This document shows, piece by piece, positions 1 through 64,000 of a DNA stretch of 64,000 nt. How positions within the stretch are numbered: position 1 is the first letter of the stretch; each line of letters opens with the position of its first letter. The position numbers were made by a program, and so were the translations under genes. Origin of the DNA: Ignavibacteria bacterium (GTDB lineage Bacteria > Bacteroidota > Ignavibacteria > Kapaibacteriales > UBA4661); contig JACVZY010000071.1 of assembly GCA_014654705.1 (NCBI GenBank), positions 1 through 64,000 on the forward strand, read 5' to 3'. The notes under the pieces were generated by a model. The model ran no database searches. It worked only from the letters and a program-made list of their open reading frames with translations, and was not told where the DNA came from.

Positions 1-57
1 AAGAATGTCTGTGCCACAAAGAAAAGTTTGACCACTTGTTTTTGACCCGTTCCTAGG
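1..57. repeat. Second (truncated by window edge) copy of the 5666-5722 intergenic repeat
   Basis: Shared aagNatgtctgtgccacNaagaaa...cacttNtttttga... Confidence 0.55.
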
Positions 58-103
58 CTATCAGACTATTCAGCACTGCATTGCACAGAAGCGAGAGAGG
101 GAT

Positions 104-1216
104 ATGAATCGAAAAAAAATAGTGGTCATTGACGACGACGAAACGACGCTGCGCACTATCTCGCGCATCTTGGAGACATACGACTACGTTACCTTTGGAG
201 CAGACAATGGGCGCGAAGGCGTAGAACTTGTTACCCGCACTCAGCCGGATATTGTCATTTGCGACGTGATGATGCCCGGCATGAATGGCTACGAGGTGTT
301 ATTAGAATTGCGCAATCATGCCGGCACGGCGACCATTCCCGTTCTCTTGCTCTCCGCCCGCCGCGATCCCGCAGAAATCCGGCACGGTATGAAGCTCGGC
401 GCAGACGATTATCTTACTAAGCCCTTTTCGACCGAAGACCTCTTGCGCTGCATAGAGGTACGGATTCAGCAGCGCGAGAAGATTGTCCGCCAGTCCTCGC
501 AGCAGTTGGAGCAACTCCGGCGCAGTATTGCGATGCGCCTCCCACACGAATTTCGGACTCCACTCAGTTCCATTATCGTTTTTGGAGAATTACTTGCCGG
601 CGATTACGACAGTCTCTCCCGCGAACAAGCAATGGAGATGATTGCAACGATTGTTTCATCAGGACACCGCTTGAGTGGATTGGTAGAGAATTTTATTTAT
701 CTGGCGCGGTTGGAAATTATGGCGGGGCAGCCTACAACAAAGGAGGAACTGACATCGTTTCCCTTGCCCGGTTGCGATGCCATTATAGCCGAAGCGGCAA
801 AGCATCAGGTCTTGATATATGGCAATTTTCATCTTCTGACGATGACTCTTGCGCCAGTTACACTCTGCATTTCTGATGCATATTTACGAAAAATTATTGC
901 CGAGCTGGTAAGTAATGCCTGTAAATTTTCCATGCCTAAAACTGCTATCACCATCACAGGGGGAATAGAACGGAATTTTTACGTCATTTCGATAACAGAT
1001 GAGGGACGCGGCATGAAGCTGGAGCAAATCTCGAATATCGGTGCCTATATGCAGTTCGACCGCGATCGCCACGAGCAACAGGGGCAAGGCTTGGGGCTGG
1101 AAATAGCCAAACGTATTACTGAGTTGCACGGTGGCGGTCTTGCCATCAAAAGCGCACCCGACGAAGGAACGACCGTGCAAGTATTCCTGCCTCTGCCCGA
1201 ACATCGTGAATTTTAG
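104..1216 (+). CDS. Response regulator receiver domain fused to histidine kinase (hybrid two-component protein)
   Basis: N-terminal receiver (VVIDDDE, VICDVMMPGMNG, YLTKPF); H-box LPHEFRTPLSS; N/G boxes ELVSNACKFS, DEGRGM, GQGLGLEIAKRI. Confidence 0.93.
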   Translation: MNRKKIVVIDDDETTLRTISRILETYDYVTFGADNGREGVELVTRTQPDIVICDVMMPGMNGYEVLLELRNHAGTATIPVLLLSARRDPAEIRHGMKLGADDYLTKPFSTEDLLRCIEVRIQQREKIVRQSSQQLEQLRRSIAMRLPHEFRTPLSSIIVFGELLAGDYDSLSREQAMEMIATIVSSGHRLSGLVENFIYLARLEIMAGQPTTKEELTSFPLPGCDAIIAEAAKHQVLIYGNFHLLTMTLAPVTLCISDAYLRKIIAELVSNACKFSMPKTAITITGGIERNFYVISITDEGRGMKLEQISNIGAYMQFDRDRHEQQGQGLGLEIAKRITELHGGGLAIKSAPDEGTTVQVFLPLPEHREF

Positions 1217-1444
1217 AAGTGCTAAAAAACAGGTGAATCGGAATGTGTACGAAAAATTCTTACTCCAAGCATTGAATCTGGCATCAATCCTTAATAACAT
1301 TCGCTAGATTATTAGACCGAAACAGATACGCTTAATCTTGATTCTGTCCGTGACTATATTTCCTAATTTCTTTGTAAATTTGTCGCCCCAAGAACAACCA
1401 TTTAATCACATTTCTGTTCTTGGCATGGACATACTTTTGCCATT

Positions 1445-3289
1445 ATGCTCGTCACCACACCTGTTAAAACCTCATTTCTCGAACGCCTTGCCGACCAAAC
1501 ACCTCTTGTAACGGACGGTTCTATTGCAGCCGAACTCACGGCGCGTGGCTTTGGCGACTTCCCACCCTGCATTTACAATAGCAAGCAGTCGGTCCTTATC
1601 GAAGACATTCACCGAGCCTTCGTGGAAGCAGGCGCAGAACTGCTTCAGAGCAATACCGAGCACGCCAACCGCCTAACGCTTGAGCGTTATGGTTTTGCCG
1701 ATAAAGTCTATGAACTAAATCGCACAGGAGTTTGGATAGCCCGCTATGCCGCACTGCATAAAGCATACGTGGCGGGGGTGATGGGTCCGGTGGGGAAATT
1801 TCTCACGCCGCTTGGAGCACTGAACCGTGATGATGTTCGCGCCGCATTTGTGGAGCAGGCGACAGCACTCGTGGATGGCGGTGCGGACGTGCTGATGCTC
1901 AAGTCGTTTATTGACGTGGAAGAATTGGAAATTGCTATTGATGCCGCAAAATTTGTTGCGCCTGATGTACCCATCATCGCTCAAAAAACATTTCCCGAAG
2001 ACGGAGCTGTTTTAGCAACGTCGTACCCTTCGGACATCGCACAAAATCTGGTTAAAAAGGGTGTTGCTGTGATTGGCACAAACGGTACAGTCGGTCCGCA
2101 GCGCATGATGGATATTTTGAAGCATTTTCACGCCGAGGGTACGCCGCTTTGTTCTCAGCCTGATGTCGGCATACCGACGCTCGTCGACGGCAAAGCGATT
2201 TACAACGCCGAACCGCGCTATGTGGCACAGTCGGTGCGACGTTTGGTAGAGGCAGGAGCGCAAATTGTAGGCTGCGAAGGCGGTGGCACGGTGGAGCATA
2301 CCCGCGCCATAGCCGAGGCAATTCAAGGAGCAGTTGTTGGTTCGCGCAAGCCTGAAGTCAAAGTGTCGCATAATAACGAGCCGGAAGTAGCGAATGGCGC
2401 AACAACCAATTTTTTCGACAATCTTGGCAAAAAATTTCTTACGACTGTGGAACTCGACGTGCCGCGCGGCTTGGATTTATCCAGTATTCTGGAAGGCGCT
2501 GCATATTTGAAAACGAATGGCTTGGACGCAGTGAACATATCCGACGGCGCACGAGCACGATTGCGCATGAGTTCGATTGCAATTTCGCAAATCGTCCAGA
2601 CACAAGTAGGAATCGAATGTCTGGCGCACCTCGCCTGCCGTGACCGCAATATGATTGGCTTGCAATCGGAGTTGTTAGGTGCTCATGCGATGGGCATAAA
2701 AAATATCCTTGCCGTTACCGGCGACCCAACACAAATTGGCGATTTTCCCTACGCTACCTCCGTCTATGACGTAGATTCTATCGGACTTATTCGGGCGTTG
2801 GGGCAGATGAACGACGGGCGCGACCTCATGGGAAATCCGATTGGCGGCAAAACGCAATTTTGCATTGCATGTGCGTGCAATCCCGCCGCATACGACCTCG
2901 ACCGCGAAGCACGGCGTTTAGAAGAAAAAGCCGCCCAAGGCGCACACGTGGCTTTCTCGCAGCCTGTTTTCGACGAAGAAACGCTCAATCGCTTTTTGGA
3001 GCGGGCAAAGCACATTAAAATTCACATTATGCTGGGCGTGATTCCGCTCCGCTCCGCTCGCCATGCGGACTTTCTGCACCATGAAGTGCCGGGCATGTAC
3101 ATTCCGGACTGGGTCCGCTCGCGCATTCATGAGGCAAATGCGTCGGGAGGGCTGGAAGCCGCCACGCGCGAGGGTATTTCGCTAACGGTTGATTTTCTGC
3201 GCAAAGCAAAATCAATGATTCAAGGAGTTTATCTTATGCCGCCCTTTAAGAAATATTCTATGGCGGTTGAAATTTTGCAACAGGTGTAA
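1445..3289 (+). CDS. Bifunctional homocysteine S-methyltransferase / methylenetetrahydrofolate reductase
   Basis: N-terminal Hcy methyltransferase domain (LVTDGSIAAEL, GTNGTVGPQ, VGCEGGGT) plus C-terminal MTHFR domain (ILAVTGDPTQIGDFP, FSQPVFDEET). Confidence 0.93.
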   Translation: MLVTTPVKTSFLERLADQTPLVTDGSIAAELTARGFGDFPPCIYNSKQSVLIEDIHRAFVEAGAELLQSNTEHANRLTLERYGFADKVYELNRTGVWIARYAALHKAYVAGVMGPVGKFLTPLGALNRDDVRAAFVEQATALVDGGADVLMLKSFIDVEELEIAIDAAKFVAPDVPIIAQKTFPEDGAVLATSYPSDIAQNLVKKGVAVIGTNGTVGPQRMMDILKHFHAEGTPLCSQPDVGIPTLVDGKAIYNAEPRYVAQSVRRLVEAGAQIVGCEGGGTVEHTRAIAEAIQGAVVGSRKPEVKVSHNNEPEVANGATTNFFDNLGKKFLTTVELDVPRGLDLSSILEGAAYLKTNGLDAVNISDGARARLRMSSIAISQIVQTQVGIECLAHLACRDRNMIGLQSELLGAHAMGIKNILAVTGDPTQIGDFPYATSVYDVDSIGLIRALGQMNDGRDLMGNPIGGKTQFCIACACNPAAYDLDREARRLEEKAAQGAHVAFSQPVFDEETLNRFLERAKHIKIHIMLGVIPLRSARHADFLHHEVPGMYIPDWVRSRIHEANASGGLEAATREGISLTVDFLRKAKSMIQGVYLMPPFKKYSMAVEILQQV

Positions 3290-3341
3290 AAACAGATAAA
3301 ACTCAGTTGAGTCTTGAATAAGGCATCATCAAAAAAAACAC

Positions 3342-3384
3342 GGATGCAATGGCTCTTTGAGGTTCATTGCATCCATGCTTTTTT
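3342..3384. terminator. Bidirectional intrinsic terminator between convergent genes
   Basis: Perfect stem GGATGCAATG/CATTGCATCC flanked by an A-tract (3331-3338) and a T-tract. Confidence 0.8.
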
Positions 3385-3425
3385 GAGTAAATCAGACAGG
3401 AAGCTACTTGGGTAAGCGGCGCTTT

Positions 3426-4271
3426 CTACTTCATTCGGAAATTTATTGGAATACTAATCCAGCAATCAAGCGGTGTGTTACCCTGAATTGCAGGCGTGAA
3501 ACGGGAGGACATCACGGCATCGGCAGCGGCTTTATTGAGTAAGTCAGAATCGGTGGATTCAATAATATATTTTTTGGGATTGCCTTTTTTATCCACCAGA
3601 ACGCGGATATTGACTGTTCCTTCAATACCTGCTCGGCGCGCTATATCGGGATAGACAATGCGCTTTTGCAGTTCCGAAATATCAATGTACGGCTCTTTAT
3701 CAACTGCCATAAATTCATATGCATTCGGCTCCTCTTCCCGCACCTCTTCGCTGACCTCGCTGGCAAGACCCAGATACCCAGAATCTTCGCCACTACCACC
3801 AACGGCACTGGCACGAGAAATCTCGTCAACGTTGGCAAAATCTTTCACGTCCGGCGCAATGAGCGCGTCCGGCACTGGCACGGGCGTTCCGGCACGTGAA
3901 GCGGGTCCGGGGGCAACAGGCGGCGGCGGAACGACCTCTGCCTGAGCAGGCGGCGGCGGAAGCTGCGTGAGTTTCATTTTATTGATGACAGGACCTTTTA
4001 CTTTAGAAAGCGAATTGCTGGCGATAAAACCCGCATAGCCGCCTAGAATCAAAGACACACTCACCATCGCAACGGTGAAGCCGCGAAACGTCGCTTGCGG
4101 AATGTACTGCTTTAACTCCGTAGCACCATATCGCTGCATTTGCGCTGCGAATGATGAGGCAGGAATACTAAGAGCAGGCTTTGATGACTGCGCACGTTTA
4201 GAGGCGCGATGAGGCTCGCTCTCTAGAAGAACATCGAGATTTTCGAGTTCGGGGGTCATGGTAATTCTCAA
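3426..4271 (-). CDS. Energy transducer TonB
   Basis: Single N-terminal TM, Pro-rich linker (LPPPPAQAEVVPPPPVAP), C-terminal TonB domain (YPDIARRAGIEGTVNIRVLVDKKGNP). Confidence 0.92.
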   Translation of the reverse strand: MRITMTPELENLDVLLESEPHRASKRAQSSKPALSIPASSFAAQMQRYGATELKQYIPQATFRGFTVAMVSVSLILGGYAGFIASNSLSKVKGPVINKMKLTQLPPPPAQAEVVPPPPVAPGPASRAGTPVPVPDALIAPDVKDFANVDEISRASAVGGSGEDSGYLGLASEVSEEVREEEPNAYEFMAVDKEPYIDISELQKRIVYPDIARRAGIEGTVNIRVLVDKKGNPKKYIIESTDSDLLNKAAADAVMSSRFTPAIQGNTPLDCWISIPINFRMK

Positions 4272-4443
4272 AAAGTGATAAAGAAATTAGATGACATAAC
4301 GTATCTGAAAACGCAGACACGAAGCAAAGCTGCGCTGAAATGTTTTCAGTTCTACATCTCTTTTACGCAAAATTCGCACTCTTGTTGCAAAGCACAAGAT
4401 TACGTTTTCGTAATGTTGACACATCAACCATTGCAGAAGCTAA

Positions 4444-4479
4444 AAAGCCGCATTGCCCACAAAGGCGCAATGCGGCTTT
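4444..4479 (-). terminator. Intrinsic terminator downstream of proline dehydrogenase
   Basis: Stem AAAGCCGCATTGC/GCAATGCGGCTTT; T-tract on the minus-strand side. Confidence 0.75.
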
Positions 4480-4572
4480 GAAACTATAATTCATTCTACG
4501 GTGCAAAACTTTCACTGTGCAAAGAGATGTGTCTCCTTCGCAAACATCTTCTTAGTCTTACCGTCCTGAGTC

Positions 4573-5472
4573 TTACCGTCCACCGGTAAACATTGCTTTG
4601 AAAATATGTCCCGCAACTTCGGGATTCTCCTTCAAGCGGCGCACGGAATAGCCATACCAATCATGCCCAAAGGGAACATAAATACGGGTTTTGTGTCCTT
4701 GCTTAATGAGCGCATCGCGCTTCTGCTCACGCACCCCAAGGAGCATCTGAAATTCGTAACGGTCGCGGGGCACGCCACGCTTAGCAATTTCTTCCAATGC
4801 GAAATCTAGCAAAACGTCATCGTGTGTGGCAATGCCGACGTACATATTGTTGTCGAAGAGGAGCCCTAAAAGCCGTTTGTAATTCGCCTGCACTTCCTCC
4901 CGCCCTCGGAAAGCGATTGTTTCCGACTCCACATAAATCCCCTTGCATAGGCGCACCGACGCACCCGCTTTCGCTAAAGCGCGAATATCATCCTCGCTGC
5001 GCCGCATATATGCTTGTATTACAACGCCGGTGTTGTCGAAGCCATCGGCGCGAAGGCGATGATAGAGCGCAATCGTTTTGTCGGTATAAGGCGAATTTTC
5101 CATATCAAGCCGTACAAAGCGCTTGATTGCTTGTGCCTTTGCAACAATGCTCCGCACATTATTATAGCAAAATTCATCGTCAATATCCAAACCAAGCGAG
5201 GTCAATTTTACCGACAAGCCTGATTGTAACTGGTTTGAGTTGATAGCATCCAGCACCGTTGAAGACATCTGTGCTTCCTGTTCGGCTTGAGAGCGCGAAC
5301 TGACAAATTCACCCAATACATCCACCGTACAGACCGCACCCAAACCATTCAGACGGCGAACAGTATTGACGGCATCAGGTACTGTTTCTCCGGCGATATA
5401 GCGACTGGAAACCTGACGAACAATCGGCTTCGGAACAATAGGTAGCGATTTGGCAATAAGCTCATTCAGCAT
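4573..5472 (-). CDS. Proline dehydrogenase (monofunctional PRODH)
   Basis: PRODH signatures RLDMENSPYTDKT, GVVIQAYMRRSEDD, LCKGIYVES, EFQMLLGVREQ, YVPFGHDWYGYSVRRLKENPE; start chosen at MLNELIAK (the track ORF begins 16 codons upstream). Confidence 0.92.
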   Translation of the reverse strand: MLNELIAKSLPIVPKPIVRQVSSRYIAGETVPDAVNTVRRLNGLGAVCTVDVLGEFVSSRSQAEQEAQMSSTVLDAINSNQLQSGLSVKLTSLGLDIDDEFCYNNVRSIVAKAQAIKRFVRLDMENSPYTDKTIALYHRLRADGFDNTGVVIQAYMRRSEDDIRALAKAGASVRLCKGIYVESETIAFRGREEVQANYKRLLGLLFDNNMYVGIATHDDVLLDFALEEIAKRGVPRDRYEFQMLLGVREQKRDALIKQGHKTRIYVPFGHDWYGYSVRRLKENPEVAGHIFKAMFTGGR

Positions 5473-5599
5473 GATCGTTTCCTTTTTGAAAATTTTTGGA
5501 GAAGAGAATATAGTGAACACACGTGTTAATCAAGCAATGTAGTCAAGCAGCTTAGAATTGCACAAAAAATAAAGTGTCGAAGTTTTTGGGCTTCGGTAG

Positions 5600-5722
5600 C
5601 ACAGACTGAGCGCGGCACTCATCTTGTCTGTGAGGTTTGAAGCAGCTTTCAAAAACTACACAGATAAGTATGTCTGTGCCACTAAGAAAGATTTATTCAC
5701 TTATTTTTGAACGATTCCTTAG
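5600..5722. repeat. Intergenic dispersed repeat with two inverted CACAGAY/GTCTGTG pairs; 5666-5722 is similar to window positions 1-57
   Basis: cacagac 5600-5606, gtctgtg 5626-5632, cacagat 5659-5665, gtctgtg 5672-5678; ungapped hand alignment of 5666-5722 to 1-57 gives about 44/57 identities. Confidence 0.6.
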
Positions 5723-6360
5723 TCAAGCAATTCGGGCAGCTCAGCCAATACATCATTCACGCGAGCGCCGCGCCTCACGAGCGCAAATGCGTCATCGGTC
5801 ATGTCTATCACTGTGGATTCGCCCATGAAATGATACTCGTTAGGCGTAATGACGACGTCCACTACGGACGCAAAAGCAGCAACGAGGTCTTCCGGCGTTT
5901 CAAATTCATCCTCATCAGTACGTGCGGTGATGGAAATAAGCGGTGTAGAGAGTTCTTTGAGCAGTGCAAGTGCAATACGACTGTCCGGCACCCGAATACC
6001 GGTGGTCTTGCGCTTGGGGTCAACAGCGTAATGAGGAACCGATTTTGTGGCAGGAAGAATAAACGTGAACGGTCCCGGAATAAGGCGCTTGATGGCTCGG
6101 TACGCATGATTACTCACTCGGGCATATTCAGCAATATTTGCCAGTGAATCGCACAAAAACGTAAGATGCTTATGTTCTGGCAAATGCCGAATCTGGCGAA
6201 TTTTTGTAATAGCCGATTTCTGCGATAAACAGCACCCAAGCGCAAAGCCGGTATCGGTGGGATAGAGTGCCACCGCTCCGTCCCGCAATGCGGAGATAAC
6301 CTTACTCACTTTGTAGGTCTCCGGATTAGTGGCGTGCATATCGAATGTTAAAGAAGCCAT
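5719..6360 (-). CDS. Sua5/YciO/YrdC family L-threonylcarbamoyladenylate synthase-like protein
   Basis: ALYPTDTGFALGC, KHLTFLCDSLANIAEYARV, PGPFTFILPAT, KTTGIRVPDS, LISITAR. Confidence 0.9.
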   Translation of the reverse strand: MASLTFDMHATNPETYKVSKVISALRDGAVALYPTDTGFALGCCLSQKSAITKIRQIRHLPEHKHLTFLCDSLANIAEYARVSNHAYRAIKRLIPGPFTFILPATKSVPHYAVDPKRKTTGIRVPDSRIALALLKELSTPLISITARTDEDEFETPEDLVAAFASVVDVVITPNEYHFMGESTVIDMTDDAFALVRRGARVNDVLAELPELLD

Positions 6361-6500
6361 GTACAGTCTTTGGTAGTGCCGAATATTGGGGGTTGAGTTT
6401 TGAGTGAACTGTGCTAGAAGGCTTCATTACAGGCATTGTAGATTTTTGAACTCAACACCCAAAACTTACCATTGCCTAGTTTTTTTCGGAGAATGATGGC

Positions 6501-8246
6501 TTACCACACCATATACGTTGCGATAAGAGCGCTGAGTGCGGCGATGGAACGCATAATAAGCAAGAGCGAGCGGTGGTCGAGCGCATAGCTCCGAATCCGA
6601 TACATGAGGTGGTTCATGTTTTCGGTAAAGGTAAATTGAAGATTATTGCCTTCCACTGCCCAAGAATTGATGTATCGCGCTTGAAAGGGCGTATTGATCA
6701 GGATGCTTACCCACAAAAGCACCGCCGAAAATAAAAACATCGCAAAGCCCATAGCACGAAAGACAAAGCCTTTACCGGTTCCGGCAATCATCAAAACACC
6801 CTCAATTGGCTTGCTTTCGATGCCGTAGTCGTCAATACTGGCAATACGGTAATAATACTGCCCCGAATCAAGGCTCATGGAAACAGAATCACCTGTCTGG
6901 AAGACATGACGATAGACAAGCGACGTGAAAGACGGGTCGTTTGCGACTTCCAGCCGTGTGAGCGGCGCTCGGTGTACCCACTGAAACAGCACTGGCGAAG
7001 GTACGGCAAGAAGCTCTGCAAGTGTGCGGTCTGGCGCTAGTAGTTCAGGTGTAGCGGGAATACGGCGCACGGTGTTATTACCACCCTGCATCGAAAAGCC
7101 GAACCCCTTTTCTACCTCGACTGTCGAATCGCTTGCACCGCTACCCAATTTTATCTTGGCATTGCTGCCCTCAAAGACCGAGACTGTTGAGCGCTGGTTG
7201 CTGTCCACCGTCACGTTGCCCGCATTGGTGCTGTCAAATTCAATAGCAGAGCCGGAGGTTTTAACGACCATCCCTTTTCCATTCAGTTTCACGAACATAT
7301 TGCCATTGAAAAGGCGGACGTTTTCTTGCGGTTTGTCCGATGCTCGGTCTTTGCTGGGGCTATAAATCAGCATAGACGTATTTTCGCTAATCTGAATCTT
7401 ACTGTTGTCAGTGAAGGTAATTTCAGCACGCGAGTTCTCGCCCGTATTGATGCGGTGATATTCGTACACGGCATCATTCGAGCGGGCAGTGTGAAAGTCC
7501 AGTTCCCACGGCGCACGAAGTTGTACTTTATTTTGAATTGTTGAGATTTTGCCGATACCCTCCGCGGCTTTGCCTGACTCAGTCGTCAGCGCTTGCTGCG
7601 TCACAGACGAAACACCGACTATCTCTACGCGGCGGTTCTGTGAGCGTCCTTTTTCGTCGGTGTTTGATTTGAGCGGGCGCGAATCGCCGAAGCCTTGGGT
7701 GCGAATACGACCGGGTAAAATACCAAAGCGCTCCATCAAATACTTCTTTGCGCCCTCTGCACGCTCTTTGGAAAGCTGGAGATTTTTTGCCGCATCGCCT
7801 TCCGATGAGGCGTGACCACGTATCTCAATTTCCAAGTCCGGACGCGCCATTAAGTATTCCCCCAGCGCATTGAAAAACGGAAGACTATTCGGCTCCAAGG
7901 CAGCACTTCCGACCTTAAACGCAGAATCCTGTACCGAAAGTTTCCCGCCAGGACCTAAGTCGAAGGCAATAACCCGTTGAGCGCTTGGCTGAACAGAAGA
8001 GGTCTGCGGAACTGCTTGTGGACGGCTCTGCGCAGGCGGATTACCAAGCTGTGGCACACGCATCTGTGGCTGCTGCTTGGAAGTCGCGCCTATTTGCGCA
8101 CGAAGATTGTCTGCTGAGAAACAGAACAATACTCCGCAAACGCAGAACAATAGCGTACGAAAAAAGTGGAGTCTATATGGTTTCTGCCAGATCATAATCA
8201 GAACAAATTCAAGAGTGAGATACGGCTGAAGAATACTTAATTTCAA
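6501..8246 (-). CDS. OmpA-type peptidoglycan-binding domain plus FecR-like domain protein, C-terminal TM segments
   Basis: OmpA motif IEIRGHASSEGDAAKNLQLSKERAEGAKKYL...GFGDSRPL..RSQNRRVEI; FecR-like NSRAEITFTDNSKIQISENTSMLI; hydrophobic C-terminal helices. Confidence 0.8.
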   Translation of the reverse strand: MKLSILQPYLTLEFVLIMIWQKPYRLHFFRTLLFCVCGVLFCFSADNLRAQIGATSKQQPQMRVPQLGNPPAQSRPQAVPQTSSVQPSAQRVIAFDLGPGGKLSVQDSAFKVGSAALEPNSLPFFNALGEYLMARPDLEIEIRGHASSEGDAAKNLQLSKERAEGAKKYLMERFGILPGRIRTQGFGDSRPLKSNTDEKGRSQNRRVEIVGVSSVTQQALTTESGKAAEGIGKISTIQNKVQLRAPWELDFHTARSNDAVYEYHRINTGENSRAEITFTDNSKIQISENTSMLIYSPSKDRASDKPQENVRLFNGNMFVKLNGKGMVVKTSGSAIEFDSTNAGNVTVDSNQRSTVSVFEGSNAKIKLGSGASDSTVEVEKGFGFSMQGGNNTVRRIPATPELLAPDRTLAELLAVPSPVLFQWVHRAPLTRLEVANDPSFTSLVYRHVFQTGDSVSMSLDSGQYYYRIASIDDYGIESKPIEGVLMIAGTGKGFVFRAMGFAMFLFSAVLLWVSILINTPFQARYINSWAVEGNNLQFTFTENMNHLMYRIRSYALDHRSLLLIMRSIAALSALIATYMVW

Positions 8247-8269
8247 GCGTCAGCAAAAATAGAGCCTTG

Positions 8270-9496
8270 CTAGGTATTATGCAAGTAAAACACCGCAAGA
8301 GAATCCACGACATACCGAATCTGCGCTTCGGTAAGTTCGGGATAAATCGGCAGTGCCAATACGTGAGCCGCAAGGCAATTCGCTACGGGGAAATCGCTGT
8401 CCTGTGCTTGCAGAGAGGTAAAACACTCCTGGCGGTGAAACGGCACGGGATAATAAATTTCCGTGCCAATGCCACACGCGGATAAATGCTCACGAAGAGC
8501 ATCGCGGCGCGGGACACGAATGGTGTATTGATTGTAGATATGATGATTCCTCACGCCGGAGTCGGCATAGAGCACAGGCGGCAGCAAAATAGTATTATGG
8601 TCGTCAAAGCGCTCTATTGGTGAATCGGCACAGCGCGGGCACCCTCCAAAACCTGAACACGGCTTGTGCCGAGGGAATTCCTCCGCCAAACCCGCTTCCA
8701 CGAACAATCGCGTGTAGATGGCTGCATTCCGCGCACGCGCCGCGTGCCATGCTTCCAAATGCGGGAATTTTACGTTCAGCACGGCGGCTTGCAGCGCGTC
8801 CATGCGAAAATTTCCACCAATGAGTTTGTGGTAATAGCGTGGCTCCATACCGTGATTGCGAATGTGCTTCAGCTTGGTATAAAGTGCTTCGTCATTGGTG
8901 GTAACAAGTCCTGCGTCGCCGAAAGCGCCTAAATTTTTTGTCGGGTAAAAGGAGAAACATCCTATTTGCCCGATAGAACCCGCCTTGCGTCCGTCCTTGT
9001 AGGTTGTGCCGATAGCCTGTGCAGCATCTTCTACCACCGCCACACTATGCTTGTCCGCAATCCGCATAATTTCATCCATAGCGGCACATTGCCCGAAAAG
9101 GTGCACGGGAATAATGGCTTTTGTGCGAGGCGTGATGAGGCTTTCGAGAAGCGTGGGATTGATATTGAAGCCGTCCGGCTCGGAATCCACAAAAACAGGC
9201 GTTGCACCCACTCGCGCCACTGCGCCGGCAGTCGCAAAGAAGGAAAACGTGGGCACAAGAACTTCGTCGCCCGCACCAACATCCAGCGCCATGAGCGCCA
9301 TAATAAGCGCATCGGTGCCACTGGAAACACCAAGAGCAAAACGCGAACCTGTGTACTCTGCCATCGTGCGCTCTAGCGCATCGACTTCGCTGCCCAGAAT
9401 ACACACTTGAGATTCGGCAACGCGGATAAGAGCAGCATCCAAATCGGGCTTCAGAGCGCGATATTGTGTTTGAAGATCTAAAAGAGGAACAGTCAT
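8270..9496 (-). CDS. DegT/DnrJ/EryC1/StrS-family PLP-dependent sugar aminotransferase
   Basis: VPLLDLQTQYRALK, GVSSGTDALIMALMALDVGAGDEVLVPTFSFFATAGAV, VVEDAAQAIGTTYKDGRKAGSIGQIGCFSFYPTKNLGAFGDAG, NFRMDALQAAVL. Confidence 0.95.
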   Translation of the reverse strand: MTVPLLDLQTQYRALKPDLDAALIRVAESQVCILGSEVDALERTMAEYTGSRFALGVSSGTDALIMALMALDVGAGDEVLVPTFSFFATAGAVARVGATPVFVDSEPDGFNINPTLLESLITPRTKAIIPVHLFGQCAAMDEIMRIADKHSVAVVEDAAQAIGTTYKDGRKAGSIGQIGCFSFYPTKNLGAFGDAGLVTTNDEALYTKLKHIRNHGMEPRYYHKLIGGNFRMDALQAAVLNVKFPHLEAWHAARARNAAIYTRLFVEAGLAEEFPRHKPCSGFGGCPRCADSPIERFDDHNTILLPPVLYADSGVRNHHIYNQYTIRVPRRDALREHLSACGIGTEIYYPVPFHRQECFTSLQAQDSDFPVANCLAAHVLALPIYPELTEAQIRYVVDSLAVFYLHNT

Positions 9497-9577
9497 AAAA
9501 TGGCGGAAATACGTACTGAAATTAGTTGAGGAATAAACGATAGTTTACAATTTATTAACATTTACACTTTTTCGCGC

Positions 9578-9605
9578 TTGATAAAGAGGTAAAATTGTAT
9601 TTTTG
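9578..9605 (+). promoter_or_regulatory. Candidate Bacteroidota-type promoter for the TonB-dependent receptor
   Basis: TTG (9578-9580) N17 TATTTTTG (9598-9605) matching TAnnTTTG; about 75 bp upstream of ATG 9681. Confidence 0.45.
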
Positions 9606-9680
9606 CCTCAATTCAATCACGCATATTTATCGAACATTCGATGGATATTCTTTCACCTCAATTCTTTATGGAGAATTATT

Positions 9681-12600
9681 ATGAAAAGAAGTTTACTTCT
9701 TTGTCTCTTACTGGTTCTAGCTCCTGTACTTGCCTTTGCACAAGGTGTGACTACTGGTGCTATGACAGGTCTAGTAGCAGATAAAGCCGGCAAACCCATG
9801 ATCGGTGCACGAGTAATCATTACCCACGAACCATCTGGGACAAAATACGGTGCTATAACCGGTTCCACTGGTCGCTATACGGCACCTGGCTTGCGCACAG
9901 GTGGTCCTTTTACTGTGCAAATTAGTGCCGTTGGTATGAAAACGGCAAAATTTAGTGATATTTTTGTTAAACTCGGCGAAAACTTTGTGCAGAATGCTAC
10001 GATTGAAGAGGGTGAAGTAAAACTCTCTGAGATCACGGTTACCTCGAAAAAAGGTGCTGTGATGTCGAGTGAGCGCGTCGGTGCAGCAACCAATATTAGC
10101 AAAGAGACTATTCAAACGTTGCCAACTCTTAACCGTAGCGTGCAAGATTTTACCCGTACCACACCGCAAGCAAATGGTCTTTCCTTCGCCGGACAAGACG
10201 CTCGCTTCATTAACTTTACGGTGGACGGTTCTATTTACAACAATAGCTTCGGTTTGGCTTCGCTTCCAGGCGGTCAAGCAAACGCTACGCCGATTTCGCT
10301 GGATGCTATCGAAGAACTTCAAGTCAACCTTGCTCCCTTTGATGTTCGTCAAGGCGGCTTTGTTGGTGCCGGTGTGAACGCGATTACCCGCAAAGGCGAT
10401 AACCAGTTCCGTGCTTCTGCATTCTACAACACCCGTAGCAATAGCTTTCTTGGTGAATCTGTTACAGGGAGCGATGGAAACAGTACGAAAGTCTTAGCTC
10501 CCGGAGTAACGTTTAATGTGCAGCAGTATGGCTTCCGTTTCGGCGGACCGATTGTGGAAGACAAGTTGTTTTTCTTTGTGAACGGTGAGATTGAAAATCG
10601 TACCGACCCAGGTACAACCAATAGAGCTTCCACCAGCACAACTGATGCAGGAGCAAATGTCGTTCGCGCAGGAACCGCTCTTGCGGACTCTCTTACCCGA
10701 TTGAAGCAGTTTCTGATTGAGAGATTTCAATATGATCCTGGTGTATGGCAAGACTATCAACTCCAGACGTTCAGCGCGAAAGCCACTGCCCGATTTGACT
10801 ATAATATTGACGAGAACCAAAAGCTGGCTATTCGCTTCAATTATCTCCGTTCCTACCGCGATGTCCTTGCTTCCAGCAGCGGTGGTGTGAATGGTCGTAA
10901 CGGTAATCTTTTTGCGCTCAATTTCTCGAACTCCAATTACCGCATCAACAACGATATTTACTCCGCTATTGCAGAGTATAATGGCACATTTGGCGGCGAA
11001 TGGTATGTGAACGTAACAGGTGGTTTCACGGCAAACCGCGACTACCGCAATCTTTTGGGTAGTGTGCGCTTCCCGACGGTGGATATTTTGCAAGGCGGAC
11101 GGAACGTTACGACCTTCGGCGACGAGCCCTTCACGCCGAACAACGTTTTGAACACCGATACATGGCAAGCACAGGCAAACGTTACACGCTATTTGGGCGA
11201 CCACACCTTTACCGGTGGTATCAACTTTGAAAGTTTTGCTTTTGCAAACGGCTTCACACCACAAGTAAGTGGTTTGTACCAGTTTACATCGTTCCAAGAT
11301 TTCTATAATGCCGTTGCCGGTCAAAATGTGCGTACACAAGCATACACGCTTTGGTACTCGGCTCGTCCGGGTGGCGCAATACCGCTTGCGGAAACAAAAT
11401 CCTCGCAAATTGGTTTCTATTTGCAGGATGAATGGAACGTGAGCAAAGATTTCCGTTTGACGCTTGGTGTTCGCGCTGACTTGCAATCCTTTGCTCAAAC
11501 AGCACTAGCAAATCCTGAAGTACCGGGCTTTGCTTTCCCAACAAATGAAACATTTAACACCGACAAACTCCCACAAGCAGCCCTTTTGTGGTCGCCACGT
11601 TTAGGCTTTAATTGGGATGTAACGGGTGATCGCACAACGCAGATTCGTGGCGGTGCAGGTATCTTCACCGGTCGTGTACCGTTTGTGACTATCTCGAATC
11701 AAGTCGGCAATACCGGTATGTTTAATGGTCAGTACACTATTTCCGGTGCAGTCTTGAATTCAAGCCTCATTACCGGAACGACAACTCCTGTTCGTTGGTC
11801 GCCTGATGTAACAGCCAATATTCCTGCCAATGCTTCGGCAGCAGTTCCGCCTACATCGTACGGCTTGGCTATTTCCAACCCGAATTTCCGCTATCCGCAG
11901 GTATTCCGTGCAAACTTGGCAGTTGATCAAGAACTTCCGGGTGGCATTATTGCTACGGTGGAAGGTATATTTAGCCAAAACTTGAATGCAGTTTTATATC
12001 GTAATGCCAATCTTCGCAATGCCACAGGCACCTTTACTGGTGCAGATAACCGACCTCGCTATCCAGGTTCATACCGCCAGACAGCAACCGGTGGTCAGAC
12101 AGCGGGATTAGACAGTGCAAACCGCGCAGTATTTAAACTGACCGACGTAACGGTATTAGATAATACCAGCCAAGGCGGTTCTTTTGGTATTACTGGGCAA
12201 TTGCGCAAAGATTTTGATTTTGGTTTGAACCTTATGGTTGCCTATACCTATTCGGAAGCACGCGACCTTGCCAGTTTCGGTTCAATTGCCTTTTCGTCAT
12301 GGCGCGATGCACAATCTGTGCGTGGAAACAACTTTCTTGATTTATCATTCTCCGACAACGATTTGCGTCATCGCCTCATCGCATCAATTTCTTACGCTTT
12401 GAATTGGGGTAATCTTGGTTTACCGCGTGAGATTGGCATTACTCGTTTCAATATTTTTCTTCAAACCCAGAGCCAAAATCGTTTCAGTTTCATCGTCAAT
12501 GGTGACTTGAACGGCGATGGTGTTGCAACCAACGATCTGATGTTTGTACCGAATGACCCAAGCCAAATCAATCTTGTGCCGCTTACTATTGGTGCAGGTG

Positions 12601-13046
12601 CTACAGCACGGACATTTGACGCGACAGCACAGTATGCAGCATTGAATAATTTCATTAACCAAGATACATATCTTTCAACTCGTCGTGGTCAAGTTACAGA
12701 GCGCAATGGCGGCACCCGTCCGAACTTGCTGACTCGCATTGACGTTTCTGCTTCGCATGATGTTATCTTCTATGCAGGTGAAAAACCGACCAATATTCAA
12801 TTTCGTTTGGATATTTTCAACTTCGCTAACTTGCTGAATAACTCATGGGGTGTATCAGATGGTGTTGCTCTCAATGCTCCTCTGCAGTTCCAAGGTGTTA
12901 CTGCTGGCGGTGCGCCGCAATATCGTCTTGCCGGAGCAAGTGTCGGTACTGACGGTAACTTGACGCTTGGAAAAACTTTCCGCAGCAACGTCAGCATCTT
13001 TGATGTTTGGCAAATGCAGCTTGGTGTTCGCGTTACCTTCAACTAA
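9681..13046 (+). CDS. TonB-dependent outer-membrane receptor with N-terminal carboxypeptidase-regulatory-like domain
   Basis: Signal peptide MKRSLLLCLLLVLAPVLAFAQ; GLVADKAGKPMIGARVIIT...STGRYTAPGL; plug-like ALQEL-type segment (SLDAIEELQVNLAPFDVRQGGFVGAGVNAITRKGDNQF); aromatic-ended barrel C-terminus VRVTFN. Confidence 0.9.
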   Translation: MKRSLLLCLLLVLAPVLAFAQGVTTGAMTGLVADKAGKPMIGARVIITHEPSGTKYGAITGSTGRYTAPGLRTGGPFTVQISAVGMKTAKFSDIFVKLGENFVQNATIEEGEVKLSEITVTSKKGAVMSSERVGAATNISKETIQTLPTLNRSVQDFTRTTPQANGLSFAGQDARFINFTVDGSIYNNSFGLASLPGGQANATPISLDAIEELQVNLAPFDVRQGGFVGAGVNAITRKGDNQFRASAFYNTRSNSFLGESVTGSDGNSTKVLAPGVTFNVQQYGFRFGGPIVEDKLFFFVNGEIENRTDPGTTNRASTSTTDAGANVVRAGTALADSLTRLKQFLIERFQYDPGVWQDYQLQTFSAKATARFDYNIDENQKLAIRFNYLRSYRDVLASSSGGVNGRNGNLFALNFSNSNYRINNDIYSAIAEYNGTFGGEWYVNVTGGFTANRDYRNLLGSVRFPTVDILQGGRNVTTFGDEPFTPNNVLNTDTWQAQANVTRYLGDHTFTGGINFESFAFANGFTPQVSGLYQFTSFQDFYNAVAGQNVRTQAYTLWYSARPGGAIPLAETKSSQIGFYLQDEWNVSKDFRLTLGVRADLQSFAQTALANPEVPGFAFPTNETFNTDKLPQAALLWSPRLGFNWDVTGDRTTQIRGGAGIFTGRVPFVTISNQVGNTGMFNGQYTISGAVLNSSLITGTTTPVRWSPDVTANIPANASAAVPPTSYGLAISNPNFRYPQVFRANLAVDQELPGGIIATVEGIFSQNLNAVLYRNANLRNATGTFTGADNRPRYPGSYRQTATGGQTAGLDSANRAVFKLTDVTVLDNTSQGGSFGITGQLRKDFDFGLNLMVAYTYSEARDLASFGSIAFSSWRDAQSVRGNNFLDLSFSDNDLRHRLIASISYALNWGNLGLPREIGITRFNIFLQTQSQNRFSFIVNGDLNGDGVATNDLMFVPNDPSQINLVPLTIGAGATARTFDATAQYAALNNFINQDTYLSTRRGQVTERNGGTRPNLLTRIDVSASHDVIFYAGEKPTNIQFRLDIFNFANLLNNSWGVSDGVALNAPLQFQGVTAGGAPQYRLAGASVGTDGNLTLGKTFRSNVSIFDVWQMQLGVRVTFN

Positions 13047-13078
13047 TACATCCAGAGCTAATAACTAAGCAAACCTCC

Positions 13079-13126
13079 AAAGCCCCTGTATCCAAGCGCT
13101 CTCGCTACGATACAGGGGCTTTTGCT
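13079..13126. terminator. Bidirectional intrinsic terminator
   Basis: Stem AGCCCCTGTATC/GATACAGGGGCT followed by TTTTGCTTT. Confidence 0.8.
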
Positions 13127-13142
13127 TTGTAGAACATTACTT

Positions 13143-13718
13143 TTACCGATACTTCGCCATAAACGTTGCACCTTCCGTGCTTTGTAAGTCCCGTGCACGC
13201 TGTTCGCTGATAAGCGAACCATACACGACCATATCCCGTGCCAGCATCCTGAGGCGCTCTGCCACACGGACGCTCACGATAGCGCCATCCGAAACATCAT
13301 CATCGGACATATTCACTCCAAAGGGCAGCGACCAGCCGTAGCACTGACGCACACACGTCCGCACATGATCCATCGCCGTTAAGCCCTTGTCGAAGGAGGA
13401 GCAAACATAGCCAAAGACCTTGCCCGCAAATTCCATCCAGAAATAATCCAGAAAGTTCTTGAGCGTTCCCGACATCGAGCCGTGATAATCGGGTGTTGCC
13501 AGCACAAAAGCATCTGCCGCCAGCACCAACTGACGCACGTACGGAAGATGCTCCGGCTCCTGTTCAGCAGAAGGATTCAGAAGCGGCAGGGGAGTTTTGC
13601 GCAGGTCAAGAATGTGAACGGTTGCACCACGCTCGCGGGCAGCACCCGCGACGGTCTCTAAGGCAAGCGAAGTAATTGATTCATTGTCGTTACTGCTCAG
13701 GACGCAAAGAATGTTCAT
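13143..13718 (-). CDS. NADPH-dependent FMN reductase family protein
   Basis: MNILCVLSSNDNESITSLALETV, AFVLATPDYHGSMSGTLKNFLDYF, GKVFGYVCSSFDKG; start chosen at MNILC rather than the longer track ORF. Confidence 0.88.
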   Translation of the reverse strand: MNILCVLSSNDNESITSLALETVAGAARERGATVHILDLRKTPLPLLNPSAEQEPEHLPYVRQLVLAADAFVLATPDYHGSMSGTLKNFLDYFWMEFAGKVFGYVCSSFDKGLTAMDHVRTCVRQCYGWSLPFGVNMSDDDVSDGAIVSVRVAERLRMLARDMVVYGSLISEQRARDLQSTEGATFMAKYR

Positions 13719-13764
13719 AACATCATCGTTGATAATTGAGTGGCGGTGAAATACCAGAAAAATA

Positions 13765-14205
13765 TCAGTCCAGTGCGCAAATGTCTGGCTCCGCCCACAT
13801 AGCGCGTGCTTCAGGCGAAAACAATAGCTCTTTTGTGTAGAAGCGAAGAGGGTACTCACGCTTGGCAATATCGCTTTCCAGCATCGTTTCCACAAGGGAT
13901 TCCGTCGGCAACCCCGAAGTGGCAGTTTCTACAAAACGCTTCATCGCGCGGATGTAAAACAGCGTAAGCGTCTCGTGATAGCCACTGGTGGGGGTAGAAA
14001 CAACACCCACAGCAACGTTGTAATGTTTGATGCCGTCACGAATACGGCGAACCGCTTCGTCTGCTGGATAATGGACAAGATACCAAAGTGCCACTGTCAG
14101 GTGCGCAGCGTGTGTCCATTCTTCGCGGGGCAGGGTTCCGTCTTCAAAGCCTGCGACCAAATCGTGTACTGGACGTTGGTTATTCTTGCTAGAGAAGTTT
14201 ATCAT
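13765..14205 (-). CDS. Conserved hypothetical protein (small alpha-helical)
   Basis: Complete ORF; 4-bp ATGA overlap with the stop of the upstream Lrp gene suggests translational coupling; WTHAAHLTVALWYL...SGYHETLTLFYIRA. Confidence 0.75.
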   Translation of the reverse strand: MINFSSKNNQRPVHDLVAGFEDGTLPREEWTHAAHLTVALWYLVHYPADEAVRRIRDGIKHYNVAVGVVSTPTSGYHETLTLFYIRAMKRFVETATSGLPTESLVETMLESDIAKREYPLRFYTKELLFSPEARAMWAEPDICALD

Positions 14206-14669
14206 GGCAAGATATTGGATAGGATGGGAAGATTACTTGTTTCTTTTGGCGAAGACAGTGCGATTGCGGTGTGTGTTCGGGCAATACCGGGAACAGTTTT
14301 CAAGCCTTGCTTGAGAAATGTTTCGAGTGCAGCTGTCGTGCGAACGCGAACTTTGAGCAAATACGAAAATTCACCCGTGATATGATGACATTCCTGTATT
14401 TCCTGAAGTTCGCTCACACGCTGCAAAAATTTATCTTCGTATTCCGGTGTTATAAGTAGAACATGGATAAACGCACAGACATCAAATCCTGCTTGGGCAG
14501 CATTGATACGGACGGTGTAATGCTCCACATATCCTTGCGCGTCCAGTTTTTTCAATCGCTCATTCACCGCCGATACCGACAAGCCAACAGCCTTGCCAAG
14601 CTCTGCGTAGGAAAGCCGCGCATTGCGCTGAAGCAAATCCAAAAGATGATTGTCAGTTGAGTCGAGCAT
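14202..14669 (-). CDS. Lrp/AsnC family transcriptional regulator
   Basis: MLDSTDNHLLDLLQRNARLSYAELGKAVGLSVSAVNERLKKLDAQG; RAM domain ECHHITGEFSYLLKVRV. Confidence 0.93.
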   Translation of the reverse strand: MLDSTDNHLLDLLQRNARLSYAELGKAVGLSVSAVNERLKKLDAQGYVEHYTVRINAAQAGFDVCAFIHVLLITPEYEDKFLQRVSELQEIQECHHITGEFSYLLKVRVRTTAALETFLKQGLKTVPGIARTHTAIALSSPKETSNLPILSNILP

Positions 14670-14809
14670 AAAAAAGTATATCGTAAAAAGTATATTATGC
14701 GGTAAAAATTTCAACAACAAGAAAAATTACTAATAATATATCAAAAAACAATAAATTTTATTTTTACTATCTAAAAAATCGGCAAATTACTCGCTCTGCA
14801 TTAACATAA

Positions 14810-14855
14810 AAGCCCCTGCAACGAGGAAGTTTTTCGCTTCAGATGCAGAGGCTTT
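14810..14855 (-). terminator. Intrinsic terminator downstream of the trans-sulfuration gene
   Basis: Near-perfect stem AGCCCCTGCA/TGCAGAGGCT; T-run on the minus strand. Confidence 0.65.
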
Positions 14856-14874
14856 GTCTGTCCATTAATTATTC

Positions 14875-15993
14875 TTAGCCAAGCGCTTGCGCCAAGTCCG
14901 CCTGCAAGTCTTCATAATGCTCCAATCCTATCGAAAGGCGTAGCAATCCTTTCGGTGTGGGCGAATCTACGCCTTCGACCGAGGCACGATGCTCAATCAG
15001 GCTCTCAACCGCACCAAGACTTGTGGCGCACGTAAAAAGTTTTACTTTGCCACAGACAGCGATTGCCGCATCCCAGCCGCCTTTAATTTCCACCGAGAGC
15101 ATCCCGCCAAAGCCTTTCATCTGTCGCTTTGCCAACTCGTGAAAACGGTTATTCGGCAGCCCCGGATAATGCACTTTTTCCACGTTTGGGTGCTGCGCCA
15201 AATACTCCGCTATCTTCATTGCGTTCTCCGAGTGTGCTTTCATGCGCTGCGGAAGCGTGGAGATGCTGCGCAAGGTAAGCCAGCAATCAAACGGCGAAGG
15301 CACACCGCCGCCCACCTTCTGGAACAAACGAATTTTTTCATAGACCGCACCCGCCTCGCGTGTAACAATGATGCCGCCTAGCACGTCGCTGTGTCCGGCA
15401 AGATATTTGGTTGTAGAATGAAACACGGCATCGCAGCCAAGTTCGAGAGGCTTTTGCAAAAGCGGCGTTGCCCACGTATTGTCGCAAACACAGAGTGCGC
15501 CCGCCTTGTGAGCAATGTCGGCTACTGCTGCAATATCGGTCAGAAACAAGCCCGGATTAGACGGTGTTTCTGTCCATATCAGGCGCGTATTTGGTCGGAC
15601 GGCTGCTTGTACTGCCTGAAGGTTGCTCATATCCACAAAACTCGCCTCCAGCCCCCACGCACCATACAACTCAGTTACAAGGCGGCGCATGGTAAAATAG
15701 CAGTCTGTCGGCATTATCACGTGGTCGCCAGCCTTCAGCATCGTGTGAACAAGCGCTGTTGCGGCTGCCATGCCGGAAGCGAACGCAATTCCTTCAGCTC
15801 CGCCTTCCAGTCCAGCAAGACATTGCTCCAGTGCCCCACGGTTAGGATTGTCGTAGCGCGAATACAAGTATTGGTCGTAGGTGCTGTCCGGCGCGTGCTG
15901 GAATGTCGTGGAAAGGACAATAGCGGGTGCAACGGCTTTGGTGATGGGGTCAATCGCTCGTCCTGCGTGTATGGCAAAAGTTTCGGTGTGCAT
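14875..15993 (-). CDS. Cystathionine gamma-synthase/lyase-like PLP-dependent trans-sulfuration enzyme
   Basis: MHTETFAIHAGRAIDPITKAVAPAIVLSTTFQ, YSRYDNPNRGALEQCLAGLEGG, VFHSTTKYLAGHSDVLGG, SLGAVESLIEHRAS; start trimmed from the longer ORF. Confidence 0.93.
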   Translation of the reverse strand: MHTETFAIHAGRAIDPITKAVAPAIVLSTTFQHAPDSTYDQYLYSRYDNPNRGALEQCLAGLEGGAEGIAFASGMAAATALVHTMLKAGDHVIMPTDCYFTMRRLVTELYGAWGLEASFVDMSNLQAVQAAVRPNTRLIWTETPSNPGLFLTDIAAVADIAHKAGALCVCDNTWATPLLQKPLELGCDAVFHSTTKYLAGHSDVLGGIIVTREAGAVYEKIRLFQKVGGGVPSPFDCWLTLRSISTLPQRMKAHSENAMKIAEYLAQHPNVEKVHYPGLPNNRFHELAKRQMKGFGGMLSVEIKGGWDAAIAVCGKVKLFTCATSLGAVESLIEHRASVEGVDSPTPKGLLRLSIGLEHYEDLQADLAQALG

Positions 15994-16227
15994 AGCGAAA
16001 AAAAAACGTGGTTTCACAAATAAAATTAAACGCCTACAATCTACATATTTCCTACGAAACGACCACATTCGGTGAGATTTTGCGGAGAGTCGGGATTTTC
16101 TCCCTGTGTATTCAAGCCGAGATTTCGTATATTGCGATGTAATCACTTGACCATTCAGGTCTTTCTTCAGGTATGCTTTTCGTTCAATTTCTTCACCTTT
16201 TCTCATTTCGCCTTTAAGGAGTAGTGT

Positions 16228-18183
16228 ATGGTACGCTTTTTTCGCCTACGAATAGCGGTTGTTGCATTGGGAATCCTCACAGCATGGAGCAGGACAGTTA
16301 TCGCTCAAAACAATTCCGTCAGCACCTCGTTGCAATTTATTCACCTCTCGCCTGACCCGGCGACTAGCCCGATTGCTGTCTGGGCGGGGGTTCCTGTTTT
16401 TGGTTCACTCCAATTCTTTCCCGCAACATCAAATATCTCTTTTCGCGGCGCAACTCCCGTCATTTCAGGCGTTGCAAGTCCTTTTGGGCAAATCTCCGTA
16501 GCACAATTTATCGGGCAACCTCTTTCGGCAAATCTTACCGCTACGACAAGCACATCGGCAACGCCGACAATTCAAGGCGGACAATTTAGCGGATTAGTGC
16601 TTAGTACGGGCGCAAACGTAGCATTTGTGCGCGGTGTGGTGGATTCAGCCGCATATTCGGCGAACCCCAACGGACGACCGACGCGCCTGACCATCAGCGT
16701 CGTTACTGACCCTGCGGCTCCACCGGCTGCCACAACAACACGAGTCCTCTTCTATCACGGTGCTACTGATGCGCCACCGATTGATGTCATTATCCGCGAA
16801 ACAGGTGACATTGTGGCTTCACAGCTTACATTTGACCAAGTTGTCGGCTACAATGTACCCACAGGAAACTACACGATAGATATTTATAGAAGTTCCCCGA
16901 AAACGCTTATCGCCTCATACAATGCTCCGCTCCAAACACTCGGTTATGCCGGGCAGCGCGTGACGATTTGCGCAAGCGGATTTTTGACCCCTGCACAAAA
17001 CCGCAATGGTGCTGCGTTTGGATTGGTCGCCGTGCCAAACACGGAGGTTATTGCCACACCGTTTATCTTAACAACTGCAGCGCCGCCATCAGCAGGTACA
17101 ATGCTTCCGGCAATTAGCCTCCAAACCATTCACGCTTCCGCCGATCCGACGCTCAGCCCGATTGCCTTTTGGTTGAACACCACTCCCTTCGGCGGAGCGC
17201 AGTTCTTCCCAATAAGTACGAATCTTGCTTTTCGCACTGCTACACCTGTACGAACCAGTATTTCTGCCGGAACGCTTCAAGTGCCACTTGCAGGAAACAC
17301 TGGTCGCCCGACCGATGCACTTATTACGTCGGTTACAACCGGAACGCTCCCCGGCGCAAGTATCATTCGCGTCCCCAATTACACCTTTGCTCCCTTAGCA
17401 AACTTCACCCTGCTTGAGGGAGTAGCAGATTCGACGCGCTTTGCTCCGAACCCAAGCGGACGCAGCACGCGTTTTCAGCTTCGCACCTTGCCCGATACCG
17501 CGACCTTCGTGCCGAGTACGCAAACACGACTACTTTTGTCAAATTCTGTTACCGATTCGCCGGATATTCTTTTTGATGTGCGCGATGCTTCCGGCAATGT
17601 CCTAGGAACACTAGGTTCACTTGTGTACGGACTTAGCTTTGTTACGACCAATTTTAATGTCGGCAATTACACGCTCGCACTGCGTCCAAACGGTTCCACG
17701 ACTGTTCTGGGAACGTTCAGTCTCAACCTCCTCTCCGAGAATTTGGGTGGTAAACGTATCCTCCTCACCGCGACGGGTTTTGCCAATCCCGCACAAAATC
17801 TGGGTGGTCCCGGAGTACGTATTCTTGCGGCTGTCAACGACAGCACGGGGCGAACCTTTTTGCTTCCGGGTGGCTTTACTGCTGTCCGCGAAGTACAGGG
17901 AGCGCAGCAGAATACGGGCGGCATGATGCTCCATCTCATCTCCCCCAACCCCATACGCGATGAAGCGACAATCCGCTACGAACTCAGCGAACCCAAAGAG
18001 GTCGCTGTGAGCGTCGTGGATGCACAAGGAAAAACTCTGTGGAACACAGAAAGCGTTTTCATGGCAGCCGGAGAGCACATCATCATACTTGATGCCAGCA
18101 CATTTGCACAAGGAGCATACACCGTGCGCCTTCGCGATGCACGAGGGAATACCGTTTCGACGCGGCTCATTGTTGTCCGTTAA
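16228..18183 (+). CDS. Secreted protein with duplicated DUF4397-like modules and T9SS C-terminal sorting domain
   Basis: Signal peptide; LQFIHLSPDPATSPIAVWAG and LQTIHASADPTLSPIAFWLN internal duplication; VLFYHGATDAPPIDVII; tail HLISPNPIRDEATIRYELSEPKEVAVSVVDAQGK...GAYTVRLRDARGNTVSTRLIVVR. Confidence 0.85.
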   Translation: MVRFFRLRIAVVALGILTAWSRTVIAQNNSVSTSLQFIHLSPDPATSPIAVWAGVPVFGSLQFFPATSNISFRGATPVISGVASPFGQISVAQFIGQPLSANLTATTSTSATPTIQGGQFSGLVLSTGANVAFVRGVVDSAAYSANPNGRPTRLTISVVTDPAAPPAATTTRVLFYHGATDAPPIDVIIRETGDIVASQLTFDQVVGYNVPTGNYTIDIYRSSPKTLIASYNAPLQTLGYAGQRVTICASGFLTPAQNRNGAAFGLVAVPNTEVIATPFILTTAAPPSAGTMLPAISLQTIHASADPTLSPIAFWLNTTPFGGAQFFPISTNLAFRTATPVRTSISAGTLQVPLAGNTGRPTDALITSVTTGTLPGASIIRVPNYTFAPLANFTLLEGVADSTRFAPNPSGRSTRFQLRTLPDTATFVPSTQTRLLLSNSVTDSPDILFDVRDASGNVLGTLGSLVYGLSFVTTNFNVGNYTLALRPNGSTTVLGTFSLNLLSENLGGKRILLTATGFANPAQNLGGPGVRILAAVNDSTGRTFLLPGGFTAVREVQGAQQNTGGMMLHLISPNPIRDEATIRYELSEPKEVAVSVVDAQGKTLWNTESVFMAAGEHIIILDASTFAQGAYTVRLRDARGNTVSTRLIVVR

Positions 18184-18362
18184 TACCATTAGAATCAAAC
18201 ACTCTTCTTGTTGTCTTGGCTTTTCGCAGTTGCCACTAATGCTTGATATACATGGCGTTACACCACAACGCACAAGCAAAACGGTAATGATGCGAAAGCA
18301 GGGTTTACGTCATTAAGATAACGAGATAATTTTTTACCTTTCACTCCATTTCTTTCAATAGT

Positions 18363-19280
18363 ATGCTTAAATTCAAAGCCGATAGGCGCTCAATTGCCTT
18401 CATGTCCGTTACAACGGCGTTGCTCTTTGTTCAGTGGAATATGCCGTTTAATCTGTTTATCAGCCCCTTGCTGTACATTCTTGGACTTTATTTGGCGATT
18501 ACCGTTGCCGTTATAGCGCACAACCACAACCACCTGCCGATGTGGAAAAATCAGACCATGAATCTCTTCATGGACTACTGGATAACGCTTTTCTACGGTT
18601 TTCCCGTCTTTGTCTGGATACCGACGCACAACCGCAATCACCACCACTACACCAACCGCGAAGGCGATTACACCATCACCTATCGCTACAGCGAAGGAAA
18701 TAATTTGGTAACGCTGCTCAGCTATCCTGCCATTAGCAGCTATTTCCAACAGCACCCTATCACGGAGTATTTGCGCGACCTCTGGATGCGTAACCGCACC
18801 AAATTCTTCCAATCCATTGGGCAATACGGTGCTTTAGGGATTATGTATATCATCGCACTGGCGATTGATTGGAAAAAAGCTCTTTTGTTCATTGTCGTCC
18901 CACATCAAACGGCGCTGTTCTCCGTTCTCATTTTCAATTATCTTCAGCACGTCCACGCCGATGAAGAATCAGAGTACAACCACTCGCGCAACTTTGTGAG
19001 CAAATTCACCAATATCTGCCTCTTCAATAACGGTTTGCACACAGCCCACCATATCCGTGCAAACGTTCATTGGAGCGAAGTTCCGGCTCTTCATGCGAAA
19101 ATTGAGCATTTGATAGCGCCCGAACTAAAAGAGCGTGGCTTCTGGCCCTATGTCTTCCGCGTTTACATTGGCGGTCTTTTCAGCGCTAAATATCGCGGAA
19201 CATCAATGCGTCTTGAGCGCAAGGCAAATGAAACCTCATCAAGCATGGTCGGTCATCACGAAATGGCATCGGCAGCATAA
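18363..19280 (+). CDS. Membrane fatty acid desaturase
   Basis: Histidine boxes HNHNH, HNRNHHH, HTAHH in a multi-TM protein. Confidence 0.92.
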   Translation: MLKFKADRRSIAFMSVTTALLFVQWNMPFNLFISPLLYILGLYLAITVAVIAHNHNHLPMWKNQTMNLFMDYWITLFYGFPVFVWIPTHNRNHHHYTNREGDYTITYRYSEGNNLVTLLSYPAISSYFQQHPITEYLRDLWMRNRTKFFQSIGQYGALGIMYIIALAIDWKKALLFIVVPHQTALFSVLIFNYLQHVHADEESEYNHSRNFVSKFTNICLFNNGLHTAHHIRANVHWSEVPALHAKIEHLIAPELKERGFWPYVFRVYIGGLFSAKYRGTSMRLERKANETSSSMVGHHEMASAA

Positions 19281-19332
19281 AGAAGCAAAGGGCGCTTTAC
19301 AAGGCGCTGACAACGTACTCTTCAGAGCAAAG

Positions 19333-19376
19333 AAAACCCCGCAATGTTACCGAACATTGCGGGGTTTTTCATTTTT
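19333..19376. terminator. Strong bidirectional intrinsic terminator between convergent genes
   Basis: AAAACCCCGCAATGTT ACCG AACATTGCGGGGTTTTT. Confidence 0.9.
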
Positions 19377-19410
19377 TGTGAGAATTGGTGCTTCTTGTGT
19401 TCCAGATTGT

Positions 19411-22400
19411 TTACTTCTTTGTTATCGGCACAATCTCAAAATCTTTACCCGAAAGCTGCCCAAACGGCGTTTGCTCCTTGCCTTTGAGTAACTGCCGTGT
19501 TAGTTCCGGCACTTGCTCCTCGACATAATTTTTCAACGCATTGACGGTAACTTTGCCTTTTTCGTTCTTCACCTCGCCGCCGAGCGCTTTGAGGAGTGTA
19601 TAAGAAAAAACACCGTGCTGAATGGATGTTACCTGATTGGCGGCTTGGTCGGAGGATGCCGATGCAATAACAGCGCTACCCGTCTTACGCGCCACGCCTT
19701 TGACGGATTTCGACTGCATAAAATCATCCAGCGCCGCACCGGACTGACAGGCATCAAAAAGTACCAACTGGCGCGCTGCCGGAACATTCGTCAGCAGAAC
19801 GCTCAGTTCCTTTGCTGATAGTCCACGTGCTTCCAAATCCTGCTCGTTTTTCACATCCTGCATGACGAGATAGAACGTTGACTGCTCGTCAGCCGCCACA
19901 ACTTTACCATGCCCGGCATAGAAAAACACAAACACATCCTGACGTTGCGCGTTCGCAGTGATTTTTTTGAAGATTTCCTGCACTTTCTCTTTTTTCGCAT
20001 CCGCATCGTAGAGTTCGTACTTGAATACTTTGTCGTAGCCGCCTTGCGCAGCATTACCGACAATTGTTTTCAAAACGTCCTGCGCGTCGGTGCGAGCATA
20101 CGGCAGATTGTATTCTTTGTTGAGATAATCATTCACACCGATTGCAAAAACATGCAAATTTGTCGTCTGAACGGGAATATTGCACACGACGCTTACTTCA
20201 CTCGCGTTTGATTCGGTCTTGTCAGTGTTGATGGCAATAACTTTGAGGTCATTTTTGCCAGGCAGAAGCAGAATCGTGTAATCGCGCAGAATCGTAAAGC
20301 CTTGCGCAGAGGGCAAATTCCTGAATTCTTCAGGGAACAGCAATTTCCCATTTTGGAAAATACGGATTTCCGCAATCTGGGATCCTCTATCTTTTACGCC
20401 AACGGTTATGTTCACGCGCGGCGACGCCAGCGTATCGGCGGGGCGAGGAGCAAGAATTTCCACCAGAGGCGGCAATTTGAAATCCCGTGCAATGTCGGGG
20501 GCCATTTGCACACCGGCAACGGGATTAGCGATTTCCGCTGAAGCGGCTGCAAGGGCAGCTTCTTGCTGCTTTTTCAGTTCTGCTTGCCTGAGCGCAAGTG
20601 CTTCAGCATCTTGCTTGGCTTTTGCTTCCGCCGCAAGTCGGGCTTTCGCTTCGCTTTCCTGCTTCGCTTTCAAGTCTGCTTGCTGCTTGGCGAGTGCATC
20701 AGCTTCTTGTTTGGCTTTGGCTTCTGCCGCAAGACGTTCTTTCGTTTCGGCTTCTTGTTTTGCCTTTAGCTCTGCTTGCTGCTTGGCAAGCGCATCCTGA
20801 GCTGCTTTCTCTTTGGCTGCGGCTTGCTGTTTGGCGAGTGCTTCGGCATCTTGTTTGGCTTTAGCTTCCGCCGCAAGTCGGGCTTTCGCTTCGCTTTCCT
20901 GCTTTGCTTTCAAGTCTGCTTGCTGCTTGGCAAGCGCATCAGCTTCACGTTTAGCTTTTGCTTCGGCTTCGGCGCGAGCTTTTGTTTCAGCTTCTTGCTG
21001 TGCTTTGAGCGCAATCTGCTGTTTGGCAATTTCAGCGGCTTCACGCTTGGCTTCGGCTTCGGCTTCACGTTTGGCTTTTGCGGCACCTTCTTTGGCAGCT
21101 TTTTCTTGTTGTGCCTTCAAAGCCAGCGTTGCGGGCGACGTTGGGAAAATACGCGAAAGAAGTTTTGGCGAATAAAAACGCTCAAAGAACGCATCCAACT
21201 GTACCGGCTGACCGTCCACGACCCAATGCAAGAGCTTCGTGCCGTCTTCCGAACCGTCAAACTGCCCGTCGGGCGTTACAACGACCCAGTCGCCTCTGTC
21301 TAAGCCGACCAACGTCGCATTTTCTTTGCCTTCCACGGCATCCCACACAATGACCTTCGCATCAGCGCTGGCGCTGGCAAGGGTGCGATTGTTGGGATGG
21401 AACGACGTTGCCAGAACCCAGTTTGCATGACCTTTCAACGTTTTGGTTTCTTTGCCGCTCGCCACATCCCAGATTTTTACGTCGTCGTCGGTAGCACCGC
21501 TTGCGGCATACTTACCGTCATTGCTGAGAGAAACAGCCATGACCTCGCCTTTATGTCCCGTAAAGGTCTTTACTGCTTGTCCGGAGGCAACGTCCCATAC
21601 TTTCACTGTGCGGTCGGCGCTACCGGAAATAAGCTGCTTCCCGTTGGCAGAAAACGCAACGCTGTTGATAAGTTCGGTATGCCCCACGAGCGCCTTGAGT
21701 TCTTTGCCGCTTGCCACGTCCCATAGGCGCACACTGCGGTCGGAGGATGCCGTTGCAAGTGTTTTACCATCGGGACTAAAAGCAACAGAATAGACGCTTT
21801 TTTTATGCCCACGCAGTTTCTTGTCCAATTTGCCGCTTGCCACACTCCACAGGCTGACGACAGAATCAATCGCACCGCTTGCAATCATGCTGCCATCGGG
21901 CGAAATAGCCACTGCTTGAATCGGACTGTCGTCGGTGGTAATGGTCTTCGTGATTTTACTTGTTTCCACATTCCACACTACGATACTCTTATTGTCCAGC
22001 GACGTACCGCCTGCGGCAAGCGTCTTGCCATCGGCAGTATAGGACAGGCTTGCTACTTGAATAAGTGGTGCTTTGAGGTCGGCAGGCTCCGTACCTTTTT
22101 CCAAATCCCAAAGGCGAATGTTATTGCCGTCCTTGTCAGAGTGCGCCGTTGCGAGGTGATTACCCGTTTTATCGAAGGCAACAGCTTTAATAACTTTGCG
22201 ATAGCCGTTGAACTCGCTTGCATCGCGCCCTGTGGCTACGTCGTAGGTGCGCATAGCGCGGTCTGCGCCGCCCGTCGTTATCTTTGTGCCGTCAGGCGAA
22301 AAAGCGAAGCAGAGCACACGCGGCGAGTTCCCGATAAAGGTGCGAAGTTTCTTGCCGTTGAAAACATTCCACAGCGCTACGGTGCGGCGAATGTCCATGT

Positions 22401-23259
22401 CATCGTCTTCCTGCGAGGATTTGTCCACACTGGCGAGAATACGACCGTTGGGGCTAATAGCCGCCTGCTTTGCCACGCCGACGACTTCACGCAAAAAGGC
22501 TTTTTTTGCGGCATCGTATATTTTCACCGCTTGATTATCGCACTGCGCAATCAGCAATGAGCCATCAGCGCTGTACGCCAGATTGGTAATGCCGGCTCCG
22601 GCATCAAGCGTAACAACGCTATTTTGCTGGATATTCAGCAAACGAATGGTATTGTCATCGCCCCCCACAGCAAGCGTTTGTCCGTCGGGGCTGAATGCAA
22701 GCGTGTTTTGGGGTTTTGTCAAGCCTGTGATAGGAATGGGAATTTCTTTCCCAATGCGAATATCCCAGAGTTTGACGGTCTTGTCAATGCTGCAACTCGC
22801 AATAATGTTGTTCGTGGGGCTGAATGCGACTGCCGAAGCATAAAATGAATGTCCGGGCAGGGAGCGTACTTCCGTACCTTTGCGCACATCCCATATCCGA
22901 ATGGTATTGTCTTTCGCTGCCGTCACAAGCATATCGCCTGATGCGCTGAAATCAAGCGCCGTGATATATCCTCGATGCGCTACCAGCGTACGCACAACTT
23001 TTCCGGTGGTAACATCCCAGAGTTTGACCGTGTTATCTTCGCTACCACTGGCGATAAAGCTACCATTGGGGCTATATTTGACAACGACCACATCGCCAAA
23101 ATGCCCCGTCTGAACAATAAGCTCCGGTTTGGCGGGTGCGGGTGCAGCCGTTGCAGGTGCTTGCGCAGAGGCATTCGAGAAAGAGCCTCCCAAAAGTGCC
23201 ACCCAAAGCGCCATACACAGCAGCCTCAGGCGTTGCACAAAAGAAGTTCGTCGGTTCAT
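19411..23259 (-). CDS. Exported WD40-repeat / coiled-coil / caspase-like (peptidase C14) protein
   Basis: Signal peptide MNRRTSFVQRLRLLCMALWVALLGGSFSNASAQ; many WD40 units (GHKKSVYSVAFSPDGKTLATASSDRSVRLWDVASGKELKAL); Ala/Lys/Glu/Gln coiled coil; C-terminal caspase p20-like domain with YAGHGK and LFDACQSG dyad motifs. Confidence 0.93.
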   Translation of the reverse strand: MNRRTSFVQRLRLLCMALWVALLGGSFSNASAQAPATAAPAPAKPELIVQTGHFGDVVVVKYSPNGSFIASGSEDNTVKLWDVTTGKVVRTLVAHRGYITALDFSASGDMLVTAAKDNTIRIWDVRKGTEVRSLPGHSFYASAVAFSPTNNIIASCSIDKTVKLWDIRIGKEIPIPITGLTKPQNTLAFSPDGQTLAVGGDDNTIRLLNIQQNSVVTLDAGAGITNLAYSADGSLLIAQCDNQAVKIYDAAKKAFLREVVGVAKQAAISPNGRILASVDKSSQEDDDMDIRRTVALWNVFNGKKLRTFIGNSPRVLCFAFSPDGTKITTGGADRAMRTYDVATGRDASEFNGYRKVIKAVAFDKTGNHLATAHSDKDGNNIRLWDLEKGTEPADLKAPLIQVASLSYTADGKTLAAGGTSLDNKSIVVWNVETSKITKTITTDDSPIQAVAISPDGSMIASGAIDSVVSLWSVASGKLDKKLRGHKKSVYSVAFSPDGKTLATASSDRSVRLWDVASGKELKALVGHTELINSVAFSANGKQLISGSADRTVKVWDVASGQAVKTFTGHKGEVMAVSLSNDGKYAASGATDDDVKIWDVASGKETKTLKGHANWVLATSFHPNNRTLASASADAKVIVWDAVEGKENATLVGLDRGDWVVVTPDGQFDGSEDGTKLLHWVVDGQPVQLDAFFERFYSPKLLSRIFPTSPATLALKAQQEKAAKEGAAKAKREAEAEAKREAAEIAKQQIALKAQQEAETKARAEAEAKAKREADALAKQQADLKAKQESEAKARLAAEAKAKQDAEALAKQQAAAKEKAAQDALAKQQAELKAKQEAETKERLAAEAKAKQEADALAKQQADLKAKQESEAKARLAAEAKAKQDAEALALRQAELKKQQEAALAAASAEIANPVAGVQMAPDIARDFKLPPLVEILAPRPADTLASPRVNITVGVKDRGSQIAEIRIFQNGKLLFPEEFRNLPSAQGFTILRDYTILLLPGKNDLKVIAINTDKTESNASEVSVVCNIPVQTTNLHVFAIGVNDYLNKEYNLPYARTDAQDVLKTIVGNAAQGGYDKVFKYELYDADAKKEKVQEIFKKITANAQRQDVFVFFYAGHGKVVAADEQSTFYLVMQDVKNEQDLEARGLSAKELSVLLTNVPAARQLVLFDACQSGAALDDFMQSKSVKGVARKTGSAVIASASSDQAANQVTSIQHGVFSYTLLKALGGEVKNEKGKVTVNALKNYVEEQVPELTRQLLKGKEQTPFGQLSGKDFEIVPITKK
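20560..21110. repeat. Intragenic repeats encoding the coiled coil; near-identical blocks 240 bp apart
   Basis: gcttccgccgcaagtcgggctttcgcttcgctttcctgct[t/c].. occurs at about 20624-20690 and again exactly 240 bp later. Confidence 0.85.
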
Positions 23260-23384
23260 AGACCTATCCCTTCGCAATGAAAAATTAAAGAAAAGAAATG
23301 AGTTGAGATTGATTGCAATTTTGACGCGAAGCAGACTCGATGCGGTTTAAGGGAACATGACACCGCATTCGTGCATTTGACCTG

Positions 23385-24605
23385 CTACGCAATTTCCCTG
23401 AGTGATTCGATTACCGAGTGCATTTCGTCTATCGTATTATAGCAGTGCGGCGCAAAACGCAATCGCCCTTCACGCCATGAAACTGTGATGCGGCGCTCTG
23501 CAAGCTCTGCCAGCATACGCTCTCCGCGCGAGGCATCACGCAAGCGCCCGCTTACAATGCCGGCTCGCTGTGCCGAAGGAAAAGTGCTTATTTCCTCAAA
23601 CACGTCCAGAGTGGGAAGTTCAGCAATAAGATACTCCGTCAGAACGGATAAATGTTGCTCTGTGCGGCGCGGGTCAATTTCCAGCAAGGTCTTGAGCGAT
23701 GCGCCAAGCCCGATAATACCCGGAAAATTGAGTGTACCGTTTTCGTAGCGCACAGCGCTTTTGTTCAAAGGCTGGTCATATTTGAAAAAATCCCACGGCT
23801 TTGCGACTGAAATCCACCCCATAGTTGCTTGCTCAATACGGCTTTGCAGTTCTTCGGTAAGATAGAGAAATGCAATGCCCGTCGTTGCCATGAGCCACTT
23901 TTGCCCGCCACAAGCAAGCGCATCAATGCACATTGCCTGTACGTCAATCGGCACAGCACCTGCGGCTTGGATGGCATCTACCACGAATATCACGCCGTGC
24001 CGCCTGCATATTGCACCGATAGTTGCTAGGTCGGGACGGTAACCGCTTAGAAACTGTACCGCACTAAGCGAAACCAGCTTCACACGCCCTCCAGAGCTGA
24101 CGATTGCTTTTTCTACCATCTCCGGCGTTACTACGCCGTCGTGCGTTGGCATTATCTCAACATCCACCCCAAAACGCCGTACATTCAGGTACGGATACAC
24201 ATTCGAGGGAAATTCTTGGTCATTAAGCACAATGCGATCGCCTGTCTGCCATGAAAGCCCGGCGGGAATGATATTGAGCGCATCGGACGTGTTCATCACA
24301 AACGCAATACGCTCCGGCGATTCGGCATTGATAAGCTGCGAGACAAGGCTTCGGCACTCACGAGCAAGTTCAATATCACGAAAAAACGTGTTCACATCGC
24401 CCTCAGAACGATTCTGCAAATGCGCATCAATAGCACCGCGCACCTTGACCGAAAGCGGTCCGATAGAAGCATGGTCTATGTAGATTTTTCCTTGAGCGGT
24501 GTGAGGAAAAAGAGCGCGAAGCGCTTCAGAAGCGCAAGCCAGTCGAGATTCTGTTTCAAAATCTTGCATGAAAGGGAAATCGTTCTGAAAAATGGGAAAA
24601 ATCAA
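23385..24605 (-). CDS. Aminotransferase class V family protein
   Basis: IYIDHASIGPLSVKV, FVMNTSDALNIIPAGL, FVVDAIQAAGAVPIDVQAMCIDALACGGQKWLMATTGIAFLYL. Confidence 0.9.
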   Translation of the reverse strand: MIFPIFQNDFPFMQDFETESRLACASEALRALFPHTAQGKIYIDHASIGPLSVKVRGAIDAHLQNRSEGDVNTFFRDIELARECRSLVSQLINAESPERIAFVMNTSDALNIIPAGLSWQTGDRIVLNDQEFPSNVYPYLNVRRFGVDVEIMPTHDGVVTPEMVEKAIVSSGGRVKLVSLSAVQFLSGYRPDLATIGAICRRHGVIFVVDAIQAAGAVPIDVQAMCIDALACGGQKWLMATTGIAFLYLTEELQSRIEQATMGWISVAKPWDFFKYDQPLNKSAVRYENGTLNFPGIIGLGASLKTLLEIDPRRTEQHLSVLTEYLIAELPTLDVFEEISTFPSAQRAGIVSGRLRDASRGERMLAELAERRITVSWREGRLRFAPHCYNTIDEMHSVIESLREIA

Positions 24606-24613
24606 GTCGTTGT

Positions 24614-26461
24614 TTACCGTGCTTGTGCAATTTCTTTCGTCACCTTCGTCGAATCCGATACTTGCTGTTTCTTTGCCTTCTCACGGTCAAGTTTTTGGAG
24701 TGCGAAGTAGCGCTCCATGATTTTCTGCGCTATCGGTGCAGCAATTGTGCCGCCCGTTGCCCCAGCGTTTTCAATCATTACACAGATGGCTATTTGTGGA
24801 TTCTCTCTGGGGGCAAAGCAGATGAACCATGCGTGGTCTTTATTCTGAGAGTTTTGCGCAGTGCCCGTCTTACCGCATACTACCACACCTTCCACTGCCG
24901 CATTTAGCCCCGTACCACCGCGTCCGACCGATGCTTCCATGCCATCGTGAACAATGTCAAAATACTCCTGCTTAATCGGAATCTGCTTGGAAGCGTAGCC
25001 CAGCACCTGCTCTGCGCCGGTTCGTCTGTCAATGAGCGAACGGACAATGTGCGGCTGATTCCATACACCTTTATTGGCAAGCGCCGCAGTGTAACTTGCC
25101 ATTTGGAGCGGTGTTACCCCGACTTCGCCCTGTCCGATACCCCAGTTGACCAGCACACCGTCTCCCCAGCCGTTTTTCCCGTATCGGCGGTTCATGTATT
25201 GCGCCGACGGCAAATTTCCTGTTCCTTCGTCTATCACATCTGCACTTGTTTTTGCGCCGAAGCCGAACATTTTGCCATATTGCTCAAAGCGCTTCACACC
25301 GAGTTTCAAATTCAGTTGGTAGAAAAAAGAATTACACGACACCTGAATAGCACGGCGAACATTGATTGCTCCATGCGAGCCGCCGTGACACTTGAACGAT
25401 TTATTGCCAAACTGGAAAACGCCATTGCAAGTTAAGGTCGAATTTTCATCAATAATGCCTTCCTGCAATCCAGCAAGCGCCATGAGCATTTTCCACGTCG
25501 AACCGGGCGGATACGACGTCTGCGTAGCGCGGTTGAACATTGGAGTTTCGGGGTCGTTTGCAATCGAATCGTAAATTGCTTTCGGAGTGCGTCCGCTAAA
25601 TTTGCGCAAGTCGTAATCGGGCTTGCTGACAAGTGCGAGAATTTCACCGGACTTTGGCTCTATTACCACTGCTGCTCCGCGCCGATTGATGAGCGAATCA
25701 ATATAATCTTGCAGGCGAGCGTCTATACCGAGTTTGAGGCTAAAGCCATCTTCGGGAGCAACGTCATTTCTACCGTTATTGAAACTGGAAACGCGCTGAC
25801 CAAGCACGTTCACTGCCGCAAACTCAATGCCTTTGCGCCCGCGCATAAAATTCTCGTAGCCCGCTTCAATACCCGTATAGCCAATAGCATCGCCGGGACG
25901 GTAATAATCGCCAAGCTGTGCGAGTTGCTGCTCAGCAATCTCTTTGGTATAGCCGAAAAGGTGCGGAGAATCACCCTTGAAATCATACACCCGCTTTGAT
26001 TCCGACAGTATCGCCACTCCGGGCAGGTCGTTGCGGTTTTCCTCGATGGCGGCAATAATTTTTGCATCGGCATCGCGGAAAATTTTCACGGGAATTGTTG
26101 GCGAGGTCTTGCGGTAGCGGTCAATTTTTGTGCGAAGTTCGTCTTCGTCCATACCCAAGACCGTTGCCAGAAATGGCAGCGTACGCACGTCGAACTCAGC
26201 GGGCGTGATAGTAACAGCCTGCGAGGGTGTATTGTGAACGATGAGCGTACCGGTGCGGTCGTAAATAGCACCGCGCACAGGCTCGCGGACAATTTGCTTG
26301 ATTGCCTGCATCTCTGATTTGGAGCGGTATTCTTCGCCTTCGATAATTTGCAGTTGCACCAAGCGCCCGACATAAATAGCACTAATGAGTAAAATGACGC
26401 CGTACAAAATTCGGCGGCGCTTGGACGTACCAAATTCGCCGGATGAATTGAGAAGTTCCAT
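24614..26461 (-). CDS. mrdA: Penicillin-binding protein 2 (peptidoglycan DD-transpeptidase)
   Basis: REPVRGAIYDRTGTLIVHN; SYPPGSTWKM (SxxK); SCNSFFYQL; CGKTGTAQN (KTG). Confidence 0.95.
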   Translation of the reverse strand: MELLNSSGEFGTSKRRRILYGVILLISAIYVGRLVQLQIIEGEEYRSKSEMQAIKQIVREPVRGAIYDRTGTLIVHNTPSQAVTITPAEFDVRTLPFLATVLGMDEDELRTKIDRYRKTSPTIPVKIFRDADAKIIAAIEENRNDLPGVAILSESKRVYDFKGDSPHLFGYTKEIAEQQLAQLGDYYRPGDAIGYTGIEAGYENFMRGRKGIEFAAVNVLGQRVSSFNNGRNDVAPEDGFSLKLGIDARLQDYIDSLINRRGAAVVIEPKSGEILALVSKPDYDLRKFSGRTPKAIYDSIANDPETPMFNRATQTSYPPGSTWKMLMALAGLQEGIIDENSTLTCNGVFQFGNKSFKCHGGSHGAINVRRAIQVSCNSFFYQLNLKLGVKRFEQYGKMFGFGAKTSADVIDEGTGNLPSAQYMNRRYGKNGWGDGVLVNWGIGQGEVGVTPLQMASYTAALANKGVWNQPHIVRSLIDRRTGAEQVLGYASKQIPIKQEYFDIVHDGMEASVGRGGTGLNAAVEGVVVCGKTGTAQNSQNKDHAWFICFAPRENPQIAICVMIENAGATGGTIAAPIAQKIMERYFALQKLDREKAKKQQVSDSTKVTKEIAQAR

Positions 26462-26663
26462 GACAAATTGTTGTAGAAAAGTAATGCGAATAATGAACGC
26501 TTAAAATTACACACTTCGCCGCTTCTAACCAATTTTTACGCGGACATTTTATCAAGCCGAAACTCTGTTTATTCAGCAATAATCCTGTATCTTGCGCGTT
26601 GTACAGTGAACAGCACAAAGTAAACAACGCAAGCACTCACCTCACTCATCTCAATACCTTGTT

Positions 26664-28049
26664 ATGCCAGCAACGACATCTCTTCAAAATGGAGCACTGA
26701 ACCACGCTTCCCCCGCAATTTCTTCGCTCGAAGAAGTTCGTGAGCGCTTGCGTGAGGATTTCAGCGCCGTGCGTATTGCCACGATAGAACTCTGCCAGCC
26801 GCTTGCGATTGAAGATTACGTCATTCAGACCGCACCCTTTATGAGTCCACCGCGCTGGCATTTGGGGCATACATCGTGGTTTTTTGAAATGCTTCTGAAG
26901 CGCTTCGTACCAGAATACAAAATTTACTCCGATGCGTTTTTGTATTATTTCAATTCGTACTATGAAGGCTTCGGAGCGCGTATCAATCGCCAGAAGCGTG
27001 GTGCGGTCTCGCGTCCGACGGTTCAGGAAACGTTACTTTACCGCACACGCATTGACGGGCATTGCAAGATTTTGCTGGAACGCTTGCCGTATTTGGCAGA
27101 CGCACACGAGGCAGCACGGCTTTTTCGTTTGGGGCTTGAGCACGAAATGCAGCATCAGGAATTGTTAGTCTATGACATCAAACATCTTCTTGCCGATGAG
27201 TACAAACCGCTTCTGATGCAGGAAATGCCGAAAGCGCAGCTGGTGATAGAAGGCGAGGTTGAGTTTGCGGGTGGAGTTATTGAATTAGGTGCAAATGCCG
27301 ATGAACACGCGTTTGTGTGGGACAACGAAGCACCACGCCACAAAGTTTATGTGAACAATTTTGCTCTCGAAAAGCGCATGATTACCAATAGCGAGTTTCT
27401 TGAATTTATGCGGGATGGCGGCTACACAAATTACAAATGGTGGCTTTCGGCAGCATGGGACTGGGTGAAAGCGGAAAGCGTCGAAGCGCCCATGTATTGG
27501 GAAAAAGCAGGCACGGAAAGCGGCGCAGGATGGCACATCCGCGATTATCGGGGCTTGCGAAACGCAGACAATAATGAACCCGTGCAGCACATCAGCTATT
27601 ACGAAGCCTCAGCATTTGCAAAATGGCGTGGCAAACGTCTGCCCACCGAAGCAGAGTGGGAATATGCCTGCACAATCAACTCTGGAAACAGTATAAAACA
27701 AGCCTTTCCGTGGGGAAATAGCAGTTTGGCAGCACAGCATGGTAATTTTCTGGAAAATAATCTTTGGAGTGCTTCCGAAGCGGGCGCATTCCCCGCAGGC
27801 GCTACCGCAAGCGGTCTTTGGCAAATGACGGGCGACCTTTGGGAATGGACAAGCAGCGATTACGCGCCCTATCCGGGCTTCACGCCGCAATTCGACGAGT
27901 ACAACGACAAATGGTTTGTCAATCAAAAAGTGCTTCGTGGCGGCTCATTCGCTACGCCGCGAGCAAGTATGCGCTCCACGTACCGAAACTTTTTCCACCC
28001 CAACGAGCGCTGGATGGCTTCAGGCTTTCGATGCGCGAGAACATTGTGA
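26664..28049 (+). CDS. egtB: EgtB-like (ergothioneine biosynthesis type) DinB + FGE-sulfatase iron enzyme
   Basis: SPPRWHLGHTSWFFE and HEMQHQELL (candidate iron-binding triad); C-terminal formylglycine-generating-enzyme-like domain VLRGGSFATPRASMRSTYRNFF...GFRCART. Confidence 0.85.
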   Translation: MPATTSLQNGALNHASPAISSLEEVRERLREDFSAVRIATIELCQPLAIEDYVIQTAPFMSPPRWHLGHTSWFFEMLLKRFVPEYKIYSDAFLYYFNSYYEGFGARINRQKRGAVSRPTVQETLLYRTRIDGHCKILLERLPYLADAHEAARLFRLGLEHEMQHQELLVYDIKHLLADEYKPLLMQEMPKAQLVIEGEVEFAGGVIELGANADEHAFVWDNEAPRHKVYVNNFALEKRMITNSEFLEFMRDGGYTNYKWWLSAAWDWVKAESVEAPMYWEKAGTESGAGWHIRDYRGLRNADNNEPVQHISYYEASAFAKWRGKRLPTEAEWEYACTINSGNSIKQAFPWGNSSLAAQHGNFLENNLWSASEAGAFPAGATASGLWQMTGDLWEWTSSDYAPYPGFTPQFDEYNDKWFVNQKVLRGGSFATPRASMRSTYRNFFHPNERWMASGFRCARTL

Positions 28050-28117
28050 TGGACAGTGCTGAGTTTTGAAGTTGAGTTTTGAGCTTGAAAAGCACACAAC
28101 GACGGTAAAACTGCTGT

Positions 28118-28193
28118 CCAAAAACATTGTGATACCAAAACATTGTGATACCAAAACATTGTGATACCAAAACATTGTGATACCGTTGTGATA
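28118..28193. repeat. 16-bp tandem repeat array (CCAAAACATTGTGATA), about 4.5 copies
   Basis: Copies at 28118-28134 (17 bp), 28135-28150, 28151-28166, 28167-28182, partial 28183-28193. Confidence 0.95.
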
Positions 28194-28376
28194 GCTCTCA
28201 TTGGATTCAGTTGGAAACATAAGTGCGAATAGCTCAAACGCACGGAATGACAAACTCTTTGTGGCGAAGAGTTTCAACACGCTATCCTCAATTGCCTTGA
28301 ACGTGAGAAAACATCGTGCTTCTTGACCGAATTGTTGAATCCGGCGAAAAAATTGTTCCTAATATGAATTTCTTCA

Positions 28377-28406
28377 TTTGAGCATAGCAAAAAATTATTA
28401 AGTTTG
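28377..28406 (+). promoter_or_regulatory. Bacteroidota-type promoter for the nucleotidyltransferase/PMM gene
   Basis: TTTG (28377-28380) N18 TAAGTTTG (28399-28406). Confidence 0.6.
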
Positions 28407-28554
28407 TTTGCCTGTATCTCTCATCTCTTGCACCGTATTTCAATTATACAAGCCACGCTTTTATGCGCTTTCGAGAGACGGCGCGTGTGTTCGTCAGGAA
28501 ACAATTCTCAATTCATCGGTCATTCTTTCTCACCTTCTAAATCCGCATTGTACT

Positions 28555-31059
28555 ATGATGAAAAAAGCTGTAATTATGGCAGGTGGCTTCGGTACACGCC
28601 TACGCCCCATAACCATGAACCTCCCCAAGCCGATGGTTCCCATGATGAATGTACCGATGATGGAACATATCGTCAATCTGCTCAAAAAAAACAATATCAC
28701 TGACATCGTATCACTGCTTTACTTTCAGCCGGAGAAAATTACATCGTATTTCGGCACCGGTTCAAATTTCGGTATCACCATGAAGTATATGCAGGCAATG
28801 GCGGATTACGGCACGGCTGGCGCTGTGCGGTATGCGCAAGAACACCTGACCGAGCGCTTCATCATCATCTCCGGTGATGTGCTAACGGATTTTGATTTGG
28901 GTGCAGCCATCCAATTCCACGAAGAGAAAAAAGCGAAAGCAACGATTGTGCTGACACAAGCCTCCAACCCACTTGCATTCGGGATTGTAATGACTGACAA
29001 AGACGGAAAAATCAACCGCTTCTTGGAGAAGCCGTCGTGGGGCGAGGTGTTTTCTGATACCATCAATACCGGCATTTACATTTTGGAGCCGGAAGTTCTT
29101 GATCTTATTCCATACCAAAAAGACTTCGATTTTAGCAAAGACCTCTTTCCGCTCATGCTCCAGCAAGGGCTTCCGCTCTATGGCTACACGGCATCAGGAT
29201 ACTGGCAGGATGTGGGTAACCTTGACCAATATCAGCAAGCGCAGGCAGATGCCATCGGCGGCAAGGTGCAGGTTGAAATCAAAGGCGTGAAGCAAGAGGG
29301 CAGCTATGTGGCTGCTTCGGCACAAGTCCATGAAACCGCAAAACTCATCGGGACAGTGATTATTGGCGAAAATGTGGTAGTAGGTCCGCGCACCGAAATA
29401 ACCAATTCTTCGCTGGGTGATAATTGCCACGTCGGATATGGTGCAAAAATTGACAACTCGGTAATATGGGAGCGCACAAAAATTGGTGATTATGCCTCGC
29501 TGACAAACGATGTTGTGACGAATGACGTAACTATTGGCGATTACGTCAAGGTAGCAGAGAACGTCTTCATTTCGGATGGCTGTACGATTGGTGATTATGC
29601 AAAACTCGTTTCCAATATCAAACTCTGGCCCGGTAAAGAAGTCGAATCCCGCGCAATACTGACGCGGAGTCTTGTCCAAGAAGAAAAATGGATGCGCGAT
29701 CTCTTCACCGATGCTCGCGTGACGGGTGCATCGAATATTGAGATGAACCCAGAGTTTGGAGCAAAATTCGGTGCGGCGCTTGGGAACTCGCTCGGCGCAG
29801 ACAAAACGGTTATCGGTAGCCGCGATGCCAATGAGGTCTGCCGGATGATCAAACGCGCTATGGCTGCGGGATTGATGTCGGTGGGGACGAATGTGGTAGA
29901 TTTGCAGACGACACCGCTTCCACTTACGCGGCAAGCATTGCTGGACGGCAAGGCTGTGGCTGGCTTTCACGTCCGGCAGTCGCCTTATTACCCGCGTCAA
30001 ATTGATATTATTTTGCTCAATTCCGACGGGCGTGATATGCAGACAAGCGCTCTCAAGAAAATTGAGCGTCTCTTTTTTGGAGAAGACATTAAGCGTGTAG
30101 CGCCCGAAGACATTGGTAGCCTGATTTTCCCAGAGCGCACCGCAGAGGCATACACCAACGCCTACACAAGCGCACTTGATGTGAAGCGCATTGCGGAGCG
30201 TCAGTTCAGCATCGTCGTGGACTATGCGTACGGTATGACTTCTGCAATCTTTCCGCGACTGTTGGGTGAATTGCAATGTCAGGTGGTCGGTTTGAACGGC
30301 TACATAGACACGCGGCGCTCCATTCGTGGCGACGAGCAGTCTAAAGCCGCACGAGAGCAAATGGGACAAGTGATGAGTTCGCTCAAGTACGAAATCGGTT
30401 TTATTATTGACCCCGGCGTAGAAAAAATTTCTGTCGTGGACGGAAGCGGGCGTTGGTACGATAATCGCTTGTTGCCAATTGTCGCAAAGTTGTTTATGGA
30501 AACCAACAAAGACCGAGCACCGTATAAGATAGCACTTTCGGTTGTGGCATCAAGTGAAATCGAAGAAGCATCAAAGGCGTACAACAACGTAACAATCGTC
30601 CGTATTCCCAACTCGCACTCAGCAATGATGGAGGCAACACGAGATAAAGATATTTTGTTCTTGGGCGATATGCGCGGAAGACTTATTTTTAGCGAATTTT
30701 TCTTTGCCAGCGATTCAATGTTTGCCATCGGCAAAATACTTGATATGTTGGCAAAAACGGGCAAAACTATCGGCGAAGTAGATAAAGAACTGCCCAGACG
30801 CTACCAGTTCAATCATCAAGCACCCTGCCCATGGGAGAAAAAAGGCTTGATTATGCGCCGCGCTATGGAATACAGCGAAGGTAAAAAGCGTGAACTGATA
30901 GACGGTGTGAAAATTATTGATGGCGACGTATCGGTGCTGTTTCTGCCGGACAAAGAGCGTGGTATTTTCCATGTTACCGCCGAAGCCGCCGAAAAAGACA
31001 AAGCAAAATCTGCTGCCGAAGAACACATCAAACTCGTAGAGCAGTGGCGCGACGAGTAA
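28555..31059 (+). CDS. NDP-sugar (mannose-1-phosphate guanylyltransferase-like) pyrophosphorylase fused to phosphomannomutase-like domain
   Basis: MMKKAVIMAGGFGTRLRPITMNLPKPMVP; left-handed beta-helix hexapeptides; C-terminal alpha-D-phosphohexomutase-like domain. Start chosen at the ATG downstream of the promoter. Confidence 0.88.
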   Translation: MMKKAVIMAGGFGTRLRPITMNLPKPMVPMMNVPMMEHIVNLLKKNNITDIVSLLYFQPEKITSYFGTGSNFGITMKYMQAMADYGTAGAVRYAQEHLTERFIIISGDVLTDFDLGAAIQFHEEKKAKATIVLTQASNPLAFGIVMTDKDGKINRFLEKPSWGEVFSDTINTGIYILEPEVLDLIPYQKDFDFSKDLFPLMLQQGLPLYGYTASGYWQDVGNLDQYQQAQADAIGGKVQVEIKGVKQEGSYVAASAQVHETAKLIGTVIIGENVVVGPRTEITNSSLGDNCHVGYGAKIDNSVIWERTKIGDYASLTNDVVTNDVTIGDYVKVAENVFISDGCTIGDYAKLVSNIKLWPGKEVESRAILTRSLVQEEKWMRDLFTDARVTGASNIEMNPEFGAKFGAALGNSLGADKTVIGSRDANEVCRMIKRAMAAGLMSVGTNVVDLQTTPLPLTRQALLDGKAVAGFHVRQSPYYPRQIDIILLNSDGRDMQTSALKKIERLFFGEDIKRVAPEDIGSLIFPERTAEAYTNAYTSALDVKRIAERQFSIVVDYAYGMTSAIFPRLLGELQCQVVGLNGYIDTRRSIRGDEQSKAAREQMGQVMSSLKYEIGFIIDPGVEKISVVDGSGRWYDNRLLPIVAKLFMETNKDRAPYKIALSVVASSEIEEASKAYNNVTIVRIPNSHSAMMEATRDKDILFLGDMRGRLIFSEFFFASDSMFAIGKILDMLAKTGKTIGEVDKELPRRYQFNHQAPCPWEKKGLIMRRAMEYSEGKKRELIDGVKIIDGDVSVLFLPDKERGIFHVTAEAAEKDKAKSAAEEHIKLVEQWRDE

Positions 31060-31101
31060 AATTTTATGCTCTACGTGATCACGAAAGTCTTGATCAGAAT
31101 A

Positions 31102-31134
31102 AACAATAGTATGGCTTCACACCATACTATTGTT
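31102..31134. other. Perfect 13-bp-stem hairpin
   Basis: AACAATAGTATGG CTTCACA CCATACTATTGTT; could be a terminator or a leader structure for the following PTS EIIA gene. Confidence 0.7.
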
Positions 31135-31195
31135 CATTCTCAAAATCTGTATCACTGTAATTTGTCCTTTATCATTCGTAATTCCGACGACCCAA

Positions 31196-31666
31196 ATGCG
31201 TATCACCGACGTTTTGAATGCCTCCTCGGTGGCTGTCCACCAAACCCATCCGACCAAGAACGATGCTCTGCATTTTATGGTTGATATGATTAGTCAGCGC
31301 GGCGGCGTTGCCGATGTGGCAAAAGTAGAATCTCTGATTTTGGAACGTGAGAATATCATGTCCACCGGTGTCGGCAAAGGCTTTGCATTTCCCCATGCCA
31401 AGACCGATGCGGTCGCGCAACCCATCGGCGCACTCATCACGCTGGATGAGCCGGTCGAATACCAGGCGCTTGATAATAAGCCAGTCAATATTATTTTTAT
31501 GCTTTTGGGGCAGGAAAGTGCCGTTGGTACTCATTTGCGCTTGCTTTCGCGGGTTTCGCGATTGATGAGCAGCGATGAATTTCGCGAAAGGCTCCTCGGA
31601 GCAAGTTCAGCAGCAGAAGCACTGGAAATTATTGGCGAGGAAGAATCACAAAAGCTGGATTTGTAA
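31196..31666 (+). CDS. PTS EIIA (fructose/nitrogen-type) domain protein
   Basis: ILERENIMSTGVGKGFAFPHAKTDAV with phosphorylatable His; FMLLGQESAVGTHLRLLSRVSRLM; start chosen at MRITDVL. Confidence 0.9.
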   Translation: MRITDVLNASSVAVHQTHPTKNDALHFMVDMISQRGGVADVAKVESLILERENIMSTGVGKGFAFPHAKTDAVAQPIGALITLDEPVEYQALDNKPVNIIFMLLGQESAVGTHLRLLSRVSRLMSSDEFRERLLGASSAAEALEIIGEEESQKLDL

Positions 31667-31725
31667 CCGTACCATTTTTCACACTTTGCACGTTCACACT
31701 TCGTACTTGCACCTTTCGTACCTCT

Positions 31726-32625
31726 ATGGACTTCCTGCGCACACACGCCGCTAAAATTGCCATTGCTATTGTTACCTTGTTCGTTGTTTTGCTCCTCGGT
31801 GAGCAACTCATCGTTAACCGTTCCAGCCGCATGAGTACTGATGTTCCTGCTAATACTCCAGCACAACAAGCTGATGATGCTTCCGTAACGACCAATACTC
31901 CACCACCTGCGACGGCGCCGCTTCCCACCTACGGCATCGAAGTTATTCGCACCATTCCTCACGATACTCAGGCATTTACACAAGGCTTGACGTTCTTTAA
32001 TGGTGATTTATACGAAAGCACGGGGCAGTACGGCACGTCTTCATTCCGCAAGCTCGATCCGCAAACAGGTAAAGTCCTCAAAAAAGTTGGTGTTGATGCT
32101 GCTTATTTTGCAGAAGGAATGGTCGTTGTGGGGGGGAAAGCATATCAGCTTACGTGGCAGTCCGGCATTGGTTTTGTCTATGATATCAAAACGTTTCAGC
32201 AACTCCGCACCTTCAGCTATTTTGGCGAAGGTTGGGGGCTTACCTACGACGGTAAAAGTATGATTATGAGCGACGGCACCAGCAGCATACGCTTTCTTGA
32301 CCCCGATTCGCTTTTAATTCGCAAAATGCTTACCGTGACTGCCAATGGCGTTCCAGTGAAAAATCTCAATGAACTGGAAGTCGTTAATGGTGAGCTTTGG
32401 GCAAATATTTGGCAAACAGATTCTATTGCTCGCATTAATCCCCAAACAGGGAATGTCCTTGGATGGATAGATTGCTCCGGCTTACTGACACCGCAAGAGC
32501 GCTCACAGGCTGATGTTCTGAACGGTATTGCCTACGATTCTAAGCGTGACGTGCTCCTGCTCACAGGAAAAAATTGGTCAAAAATGTTCGAAGTGCGCGT
32601 GAAGAATAAGGAAAAGATGCAGTAA
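31726..32625 (+). CDS. Glutaminyl-peptide cyclotransferase (glutamine cyclotransferase family)
   Basis: IRTIPHDTQAFTQGLTFFNGDLYESTGQYGTSSFRKLDP, GEGWGLTYDGKSMIMSDGTSSIRFLDP, LNELEVVNGELWANIWQTDSIARINP. Confidence 0.93.
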   Translation: MDFLRTHAAKIAIAIVTLFVVLLLGEQLIVNRSSRMSTDVPANTPAQQADDASVTTNTPPPATAPLPTYGIEVIRTIPHDTQAFTQGLTFFNGDLYESTGQYGTSSFRKLDPQTGKVLKKVGVDAAYFAEGMVVVGGKAYQLTWQSGIGFVYDIKTFQQLRTFSYFGEGWGLTYDGKSMIMSDGTSSIRFLDPDSLLIRKMLTVTANGVPVKNLNELEVVNGELWANIWQTDSIARINPQTGNVLGWIDCSGLLTPQERSQADVLNGIAYDSKRDVLLLTGKNWSKMFEVRVKNKEKMQ

Positions 32626-32708
32626 AGATGTAGTTTTGTGCTGCTATTGTTGTTGATTCGGATTCCAGCTTGAATTCAAGCAAATTTTTTCACGACACTT
32701 GACTCATA

Positions 32709-33614
32709 ATGATTATACCTACTCTTTCATTGCTTTCCATTGCTGCTATTACGTGGGATGTAAAGCCTGAAATGTTTACTTTTGGTTCGGTAACGATTCG
32801 CTGGTACGGACTGCTCTTTTCTTCCGGCTTTTTCTTGGGCTATCTTCTCATGTCGCGGATGTTTGTGCGAGAATACCGCCCCGTTACCGATATGGAGCCG
32901 CTTACGTTCTATATGATTGGCGGTACTATTCTTGGGATGCGCTTAGGGCATTGCCTCTTCTATCAGCCCGATTACTACCTTGCGAATCCCCTCGAAATTC
33001 TCCAAATATGGAAGGGCGGCTATGCCAGTCATGGTGCGGTCGTTGGGATTTCCATAGCACTCTGGCTCTATGCGCGAAAGCGTCCTGCACAGCCTTTCCT
33101 GTGGATTATTGACCGAATTGCGATTGTCGTCGCACTCGCGGCATTTCTTATTCGCGTCGGAAACTTTTTCAACCACGAAATGATTGGTCATCCGACCGAC
33201 CTTCCGTGGGCGGTTATTTTCACCCAGCGCGACCTTCTTCCGCGCCACCCATCGCAATTATACGAAGCTGTGTGCTATATTCTCACTTTCGCACTGATGC
33301 GCTTCATGTACAACCGTTACGATGCCAAAACACCGAATGGTCTGCTCTTGGGCGTATTTTTTATCTGCATTTTCGGCGCTCGGTTTGCAATTGAATTTAC
33401 AAAAGAGAATCAAGTGGCTTTTGAAAATGGTTTGCCGTTCAACATGGGACAAATACTGAGTGTGCCACTCGTTGCCTTAGGCGTGTTTTTGATGTGGCGC
33501 TCGCTTGCTCATCCCGTCATCACCTCCGACAAGCCCACAAGAGCCGCAAACACTAAACCAAACGGAAAAATATCGCATCCAAGCGAAAAATCGCAATCCA
33601 CTAAACGCCGCTAA
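32709..33614 (+). CDS. lgt: Prolipoprotein diacylglyceryl transferase
   Basis: IRWYGLLFSSGFFLGY, RLGHCLFYQPDYY, GGYASHGAVVG, RVGNFFNHEMIGHPTDLPW, RHPSQLYEA, FTKENQVAFE. Confidence 0.96.
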   Translation: MIIPTLSLLSIAAITWDVKPEMFTFGSVTIRWYGLLFSSGFFLGYLLMSRMFVREYRPVTDMEPLTFYMIGGTILGMRLGHCLFYQPDYYLANPLEILQIWKGGYASHGAVVGISIALWLYARKRPAQPFLWIIDRIAIVVALAAFLIRVGNFFNHEMIGHPTDLPWAVIFTQRDLLPRHPSQLYEAVCYILTFALMRFMYNRYDAKTPNGLLLGVFFICIFGARFAIEFTKENQVAFENGLPFNMGQILSVPLVALGVFLMWRSLAHPVITSDKPTRAANTKPNGKISHPSEKSQSTKRR

Positions 33615-33619
33615 TACCA

Positions 33620-34060
33620 ATGGACACCATGAAAGAAACGCCTATTTCCGCCGAGCAGCAACAACGCCTAGAGCAAGAGCTTTTTGAACGGGCAAAGAAT
33701 GTTTCGCGCGAAGACGAAAAAGTTGTGGTAGAAGAACTCCCCGAGAAGGTTGCAAAGGTCTTAGACTCCGTTAATCAGCGCCTTCCTATTGTGAAAAATC
33801 TGCTCGGCAAGGTAAAAACGCTCTATGCTATGCTCCGCGATAAAGAATTTGCAATGGCATGGTCGAGCAAGACGATGGTGATTGCAGGGCTGCTGTATTT
33901 CATCTCGCCGATTGATCTTCTGCCGGACTATATTCCCATTCTGGGCTATATTGATGATGCTTTTGTGATGAGCGTTGTGATGAATGCAATGGCTTCCGAA
34001 ATTGAGCGCTACAAGGCGTATATGGAGCAGAAAAGCTTCGGGAAAATTGCTTCAGAATGA
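33620..34060 (+). CDS. YkvA family protein (DUF1232)
   Basis: VIAGLLYFISPIDLLPDYIPILGYIDDAFVMSVVMNAM. Confidence 0.9.
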   Translation: MDTMKETPISAEQQQRLEQELFERAKNVSREDEKVVVEELPEKVAKVLDSVNQRLPIVKNLLGKVKTLYAMLRDKEFAMAWSSKTMVIAGLLYFISPIDLLPDYIPILGYIDDAFVMSVVMNAMASEIERYKAYMEQKSFGKIASE

Positions 34061-34078
34061 GATTTGAACGATAAAATC

Positions 34079-34128
34079 AAACCCGCTTCCCGTCGTAAAG
34101 CAGACAGGAAGCGGGTTTGTCGTTTTTT
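34079..34128 (+). terminator. Intrinsic terminator
   Basis: AAACCCGCTTCC / GGAAGCGGGTTT followed by gtcgTTTTTT. Confidence 0.85.
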
Positions 34129-34178
34129 GAACTCTGGCATACTTCTTGCTTATTTGAGTAAAAAACTGCATACCACTT

Positions 34179-36392
34179 TTGCCGTACTGCCCCATGAATA
34201 CTTGGAATACTTGCTTTCGATTGTCTTGTTTTTTTGTCTGGTGCTTGCTTGCTCTGAAGCCTGCATCAGCACAAGTTTTTACCGCGCCCACTATACAGAA
34301 TTTCGGCTCGCTCTCCTGCACAAGCGGCGTAATAACAACGACGATTGCTATTCAGAACACGGGAGTTGCCACGCTCATTCTCTCCGGCGGGGCAGTCAGT
34401 CCTACCAATGCCGATTTTAGCATTGTTTCTCCGGCAAGTATTTCTCAAGCAACCCCGATATTCATTACTCCAGGCGTAACGCAAGCAATCGTTATTGCCT
34501 ACAACCCCAGTCGTATCGGTGCTATCAATGCCTCGCTCGTCTTTGCCTCCAATGCTGTCAACGCTTCGGGTGGTATCAATTCTATTTTGCTTTCGGCACA
34601 GCGCGATTCTACGGGCTTTGTACTTTCAACAACGAATATTGTACTGAACAATATTGCTATCAACACCCCAACAACGACCATTATCACCTTGCGCAACACC
34701 GGCACAGTACCGCTTTCATTTGGGACACCGATTTTTTCGGGTGCATTTTCTCTTGACTCGATTACCCCTGCGGTCGTCTTGCCAAATGCACAGGCGCAAG
34801 TATTTGTGCGCTTTTTCGGCGCTCCGGCTGGTGTAACGACTGCTACGACATTTACCCTGCCGGATGCCTGTGGGCGAACAACGCAAATACGGGCTTTTGC
34901 GGCGGTACAGGCGCAGCCCGTTATCACAAGCATCGCTCCAAGCATCGGTACAGTCGGCACACCAATCACTATTACAGGCACGAATCTGGGTAATGCTCAA
35001 TCCATCCTGTTTGGTGATGTACAAGCACAATCATTCCGCATTGTAAGCGATACGCAGCTAACAGCAGTGGTGGGACAGGGCGCAACAGGTCTGGTGAATG
35101 TTAGCGTCGGAGGCATCGTGGCAACTGCCCCGCAAGCCTTTACGTTTATCGCACCGCCGACTGCATTGTTTGCATCGCCTCTCACGGGCGGCGCCGGAAC
35201 GGTGGTCACAATTATCGGCACCAACCTGAGCAATGTAACAAGTGTTTCTTTTGGCGGTACGCCGGCATCGTTTACGATTAACAGTCCGACGCAGATTACT
35301 GCTGTTATTGGCAATGGTGCAAGTGGTGTTATCGCTCTCTCTACGCTTGTTAGCACGGTGTCTTCTACTTTACGCTTTACGTTTGTACCCGCACCAAACG
35401 TACTATTTATTACGCCTCAGTCCGGAGCTGCCGGCACAGTAGTGACTATTGTCGGCACGAACCTCGATAGTACGCGCAGTGTAGCCTTTGGCGGTATTGC
35501 GGCACAATCCTTTACCCAAATAAGCCCAACGCAGCTTACAGCCGTCGTCGGTGCAAACGGAGCGACCGGAACGGTAAGTGTTACCACACAAGGCGGTACA
35601 TCGTCGTCGCAGCAAATTTTTACGTTTGTGGCACCGCCTGTGATTACGTTTGTCTCGCCGACAACGGGCGGAACAGGAACGATTGTCAACATCATCGGCA
35701 CGAATTTTACGAATGTAACAGGCGTGAGCTTTGGCGGCACTCCGGCTCAAAATTATATTGTCAGTAGTCCATCGCAAATTATTGCAACCCTTGGCAATGG
35801 CTCTAGCGGTGCAATTACCGTTACGACGCAAACCGGCTCTACGAGCGCCACACAGCAGTTTGTTTTTACCGCACCGCCCACTGTCACATTTTTTTCACCC
35901 ACATTTGGCGGACCCGGCACGGTGGTGAATATTTTCGGCTCGTTTTTTAACGGCGTTAGTGCTGTTACCTTCGGTGGTATTCCGGCACGGTCGTTTACGG
36001 TTCTGTCGCCCACGCAAATTCAGGCAGTCCTCGCTCAGGGTGCAAGTGGCTCTATTGCTGTCGTTGCGCAAGGTGGTGTCGGATTTTCCACCTCACAATT
36101 CATGTTCACTCCGACCAGTGTGCGCACCAGTGATGCTGTTGCATTTGAAGTATTACCCAATCCTATCAGTCATTCTGCGGTCTTGCGCTATACACTGAAG
36201 TCTGTGCAGTCCGTGAGGCTTGATATTTTTTCGATGCTTGGCGAGCACATTGCCACACTTGACGAAGGCGTACGACCTGCAGGGACACATTCGCTCAATT
36301 GGTCGGTGGGGAATATTGCACAAGGCGTATATTCGTGCCGCTTGCAGATAGGGCAGGATTGGCAAACATTACTGCTCTATGTAGTAAAATAA
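34179..36392 (+). CDS. Surface protein with tandem IPT/TIG domains and T9SS C-terminal sorting domain
   Basis: Repeated SPxxGGxGTVVxIxGTNLxNVTSVSFGGTPA...SPTQI.A..G.GASG.I.V; tail VLPNPISHSAVLRYTLKSVQSVRLDIFSMLGEHIATLDEG...GVYSCRLQIG. Confidence 0.88.
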   Translation: MPYCPMNTWNTCFRLSCFFVWCLLALKPASAQVFTAPTIQNFGSLSCTSGVITTTIAIQNTGVATLILSGGAVSPTNADFSIVSPASISQATPIFITPGVTQAIVIAYNPSRIGAINASLVFASNAVNASGGINSILLSAQRDSTGFVLSTTNIVLNNIAINTPTTTIITLRNTGTVPLSFGTPIFSGAFSLDSITPAVVLPNAQAQVFVRFFGAPAGVTTATTFTLPDACGRTTQIRAFAAVQAQPVITSIAPSIGTVGTPITITGTNLGNAQSILFGDVQAQSFRIVSDTQLTAVVGQGATGLVNVSVGGIVATAPQAFTFIAPPTALFASPLTGGAGTVVTIIGTNLSNVTSVSFGGTPASFTINSPTQITAVIGNGASGVIALSTLVSTVSSTLRFTFVPAPNVLFITPQSGAAGTVVTIVGTNLDSTRSVAFGGIAAQSFTQISPTQLTAVVGANGATGTVSVTTQGGTSSSQQIFTFVAPPVITFVSPTTGGTGTIVNIIGTNFTNVTGVSFGGTPAQNYIVSSPSQIIATLGNGSSGAITVTTQTGSTSATQQFVFTAPPTVTFFSPTFGGPGTVVNIFGSFFNGVSAVTFGGIPARSFTVLSPTQIQAVLAQGASGSIAVVAQGGVGFSTSQFMFTPTSVRTSDAVAFEVLPNPISHSAVLRYTLKSVQSVRLDIFSMLGEHIATLDEGVRPAGTHSLNWSVGNIAQGVYSCRLQIGQDWQTLLLYVVK

Positions 36393-36601
36393 TGTGCTTG
36401 AAGAAAAAAAACGTCGCGTCAATGACCATGCTAGAACGTTGGTATTGCGATATGATTACAGATGATATTTTAACGGGATAGAATTTAGTTGTATTTTTGC
36501 AGCGCTGCGGGGTCAAATTCGGTCGCCATCAACATTGAGTAGCCGATTTAGAAAGTGCAGCATCAAGTTCAATCCCCCCATCCACTCCTTTTCTCAGCAC
36601 T

Positions 36602-37702
36602 ATGGAAGCCTCAAGCCAACGCACCAATTTTTATGACATCCACAAAGCACTCGGCGCAAAAATTATCCCCTTTGCCGGGTTTGATATGCCGGTGAATTAT
36701 TCTAAGGGAATTTTGCAAGAACATTTTGCAGTGCGTAATAGTGTCGGCATCTTCGATGTTTCCCATATGGGAGAAGTAGAAATACACGGTAAAAATGCAC
36801 TGGCTTTTTTGCAAAAGCTTACCGTGAATGACGCATCAAAGCTAGAGACAGGGAAAGCCCAGTATTCTGCTATGTGCTACCGCGAGGGCGGAATTGTGGA
36901 TGATTTGCTGGTCTATCATAGAGGCGACCATTACTTTCTCGTCATCAATGCCTCGAACATCGCGAAAGACCTTGCGTGGATGCACGAAGTAGCGAAGGGT
37001 ATGGACGATATAGAAATCCGAAATATCAGCGATGAAATGAACTTGCTTGCTGTGCAGGGTCCGAAATCACTCGCAACCTTACAGAAGCTGACCGCGACGG
37101 CGCTGGAACCGATTGCATATTATAGCTTTGCCGATGGGGTCGTGGCGGGGATCCCGATGCTCATTTCGCGAACAGGATATACAGGCGAATTGGGATTTGA
37201 ACTCTATTTTCGCGGCGGTGCGGATGTTGCTGCCAACGTGTGGAATGCAATTATGAACGCCGGAGCAGAGTTTAGCATTGAACCATGCGGCTTGGGAGCA
37301 CGCGACACCTTGCGCTTGGAAAAAGGGTATTGTCTCTACGGAAATGATATTGACCAAACCACGAACCCGCTTGAAGCAGGCTTGGGCTGGATTACCAAAC
37401 TCGCTAAAGATGATTTCACGGGCAAGACACCTATTGCGGCAGCAAAGGAGCAAGGTCTCAAGCGAAAATTGGTTGGATTCAAACTGCAACAAGAAAAAGT
37501 TATTCCGCGCCAAGGATACACCTTGCACCACGACGGCAAGCAAATTGGCACAGTAACAAGTGGAGGCATCTCGCCGATACTGAACATCGGTATTGGCATG
37601 GGATACGTGGATGCGGCTTGTAGTGCGGTCGGCACAATTATTCAGTTGGCGGTACGCGGTAAAGAATTTCCGGCAGAAGTCGTAAAGATGCCGTTTGTGT
37701 AA
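36602..37702 (+). CDS. gcvT: Glycine cleavage system aminomethyltransferase (T protein)
   Basis: FDMPVNYSKGILQEHFAVRNSVGIFDVSHMGEVEI, ISRTGYTGELGFELYF, GLGARDTLRLEKGYCLYGNDID. Confidence 0.96.
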   Translation: MEASSQRTNFYDIHKALGAKIIPFAGFDMPVNYSKGILQEHFAVRNSVGIFDVSHMGEVEIHGKNALAFLQKLTVNDASKLETGKAQYSAMCYREGGIVDDLLVYHRGDHYFLVINASNIAKDLAWMHEVAKGMDDIEIRNISDEMNLLAVQGPKSLATLQKLTATALEPIAYYSFADGVVAGIPMLISRTGYTGELGFELYFRGGADVAANVWNAIMNAGAEFSIEPCGLGARDTLRLEKGYCLYGNDIDQTTNPLEAGLGWITKLAKDDFTGKTPIAAAKEQGLKRKLVGFKLQQEKVIPRQGYTLHHDGKQIGTVTSGGISPILNIGIGMGYVDAACSAVGTIIQLAVRGKEFPAEVVKMPFV

Positions 37703-37737
37703 AAAACAGCGATGGCTTTTTTGTATAGTATCGCGGC

Positions 37738-38565
37738 TTATCCACCAAACGCTGAATAGCGCATTATTCCTCGTTTCCAGACGAAAAGCGTGATGCCGTA
37801 CAGAAGAATCATCCACACGAACGCGCCGGCAAAATACGGCAAGGCAGCACTTGCCGGAATAGTCCCGACGATAAGCGATGCCGGAATATATGCCAAATAC
37901 TGGAACGGAAGCATATTGGAAACGCGCAGCACATCGGGCGGCAAGGTAGAGAGCGGCAAAAGCTGCCCGGATAAAAACCAAAAGCTAATGTCCTTCACGA
38001 CGTGAAACGTCCAAACTTCATCAAGCCAGAAGGCAAAATACGACAGCATGAGCGCAATGAGGCTATGAATCATCATGCCGCAAAGCAAGATTGGCAAGGC
38101 ACAAAGCGCTCCCGTCCATGAAAGTGATACGCCCGCCGTGAGCGTAAGCGGAACACCGACAACTATCACGAGAATTACAGTAAGCTGGAGTGAGACGATG
38201 CGCTCTGCAGTAGCTGCTGCGAGGACATAGCCAATGTGGGTGATAGGCTTGACGAGGTATTTGTTAAGTTCGCCATTGCGAATTTCTTCACCGGTGGCAC
38301 GCTCAAAGCGACCTTTCCGGCAAATGGAAGCGCATAATGTGGCGCAGACGATATAGGAGAGCATCTGCGGCAGCGTGATAGATGCAAGCGTCGTTTGGGA
38401 AGATGATTCATAGACGGCATACCAGAGATACATATTCACCGCAGCAGAAACCACCAACCACGCCAACGTATCAATCAAAAAATTTGTGCGATATTCCACT
38501 GCGTTGGCGAGTCCGGCGCGAATTACCCCCCTGTACGGTCTCCATACTTCACTCCAACGGCGCAT
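37738..38565 (-). CDS. ABC-2 type transporter permease subunit
   Basis: Six hydrophobic segments; ABC-2-like AGLANAVEYRTNFLIDTLAW...GEEIRNGELNKYLVKPITHIGYV. Confidence 0.85.
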   Translation of the reverse strand: MRRWSEVWRPYRGVIRAGLANAVEYRTNFLIDTLAWLVVSAAVNMYLWYAVYESSSQTTLASITLPQMLSYIVCATLCASICRKGRFERATGEEIRNGELNKYLVKPITHIGYVLAAATAERIVSLQLTVILVIVVGVPLTLTAGVSLSWTGALCALPILLCGMMIHSLIALMLSYFAFWLDEVWTFHVVKDISFWFLSGQLLPLSTLPPDVLRVSNMLPFQYLAYIPASLIVGTIPASAALPYFAGAFVWMILLYGITLFVWKRGIMRYSAFGG

Positions 38566-38569
38566 AGCG

Positions 38570-39043
38570 TCACTCTTCCAGTTGTTTGATAATGCCGGAG
38601 CGTACTTTTTTTGTTAGGCTGATAAGCGCTTCGTGTTCTTCTGCGCTCAGTTCATTCATTACCGATTCTACAGCGCTGGTGTAGCGCTTATCGAGTTTGT
38701 TCACCACTCGCCGTCCCTCGCGCGTTAGCTCAATGTGATAGCTGCGGCGGTCGCCCTCTACGTTGGTACGGACAAGAAGACCTTGCTTTTCCAATCGGTC
38801 AAGTAATCCGGTGATGTTAGATTTATCAACAAGCAATTTACGACTCAAGTCGTTTTGTGTCAGAGGCTTATGAGCTTCTTTGAGCAAAACGAGAATATTG
38901 AACTGCGCTTCGGAAGCCAGTTCGGGCTGGAAAATTTTGGTAGAAATTTTCTTCAGCATCAGCGATGTCCACCAAACGCTCATCAGCGCTTCATGCGGCT
39001 TGTCGTTCAGACGGATGGGGAGTTCGACCATGGTAGAACACAC
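38570..39043 (-). CDS. MarR family transcriptional regulator
   Basis: LTQNDLSRKLLVDKSNITGLLDRLEKQGLLVRTNVEGDRRSYHIELTREG. Confidence 0.92.
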   Translation of the reverse strand: MCSTMVELPIRLNDKPHEALMSVWWTSLMLKKISTKIFQPELASEAQFNILVLLKEAHKPLTQNDLSRKLLVDKSNITGLLDRLEKQGLLVRTNVEGDRRSYHIELTREGRRVVNKLDKRYTSAVESVMNELSAEEHEALISLTKKVRSGIIKQLEE

Positions 39044-39198
39044 GAAAAAAATAGTGCGGAAATGCTGGGGTTAAGCGAGACATTATGCCTCTTTGAGCTG
39101 CAATATACGGAAAGTCGTTGAGTTCTCAACAGTGTTTTTGTAAACTGTTGGTAATGTATTGTGCGGTGTGCGCTGGGCGAGTACGATAAGTATCACAA

Positions 39199-39242
39199 CA
39201 AAAAACGCCTTTGCTGCCGAAAGGAGCAAAGGCGTTTTTTGT
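39199..39242. terminator. Intrinsic terminator (bidirectional form)
   Basis: AAAAAACGCCTTTGCT ... AGCAAAGGCGTTTTTT. Confidence 0.9.
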
Positions 39243-39300
39243 TGCGAAGCCGTTTGTGCGGAGACGCTTGGTACTTAACTTTTGTAGAAACTGGCAAGCA

Positions 39301-39999
39301 TTATTTTTTTACAATTTTCATCTCAACTTTTTCAACTGGGCTGGAAAGGTCTCCGCCGCCTGCTTGCTCGCACGGAACACGAGCGATTTGGTCAACGACT
39401 TCCATGCCGCTAATGACTTTTCCATAAATCGAATACTGTCCGTCCAAGTGCGCGGGGCTGCCATGGCAAATAAAGAACTGTGAGGTAGCACTGTTCGGGT
39501 CAGCAGTGCGGGCGGCAGAAATAATGCCTGGCTCATGCTTGAGCGTCTGGCTGAACTCCGATGGCACGGTGCGTTGTCCGGGTTCGCCCATTCCCCAGAA
39601 CATTTTCGGTTTTCCGCTATTCGGGCGCGAATTTGGGTCGCCGCCTTGAATCATAAAGCCGGGAATAATACGGTGAAACGCTGTGCCGTCGTAGAACTTT
39701 GCCGCAACAAGGCTATCAAAATTTGCAGCGTGTTTTGGCGCAAGATCATTGTAAATTTCAATCGTCATGTTGCCAAGGGGTCTGCCACCGTGGGTAACAC
39801 TAATCACATACTGCGGGCGTGCGGGTGTCGTGCTCATTTTGGATGAAGTAGTAGTTTTGGATGAAGATGATTTCTCTTTCGAGGCTTTTTTCTGTGCGAA
39901 TACCGATAAGGCTGTAAAGCTGCTGAGTACGATAGTGGCAAGCGCCAGCAACGAGATAGAATTGAATACTCGTCGTGTTGTCATGGTGTGTATCCTCAA
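39301..39999 (-). CDS. Exported cyclophilin-type peptidyl-prolyl cis-trans isomerase
   Basis: FHRIIPGFMIQGGDPNSR, ISAARTADPNSATSQFFICHGSPAHLDGQYSIYGKVISGMEVVDQIA; N-terminal signal peptide. Confidence 0.94.
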   Translation of the reverse strand: MRIHTMTTRRVFNSISLLALATIVLSSFTALSVFAQKKASKEKSSSSKTTTSSKMSTTPARPQYVISVTHGGRPLGNMTIEIYNDLAPKHAANFDSLVAAKFYDGTAFHRIIPGFMIQGGDPNSRPNSGKPKMFWGMGEPGQRTVPSEFSQTLKHEPGIISAARTADPNSATSQFFICHGSPAHLDGQYSIYGKVISGMEVVDQIARVPCEQAGGGDLSSPVEKVEMKIVKK

Positions 40000-40033
40000 A
40001 TTTGTTGAACAAAGTTATTTACTGATATTTTTT

Positions 40034-40780
40034 CTATTTCCGTGCAAGGGCGCGTACTTTCGACACCGCGACGGACTTAATAGCAATTACTTTGACGGGA
40101 CGGCCGTCATTTTCGTTTAATTGTGGTGTAATTTCAACCCCACCAATACTGTCCAACACGTCCTGCCCGTGCAGCACTTCACCAAAGATGGTAAACTGCT
40201 GTGGCAGCTCCGGGACATCGCGCAGGCAAATAAAAAACTGGCTGGTGTTCGCATCCGGGCTGCGGTTTGCCATAGCGACTGTACCGCGCTTGTAGCCGCG
40301 CTTGACGCTCGGAGCATCGGTAAAAATTTCATCTGGGAACGGCTCACCGAAAGCACTTTCGCCACCTGAGCCCCATTCGTCTTTTTTACGCTTGTCTTTG
40401 GTTTTTGGGTCGCCGGTCTGAACGACAAAGTTCTTTGCCACGCGGTGAAAAAGAATACCGCGAAAAAATTTTCGCTCTGACAATTTCACAAAATTCTCGA
40501 CCGCCTGCGGTGCATCCTTGCCATACAAACCAATGGTGATTTCGCCGAAGGTGGTGCGGATGACCGCACGGTGCGTCAGAAGTGGTATTGTATCAGGTTT
40601 TGCCGATGAATCTGACGGGCTTTCGGGTAACTTCGTGCTTACGCTTTTGGAGGGCGTTGATGTTTGCTGGAGTGCAGCAAAGCGTCGTAATCGCTCAGGC
40701 TGTCCATATTTTTGACAAGCGACGCCCGCCCATACAAACAAGAGAGCTACTGCAAGACCGAATGAGAAGGGAAGACGCAT
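40034..40780 (-). CDS. Exported cyclophilin-type peptidyl-prolyl cis-trans isomerase (paralog)
   Basis: LFHRVAKNFVVQTGDPKTK, VAMANRSPDANTSQFFICLRDVPELPQQFTIFGEVLHGQDVLDSI. Confidence 0.94.
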   Translation of the reverse strand: MRLPFSFGLAVALLFVWAGVACQKYGQPERLRRFAALQQTSTPSKSVSTKLPESPSDSSAKPDTIPLLTHRAVIRTTFGEITIGLYGKDAPQAVENFVKLSERKFFRGILFHRVAKNFVVQTGDPKTKDKRKKDEWGSGGESAFGEPFPDEIFTDAPSVKRGYKRGTVAMANRSPDANTSQFFICLRDVPELPQQFTIFGEVLHGQDVLDSIGGVEITPQLNENDGRPVKVIAIKSVAVSKVRALARK

Positions 40781-40792
40781 AGCGGCATCCGC

Positions 40793-41632
40793 CTAAAAAA
40801 GTGATTTCCAGATGGTGAGAAGCGCCACGCCCAGCGCCACGCGATAGATGACAAATACTGCCGTTGAGTGCGTTTGGAGATAGCGTAGCAAGAGTGCGAT
40901 AGTGGCGTAACCCGCAATGCCGGACACGACAGTCGCCACGACAAGCGTTGTCAAATCCTGTGTGTTCATAAAGCCAAGTGCCTGCTTGAGTTGCAAGAGT
41001 CCACTAGCCAAAACTGCCGGAATACTGAGCAAAAAGGAAAATCGCGCGGCAATATCGCGCTTCAAGCCAATAAACAAGCCCGCTGTAATCGTCGTGCCGG
41101 AGCGCGACGCACCCGGAAAGAGCGCCAGCGTCTGAGCAAAACCAATAACGAGAGCATCACGCCATGTAACAGCCTCAAAGCCGCGCATTTGCTTGCCGAC
41201 ACGCTCGGCAAAAAGCAGTACGAGTGCAAGCACAATGAGCGTCCATGCAATAAGGGTAACGTCTTTGGTGAGGCTGCTTTCAATCACCTTTTTGAGCAGA
41301 AGCCCAATAGTAACAATCGGGAGAGTGCCAATAATTACGTACCATCCCATTTTTGACTCGTGCGATTGCTCGGCGAGCGGTTTGCGAGCGGTAAGATTGT
41401 CACGGAAAAATGCCGTCGAAATCTGAGCAATATCCCGTGCAAAATAGAGCAGCACCGCCATAAGCGTCCCAAGCTGAATCACAGCCACAAATGCCGTCCA
41501 CGATTCGGGATGTTCCGGTGAAATCAAGCCCATTGCCTTGCCGACAAGTGTCAAATGCGCGGAACTGCTGACAGGCAAAAATTCTGTGAGACCTTGGACA
41601 AGACCAAGAATAATAGCTTGTAAAATTGTCAT
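40793..41632 (-). CDS. uppP: Undecaprenyl-diphosphatase
   Basis: MTILQAIILGLVQGLTEFLPVSSSAHLTLV; FPGASRSGTTITAGLFIGL. Confidence 0.96.
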   Translation of the reverse strand: MTILQAIILGLVQGLTEFLPVSSSAHLTLVGKAMGLISPEHPESWTAFVAVIQLGTLMAVLLYFARDIAQISTAFFRDNLTARKPLAEQSHESKMGWYVIIGTLPIVTIGLLLKKVIESSLTKDVTLIAWTLIVLALVLLFAERVGKQMRGFEAVTWRDALVIGFAQTLALFPGASRSGTTITAGLFIGLKRDIAARFSFLLSIPAVLASGLLQLKQALGFMNTQDLTTLVVATVVSGIAGYATIALLLRYLQTHSTAVFVIYRVALGVALLTIWKSLF

Positions 41633-41662
41633 TGGTAAAAGCGACAACAAAAAATACAAAAA

Positions 41663-41705
41663 AAGAGCCTTGTTCGCGTTTTAGTGTGCGGCACAAGGCT
41701 CTTGT
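41663..41705 (-). terminator. Intrinsic terminator downstream of cfa
   Basis: AGAGCCTTGT / ACAAGGCTCT; T-run on the minus strand. Confidence 0.75.
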
Positions 41706-41716
41706 TATTGGTCTCT

Positions 41717-42901
41717 TTAGAGTTCCATCGGAACGGCTATGTCGAGTGCACGTTCGCCGAGATTGAGTTTGCCGAGATACTCATTGCGATTGGTCTCGTT
41801 AAAGTTTTTGTGAGCGATAATGCCCCAGCACGTTGACGAGCCTTGCGCACCAATATCCACCGACCAGCGCAAGAAAATCTGCCACAAGCGGAACCACCAA
41901 ACACCATAACTGCTATTGATAAATTCTTCATTCTCCATCCAGTTATCGTACCATTTCTGAATTGTGTGCGAGTAGTGGATGCCGAGGTTCTCAACGGTGT
42001 TCACTTCAAAATTTGCGTTTTGCAATGAACGAGTAAGGAATGCAAGCGGTGTGCTGGCATCGGCACCGGAGAAGATGTATTCGTTCATAAACAAGCCCCA
42101 AATCAAGTCTTCCCAATGCTGACCACTTTGGAAAATACCCGGATTAGCACGTAAGCCGGCTTGCTGGATGTAGAATTTTCCATCATCTTCCAGAAGACCA
42201 TAAATCTGCTCAATAAAGCCTTGAAACTTGCGAATACCAACGTGTTCGCCCATTTCCAAGCAGGTGATTTTGTCGAATTTTTGCTTTGGGATGTCGCGGT
42301 AATCCATACGCAAAATACGTGCACGGTCGCTTACGCCATTATCAGCAATTTGCTTCATTCCCCAGTTGTAGCCTTCTTGAGCGATTGTTACGCCGGTAGA
42401 ATTTGCGCCAAAATGCTTTGCGGAGTATGTTACGAGCGTTCCCCAGCCGCAACCGATATCCAAATGGCGATCACCCTCTTTCATATGGAGTTTTTGGCAG
42501 ACCATTTGCATTTTGCGGTCTTGCGCCATTTCGAGAGTATCTGTTTCCAAATCCACAAAAAAGCCGCTTGTATAGACCATACGTGGACCCAAGAATGCGC
42601 GGAAGAAGTCATTGCCACGGTCATAGTGCTCACGAACAATGCGCTCATCTTGTTTCTTTGAGTGGATAAGTACCTCAGGAATCATTCGGCGAATGATGAA
42701 ACTGAGGTGATGCGGGATGAGTTTATAGTCGAAGTATGTGTCGCGCACGGTCATAAAATCGGAGAAGTTGCCCTGTACATCAACTTCTTGACTGATGTAG
42801 TCCTCCACAAATTGCGCGAAGGATGGACGGTTGCCGGCTTTGTACCGCGCACGTGTTGCCGCTGTTTTGGGAACGAGGTAATCAAGTGCTGATTTGCTCA
42901 T
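41717..42901 (-). CDS. cfa: Cyclopropane-fatty-acyl-phospholipid synthase-like SAM-dependent methyltransferase
   Basis: HYDRGNDFFRAFLGPRMVYTSGFF, HLDIGCGWGTLVTYSAKHFGANSTGVTIAQEG, ITCLEMGEHVG, LGIHYSHTIQKWYDNW. Confidence 0.93.
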   Translation of the reverse strand: MSKSALDYLVPKTAATRARYKAGNRPSFAQFVEDYISQEVDVQGNFSDFMTVRDTYFDYKLIPHHLSFIIRRMIPEVLIHSKKQDERIVREHYDRGNDFFRAFLGPRMVYTSGFFVDLETDTLEMAQDRKMQMVCQKLHMKEGDRHLDIGCGWGTLVTYSAKHFGANSTGVTIAQEGYNWGMKQIADNGVSDRARILRMDYRDIPKQKFDKITCLEMGEHVGIRKFQGFIEQIYGLLEDDGKFYIQQAGLRANPGIFQSGQHWEDLIWGLFMNEYIFSGADASTPLAFLTRSLQNANFEVNTVENLGIHYSHTIQKWYDNWMENEEFINSSYGVWWFRLWQIFLRWSVDIGAQGSSTCWGIIAHKNFNETNRNEYLGKLNLGERALDIAVPMEL

Positions 42902-43018
42902 AGAAAATAACAAATGAGATGATAAAAAGACAGTATCCCACGTGAGGGGGTACATCTTGCTTAAATTGTTTTTGAAGTTGCTACTTTAGGGGAATATGGT
43001 GATTCTCCGCAGCATCGT

Positions 43019-43447
43019 TTAAGGACGCTCAATACTACACGTCCACGAAACAGCGCACCCGCTTCGCTTAATCATTGCAAAGGCGCTACAATACTGGTCT
43101 TGCGAGAGTTCGCACGCACGAGTAAGGTCGCCTTCGGTAGCGTCGGGGCTGACGAGGGTATAGTTCACTGCAATAGAGGTGTACACGTGTGGATGCTCTT
43201 CCGCACGCTCACCTTCGATTGCAATGCGTAAGTTGCTGACGGTTTTCCGCTTTTTGCGAATAATACTTAAAATATCCATGCCTGAGCACGCTGCTGCCGA
43301 CTGAAGAAAAACTTCCATCGGTGAAGCCGCTGAGCCGTTTCCACCGTTTTCTGCCATTACATCAAAAGCAGTGGTTTGCCCTGATTCGTTTGTTCCAACA
43401 AGGCGCATTGCGCCATCGTCCAGATTGAGAATTGCTTTTTTCGTCAT
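43019..43447 (-). CDS. OsmC family protein
   Basis: SPMEVFLQSAAACSGMDILSIIRKKRKTVSNLRIAIEGERAEEHPHVYTSIAVNY with two conserved Cys. Confidence 0.92.
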   Translation of the reverse strand: MTKKAILNLDDGAMRLVGTNESGQTTAFDVMAENGGNGSAASPMEVFLQSAAACSGMDILSIIRKKRKTVSNLRIAIEGERAEEHPHVYTSIAVNYTLVSPDATEGDLTRACELSQDQYCSAFAMIKRSGCAVSWTCSIERP

Positions 43448-43479
43448 AACCGTATAAATCTTGCGTTATTTCGTCAGTA

Positions 43480-44409
43480 TTACTGGGCTTGTTTGTTCAA
43501 CTTATACTTTGCTGTCAGGTAGCTTTCCACCTGCTTTTGCTCGTCGGCAGAAAGTGCGCGGTTAAAGAGCAGAATTTCACCAAGCTGACCAGAGAAAAAC
43601 TGTACCGGTCCGTGATTCAAGCGCCCAATCATAAAGCGGCGCAAATCCACAGGCTGAACAGAAATGTTTTTGTGCAATTTCGGTTCGGTCGGCGGTCCCA
43701 TTGGTTGATTGTTCGCGTCGGGCACGTCAGTTCCATCGCCTTTTGGGTCGTATGCGCTAAAGTATATGCCGTTGTATGCGGGCTGACCAGCAGGTGCAGA
43801 TTTAGCATTCTCGTAATCTGTACCAAAAGCACCGCTTGAATAGAGGCGCTGGAAACCCGCACCACCGTATTCTTTACGCTTCCAGACAGCATAGACCGTT
43901 GCTGGGCTTACGCCAAAATTACTTTCAAAGTAATAGAATGAATCTTTACCGTCGAAATGCAAAGCATCTTTGCCGTTGATTTCGCCCTGCGAGTATCGAG
44001 GACGGCTTACAGGGTACATTTGGCGGGCATCATTACGCAAGGGCGACGCATCGGGGAGCACAGCGACGAGGTCGGCGTGTTTGGTACCCTGCTGCACGGC
44101 GTCCGCACGAAGCCACAATACCAGACCCTCACGAACTTTAAGATTCGGGTCGTCCGCAGGAGCAGGAAGTTTAATTTTCGCAATTTCGTCGAGAGAATTG
44201 GTCGGCTGCGGGTTCGCCTCGACAATCACCGGGTGGGGGGTTTTGAGGACAGTTTCACCATAACGTTCCGGCTTGCCTTTCAACCAGGGATTGATATATG
44301 CTTCAGCATAAAAGCCTCCAAAAATAATTCCCATCATACACACTAAACCGATGCCGACAAACGTCGCCATCTTTGCGAAATCAGAACGTTGCTCAGGGTT
44401 TGTACTCAT
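43480..44409 (-). CDS. Membrane-anchored LamG/concanavalin-like domain protein
   Basis: One N-terminal TM; GLVLWLRADAVQ, DALHFDGKDSFYYFE, GQLGEILLFNRALSADEQKQVESYLTAKY. Confidence 0.8.
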   Translation of the reverse strand: MSTNPEQRSDFAKMATFVGIGLVCMMGIIFGGFYAEAYINPWLKGKPERYGETVLKTPHPVIVEANPQPTNSLDEIAKIKLPAPADDPNLKVREGLVLWLRADAVQQGTKHADLVAVLPDASPLRNDARQMYPVSRPRYSQGEINGKDALHFDGKDSFYYFESNFGVSPATVYAVWKRKEYGGAGFQRLYSSGAFGTDYENAKSAPAGQPAYNGIYFSAYDPKGDGTDVPDANNQPMGPPTEPKLHKNISVQPVDLRRFMIGRLNHGPVQFFSGQLGEILLFNRALSADEQKQVESYLTAKYKLNKQAQ

Positions 44410-44588
44410 AGCGTATTCAACAAAAAGTTCCAAATAAAAGAGATTGTAAGACTACAAGTGGAAGGTAACAATTTATTTGCATAATCACTTGTGTTTTAGC
44501 AAAACAGCCTCTAAATTACACAAAATTTCCAACCTACGGCAAAATTTATCAAGACCCTCTAAAAAAACGATAGATATCCGAACACGTT

Positions 44589-45509
44589 ATGCAACAGCCA
44601 GAGACCATTCTTACACGCATTGAACGCTATTTGCTTCAGCGCCAAGCGTTAGCGGGTAATATTGCCTATATCGGACCTTACCGTAAAGCGGACAGTAAAT
44701 TAGACTCCGAACTAGACATTACCGTAATACCGACCATGGATATTAAGCACGGCAAGCCAGCACGTTCAGACGAACAAACGGCACCGGTAACCTCTACTTC
44801 TTCCACTAAAGACTTTCCAGTCATGCCTAAAGCCTACAATCCACCTGCCGACGTGCCTGCGCCCTCGCTTTTTGGTGAAACCGTACAAGCGCCAGCACCA
44901 GAAAAAAAACAGCCATCGGCATACGCTAATGCCGCTTGGCAGAGCGCTCTGAGCCTGCCTGCTCTCCGTGAGCAAATCCACACGTGTCAGAACTGTAAAC
45001 TCGGCGCAACGCGCACAAACTTTGTCTTTGGTGTTGGTAATCCCAATGCAGGTCTGATGGTCATTGGTGAAGCGCCCGGAGCGGACGAGGATGCACAGGG
45101 CGAGCCTTTTGTGGGGCGTGGTGGTCAGTTGCTAACAAAGATTTTGGAAGCCATAGATTTCAAGCGCGAGGATGTGTATATCGCAAATATTATCAAATGC
45201 CGCCCACCGGAGAATCGCCGCCCTGAATCGGATGAAGTTGCTGAATGTGAACCGTATTTGTATAAGCAAATTGACCTTGTAAAGCCTAAATTTATTCTCG
45301 CACTGGGGCTTACTGCCGTTAATACGCTGCTCAAGTCGAAGCATACAATGGGGGTGATTCGTGGTAAAGTGCTGGAATTTCGCGGAATCCCAATGATGAC
45401 GACGTATCATCCTGCCGCTCTGCTCCGCAATCCCGAATGGAAAAGGGCTGCATGGGAAGACGTACAACTTCTGCGAAAACTCTATGACGAAACCTTGCAA
45501 AGCAAATAA
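44589..45509 (+). CDS. Family 4 (Fe-S) uracil-DNA glycosylase
   Basis: [77 protein letters not shown]. Confidence 0.95.
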
Positions 45510-45639
45510 TTGTCATACTGCTAAGAGCCATCAAAAATAAAGCCATTGAATCCATGCAAACAAAGCAGAGAGAAATCTGGTACAATAAATCTTCTTGTGT
45601 TTCGTTTAATTGAAGGAAGAATGTGTAGCACAAAAACTC

Positions 45640-45671
45640 TTTGGTAAACCGATAATAAATCCGTACTTTTG
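45640..45671 (+). promoter_or_regulatory. Bacteroidota-type promoter for the sigma factor gene
   Basis: TTTG (45640-45643) N20 TACTTTTG (45664-45671). Confidence 0.7.
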
Positions 45672-45691
45672 AGGTTTGCCTTTTCAGGCTA

Positions 45692-45718
45692 CGTTGCTTC
45701 GTTTATATCGAAGCAATG
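45692..45718 (+). promoter_or_regulatory. 5'-UTR hairpin in the sigma factor leader
   Basis: cgTTGCTTCG tttatat CGAAGCAAtg, about 75 nt upstream of the start codon. Confidence 0.5.
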
Positions 45719-45793
45719 TCATAAAAAGACGGTTTTATCACGGATTAAGAAGACTTTGACCACGACAGAATATCGGAGAATTGTACAAGTACC

Positions 45794-46657
45794 ATGCGCA
45801 TAACCAAACAATACACAAACCGCGAAAGCCAGTCCCTCGATAAGTATTTGCAGGAAATCGGGCGAGTTGAGCTTTTAACGGGCGACGAAGAAATTGAAAT
45901 TGCGAAGCAAATTAAAAAGGGTGGCGACGAAGGTCAGTACGCAATGGAGCGTTTGACAAAAGCCAACTTGCGATTTGTCGTCTCGGTAGCAAAGCAATAT
46001 CAAAATCAGGGGCTTTCACTTGGCGACCTTATTAACGAAGGCAATTTAGGCTTAATTAAAGCGGCAAAACGTTTCGACGAAACACGCGGCTTCAAATTTA
46101 TTTCCTACGCTGTCTGGTGGATCCGCCAGTCTATCTTGCAGGCATTGGCAGAACAATCCCGTATTGTTCGCCTGCCGCTCAACCGGGTCGGTGCGCTTAA
46201 TAAAATCGGTAAAAAATACAGCGAGCTTGAGCAAGCGTATGAACGCGAACCCACAAGCGCCGAACTTGCCGAACAGCTTGATATGAGCATGAGTGAAGTG
46301 ACCGATACTATCAAAATTTCCGGTCGTCACCTGTCGGTAGATGCGCCCTTCAACGATGGTGAAGATAATCGCCTTCTGGATGTACTTCCTAACGAACAGC
46401 AGCCACCGCCAGACCACGGACTTATGGCGGAGTCGTTGCGCGTAGAAGTTCGTCGTGCGCTCTCGACGCTCTCCGAGCGCGAAGCGGAAGTCGTTCGTCT
46501 CTATTTTGGGTTGGACAATGAACATTCGCTTACACTGGAAGAAATTGGAGAACGCTTCAATCTTACCCGCGAGCGAGTCCGTCAAATCAAGGAAAAAGCC
46601 ATTCGGCGCTTGCGCCACGCCTCGCGCTCCAAAGCGCTTCGGGCGTATCTCGGCTAA
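45794..46657 (+). CDS. rpoD: Primary-type RNA polymerase sigma-70 factor (short, Bacteroidota-like)
   Basis: [90 protein letters not shown]; region 4.2 [30 protein letters not shown]. Confidence 0.96.
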
Positions 46658-46762
46658 TGTTGTGTCCTTGATTATTCGCAGTCTTGGGCTTGGCAGAAGT
46701 ATGCAATCATGCGCTGCCGTCCCTATTTTCCCCTTACTTCATTAGGTATATCCTACTTGCAG

Positions 46763-46806
46763 ACCCGAAAACAAGACCAAATCTTGCTTTTCGGGTTTTT
46801 CTTGTT
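46763..46806 (+). terminator. Intrinsic terminator after the sigma factor gene
   Basis: ACCCGAAAACAAGA ccaaa TCTTGCTTTTCGGGTTTTT. Confidence 0.85.
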
Positions 46807-46860
46807 CATTGGTGATATTCAACACGCGAAATTTAATACTTACAATATCTCTTCAAGACA

Positions 46861-47922
46861 ATGGCACTTTTCGACAAATTCAAAGAAAAAGTAAGTTCTG
46901 CCAAGGACAAAATGTCCGATAAAATGGCGGAAACGCGCGAAAAGGTTGGCGCGGCGGTAAGCAATACAAAAGAAAAACTCAAATTCACCCGCCTCCGTGA
47001 GGGGCTTACCAAGACACGGACAAATCTGGTCAATCGTCTGGCGGGCGCTCTTTTGCCCGGTCGCAAGATTGACGAAGCGCTTATTCAGGAAATTGAAGAA
47101 ATTCTTATTACCGCCGATATTGGCGTGAAAACGACGACCGCGCTTATTGCATCGGTGCGCAACCGTGTTCGCAAAGAAGGATTAGACAATGCAGCCGAAC
47201 TTTACGATTTTATCAAGCAGGAGATTCTTGCCATTTTGCAGCAAGGACGAGATGGTATCAAATCGTTGGATGATGCAAAGCCTATGGTCATTATGGTTGT
47301 CGGTGTGAACGGTGTTGGCAAAACGACGAGCATCGGCAAACTAGCGCTGAATTTCAAAGATAATGGCAAAAAGGTCATTATCGGCGCTGCCGATACCTTC
47401 CGCGCTGCCGCAAGTGAGCAGCTCGAAGTCTGGGCTGAACGTGCCGATGTGCCAATCATCAAACAGCAGCAAGGTGCAGACCCAGCTGCCGTTGCTTTCG
47501 ATACTCTTCAGGCAGCAATTGCCCGTGAGTCCGATATTGTGATGATTGACACCGCAGGGCGCTTGCACAACAAAACCGGACTTATGGCGGAACTCGAAAA
47601 AATCAGTCGCGTAATGAAAAAACTTCGTCCTACTGCGCCCGAAGAAGTATTTCTTGTGCTGGACGCAACAACGGGGCAAAACGCTATTCAGCAAGCAAAA
47701 GAGTTTACGAAAGTTGCGCCCGTAACAGGTTTGATTCTGACCAAACTTGACGGTACGGCAAAGGGCGGTGTGGTGATTGCGATTGCCAACGAATTCAAAA
47801 TTCCCGTGCGGTACATCGGCGTTGGCGAAAAGATTGCCGACCTTCAGGAATTTGACCCTGCTGAATTCGTCAATGCGCTTTTTGAAACAGAAGGTGAGAG
47901 CGAAGAGTCCGCAAATACCTAA
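46861..47922 (+). CDS. ftsY: Signal recognition particle receptor FtsY
   Basis: VVGVNGVGKTTSIGKLA, AADTFRAAASEQLEVWA, DTAGRLHNKTGLMAELEKI, TKLDGTAKGG. Confidence 0.96.
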   Translation: MALFDKFKEKVSSAKDKMSDKMAETREKVGAAVSNTKEKLKFTRLREGLTKTRTNLVNRLAGALLPGRKIDEALIQEIEEILITADIGVKTTTALIASVRNRVRKEGLDNAAELYDFIKQEILAILQQGRDGIKSLDDAKPMVIMVVGVNGVGKTTSIGKLALNFKDNGKKVIIGAADTFRAAASEQLEVWAERADVPIIKQQQGADPAAVAFDTLQAAIARESDIVMIDTAGRLHNKTGLMAELEKISRVMKKLRPTAPEEVFLVLDATTGQNAIQQAKEFTKVAPVTGLILTKLDGTAKGGVVIAIANEFKIPVRYIGVGEKIADLQEFDPAEFVNALFETEGESEESANT

Positions 47923-47965
47923 TGCTATCACGCCAATGTAAGCTTGTTTCGCTAATCCTGTACTA

Positions 47966-48556
47966 TTGTTAAATATGAACACTATCTCCAATCTCGACGA
48001 GCGCGACATTTTTATTCGTGGGAAAAGTATTGTTTTGAAGGCATTAAGCGAAAGCGATGTGCTGGAAAGCGGTTGGTACGGCTGGTTCAATAGTGAAGAA
48101 GCCACTGAGTTTGTGCAGCAGCGTTATTTCCCGAACACGCTTCAGAAGCAAATGGAGTTTTATCGCTCCGGCATCGCCAGTTCTTCCACCAAAATTCAGC
48201 TTGGAATTGTACCACACGGTATGCTGACTATCGTTGGTGTGGTGAGTCTGAGCAATATTGATTTTCTCAACCGTAAGGCAGAATTTGGCATTATGGTTGG
48301 CGACAAATCTGCACGGGGCAAGGGGTACGGTACGGAAGCCTGTGAGTTGATTATACGGCACGGATTTGAGCGTCTCAGTCTGAACAAAATTTATCTTGGC
48401 GTTCACGCAGATCATAAAGCCGCGATTCACAGTTACGAAAAAGCAGGCTTTCGGCAAGATGGTGTCTTGCGCGAGGATGTATTGATGAATGGGAAATATG
48501 CTGACACCGTGATAATGAGCATTCTTGCCAGTGAATTTCGTACTCAATCGAAATAA
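47966..48556 (+). CDS. GNAT family N-acetyltransferase
   Basis: KAEFGIMVGDKSARGKGYGTEACELIIRHGFERLSLNKIYLGVHADHKAAIHSYEKAGF. Confidence 0.92.
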   Translation: MLNMNTISNLDERDIFIRGKSIVLKALSESDVLESGWYGWFNSEEATEFVQQRYFPNTLQKQMEFYRSGIASSSTKIQLGIVPHGMLTIVGVVSLSNIDFLNRKAEFGIMVGDKSARGKGYGTEACELIIRHGFERLSLNKIYLGVHADHKAAIHSYEKAGFRQDGVLREDVLMNGKYADTVIMSILASEFRTQSK

Positions 48557-48585
48557 AAATCTATTGCAATAATTTTGTATCTCGT

Positions 48586-49347
48586 ATGACCTCTCAATAC
48601 CGCATCGTCGCAAGCATTGAAGCCCGCATGACCAGTTCCCGACTGCCGGGCAAAGTTCTGATGATGGCAGGCGGCAAGCCGCTTTTGCAGATTTTGATAG
48701 AACGCCTCAAAAAGTCGCGTTTTATTCACGACATCGTTGTCGCCACAACGGTCAACACTCAGGATGACCCAATTATAGCGCTTGCCGAGCAACTTGGCGT
48801 GAAGTCTTTTCGCGGAAGCGAATTGAATGTCTTGGATCGCGTGTGCGGTGCGGCAAAGTCCGTTAATGCGGAGGCGTTGGTTGAAATTACGGGTGACTGT
48901 CCGCTTATTGACGTTGGGCTTGTGGATGGCGTAATTGAAGCGTTTCTTGCTCATTTCCCTGAACACCGCTATTTCTCCAATACCGGATCAGAAATTTCTA
49001 TGCCGTGGGGATTCGATGCGCAGGTGTTTCTTGCCGAAGACCTCTACGATATTAACGCAAACAACCCCGACAAAGAAGACCAAGAACATGTTTCGTACCG
49101 CTTTTACCGCAAAGAAAGCGGCGACAAATACAAGCCGTTTCACATCAAATACACAGGCGAACTCAATCGCCCCGAACTCCGCGTTACGCTCGACTACCGC
49201 GAAGATTACGAACTCATCAAAGCCGCTTACGAAGCGCTGACACCGCAGAATCCCGATTTTACGGCTGTGGATGTCATTCGCTGGCTTGACCAAAATCCGA
49301 GTGTACGTGATGCAGCTATACGCATCCGCGAGGAGCGCGAAAAATAA
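48586..49347 (+). CDS. SpsF/acylneuraminate cytidylyltransferase-like nucleotidyltransferase
   Basis: IEARMTSSRLPGKVLMMAGGKPLLQILIERL; EITGDCPLIDVGLVDGVI; RVTLDYREDYELI. Confidence 0.88.
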   Translation: MTSQYRIVASIEARMTSSRLPGKVLMMAGGKPLLQILIERLKKSRFIHDIVVATTVNTQDDPIIALAEQLGVKSFRGSELNVLDRVCGAAKSVNAEALVEITGDCPLIDVGLVDGVIEAFLAHFPEHRYFSNTGSEISMPWGFDAQVFLAEDLYDINANNPDKEDQEHVSYRFYRKESGDKYKPFHIKYTGELNRPELRVTLDYREDYELIKAAYEALTPQNPDFTAVDVIRWLDQNPSVRDAAIRIREEREK

Positions 49348-49410
49348 GGCTACAAGCGCCTTCTCTATCAATTCAGAATTCAATATCCATCACTCAAAAT
49401 TTCTTCGATT

Positions 49411-51024
49411 ATGATTACTGTCGCCAACTTAGCCAAATCTTTCGGCAGCAAAATGCTTTTCGAGGACGTAACAGTAACGTTCTCATCGGGCAATCGTTAC
49501 GGCTTGACCGGACCCAATGGAGCGGGCAAATCTACATTCCTGAAAATTGTGCAGGGCGAGGAAGAAGCCTCTGCCGGAACCGTCTCGCTTCCGAAGCGCA
49601 CAGGCAGCTTGAAGCAAAATCAATTCGCTTACGATGAACACCGCATTGTTGACACGGTGCTTATGGGCAATGCCGTGCTCTGGGAAGCAATGCAGGAGCG
49701 CGAAGGGCTGTGGAATGCAACCGATTTTACCGATGAAATGGGTATTCGCTTGGGTGAATTGGAAGGCATTATCGGGGATGAAAACGGCTACGAAGCCGAG
49801 ACCGAAGCGGAACAGCTTTTGGAGGGCATTGGTATTCCATCGGACAAGCACACCGACCTTATGAAAACGTTGCCGACGGACTTGAAATTCCGCGTTCTTC
49901 TCGCGCAAGCACTTTTTGGCAGCCCTGAAGCACTTCTGCTGGACGAGCCGACGAACTATTTGGATTTGTCGTCGGTGCAGTGGTTGGAAGAAAAGCTCAT
50001 GGCATATAAAGGCACACTGATTGTGATTTCCCACGATCGCCACTTCCTGAACGCCGTTTGTACGCACATTGCGGATATTGACTACGACACCGTGATTATT
50101 TATCCCGGCAATTACGACGACATGGTGGATATGAAAATGCAAGCACGGTCGAAAATCGAATCGGAAAACCGCGAAAAATCTAAGAAAGTGGCACAACTGC
50201 AAGATTTCGTTGCTCGCTTCGGTGCAGGCACACGCGCAAGCCAGGTACAATCGCGCAAGAAGGAAATTGAGCGCTTGGAAGCAACGGACTTAAAAAAATC
50301 AAACATCCAACGCCCCTACATTCGCTTCGATGTGAAAAAGCAGTCAGGGCGCGAAACGCTTACCGCGACAAAACTCAACAAATCGTACGTTCAGCCCGAC
50401 GGCTCAACGCTGCACGTCATCAAGGATTTGGACGTGTCCATCGGGCGCGGCGACCGTATTGCAGTCATCGGGAACAACGGTGTGGGCAAAACAACGCTCT
50501 TGCGTATGCTTGCGGGCGATATTGCGCCGGATAGCGGCACGGTAGTCTATGGACACGAAGCAAGCGTTGGCTATTTTCCACAGGACTATAAAGACGGCAT
50601 CCAGCGCGGCATGACGGCATACAAATGGCTGGAAGGCTTTGCGACACCGGAAGACGGTAATGAGGTCTTAAGCGGCTTGCTGGGACGGATGCTCTTTAGC
50701 GGCGAAGCACGTCTGAAAATGACCGATAATCTCTCCGGTGGCGAGTCGGCACGTCTTATCATTGCCAAACTCATGCTTCAGCAAAACAACCTTCTCATTC
50801 TCGACGAACCCACGAACCACCTTGATTTGGAGTCCGTGAGCGCACTGGCGGAAAGTTTGGAGAAGTTCCAAGGCACTGCTATTGTGGTCAGCCACGACCG
50901 TGACCTTGTAAGTCGCTTTGCGACCCGCGTTATCGAGATGACGCACGGTGAAGTGATGGATTATAGCGGCACATACGATGAGTTTATCGAATGGAAGCAG
51001 CGGACACGCGGGGAGAAGAAGTAA
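49411..51024 (+). CDS. ABC-F family ATPase
   Basis: Two ATP-binding domains (GPNGAGKST, GNNGVGKTT), LSGGESARL, LLLDEPTNYLDL / LILDEPTNHLDL, no TM. Confidence 0.96.
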   Translation: MITVANLAKSFGSKMLFEDVTVTFSSGNRYGLTGPNGAGKSTFLKIVQGEEEASAGTVSLPKRTGSLKQNQFAYDEHRIVDTVLMGNAVLWEAMQEREGLWNATDFTDEMGIRLGELEGIIGDENGYEAETEAEQLLEGIGIPSDKHTDLMKTLPTDLKFRVLLAQALFGSPEALLLDEPTNYLDLSSVQWLEEKLMAYKGTLIVISHDRHFLNAVCTHIADIDYDTVIIYPGNYDDMVDMKMQARSKIESENREKSKKVAQLQDFVARFGAGTRASQVQSRKKEIERLEATDLKKSNIQRPYIRFDVKKQSGRETLTATKLNKSYVQPDGSTLHVIKDLDVSIGRGDRIAVIGNNGVGKTTLLRMLAGDIAPDSGTVVYGHEASVGYFPQDYKDGIQRGMTAYKWLEGFATPEDGNEVLSGLLGRMLFSGEARLKMTDNLSGGESARLIIAKLMLQQNNLLILDEPTNHLDLESVSALAESLEKFQGTAIVVSHDRDLVSRFATRVIEMTHGEVMDYSGTYDEFIEWKQRTRGEKK

Positions 51025-51091
51025 TTTTCGCTCCAAATATGCAAAATCTCACGGTATTCCAATGTTTGGCAATGGAAGAGAGGATACGACT

Positions 51092-52256
51092 ATGAAACAC
51101 GTTGTTTTGACTGCTCTGGGCTTTGTTCTGTCTTTTGTCGTCAGCGTGGTGTGTAATCCTTTTGCAGCATGGCTTCTGCCTGTGGGGACGTATTTGGGGG
51201 ATTTTCGTGCGTTACTTCCAAATAGTAATATCTTTAACTCAGCGAGTATTCTTTTTGCTCCATCAATACTCTTTGCATACAGTTCCTTTGTTGGGCGGAT
51301 GTGTCGAGATGATAAGAAAATAAGAGTCTTCCAAGTCTATCTAGTAATGGGATGTTTTGCTGGATTCATCTATTTGATGGTAAGTTCTGTCAATAAAATA
51401 CGAGATGTGGTAAATTTTGCCTCTGGAGGATTTGGCTTATTGCCGTTAATCTTTCTTATGGGAACACTGGGAGTTATTGTTGGAATCTTGTATTTAGGTT
51501 TTATGGGAGGAGTATTACTAGGCAATGTTGGTGCGATTGTTTTGGGAAGTTATGCTGCATATGACAGGCAACATATCAACTATAAAGGTGTGGCAGCAGT
51601 ATTTTTAATATTTTTTTGCTTTTGTACTGTATTCACCTATGGGGTTTTTCCTTTGGCAGATGTTAAGAAAACTACTCTAAGCAGGAACACCACTGAAATG
51701 ATAGTACAGGACTGGACAATACATTCGGATAGCGTGCATCAATATGTGTACAGAATGGAACATATTAGAAATGGCTATATTGCCGAATATACAAAAGAAA
51801 CCTCGCCCGCTGAAAAACCTCTCCGATAGCGTGCATCAATATGTGTACAGAATGGAACATATTAGAAATGGCTATATTGCCGAATATACAAAAGAAACCT
51901 CGCCCGCTGAAAAACCTCTCCGATTATGCTATAAAGTGTACGATAAAAACAGGAAACTCATTGCTGAAAATTATTACTCTCCTCAGATATTGGAAAACTA
52001 TCTGCCAAATATCAAAAAACTAAGCAATCAAGACGTCCTAATGCAGATAGTGCGCTATCGCCGCAAAGAAATTTCTTTGAAAGACTTGGTTACGTGGGCA
52101 CATTGTGTCTTTTTTGATGGCAGTATTTCTGAAAAGAGTCCCAATGAGATTATATATGTCGTTGGACGTATTGGTCTTGTTGACGTACCAGAATTCGGAT
52201 TATCTGAAGAAATAATTCGTGAGTTAACCGCCAGGCTTACTGTCGGCACACAATAA
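51092..52256 (+). pseudogene. Multi-TM membrane protein gene frameshifted by a 97-bp tandem duplication (355 aa if one copy is removed)
   Basis: ORF from 51092 stops at 51829 exactly at the repeat junction; the continuing frame is open to 52256; 1165-97=1068 nt is a whole number of codons. Confidence 0.85.
51728..51921. repeat. Perfect 97-bp tandem duplication
   Basis: 51728-51824 and 51825-51921 identical (gatagcgtgcatcaatatg...gaaaaacctctcc), with a further gat at 51922-51924. Confidence 0.98.
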
Positions 52257-52295
52257 ACCAACAAATTCCCCCAACATCTTCAAAACCCCAAGCAG

Positions 52296-53495
52296 ATGCC
52301 CAACGTTTTCATCATTGACCCCATCCGCACGCCCGTCGGCAAATACGGTGGCGCTCTTTCCTCCGTCCGTCCCGACGACCTCGCTGCATACGTGATAGCA
52401 AGCCTCGTCCAGCGTACTGCCATTCCGCCCGAAGCCATTGACGATGTGATTTTGGGCTGCTCTAATCAAGCGGGCGAAGACAATCGCAATGTTGCTCGTA
52501 TGGCGGCGCTCTTGGCGGGGCTGCCGGAAACAGTGCCCGGAGTGACGGTGAATCGTCTTTGCGCATCGTCGCTGGAAACGGTGATACAAGGCGCACGGGC
52601 GATTCAAACAGGTGAAGCGGAACTGATTGTTGCCGGAGGTGTGGAGTCCATGAGCCGCGCTCCTTATGCCATGCCCAAAAACGTGAGCGGACAAGCGATG
52701 TTCGGCAATCTCACCGCCTACGATACCGCGCTCGGCTGGCGTTTCCCGAATGAACGCCTGAAAGCAAAATTTCCGCTTGAAGCAATGGGCGAAACGGCAG
52801 AAAACCTCGCCGAAGAGTACCATATCAAGCGCGAAGACCAAGATGCCTTTGCCGTGCAATCCCACGAAAAAGCTGTCAAAGCACGTTCAGCAGGTATTTT
52901 TGCTGAAGAAATCGTTCCTGTGCCCCTTCAGAGCAAGGCAGGTACGACGTTTGCCGATACGGACGAACAGCCTCGTCCCGACGCAAGCATAGAAGCACTC
53001 GCCAAACTCAAGCCCGCATTCCGTCAAGGCGGAACAGTAACGGCGGGTAATGCCTCGTCGCTCAACGACGGCGCGGCAGCCGTACTGCTTGCCAGCGAAG
53101 AAGCCGTGAAAAAATACAACCTAAAGCCGCTTGCTCGCTACGTTTCGTCAGGCGTTGCCGGAGTGAATCCACGCACGATGGGCATCGGTCCTGTGCCGGC
53201 AATTTCCAAAGCGCTTTCTCGCGCAAACCTTCGCTTGGAAGACATCGGGCTGGTGGAAATAAACGAAGCATTTGCAGCGCAAGTGCTGTCGTGTGTGCAA
53301 GCATTGAAGCTAGATACAAGCCGTTTGAACATACACGGTGGCGCTATTGCGCTGGGGCATCCGCTCGGCATGAGTGGTGCGCGGCTTGTGGGAACGCTTA
53401 CGCGCTCCATGCAGCGCGAGAATGTGCGTTATGGCGTTGCCTCGCTCTGCATTGGTGTTGGGCAGGGCTTGGCTGCTGTGTTTGAGAAGGTATAG
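52296..53495 (+). CDS. Thiolase family acetyl-CoA acyltransferase
   Basis: [47 protein letters not shown]-like [45 protein letters not shown]. Confidence 0.95.
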
Positions 53496-53632
53496 CGTCT
53501 TGTGCGATGACTCGGATCTTTCAAGAACTTCGCAGCCCTGCCCTCCACGTTGTGAATCGGCACTCTTCAGGAAGTTTTCAGGTAATCCCTACGGTGTGGA
53601 TAACCCATATTTTTCCTTTCCGAAAGTTTCTC

Positions 53633-53640
53633 TATCTTTG
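53633..53640 (+). promoter_or_regulatory. -7 box (TATCTTTG) upstream of the helicase gene
   Basis: Match to TAnnTTTG about 75 bp before ATG 53716; no clear TTTG -33 box. Confidence 0.35.
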
Positions 53641-53715
53641 TTGCCCGTTTCATGCAGGAGGGATTTGTTTCTCGACCTTGATTCACAGAGCAGAGTTTCA
53701 CAGAGCAGCAGCATA

Positions 53716-55617
53716 ATGAGCCTTTTCCATTCCGCAGAGCTTTTTTCAGGCGTTGTCAGCAGTAATACTATTGCCGAACAGCTTCCTGACACACACACGG
53801 CAGCACTTCCCGGCATTACCCTACAAGAAGGGTTTCGTCTTCGTGCGGGGCAGTTTGCTTTTTTGCAAAAACTCGCGAGTGCGCTCCAAAGCGGCAACGT
53901 ATCGCACTTGGGCGTGTTCGTGCCGGGTTATGGAAAAACTATCACCGCACTTGCATCCTTCGCCATTGCGCGGCACTTGGGCTTGGCGACCAAGCTCGTC
54001 GTCTTTGTGCCACGCGGCAATTTGCGAGACCAATACGCGGATGCCCGTGAGCTTGCCTCTGTTTTCCGCAATCTCGGCGCTCCGGCACTATCCTTCTGCG
54101 TTGCCGACTCTGAGCGGACATTTCTGAAAAATCTCCACACCGATATCATCATCACCACGTACCAGTACGCAAGCGGCAAGGGCGGGAATGAAGCATTGAA
54201 GCGCTTTTGCCTCAGTGCGGCGTGTATGTTTGTGTTCGATGAAGTGCATCACCTTTCTGAGGACGGCTCATGGGCTGGGAGCATCACGAAGTTTCCTTTT
54301 ACTTGCAGCGTGGCGCTTTCCGGTACGCCGATGCGCTCGGATAATAAATCTCTTTTTGGCGTTCCCACCGAAACTCGTACCGGAGCAGACGGACGCCAAA
54401 CACAATTCTACACCCCGCTCCACGAGACACTTCTGCGCGATGCCCATGCTGAGGGTAGCATTCTGAAGCGCGTCGCGGTTCATGTTATTGACTATACCGT
54501 GAAGCTAAAGAATACCGACACGGGCGAAATTGTCGAACTTTCCCTCGATAAACTGAGCAAAGAAGCCGCCGGTAGTGCCGAAGTGGATGCGTTTCTTGCT
54601 CGTAAGAAACTGCGCTTTCACGAGGTGTATTTGGATGCCCTTTTGCGCCCTGCTTTTGAGCGGTTCACCGAAAAGCGACGAACACTGGAACAAAGCGCAC
54701 GCGCCGAACGGCAGCATCAGATGTTGATAATTGCCATGAGTAACAAACACGCCGAAGCAATGCTGGACTACGTGCAGGCACACTTTCCCGAAGTGCGTTC
54801 GGGGCGCATCGGGCAGGATGTTCCCGAAGAAGAGCGCCGTGCATTGCTTGCCGACTACCGCGACGGGCGCTTGGACGTGATGGTGCAAGTGGATATGATT
54901 GGGGAAGGTACAGATATTAAGCCGATAAGCGTGATTGTGAAGGCAGATTTGGTGCGGGCTTTTTCGAAGACAATGCAGCAAATTTTTCGCGGCATGAGAT
55001 ATTATCCGGGCTTCAGCGAAGAAGCAAATGTGTGCGATATTTATGCCTCCAACGACGCAGATTTGGTGCAGGTACTTGATTGGATTTCCAGCGAAGAACA
55101 AATCGGCGTAGCGCTCCGCAAGCCGCGAACAAACGACGAGCAGCGCTCACGGACGAACGCCCCCGAACACAAGGAACTCTGGCAACTCACCTCGGTAGAG
55201 CATCAATCCATCGAAACGCACGGACTAACACTCTTCGAGGGCTATTTACGTCCAACGCCTGTGGTAAAGCGCTCTGCAAAGAAATCCTCTGTCCAAAGTG
55301 CCCTTGTCTTTCGCAATACCCCTCTGGAAAACGGTTTATACCAAGGCTTGCAGCCCTCAACAGCGCTCAATCCCGATGCTCACCTGAACATTGCCGAACG
55401 CGAACGACTACTACGGCAGGAGTGCTCCGCGATGGCAGCACGTCTGGCACGAATACTGGAAAGCAGCAATGCGGCTGACACGCGCACGATGATAAGCAAA
55501 ATTCACACGGCTGCTATTCGGAAGTTTGCGAAAGCACAAGAGCAGATGAGCGTTCCGGAGCTTCTCAAAAAGCGCGACTGGCTGGAACAGTGCCTTGCAG
55601 CAAGGCGGATTGTGTAA
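53716..55617 (+). CDS. Stand-alone superfamily 2 DEAD/DEAH-type helicase
   Basis: LGVFVPGYGKTITALASFAIA (Walker A), FVFDEVHHL (DEVH), ALSGTPMRSD (motif III), VMVQVDMIGEGTDI and MQQIFRGMRYY (motifs V/VI); start trimmed from the ORF that begins inside the thiolase gene. Confidence 0.9.
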   Translation: MSLFHSAELFSGVVSSNTIAEQLPDTHTAALPGITLQEGFRLRAGQFAFLQKLASALQSGNVSHLGVFVPGYGKTITALASFAIARHLGLATKLVVFVPRGNLRDQYADARELASVFRNLGAPALSFCVADSERTFLKNLHTDIIITTYQYASGKGGNEALKRFCLSAACMFVFDEVHHLSEDGSWAGSITKFPFTCSVALSGTPMRSDNKSLFGVPTETRTGADGRQTQFYTPLHETLLRDAHAEGSILKRVAVHVIDYTVKLKNTDTGEIVELSLDKLSKEAAGSAEVDAFLARKKLRFHEVYLDALLRPAFERFTEKRRTLEQSARAERQHQMLIIAMSNKHAEAMLDYVQAHFPEVRSGRIGQDVPEEERRALLADYRDGRLDVMVQVDMIGEGTDIKPISVIVKADLVRAFSKTMQQIFRGMRYYPGFSEEANVCDIYASNDADLVQVLDWISSEEQIGVALRKPRTNDEQRSRTNAPEHKELWQLTSVEHQSIETHGLTLFEGYLRPTPVVKRSAKKSSVQSALVFRNTPLENGLYQGLQPSTALNPDAHLNIAERERLLRQECSAMAARLARILESSNAADTRTMISKIHTAAIRKFAKAQEQMSVPELLKKRDWLEQCLAARRIV

Positions 55618-55721
55618 GCACTTTAGAGAACAATTCGTAGCACAATTCTTTTTGTCAATGCCGAAGGCTTGTGTAAATTCTGCCGTAATCGTTTGCCCCT
55701 TCACCGTCAAGGCTTGCATTC

Positions 55722-56687
55722 ATGCCCACCAGCGAATATTCCTCCGTCTTCCGCGCCGAAGAAGAACTTCTCGACCACGCCAAAGCAGTGAGCAGTGCGG
55801 CAACCGAAAGCCTGACGCTCACCGCTCTGCACGATGAATACCGCATCTTGGCAGAGCGCTACGCCGTGATGCTCCGCGAAAGTACGCAGCTTACGCGCAT
55901 TAGCGACTTCACACAGACCAAACTCATTCGCCTCCAAACCCAACTGGAAAAGGCACTTGCCGAATCTGAAGCGAACTTGAAAAAAGCTGAAGATGCCAAT
56001 AGCCGTAAGACGGAGCTTCTCAGCGTGGTGTCGCACGACCTCAAAAGCCCGCTTGCATCGGTGCTTGCGGCAGTGCAGCTCATCGAAATGGGCGACATTA
56101 CGAGTGAAGAATTTCCTGAATCTGGTGCGAGAATCCGCGAAATATGCGAACGGATGCTTGCTTTAATTGAGAGCCTCCTCGCAAGTTCGGCAATGGAAAT
56201 GGGTAAAATTCAGGTGAATAAGTCTTTCTGCAATGCGAAAAAACTTCTCGATGCTGTTATCGAACAAAACCGCCTCCGTGCACAAGAAAAAGACCAAATT
56301 CTTACCGTTAGCGCCACAGGTGATGATTTCACGTTCTATGCTGATGCCATTCTTGTTCAGCAGGTGCTGGAAAATTTTGTGAGCAATGCGCTAAAATACT
56401 CACCACGCGGCGCAACCGTGCAGACCCGCGTAATAGCTCTATCGGAGACAATTCGCTTTGAAGTGCAGGACGAAGGTCCCGGATTCACGGAGGAAGATAA
56501 GCAAAAACTTTTTGGCTTTTTCCAACGCCTCTCGGCGCGTCCCACAGGTGGCGAATCCTCACACGGCGTGGGCTTGGCAATCACCAAGCGCGTGGTGGAA
56601 CTGCACAACGGACAAATCTGGGTGGAAAGCGAGCAAGGGCAAGGCTCTACGTTTGTGGTTCTCCTACCGCGCAAGGGTGAGGTTTGA
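55722..56687 (+). CDS. Sensor histidine kinase (no TM, no receiver)
   Basis: VVSHDLKSPLASVLAAVQLIE; NFVSNALKYSPRG; VQDEGPGFTEEDKQKLFGFFQRLSARPTGGESSHGVGLAITKRVVELH. Confidence 0.94.
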   Translation: MPTSEYSSVFRAEEELLDHAKAVSSAATESLTLTALHDEYRILAERYAVMLRESTQLTRISDFTQTKLIRLQTQLEKALAESEANLKKAEDANSRKTELLSVVSHDLKSPLASVLAAVQLIEMGDITSEEFPESGARIREICERMLALIESLLASSAMEMGKIQVNKSFCNAKKLLDAVIEQNRLRAQEKDQILTVSATGDDFTFYADAILVQQVLENFVSNALKYSPRGATVQTRVIALSETIRFEVQDEGPGFTEEDKQKLFGFFQRLSARPTGGESSHGVGLAITKRVVELHNGQIWVESEQGQGSTFVVLLPRKGEV

Positions 56688-56699
56688 TGTGATATAACA

Positions 56700-56733
56700 A
56701 GACCCTGTTTTTCAGATGCAGGGTCTGTTTGAA
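56700..56733 (+). terminator. Weak intrinsic terminator
   Basis: AGACCCTG tttttcagatg CAGGGTCT. Confidence 0.5.
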
Positions 56734-56857
56734 AAAAGTGTCTCCCTCTGAAACTAATTACGAAACTCTTCGTAGGCAATATATTATTTGCCGCGCTTCT
56801 TCCTCGCAGGCAATTATTTTTCCTTATTCTCAACACATACTCATCTGTGGAGCAACC

Positions 56858-58189
56858 ATGCAAGCTACTTTTGCTATCGCCGCCGCCCTTGTTGTCATAC
56901 TTTTTCGGCAACTTCCCGCGCAAACGGACTCGACACATAACCATGCACCAGTGAAAACAATCTCTGCAGATTCGACACTCACCCCTGCTACTGATTCTAT
57001 GAGCAGTGGCGCACCAAAGCTCTTTCTCAACTGTACAGGGTGGTGTTTTGAGGATTATGTCAAAACGGAGTTGTCATTTTTCAATTTTGTTCGTGACCGC
57101 TTCCAAGCCGATGTACAGCTGCTGATTATCCGTCAAGCCACCGGAAGTGATGGTAGCCTTTTTACCGTCAATTTTTTAGGTCAGCATCAATTTCAAGGGA
57201 TGTCGGATACGCTCACATTTAATCTCGACCAATCGGCAAGCGATGAAATGATTCGCAGTGAACTCGCCAAGGTCTTGCAGGCAGGCTTGGTACGCTTTGT
57301 GGCAAAAACGCCGCTTCGGAGCAAAATGTCGTTCACGTTCCCCAAGCGCGAGCAATCAACGATTTCGTCTATCAAAGACGTATGGGATTATTGGACATTT
57401 ACCATAGGGGCAAACGGAAACACTTCCGGCGAATCGAATAATCGTTTTATTTGGCTCAATAGCTTTCTCACCGTGCGGCGCATCACTAATGAAAACAAAA
57501 TCATTGCCAATGGTTTCTTTCGCCGAAATTCCAGCGAGTTCACTATTGATGGCGAGCAGTATTTTGCTGCGACTGATTCTTATGGCGCAAATGCGTTATA
57601 TGCTCACAGCCTCAGCGATCACTGGTCTCTGGGCGGTTTATACATTGGCGAACACTCTGTTTTCCGGAATATCAATTTTTCCCATCGCATTGCTCCTATC
57701 ATCGAGTACAACGTCTTTCCGTACACCGAAAACACCTATCGTCAACTCCGTATTTCCTACGAAGCAGGAGCACAACAGTTGAATTATCTGGAAGAAACGG
57801 TGTTCAGTCGGATGCAGGAATTACGTCCCTATCAGCGTCTGGCTGTATCGCTGGACTTAACACAGCAATGGGGAACCATTTACACAGGAGTGAAAAGTAC
57901 AAATTTCATTGATAATTTCTCCCAATATCGCGTTACATTCGATACGCAACTGAGCTTGCGGCTTGCCGAAGGCTTGTCTATTCAGCTCTACGGCTCGGCT
58001 GCTCTGATTCAAGATCAAATCTCGCTTGCGAAATCCGACCTCAATACCACAACGGTACTGCTGCAAGGACGACAACTGCCGACGAGTTTTTCGTACTGGG
58101 CATATTTTGGCATCAATTACACGTTTGGCTCTATCTACAACTCTATTGTCAACACTCGCTTTAATGGCTTAACCGAGCAGCAGAATTAA
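56858..58189 (+). CDS. Exported conserved hypothetical protein, probable outer-membrane beta-strand-rich C-terminus
   Basis: Signal peptide MQATFAIAAALVVILFRQLPAQ; FLNCTGWCFEDYVKTELSFFNFVRDRFQADVQLLI; alternating aromatic beta strands. Confidence 0.75.
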   Translation: MQATFAIAAALVVILFRQLPAQTDSTHNHAPVKTISADSTLTPATDSMSSGAPKLFLNCTGWCFEDYVKTELSFFNFVRDRFQADVQLLIIRQATGSDGSLFTVNFLGQHQFQGMSDTLTFNLDQSASDEMIRSELAKVLQAGLVRFVAKTPLRSKMSFTFPKREQSTISSIKDVWDYWTFTIGANGNTSGESNNRFIWLNSFLTVRRITNENKIIANGFFRRNSSEFTIDGEQYFAATDSYGANALYAHSLSDHWSLGGLYIGEHSVFRNINFSHRIAPIIEYNVFPYTENTYRQLRISYEAGAQQLNYLEETVFSRMQELRPYQRLAVSLDLTQQWGTIYTGVKSTNFIDNFSQYRVTFDTQLSLRLAEGLSIQLYGSAALIQDQISLAKSDLNTTTVLLQGRQLPTSFSYWAYFGINYTFGSIYNSIVNTRFNGLTEQQN

Positions 58190-58225
58190 ATGCTCTCAAA
58201 ACGCAAGTTTTTGCCAAGAAATTAC

Positions 58226-58295
58226 GGAATGCAGAATCTGCGAAGGTCAACATATTGCTGTGACGTAGATTGGGTCGCAACACAATCTGCATTCC
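58226..58295. other. About 70-nt nested-stem structured element
   Basis: Outer stem GGAATGCAGA/TCTGCATTCC, inner stem TGCGA/TCGCA, apical GTC(A)ACA/TGTGAC. Confidence 0.55.
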
Positions 58296-58395
58296 AAAAA
58301 CATTTGATGAAAGCCCAATGCTATTTTTTTCAAAACATAAAGATTCATCTACACTTCAAAATTAAAACTTCTTGCATTAAAACGTCTCTTCAATC

Positions 58396-58950
58396 ATGCT
58401 TATCCAAGAATATCAAGAACGGTGGAAAGAAGATTTCCACAGCATCAAAACAGTTATTTCGGAAGCACTTGATAATTATGATGTTACCATAGAACATATT
58501 GGCAGTACGGCAGTTACTCAGCTTGCAGCCAAGCCGATTATTGATATTGATGTGGTGTATGCAAAAAGCGACGAATTTGATGCAATCAAGGCAGGCTTAG
58601 AGCGCGGCGGCTACGTTCACAAGGGGAATCAAGGAATTTCTCAGAGAGAAGTGTTTAAGCGGCATAGTGCGGTGAAAGTACATCCGATTTTGGATTCTAT
58701 CGCCCATCACCTTTACGTTTGTCCGATTGATAGCAAAGAATTACAACGGCACATCCTCTTCAGAGATTATCTCATCAAGCATGAAGCCGCACGAGTGCAA
58801 TATCAAGCCCTCAAATACACAATTGCCGATGAAGTGAGCCAAGACCGAAAGAAATATGCGCATGTGAAAGAAGTAAAACTGAGAACATTCGTGGAAGCTA
58901 TTATCGCAAAAGCTCAAGAGGAGAACATCGGAGCATCTTTATCTCGGTGA
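58396..58950 (+). CDS. GrpB family protein (UPF0157, nucleotidyltransferase-like)
   Basis: VTIEHIGSTAVTQLAAKPIIDIDVVY; HHLYVCPIDSKELQRHILFRDYLIKHEAARVQYQALK. Confidence 0.93.
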   Translation: MLIQEYQERWKEDFHSIKTVISEALDNYDVTIEHIGSTAVTQLAAKPIIDIDVVYAKSDEFDAIKAGLERGGYVHKGNQGISQREVFKRHSAVKVHPILDSIAHHLYVCPIDSKELQRHILFRDYLIKHEAARVQYQALKYTIADEVSQDRKKYAHVKEVKLRTFVEAIIAKAQEENIGASLSR

Positions 58951-58959
58951 ACTGCAATC

Positions 58960-59748
58960 TCACCCCCAAAACCGAAACGCCGCCATTGAAAGATTCTTCC
59001 ATTGGAATCCGGCGTTTATCTGCTCGTACCGGCTGCCCATTGCGCTCACGAAGACAAGCGGCAAGAAGTGCTCCGAGGTGGGATGCGCTTGCCGAAATGT
59101 GGGATGCTGGTACAATTCTGCTAGGCGTTCTGCGTACCCGCCATCATTTGCGCCAGCCGCTAACGTATCCAAAACTAATTTCTCAAAGTCCGCTGCCCAT
59201 GCGTCCGGCGGCAGTGCCGAGCCGCCAAAGCGTACAATTTCGTGCCGATTATGCACCAAGCCACCACTTCCGATGAAGAGAACATTTTCTTTCAGAAGCG
59301 GTGCAAGCGCTTGTGCGATGTTGGCGTGATACGTGGGGTCAAGGCTTTGGTGCAAGGAAATCTGCACCATCGGCACATCTGCCTCTGGAAACATCGTCAT
59401 CAGCGGAATAAGTGCACCGTGGTCGAGTTCGGCAAATTTATCAAGCGAAACCGCTACGCCAGCCTTCTGAAGTCGCTCTGCGATGCTCTGTGCTAATACA
59501 GGACTACCTTTGGGGGAATATGTGCTACGGAACTCTGGTGGAAAGCCCTCATTCGCTTGAACAAGCTGCTGCGCAGTGCTGATTGAGACATTCGGCGCAA
59601 TCCAATGCCCCGACACCATGACGATAGCGTCAGGCGTTTGAGGCACAGCGCGTTCACGCACGACGCGAAACATTTCGGGAACGTCAGTACTTTTGAATGC
59701 CTCGTAAATAGTGCCGTGCGAGACGAAAAGAGCGGGTTGAGATTTCAT
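58960..59748 (-). CDS. DODA-type (4,5-DOPA) extradiol ring-cleavage dioxygenase family protein
   Basis: ALFVSHGTIYEAF, VMVSGHWIAP, ELDHGALIPLMTMFPEADVPMVQISLH, IGSGGLVHN. Confidence 0.9.
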   Translation of the reverse strand: MKSQPALFVSHGTIYEAFKSTDVPEMFRVVRERAVPQTPDAIVMVSGHWIAPNVSISTAQQLVQANEGFPPEFRSTYSPKGSPVLAQSIAERLQKAGVAVSLDKFAELDHGALIPLMTMFPEADVPMVQISLHQSLDPTYHANIAQALAPLLKENVLFIGSGGLVHNRHEIVRFGGSALPPDAWAADFEKLVLDTLAAGANDGGYAERLAELYQHPTFRQAHPTSEHFLPLVFVSAMGSRYEQINAGFQWKNLSMAAFRFWG

Positions 59749-59802
59749 CTGGTAATGAAGTGCTGGGAAATGTTTGTGGAGAGTTATTGCTGCTCACAAT
59801 AC

Positions 59803-60315
59803 TTATTGCTGCTCGCAATACCGTTTAAGTTCAGTATTCATCAACTCAAAGCCTTCGGGCGCATTTTTCATCATGGGCAAATTCCTGATAATAAGCGAGA
59901 GCACACCGCGATATTCCTCACGGTTCACGACAAGCGTTTTGCCGTTGCCCATGTCTTGCAGTTCAAAAAAATGTTCGCCGTCGAACACACGCGGGAAGCC
60001 TGTTTCCGCCAGCCATGCAAAACGTTTATTCTCTTCCCAATAGCTCACCAGTGGCGTAAATTCGTAAGGGTCTGTACCCTTCACCGAGAGTTTCAGGTGC
60101 AATGTGCCGTGCGGCTTTGCCTCACCGCCCAAGTACGCTAATTGGCTGTTCCATGCTTTGTAATTCTTGAAATCAACGACGGCGTTCCAGACCTTTTCCG
60201 GCGGGGCGTTGATAACGACATCCTTGCGGATTTCAAACTGTGTGCGGCTGAGTCCGAGAATTGCCAAAAGCGCAATTCCGGCGGAAATAAGGAAGATTCT
60301 TTTTGTATTCATCAT
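59803..60315 (-). CDS. SRPBCC (polyketide cyclase/START-like) family protein
   Basis: IRKDVVINAPPEKVWNAVVDFKNYKAWNSQLAYLGGEAKPHGTLHLKL...FDGEHFFELQDMGNGKTLVVNREEYRG. Confidence 0.88.
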   Translation of the reverse strand: MMNTKRIFLISAGIALLAILGLSRTQFEIRKDVVINAPPEKVWNAVVDFKNYKAWNSQLAYLGGEAKPHGTLHLKLSVKGTDPYEFTPLVSYWEENKRFAWLAETGFPRVFDGEHFFELQDMGNGKTLVVNREEYRGVLSLIIRNLPMMKNAPEGFELMNTELKRYCEQQ

Positions 60316-60331
60316 TACTGCTCAGTGATAA

Positions 60332-61204
60332 TTATGATGTTTTGAAAACAGAAGATGCCTCTAAATGCCCCATTTCACCTTTGCCGTAGCGCAATCGCGT
60401 CAGGTGCATTTGCTCGTTAGTGGACATCACAAATGGTCCTCCGAAAAGAGTTTGTTCGTTGAAAGGCTTGCCTGTGCCGAGAAGAAAGGTTGCGGAATCG
60501 TCGGTTGTCGTAATGTCAATCACACTTCCTTCACTGCTGAATTTTACGCACGTTGATTGACCATCCGTTTTTTCCAACACTGTTTCGCCCGCAAAAGCTC
60601 TACCGCTGACCATCATCACAAAAGATATGTTTCCGTCAGGAACGTGGTGTGTAAAGGATGCGTTTGGTTTCATCTGAACATCAAGCAATTCAACATCAGG
60701 CAAAGGCTTGATAGCCGCTTGGGTTGTGCCGTACTGCCCAAGCAATATCCGCACTTCCACATCCGCATTTGGGTGGACGACAGGTACAGCGTGAGAATCT
60801 ACGTGCATAGCTTTGGGTTCGGCAAATCTATCTTCCGAGGAGTGATTCAGCCACATCTGTAAACCATGACAGACTTTCCCTTCAATTTCAGGAATTTCTT
60901 CGTGTAAAATTCCTATTCCCGCTTGGGTGAGATGAATTGCTCCGGCTTCAATTCTGCTGTGGTCGCCCAAACTATCCCGATTGATGAATGCACCTTCGCT
61001 ATCCAAAAACATATACGTCATCACCGAAAATCCTGCGTGAGGATGGGGCGGAAAGAAGGCTCTCGGCATCCAAAATTCGGTAAGGATGATGAATGGGTCA
61101 ATGCTTCCTAATTCCGAGGTCAACCCGAAATTTCTAAAGCCATTTGTTTGTTCCTGAAGGCGCACCACCTTAGCAACTCGCTTGGTTTCAGGTTTGCTAT
61201 CCAT
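60332..61204 (-). CDS. Pirin family protein
   Basis: FIILTEFWMPRAFFPPHPHAGFSVMTYMFLDSEGAFINRDSLGDHSRIEAGAIHLTQAGIGILHEEIPE. Confidence 0.93.
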   Translation of the reverse strand: MDSKPETKRVAKVVRLQEQTNGFRNFGLTSELGSIDPFIILTEFWMPRAFFPPHPHAGFSVMTYMFLDSEGAFINRDSLGDHSRIEAGAIHLTQAGIGILHEEIPEIEGKVCHGLQMWLNHSSEDRFAEPKAMHVDSHAVPVVHPNADVEVRILLGQYGTTQAAIKPLPDVELLDVQMKPNASFTHHVPDGNISFVMMVSGRAFAGETVLEKTDGQSTCVKFSSEGSVIDITTTDDSATFLLGTGKPFNEQTLFGGPFVMSTNEQMHLTRLRYGKGEMGHLEASSVFKTS

Positions 61205-61254
61205 AAATGTATCAAAAATTCTGTGGAGAAAAATTTGAAAATGAGCTATTCACC

Positions 61255-62013
61255 TTACAAAATACCGCCATTTGCTTGAATCACCTGCCCCGTTATCCAT
61301 GCCGTTTCCGGCAGACATAAGGCGAGTACCGCTCCTGCCACATCGTTCGGCTGCCCCAAACGACCAAACGGCGTTTGCGCAACAAGTGCTTGCACCATTT
61401 CTTGCGGCGCAACCAAACCTTCGGTTTCCGTCACGCCGGGCGAAACCACATTGACAGAAATACGTTTCGCACCAAGCTCCTTAGCAAGAGAAATGGCGAA
61501 TTTCTCCAATGCAGATTTTGCTCCGGAATACGCGCCACTTGCAATACCGGGCATTGCAGCCGCTCCACTGGAAAGAACAATAATTCGCCCGCCTTCCTTG
61601 ACGTGATGTGCTGCCTGTTGCAACGCGAAATAATGCCCTTTCACGGCAGCAAACATTCGGTCGTAGCCATCTTCGGTCATCAATGCCGTTGGCGCAAAGA
61701 CCGCTTCAGAAAAAGCGTTGGCGATATAGATGTCTGCTTCGCCGCCAAAGTTTGTAGGCAAAAATTCAAAAACGCTTTTCATTGCGTTTGCGTTGCTTGC
61801 GTCGGCTTGCATTGCCACAACGTAAGAGCTGAACTGCTTTGCTTCCGCTTCGGTCGTTTTGGCGGCATCAGCATTGCTGTTGTAGGTAAAAAGGATATGT
61901 GCACCTTCTTTCGCCAGCGCGTGGACAATTGCCTTGCCGATACCGCGGCTGCCACCAGTAACGATAACTTTTTTGTTCTCCAGTTTGCCGCTTTGTGTAC
62001 TTGTCATAGCCAT
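61255..62013 (-). CDS. Short-chain dehydrogenase/reductase
   Basis: VIVTGGSRGIGKAIVHALAKEGAHI; YSGAKSALEKFAISLAKELGAKRISVNVVSPGVTETEG. Confidence 0.95.
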   Translation of the reverse strand: MAMTSTQSGKLENKKVIVTGGSRGIGKAIVHALAKEGAHILFTYNSNADAAKTTEAEAKQFSSYVVAMQADASNANAMKSVFEFLPTNFGGEADIYIANAFSEAVFAPTALMTEDGYDRMFAAVKGHYFALQQAAHHVKEGGRIIVLSSGAAAMPGIASGAYSGAKSALEKFAISLAKELGAKRISVNVVSPGVTETEGLVAPQEMVQALVAQTPFGRLGQPNDVAGAVLALCLPETAWITGQVIQANGGIL

Positions 62014-62197
62014 AGTATTCTTCTCTCGTTTTTGTTTTTGAATGAATTGATGGTATATTCAAACTTACTAATAGTCACTATCCTTTAGCAAGTAGTTGCC
62101 TAAATGGATACTAGTATCGTAAAAGATAGCTTTTGACTACGTAAGCGATAGAAGACGTAAATAAATTTCATCATAAGCATTATTTGAGGAAAAACCG

Positions 62198-62626
62198 ATG
62201 ACTAAGGTCGTACAAAATAGCCGTAAATTTACTGCAGCCGTGTTTTCGCCGCCGGAATCCAGTGGGGCGACGTGTTCGCAAAAGAGTGATATTTCTTGCC
62301 CTGTGCAATTAACGTTGGAACTGTTGGGCGGGAGGTGGAAATTGGCGATTATTCACAGCCTCTACAACGGCATGAAACGCTTTAAGGAGCTGGAGCGCGA
62401 CGTAGCGGGCGTTACGCCCAAAATGCTCACCAAGCAGCTCAAAGACTTGGAAGCAAACGACATTGTACATCGGGAATATCACGCCACCATCCCGCCGACG
62501 GTGGAATATAGCCTCACCGAATACGGACATAGCGTGGTACCGCTTGTGCTGGAAATAAAAAAATGGGGCTTGCAGCATCAGGAGCGGATGAGTAAGCCGA
62601 AAGGAAAGAAGGTCAAGAAGACTTGA
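62198..62626 (+). CDS. HxlR family transcriptional regulator
   Basis: CPVQLTLELLGGRWKLAIIHSLYNGMKRFKELERDVAGVTPKMLTKQLKDLEANDIVHREYHATIPPTVEYSLTEYGHSVVPLV. Confidence 0.95.
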   Translation: MTKVVQNSRKFTAAVFSPPESSGATCSQKSDISCPVQLTLELLGGRWKLAIIHSLYNGMKRFKELERDVAGVTPKMLTKQLKDLEANDIVHREYHATIPPTVEYSLTEYGHSVVPLVLEIKKWGLQHQERMSKPKGKKVKKT

Positions 62627-62762
62627 TTTCAAGAGAGCTATGACAGCGATTGAAAAAAGAAATTCTATGGGTCAATAATGCTTTTGTGACTTTTTTTCGT
62701 GTTGTGCTTCCTACGTTTATCCAGAACAACATTGTCTTACTTTCACAAAAGGTTTACCTACC

Positions 62763-64000
62763 ATGATGCACCATACCATGATGCGAAGCTCTATCACAGG
62801 TTTTCTTTCTTTCCTGTTTTTCATCGGCTCTTCGGCAGCCGCATTTTCTCAAAACACTATCGTTTGGCAGCAGACGAGCGGTCCGGCGGGTGGCAGCGTA
62901 AACGCTTTTGCAGAAGCACAGACCGGCTTGGGTTACACACATCAATATGCCGCGACTAATGGCGGCTTGTACACAGCAAATTCATCCGAACGCGGTAGAA
63001 CGTGGAAACGGGCGGGCTTAACGGGTCTTTCCATCAAAGATGTCTCCGCATATTCAAACCACGTCATCGCTGTTGCAGACACATCGCCGCAAAAAGTTTA
63101 TTATTCCGATAATGCCGGACAAGCATGGCGAGAAATCGCTGCGCCGGCTCGTATATTCTCGGCAGTGTTGTTGCCAGTTTCGGAGAGGTCGCCCGCGATT
63201 GTCATCAGCACGGCTCAGGGCGTGTATCGCTACGAAAACGCACAATGGAAGCAGCTTGCAACGGCGAGTACACTGGGAATACAGCAATTCGCAGGCAAAG
63301 TCTTGTGCAATTCTAAAGGACATATCTTTGTCAATGCCGGAGCAAGCCTCTGGCGCTCCACCGACGACGGCGCAACGTGGAAAAAAGTAGCAAATCATTT
63401 CCCACAACAACTTTCTGTGGCAATAAATCAGCAAGACGAAATGGTGATTGCCTACAACTGCGGAGGTATTTTTCGTTCCACCGACAACGGCGAAACGTGG
63501 CAAGATATTCGCTATAACAGTACCGAACTCTGCATACATTCTGTCGGCATCGCCTTCGACGGCACTATTTTTTGCGCACCGTTCCAAGGCGGAGTCAAAA
63601 AACTCGTCTCCGGTGTTGCGGGTTGGAGTTGGTTGCCAATTTCTGAGGGCTTACCCCAATATAAATATCCCAATAGAACAGTTGTCAACGAACCTTCGGT
63701 GATGTTTGTCAACTCCGGAATGCTTGCCGATTTGAGTATCGGTACGGATGTTTTTATTTCGCGTATTGAAGGCTCAACTGCGCCTGCCATGAGACTGAAT
63801 CAAGAAAAAAACACGTGGGAAGCGATTGGCACAACATCATTATTAAACAGTAACATTCTCCAGTTGAAAACTGCTGCCGACGGCACATTATACGCCGCAA
63901 CAGAACAAGGAATGTTTCGTTCGTCCGATACCGATAACGGCTCGTTTTGGGTTTCGATACAAAACGATTTGCCTGCGATACCACGACAAGCGTTGGAAAT
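62763..64000 (+). CDS. Partial exported BNR/sialidase-like beta-propeller protein, runs off the window
   Basis: Manual translation from ATG 62763: signal peptide then repeated ..YYSDNAGQAWREI.., ..LWRSTDDGATWKKV.., ..IFRSTDNGETWQDI.., ..FRSSDTDNGSFW..; open to the window end. Confidence 0.8.
   Translation, partial: MMHHTMMRSSITGFLSFLFFIGSSAAAFSQNTIVWQQTSGPAGGSVNAFAEAQTGLGYTHQYAATNGGLYTANSSERGRTWKRAGLTGLSIKDVSAYSNHVIAVADTSPQKVYYSDNAGQAWREIAAPARIFSAVLLPVSERSPAIVISTAQGVYRYENAQWKQLATASTLGIQQFAGKVLCNSKGHIFVNAGASLWRSTDDGATWKKVANHFPQQLSVAINQQDEMVIAYNCGGIFRSTDNGETWQDIRYNSTELCIHSVGIAFDGTIFCAPFQGGVKKLVSGVAGWSWLPISEGLPQYKYPNRTVVNEPSVMFVNSGMLADLSIGTDVFISRIEGSTAPAMRLNQEKNTWEAIGTTSLLNSNILQLKTAADGTLYAATEQGMFRSSDTDNGSFWVSIQNDLPAIPRQALE

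What the first reader, a model, noticed from the sequence alone, without database searches (positions are those of the whole stretch)
51728..51921. Perfect 97-bp tandem duplication acting as a reversible OFF switch or fresh pseudogenisation
Copies 51728-51824 and 51825-51921 are identical. 97 is not a multiple of 3, and the junction creates CGA TAG, ending the protein at 51829. Removing one copy joins both frames into a continuous 355-codon membrane-protein ORF (51092..52256). Such perfect tandem repeats are known to delete by slippage/recombination, so the locus could toggle. Alternatives are a sequencing or assembly artefact, or a just-occurred mutation in a culture or population.
Basis: seen in the sequence. 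Interest (0 to 1): 0.62.

Follow-up and report, generated by a model that had tools for sequence, protein, structure and literature searches.

The report
Fresh 97-bp duplication breaks a gene
A 97-base stretch of an accessory membrane-protein gene has been copied once, head to tail, which cuts the protein short; this is an ordinary kind of recent mutation that could revert by chance, and nothing shows it to be an evolved on/off switch.

Summary
Two perfect 97-bp copies (51728-51824, 51825-51921; the period-97 match run is 100 bp, to 51924) lie inside an ORF and create a TAG at 51827-51829. Two relatives of the same genus have uninterrupted 372- and 377-aa homologs with one copy of the segment in register, so the two-copy state is derived and truncates the protein. 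What is lost is the end of a small domain (A) and all of a helical module (B), which elsewhere in the class are adjacent stand-alone genes. The ancestral copy was bordered by GAT...GAT (TCGGAT/TCCGAT), a slippage footprint. Assembly artefact is unlikely: contig ends share at most 55 bp, so the assembler's k was 55, and no similar duplication was found in 1.98 Mb of the genome. At k=55 the assembly cannot show whether single-copy cells coexist. Reversion by repeat deletion is plausible from E. coli, Burkholderia and pneumococcal precedents, but 'switch' is unsupported: the homologs lack the repeat, and every copy number above one that was tested is OFF. The gene is low-GC and patchily distributed. 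Verdict: a recent, potentially revertible loss-of-function allele of a known kind. Low interest.

The parts
51092..51829 (+). Truncated reading frame, 245 aa: N-terminal multi-pass membrane part plus the first part of domain A; ends at TAG 51827-51829 made by the repeat junction
   Evidence: Translation; hydrophobic segments about 1-33, 77-100, 106-153, 162-191; homologs
51728..51824 (+). First copy of the 97-bp unit
   Evidence: Exact identity with 51825-51921
51825..51921 (+). Second copy of the 97-bp unit
   Evidence: Exact identity with the first copy
51725..51730 (+). Left microhomology TCGGAT; partner TCCGAT now at 51919-51924 (97 bp apart before the duplication)
   Evidence: Direct reading of sequence; exact match is GAT (3 bp), 5 of 6 for TCsGAT; 3 bp or more expected by chance in 5.6% of random 97-bp duplications
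51919..51924 (+). Right microhomology TCCGAT
51825..52256 (+). Disconnected remainder of the gene in the second frame: the second copy of the segment, rest of domain A, all of module B, natural stop
   Evidence: Open frame; aligned with G007 and G005 homologs with 31 invariant columns
52023..52238 (+). Module B, related to ~80-90-aa stand-alone proteins elsewhere in the class
   Evidence: Profile A4 of stand-alone B proteins finds it at E=2.7e-10; hhalign 98% probability

Best explanation
A recent spontaneous tandem duplication of 97 bp, made by slipped or template-switched replication between two GAT (TCGGAT/TCCGAT) sites 97 bp apart, has frameshifted a probably horizontally acquired, dispensable membrane-protein gene and stopped it after 245 of 355 codons. 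The product keeps its membrane helices but loses the end of soluble domain A and all of module B, so it is most likely non-functional. Because the copies are perfect and adjacent, precise loss of one copy by RecA-independent misalignment (or by recombination) should restore the gene at a low but notable rate. That makes it a revertible null allele, not an evolved phase-variation locus. Shown: the repeat, the stop, the single-copy homologs, the microhomology, and the absence of a comparable artefact in the part of the assembly examined. Inferred: mechanism of origin, acquisition, loss of function, revertibility.
For: Exact repeat with 3-bp border homology. G007 (L005:826-1944, 372 aa) and G005 (L006:796-1929, 377 aa) are uninterrupted with a single copy in register on both sides of the junction. 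Downstream frame intact with no further stops and conserved residues kept. Module B is also found as a stand-alone gene next to a stand-alone A gene elsewhere in the class. Gene GC 38.9% against 48.9% for the window, lowest 0.2% of 1165-bp stretches. Gene found in only two of the seven other same-genus genomes, and not next to the ABC-F gene in congeners. Contig tips share 51-55 bp and never more, implying k=55, so a 97/100-bp unmerged overlap is not expected. At k=55, 51 k-mers exist only in the two-copy allele and should have been in the reads. Literature: 101-bp tandem repeats delete at high frequency independently of RecA in E. coli (PMC8378479); de novo tandem repeats in penA reverted at 9.3e-7 to 3.6e-5 (PMC4169377).
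Against: No raw reads were available, so neither copy number nor population mix was measured. Only two full-length homologs exist in the data (about 32% identical in the C-terminal part). The 100-bp match run is a suspiciously round number. 3-bp microhomology is only mildly improbable by chance (5.6%). About two thirds of the genome was not scanned for similar duplications. Function of the intact protein is unknown, so loss of function is assumed.
Confidence: 0.75

Rival explanations
1. Assembly artefact: two contigs whose ends overlapped by about 100 bp were joined without merging (or merged on the 3-bp GAT border), so the true genome has one copy.
For: The match run is exactly 100 bp; the assembly is scaffolded, with N gaps of 10, 25 and 100; homologs have one copy.
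Against: Contig termini share exactly 51-55 bp and never 56 or more, the mark of a de Bruijn graph with k=55, so unmerged overlaps should be about 55 bp. The N gaps seen are not flanked by unmerged overlaps (longest shared word 8-9 bp; the one exception lies in a natural 69-bp repeat array). No similar duplication elsewhere in 1.98 Mb. De Bruijn assemblers normally collapse, not invent, such repeats (general knowledge).
Confidence: 0.12
2. Evolved phase-variable locus: the 97-bp unit is a maintained switch, with cells moving back and forth between one copy (ON) and two copies (OFF).
For: Out-of-frame perfect tandem repeat; deletion of such repeats is efficient in bacteria (PMC8378479, PMC4169377); pneumococcal capsule genes do vary this way (Waite 2001 and 2003, cited in PMC4022640 and PMC4243769).
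Against: The two homologs have no duplication there. Two, three and four copies all stop at the same codon, so the array cannot cycle between frames like simple-sequence repeats. Only a 3-bp border homology exists to re-create the repeat. No hairpin above chance. Reversibility and rate, which define phase variation (PMC11868660), are untested.
Confidence: 0.08
3. The shortened form is functional, or both halves are made as separate proteins (membrane part, and A+B part from an internal start), mimicking lineages where A and B are separate genes.
For: A and B exist as separate adjacent genes in other families of the class; an open 170-aa frame from ATG 51744 covers the second half.
Against: The stop falls inside domain A, not between domains; the 170-aa frame starts inside the repeat with out-of-frame residues; same-genus homologs keep the fusion.
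Confidence: 0.05

Closest known systems
Spontaneous tandem duplications in pneumococcal capsule genes (Waite et al. 2001, 2003, known here through citations in PMC4022640 and PMC4243769)
   Same: A de novo tandem duplication inside an ORF inactivates the gene; described there as spontaneous and reversible
   Different: There, duplication and reversion were observed in culture; here only one assembled allele is known, in an unrelated accessory gene, with no measured reversion
De novo tandem repeats in penA beta-lactamase (Yi et al. 2014, PMC4169377)
   [quoted passage not shown] adjacent copies
   Different: Those were in-frame and selected, changing substrate range; reversion 9.3e-7 to 3.6e-5 was measured. 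Here the duplication frameshifts and selection is unknown
E. [quoted passage not shown]
   Same: Repeat length almost the same, adjacent, identical
   Different: Engineered plasmid assay; no measurement in this organism
Simple-sequence-repeat phase variation (contingency loci, PMC11868660)
   Same: Out-of-frame repeat alters a reading frame
   Different: Unit is 97 bp with two copies, two to four copies are all OFF, no hypermutable tract, not conserved

Membership tests
Recent microhomology-associated tandem duplication (loss-of-function allele) | Perfect adjacent copies | tested here: met
   97/97 identity, 100-bp match run
Recent microhomology-associated tandem duplication (loss-of-function allele) | Short direct repeat bordering the duplicated template | tested here: met
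   GAT/GAT exact, TCGGAT/TCCGAT 5 of 6; chance of 3 bp or more 5.6%, so weak support
Recent microhomology-associated tandem duplication (loss-of-function allele) | Ancestral single-copy reading frame in relatives | tested here: met
   G007 and G005 homologs, uninterrupted, one copy
Recent microhomology-associated tandem duplication (loss-of-function allele) | Present in the sequenced cells, not made by assembly | tested here: inconclusive
   Indirect: contig tips point to k=55, no sister cases in 1.98 Mb; reads not available
Phase variation (broad definition, PMC11868660) | Reversible switching shown | not testable with these tools
   No reads or cultures; only one allele known
Phase variation (broad definition, PMC11868660) | High switching frequency | not testable with these tools
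   OFF to ON plausible from literature; ON to OFF depends on a 3-bp microhomology
Phase variation by tandem repeat | Repeat kept across homologs (supporting, not strictly defining) | tested here: not met
   Neither homolog has the repeat
Assembly artefact (unmerged overlap) | Duplicated length matches the assembler's overlap length | tested here: not met
   Overlap signature is 55 bp, repeat is 97/100 bp

The most novel reading that the evidence does not exclude
The population from which this genome was assembled is a mixture of one-copy and two-copy cells, and this fusion of a membrane protein with the A and B modules is switched off and on by frequent duplication and precise deletion under changing selection. 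The k=55 assembly could not have shown the one-copy cells, so this is not excluded.
Probability: 0.06. Interest if true: 0.5.

Novelty: new member of a known kind. Interest (0 to 1): 0.2.

Why it matters
On its own it is a single recent loss-of-function allele. It is useful as a caught-in-the-act example of a microhomology-bordered tandem duplication. It also shows that k-mer assemblies with k shorter than the repeat cannot reveal whether such an allele is fixed or mixed, so original reads should be inspected before calling such genes either pseudogenes or switches.

Tried and rejected
Homologs of the N-terminal part: only self in 99 genomes. A genome-contig scan gave one Bacteroidia locus (L019) matching 54 residues of a transmembrane stretch; the protein there is of another build (by eye PspC-like) and was rejected as a homolog. 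The weak hit in G001 (L007) overlaps a longer ORF on the opposite strand and was rejected. Pfam, NCBIfam and PADLOC gave nothing above cut-off for the protein, its homologs or the A and B modules. No relative in viral contigs or plasmids. Solved structures: nothing meaningful. A single-sequence structure model of the C-terminal part was poor (pLDDT 45) and not used. Hairpin-driven duplication: the unit folds no better than shuffles, z -0.68. Synteny with the ABC-F gene in congeners: neighbours differ, so no clean empty site could be read.

Full report
Observation. The window holds two identical 97-bp copies at 51728-51824 and 51825-51921. The period-97 match run is 100 bases (51728-51924), so the exact breakpoint is uncertain by three bases, GAT. 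The frame that opens at 51092 runs 245 codons and stops at the TAG made by the junction. The second copy continues in another frame to the stop at 52256. With the two flanks joined at one copy, a single frame of 355 codons is open. The 31-mer that opens the unit is found nowhere else in the 5.72-Mb genome with up to two mismatches.

Is one copy the ancestral state? A search of the same genus with the C-terminal part finds G007 (372 aa, L005:826-1944) and G005 (377 aa, L006:796-1929), both uninterrupted. In alignment, both halves of the window gene fall on the same homolog columns through the repeated segment, then continue in register on each side. So one copy is ancestral and the truncation is not natural. 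The downstream half shares 31 invariant columns with the two homologs and has no other stop, so there is no sign of decay; the event is recent (inference).

What the gene is. The N-terminal part is hydrophobic with several membrane segments and has no match in 99 genomes of the order other than itself. The C-terminal part consists of two small modules. A profile of it finds, across the class, short stand-alone proteins related to its end. Reading those loci shows a recurrent pair of adjacent small genes: A (about 80 aa, consensus GKxGWxAxYIKxVD...QEIYDDxGxLVEIHEKYP) immediately followed by B (about 85 aa, ELVxWAENxMMExEFD...RxGLADVRxFGL), in L165, L167, L170, L172, L173 and L174. Profile comparison links B to the window's end (98% probability, E 2e-13; E 2.7e-10 in a genome search) and A more weakly to the repeated segment (90%, E 2e-6; the A profile finds G007 at 3e-8 but not the window within its cut-off). 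The window gene is thus most likely a membrane protein fused to A and B. The duplication lies inside A, so the truncated product loses the end of A and all of B. No curated family names A or B, and the function is unknown. The gene has 38.9% GC against 48.9% for the window, among the lowest 0.2% of stretches of its size, and no relative was found in five of the seven other genomes of the genus. It is an accessory, probably transferred gene, so its loss is likely tolerated (inference).

How the duplication arose. Before the event the segment was bordered by TCGGAT and TCCGAT, 97 bp apart. The exact border homology is GAT. Random 97-bp duplications in this window would show 3 bp or more in 5.6% of cases, so this is modest support for slippage or template switching at microhomology. 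Yi et al. (PMC4169377) describe the same geometry: a 3-8 bp direct repeat, with the template starting at the first and ending just before the second. The unit has no unusual hairpin.

Is it an artefact? The genome is a draft of 118 contigs with some N gaps. Comparing 76 contig termini, 41 share terminal sequence with another terminus over 51-55 bp, never more. That is the mark of a de Bruijn graph with k=55, where contigs stop one k-mer inside a repeat (inference from general knowledge of such assemblers). An unmerged overlap would then be about 55 bp, not 97 or 100. In 1.98 Mb examined there is no sister duplication, and the N gaps do not sit between unmerged overlaps, except one inside a natural repeat array. 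At k=55, 51 k-mers exist only in the two-copy allele, so reads with the junction should have existed, while the one-copy allele has no private k-mer at k=101 or below and gains two at k=103. Hence the assembly supports the presence of the duplication but cannot tell whether one-copy cells were also present, nor is the copy number of two secure.

Is it a switch? [quoted passage not shown] coli (PMC8378479). De novo tandem repeats in penA reverted at 9.3e-7 to 3.6e-5 (PMC4169377). Spontaneous, reversible duplications switch off pneumococcal capsule genes (Waite et al. 2001, 2003, as cited in PMC4022640 and PMC4243769). So return to one copy is likely possible. But phase variation requires frequent, reversible switching (PMC11868660). 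Here the repeat is not in the homologs, two to four copies all give the same stop, and renewed switching off would have to start again from a 3-bp homology. The better description is a revertible null allele.

Verdict. Confirmed observation; 'fresh pseudogenisation' supported; 'reversible switch' possible but unsupported; artefact unlikely but not excluded without reads. Known kind of event, low interest.

Noticed in passing
L165:1393-1926 (reverse-complement coordinates), L172:1247-1743; also L167, L170, L173, L174: An unnamed two-gene module, A (~80 aa) followed at once by B (~85 aa), recurs across families of the class and is fused to a membrane domain in the window and in two congeners; no Pfam or NCBIfam family covers either. 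Some copies lie near restriction/methylase-like, VapBC-like or DUF433-like genes (by eye).
   Followed up: partly
28121-28184: Four perfect tandem copies of a 16-bp unit (AAAACATTGTGATACC) downstream of an EgtB-like gene (26664-28049); the end of that gene holds a similar word (GAGAACATTGTGATGG).
   Followed up: partly
20473-21125: Imperfect 48/96-bp repeats, by eye coding on the minus strand for a charged, alanine-rich linker.
   Followed up: no
Contig termini of genome G000: 41 of 76 contig ends share 51-55 bp with other ends and never more, which points to the assembler's k (55) and to families of dispersed repeats at contig breaks.
   Followed up: yes
L103:412-809: Near-perfect 69-bp repeats (a multiple of 3) with a 100-N gap inside them, a natural repeat array that broke the assembly.
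   Followed up: no
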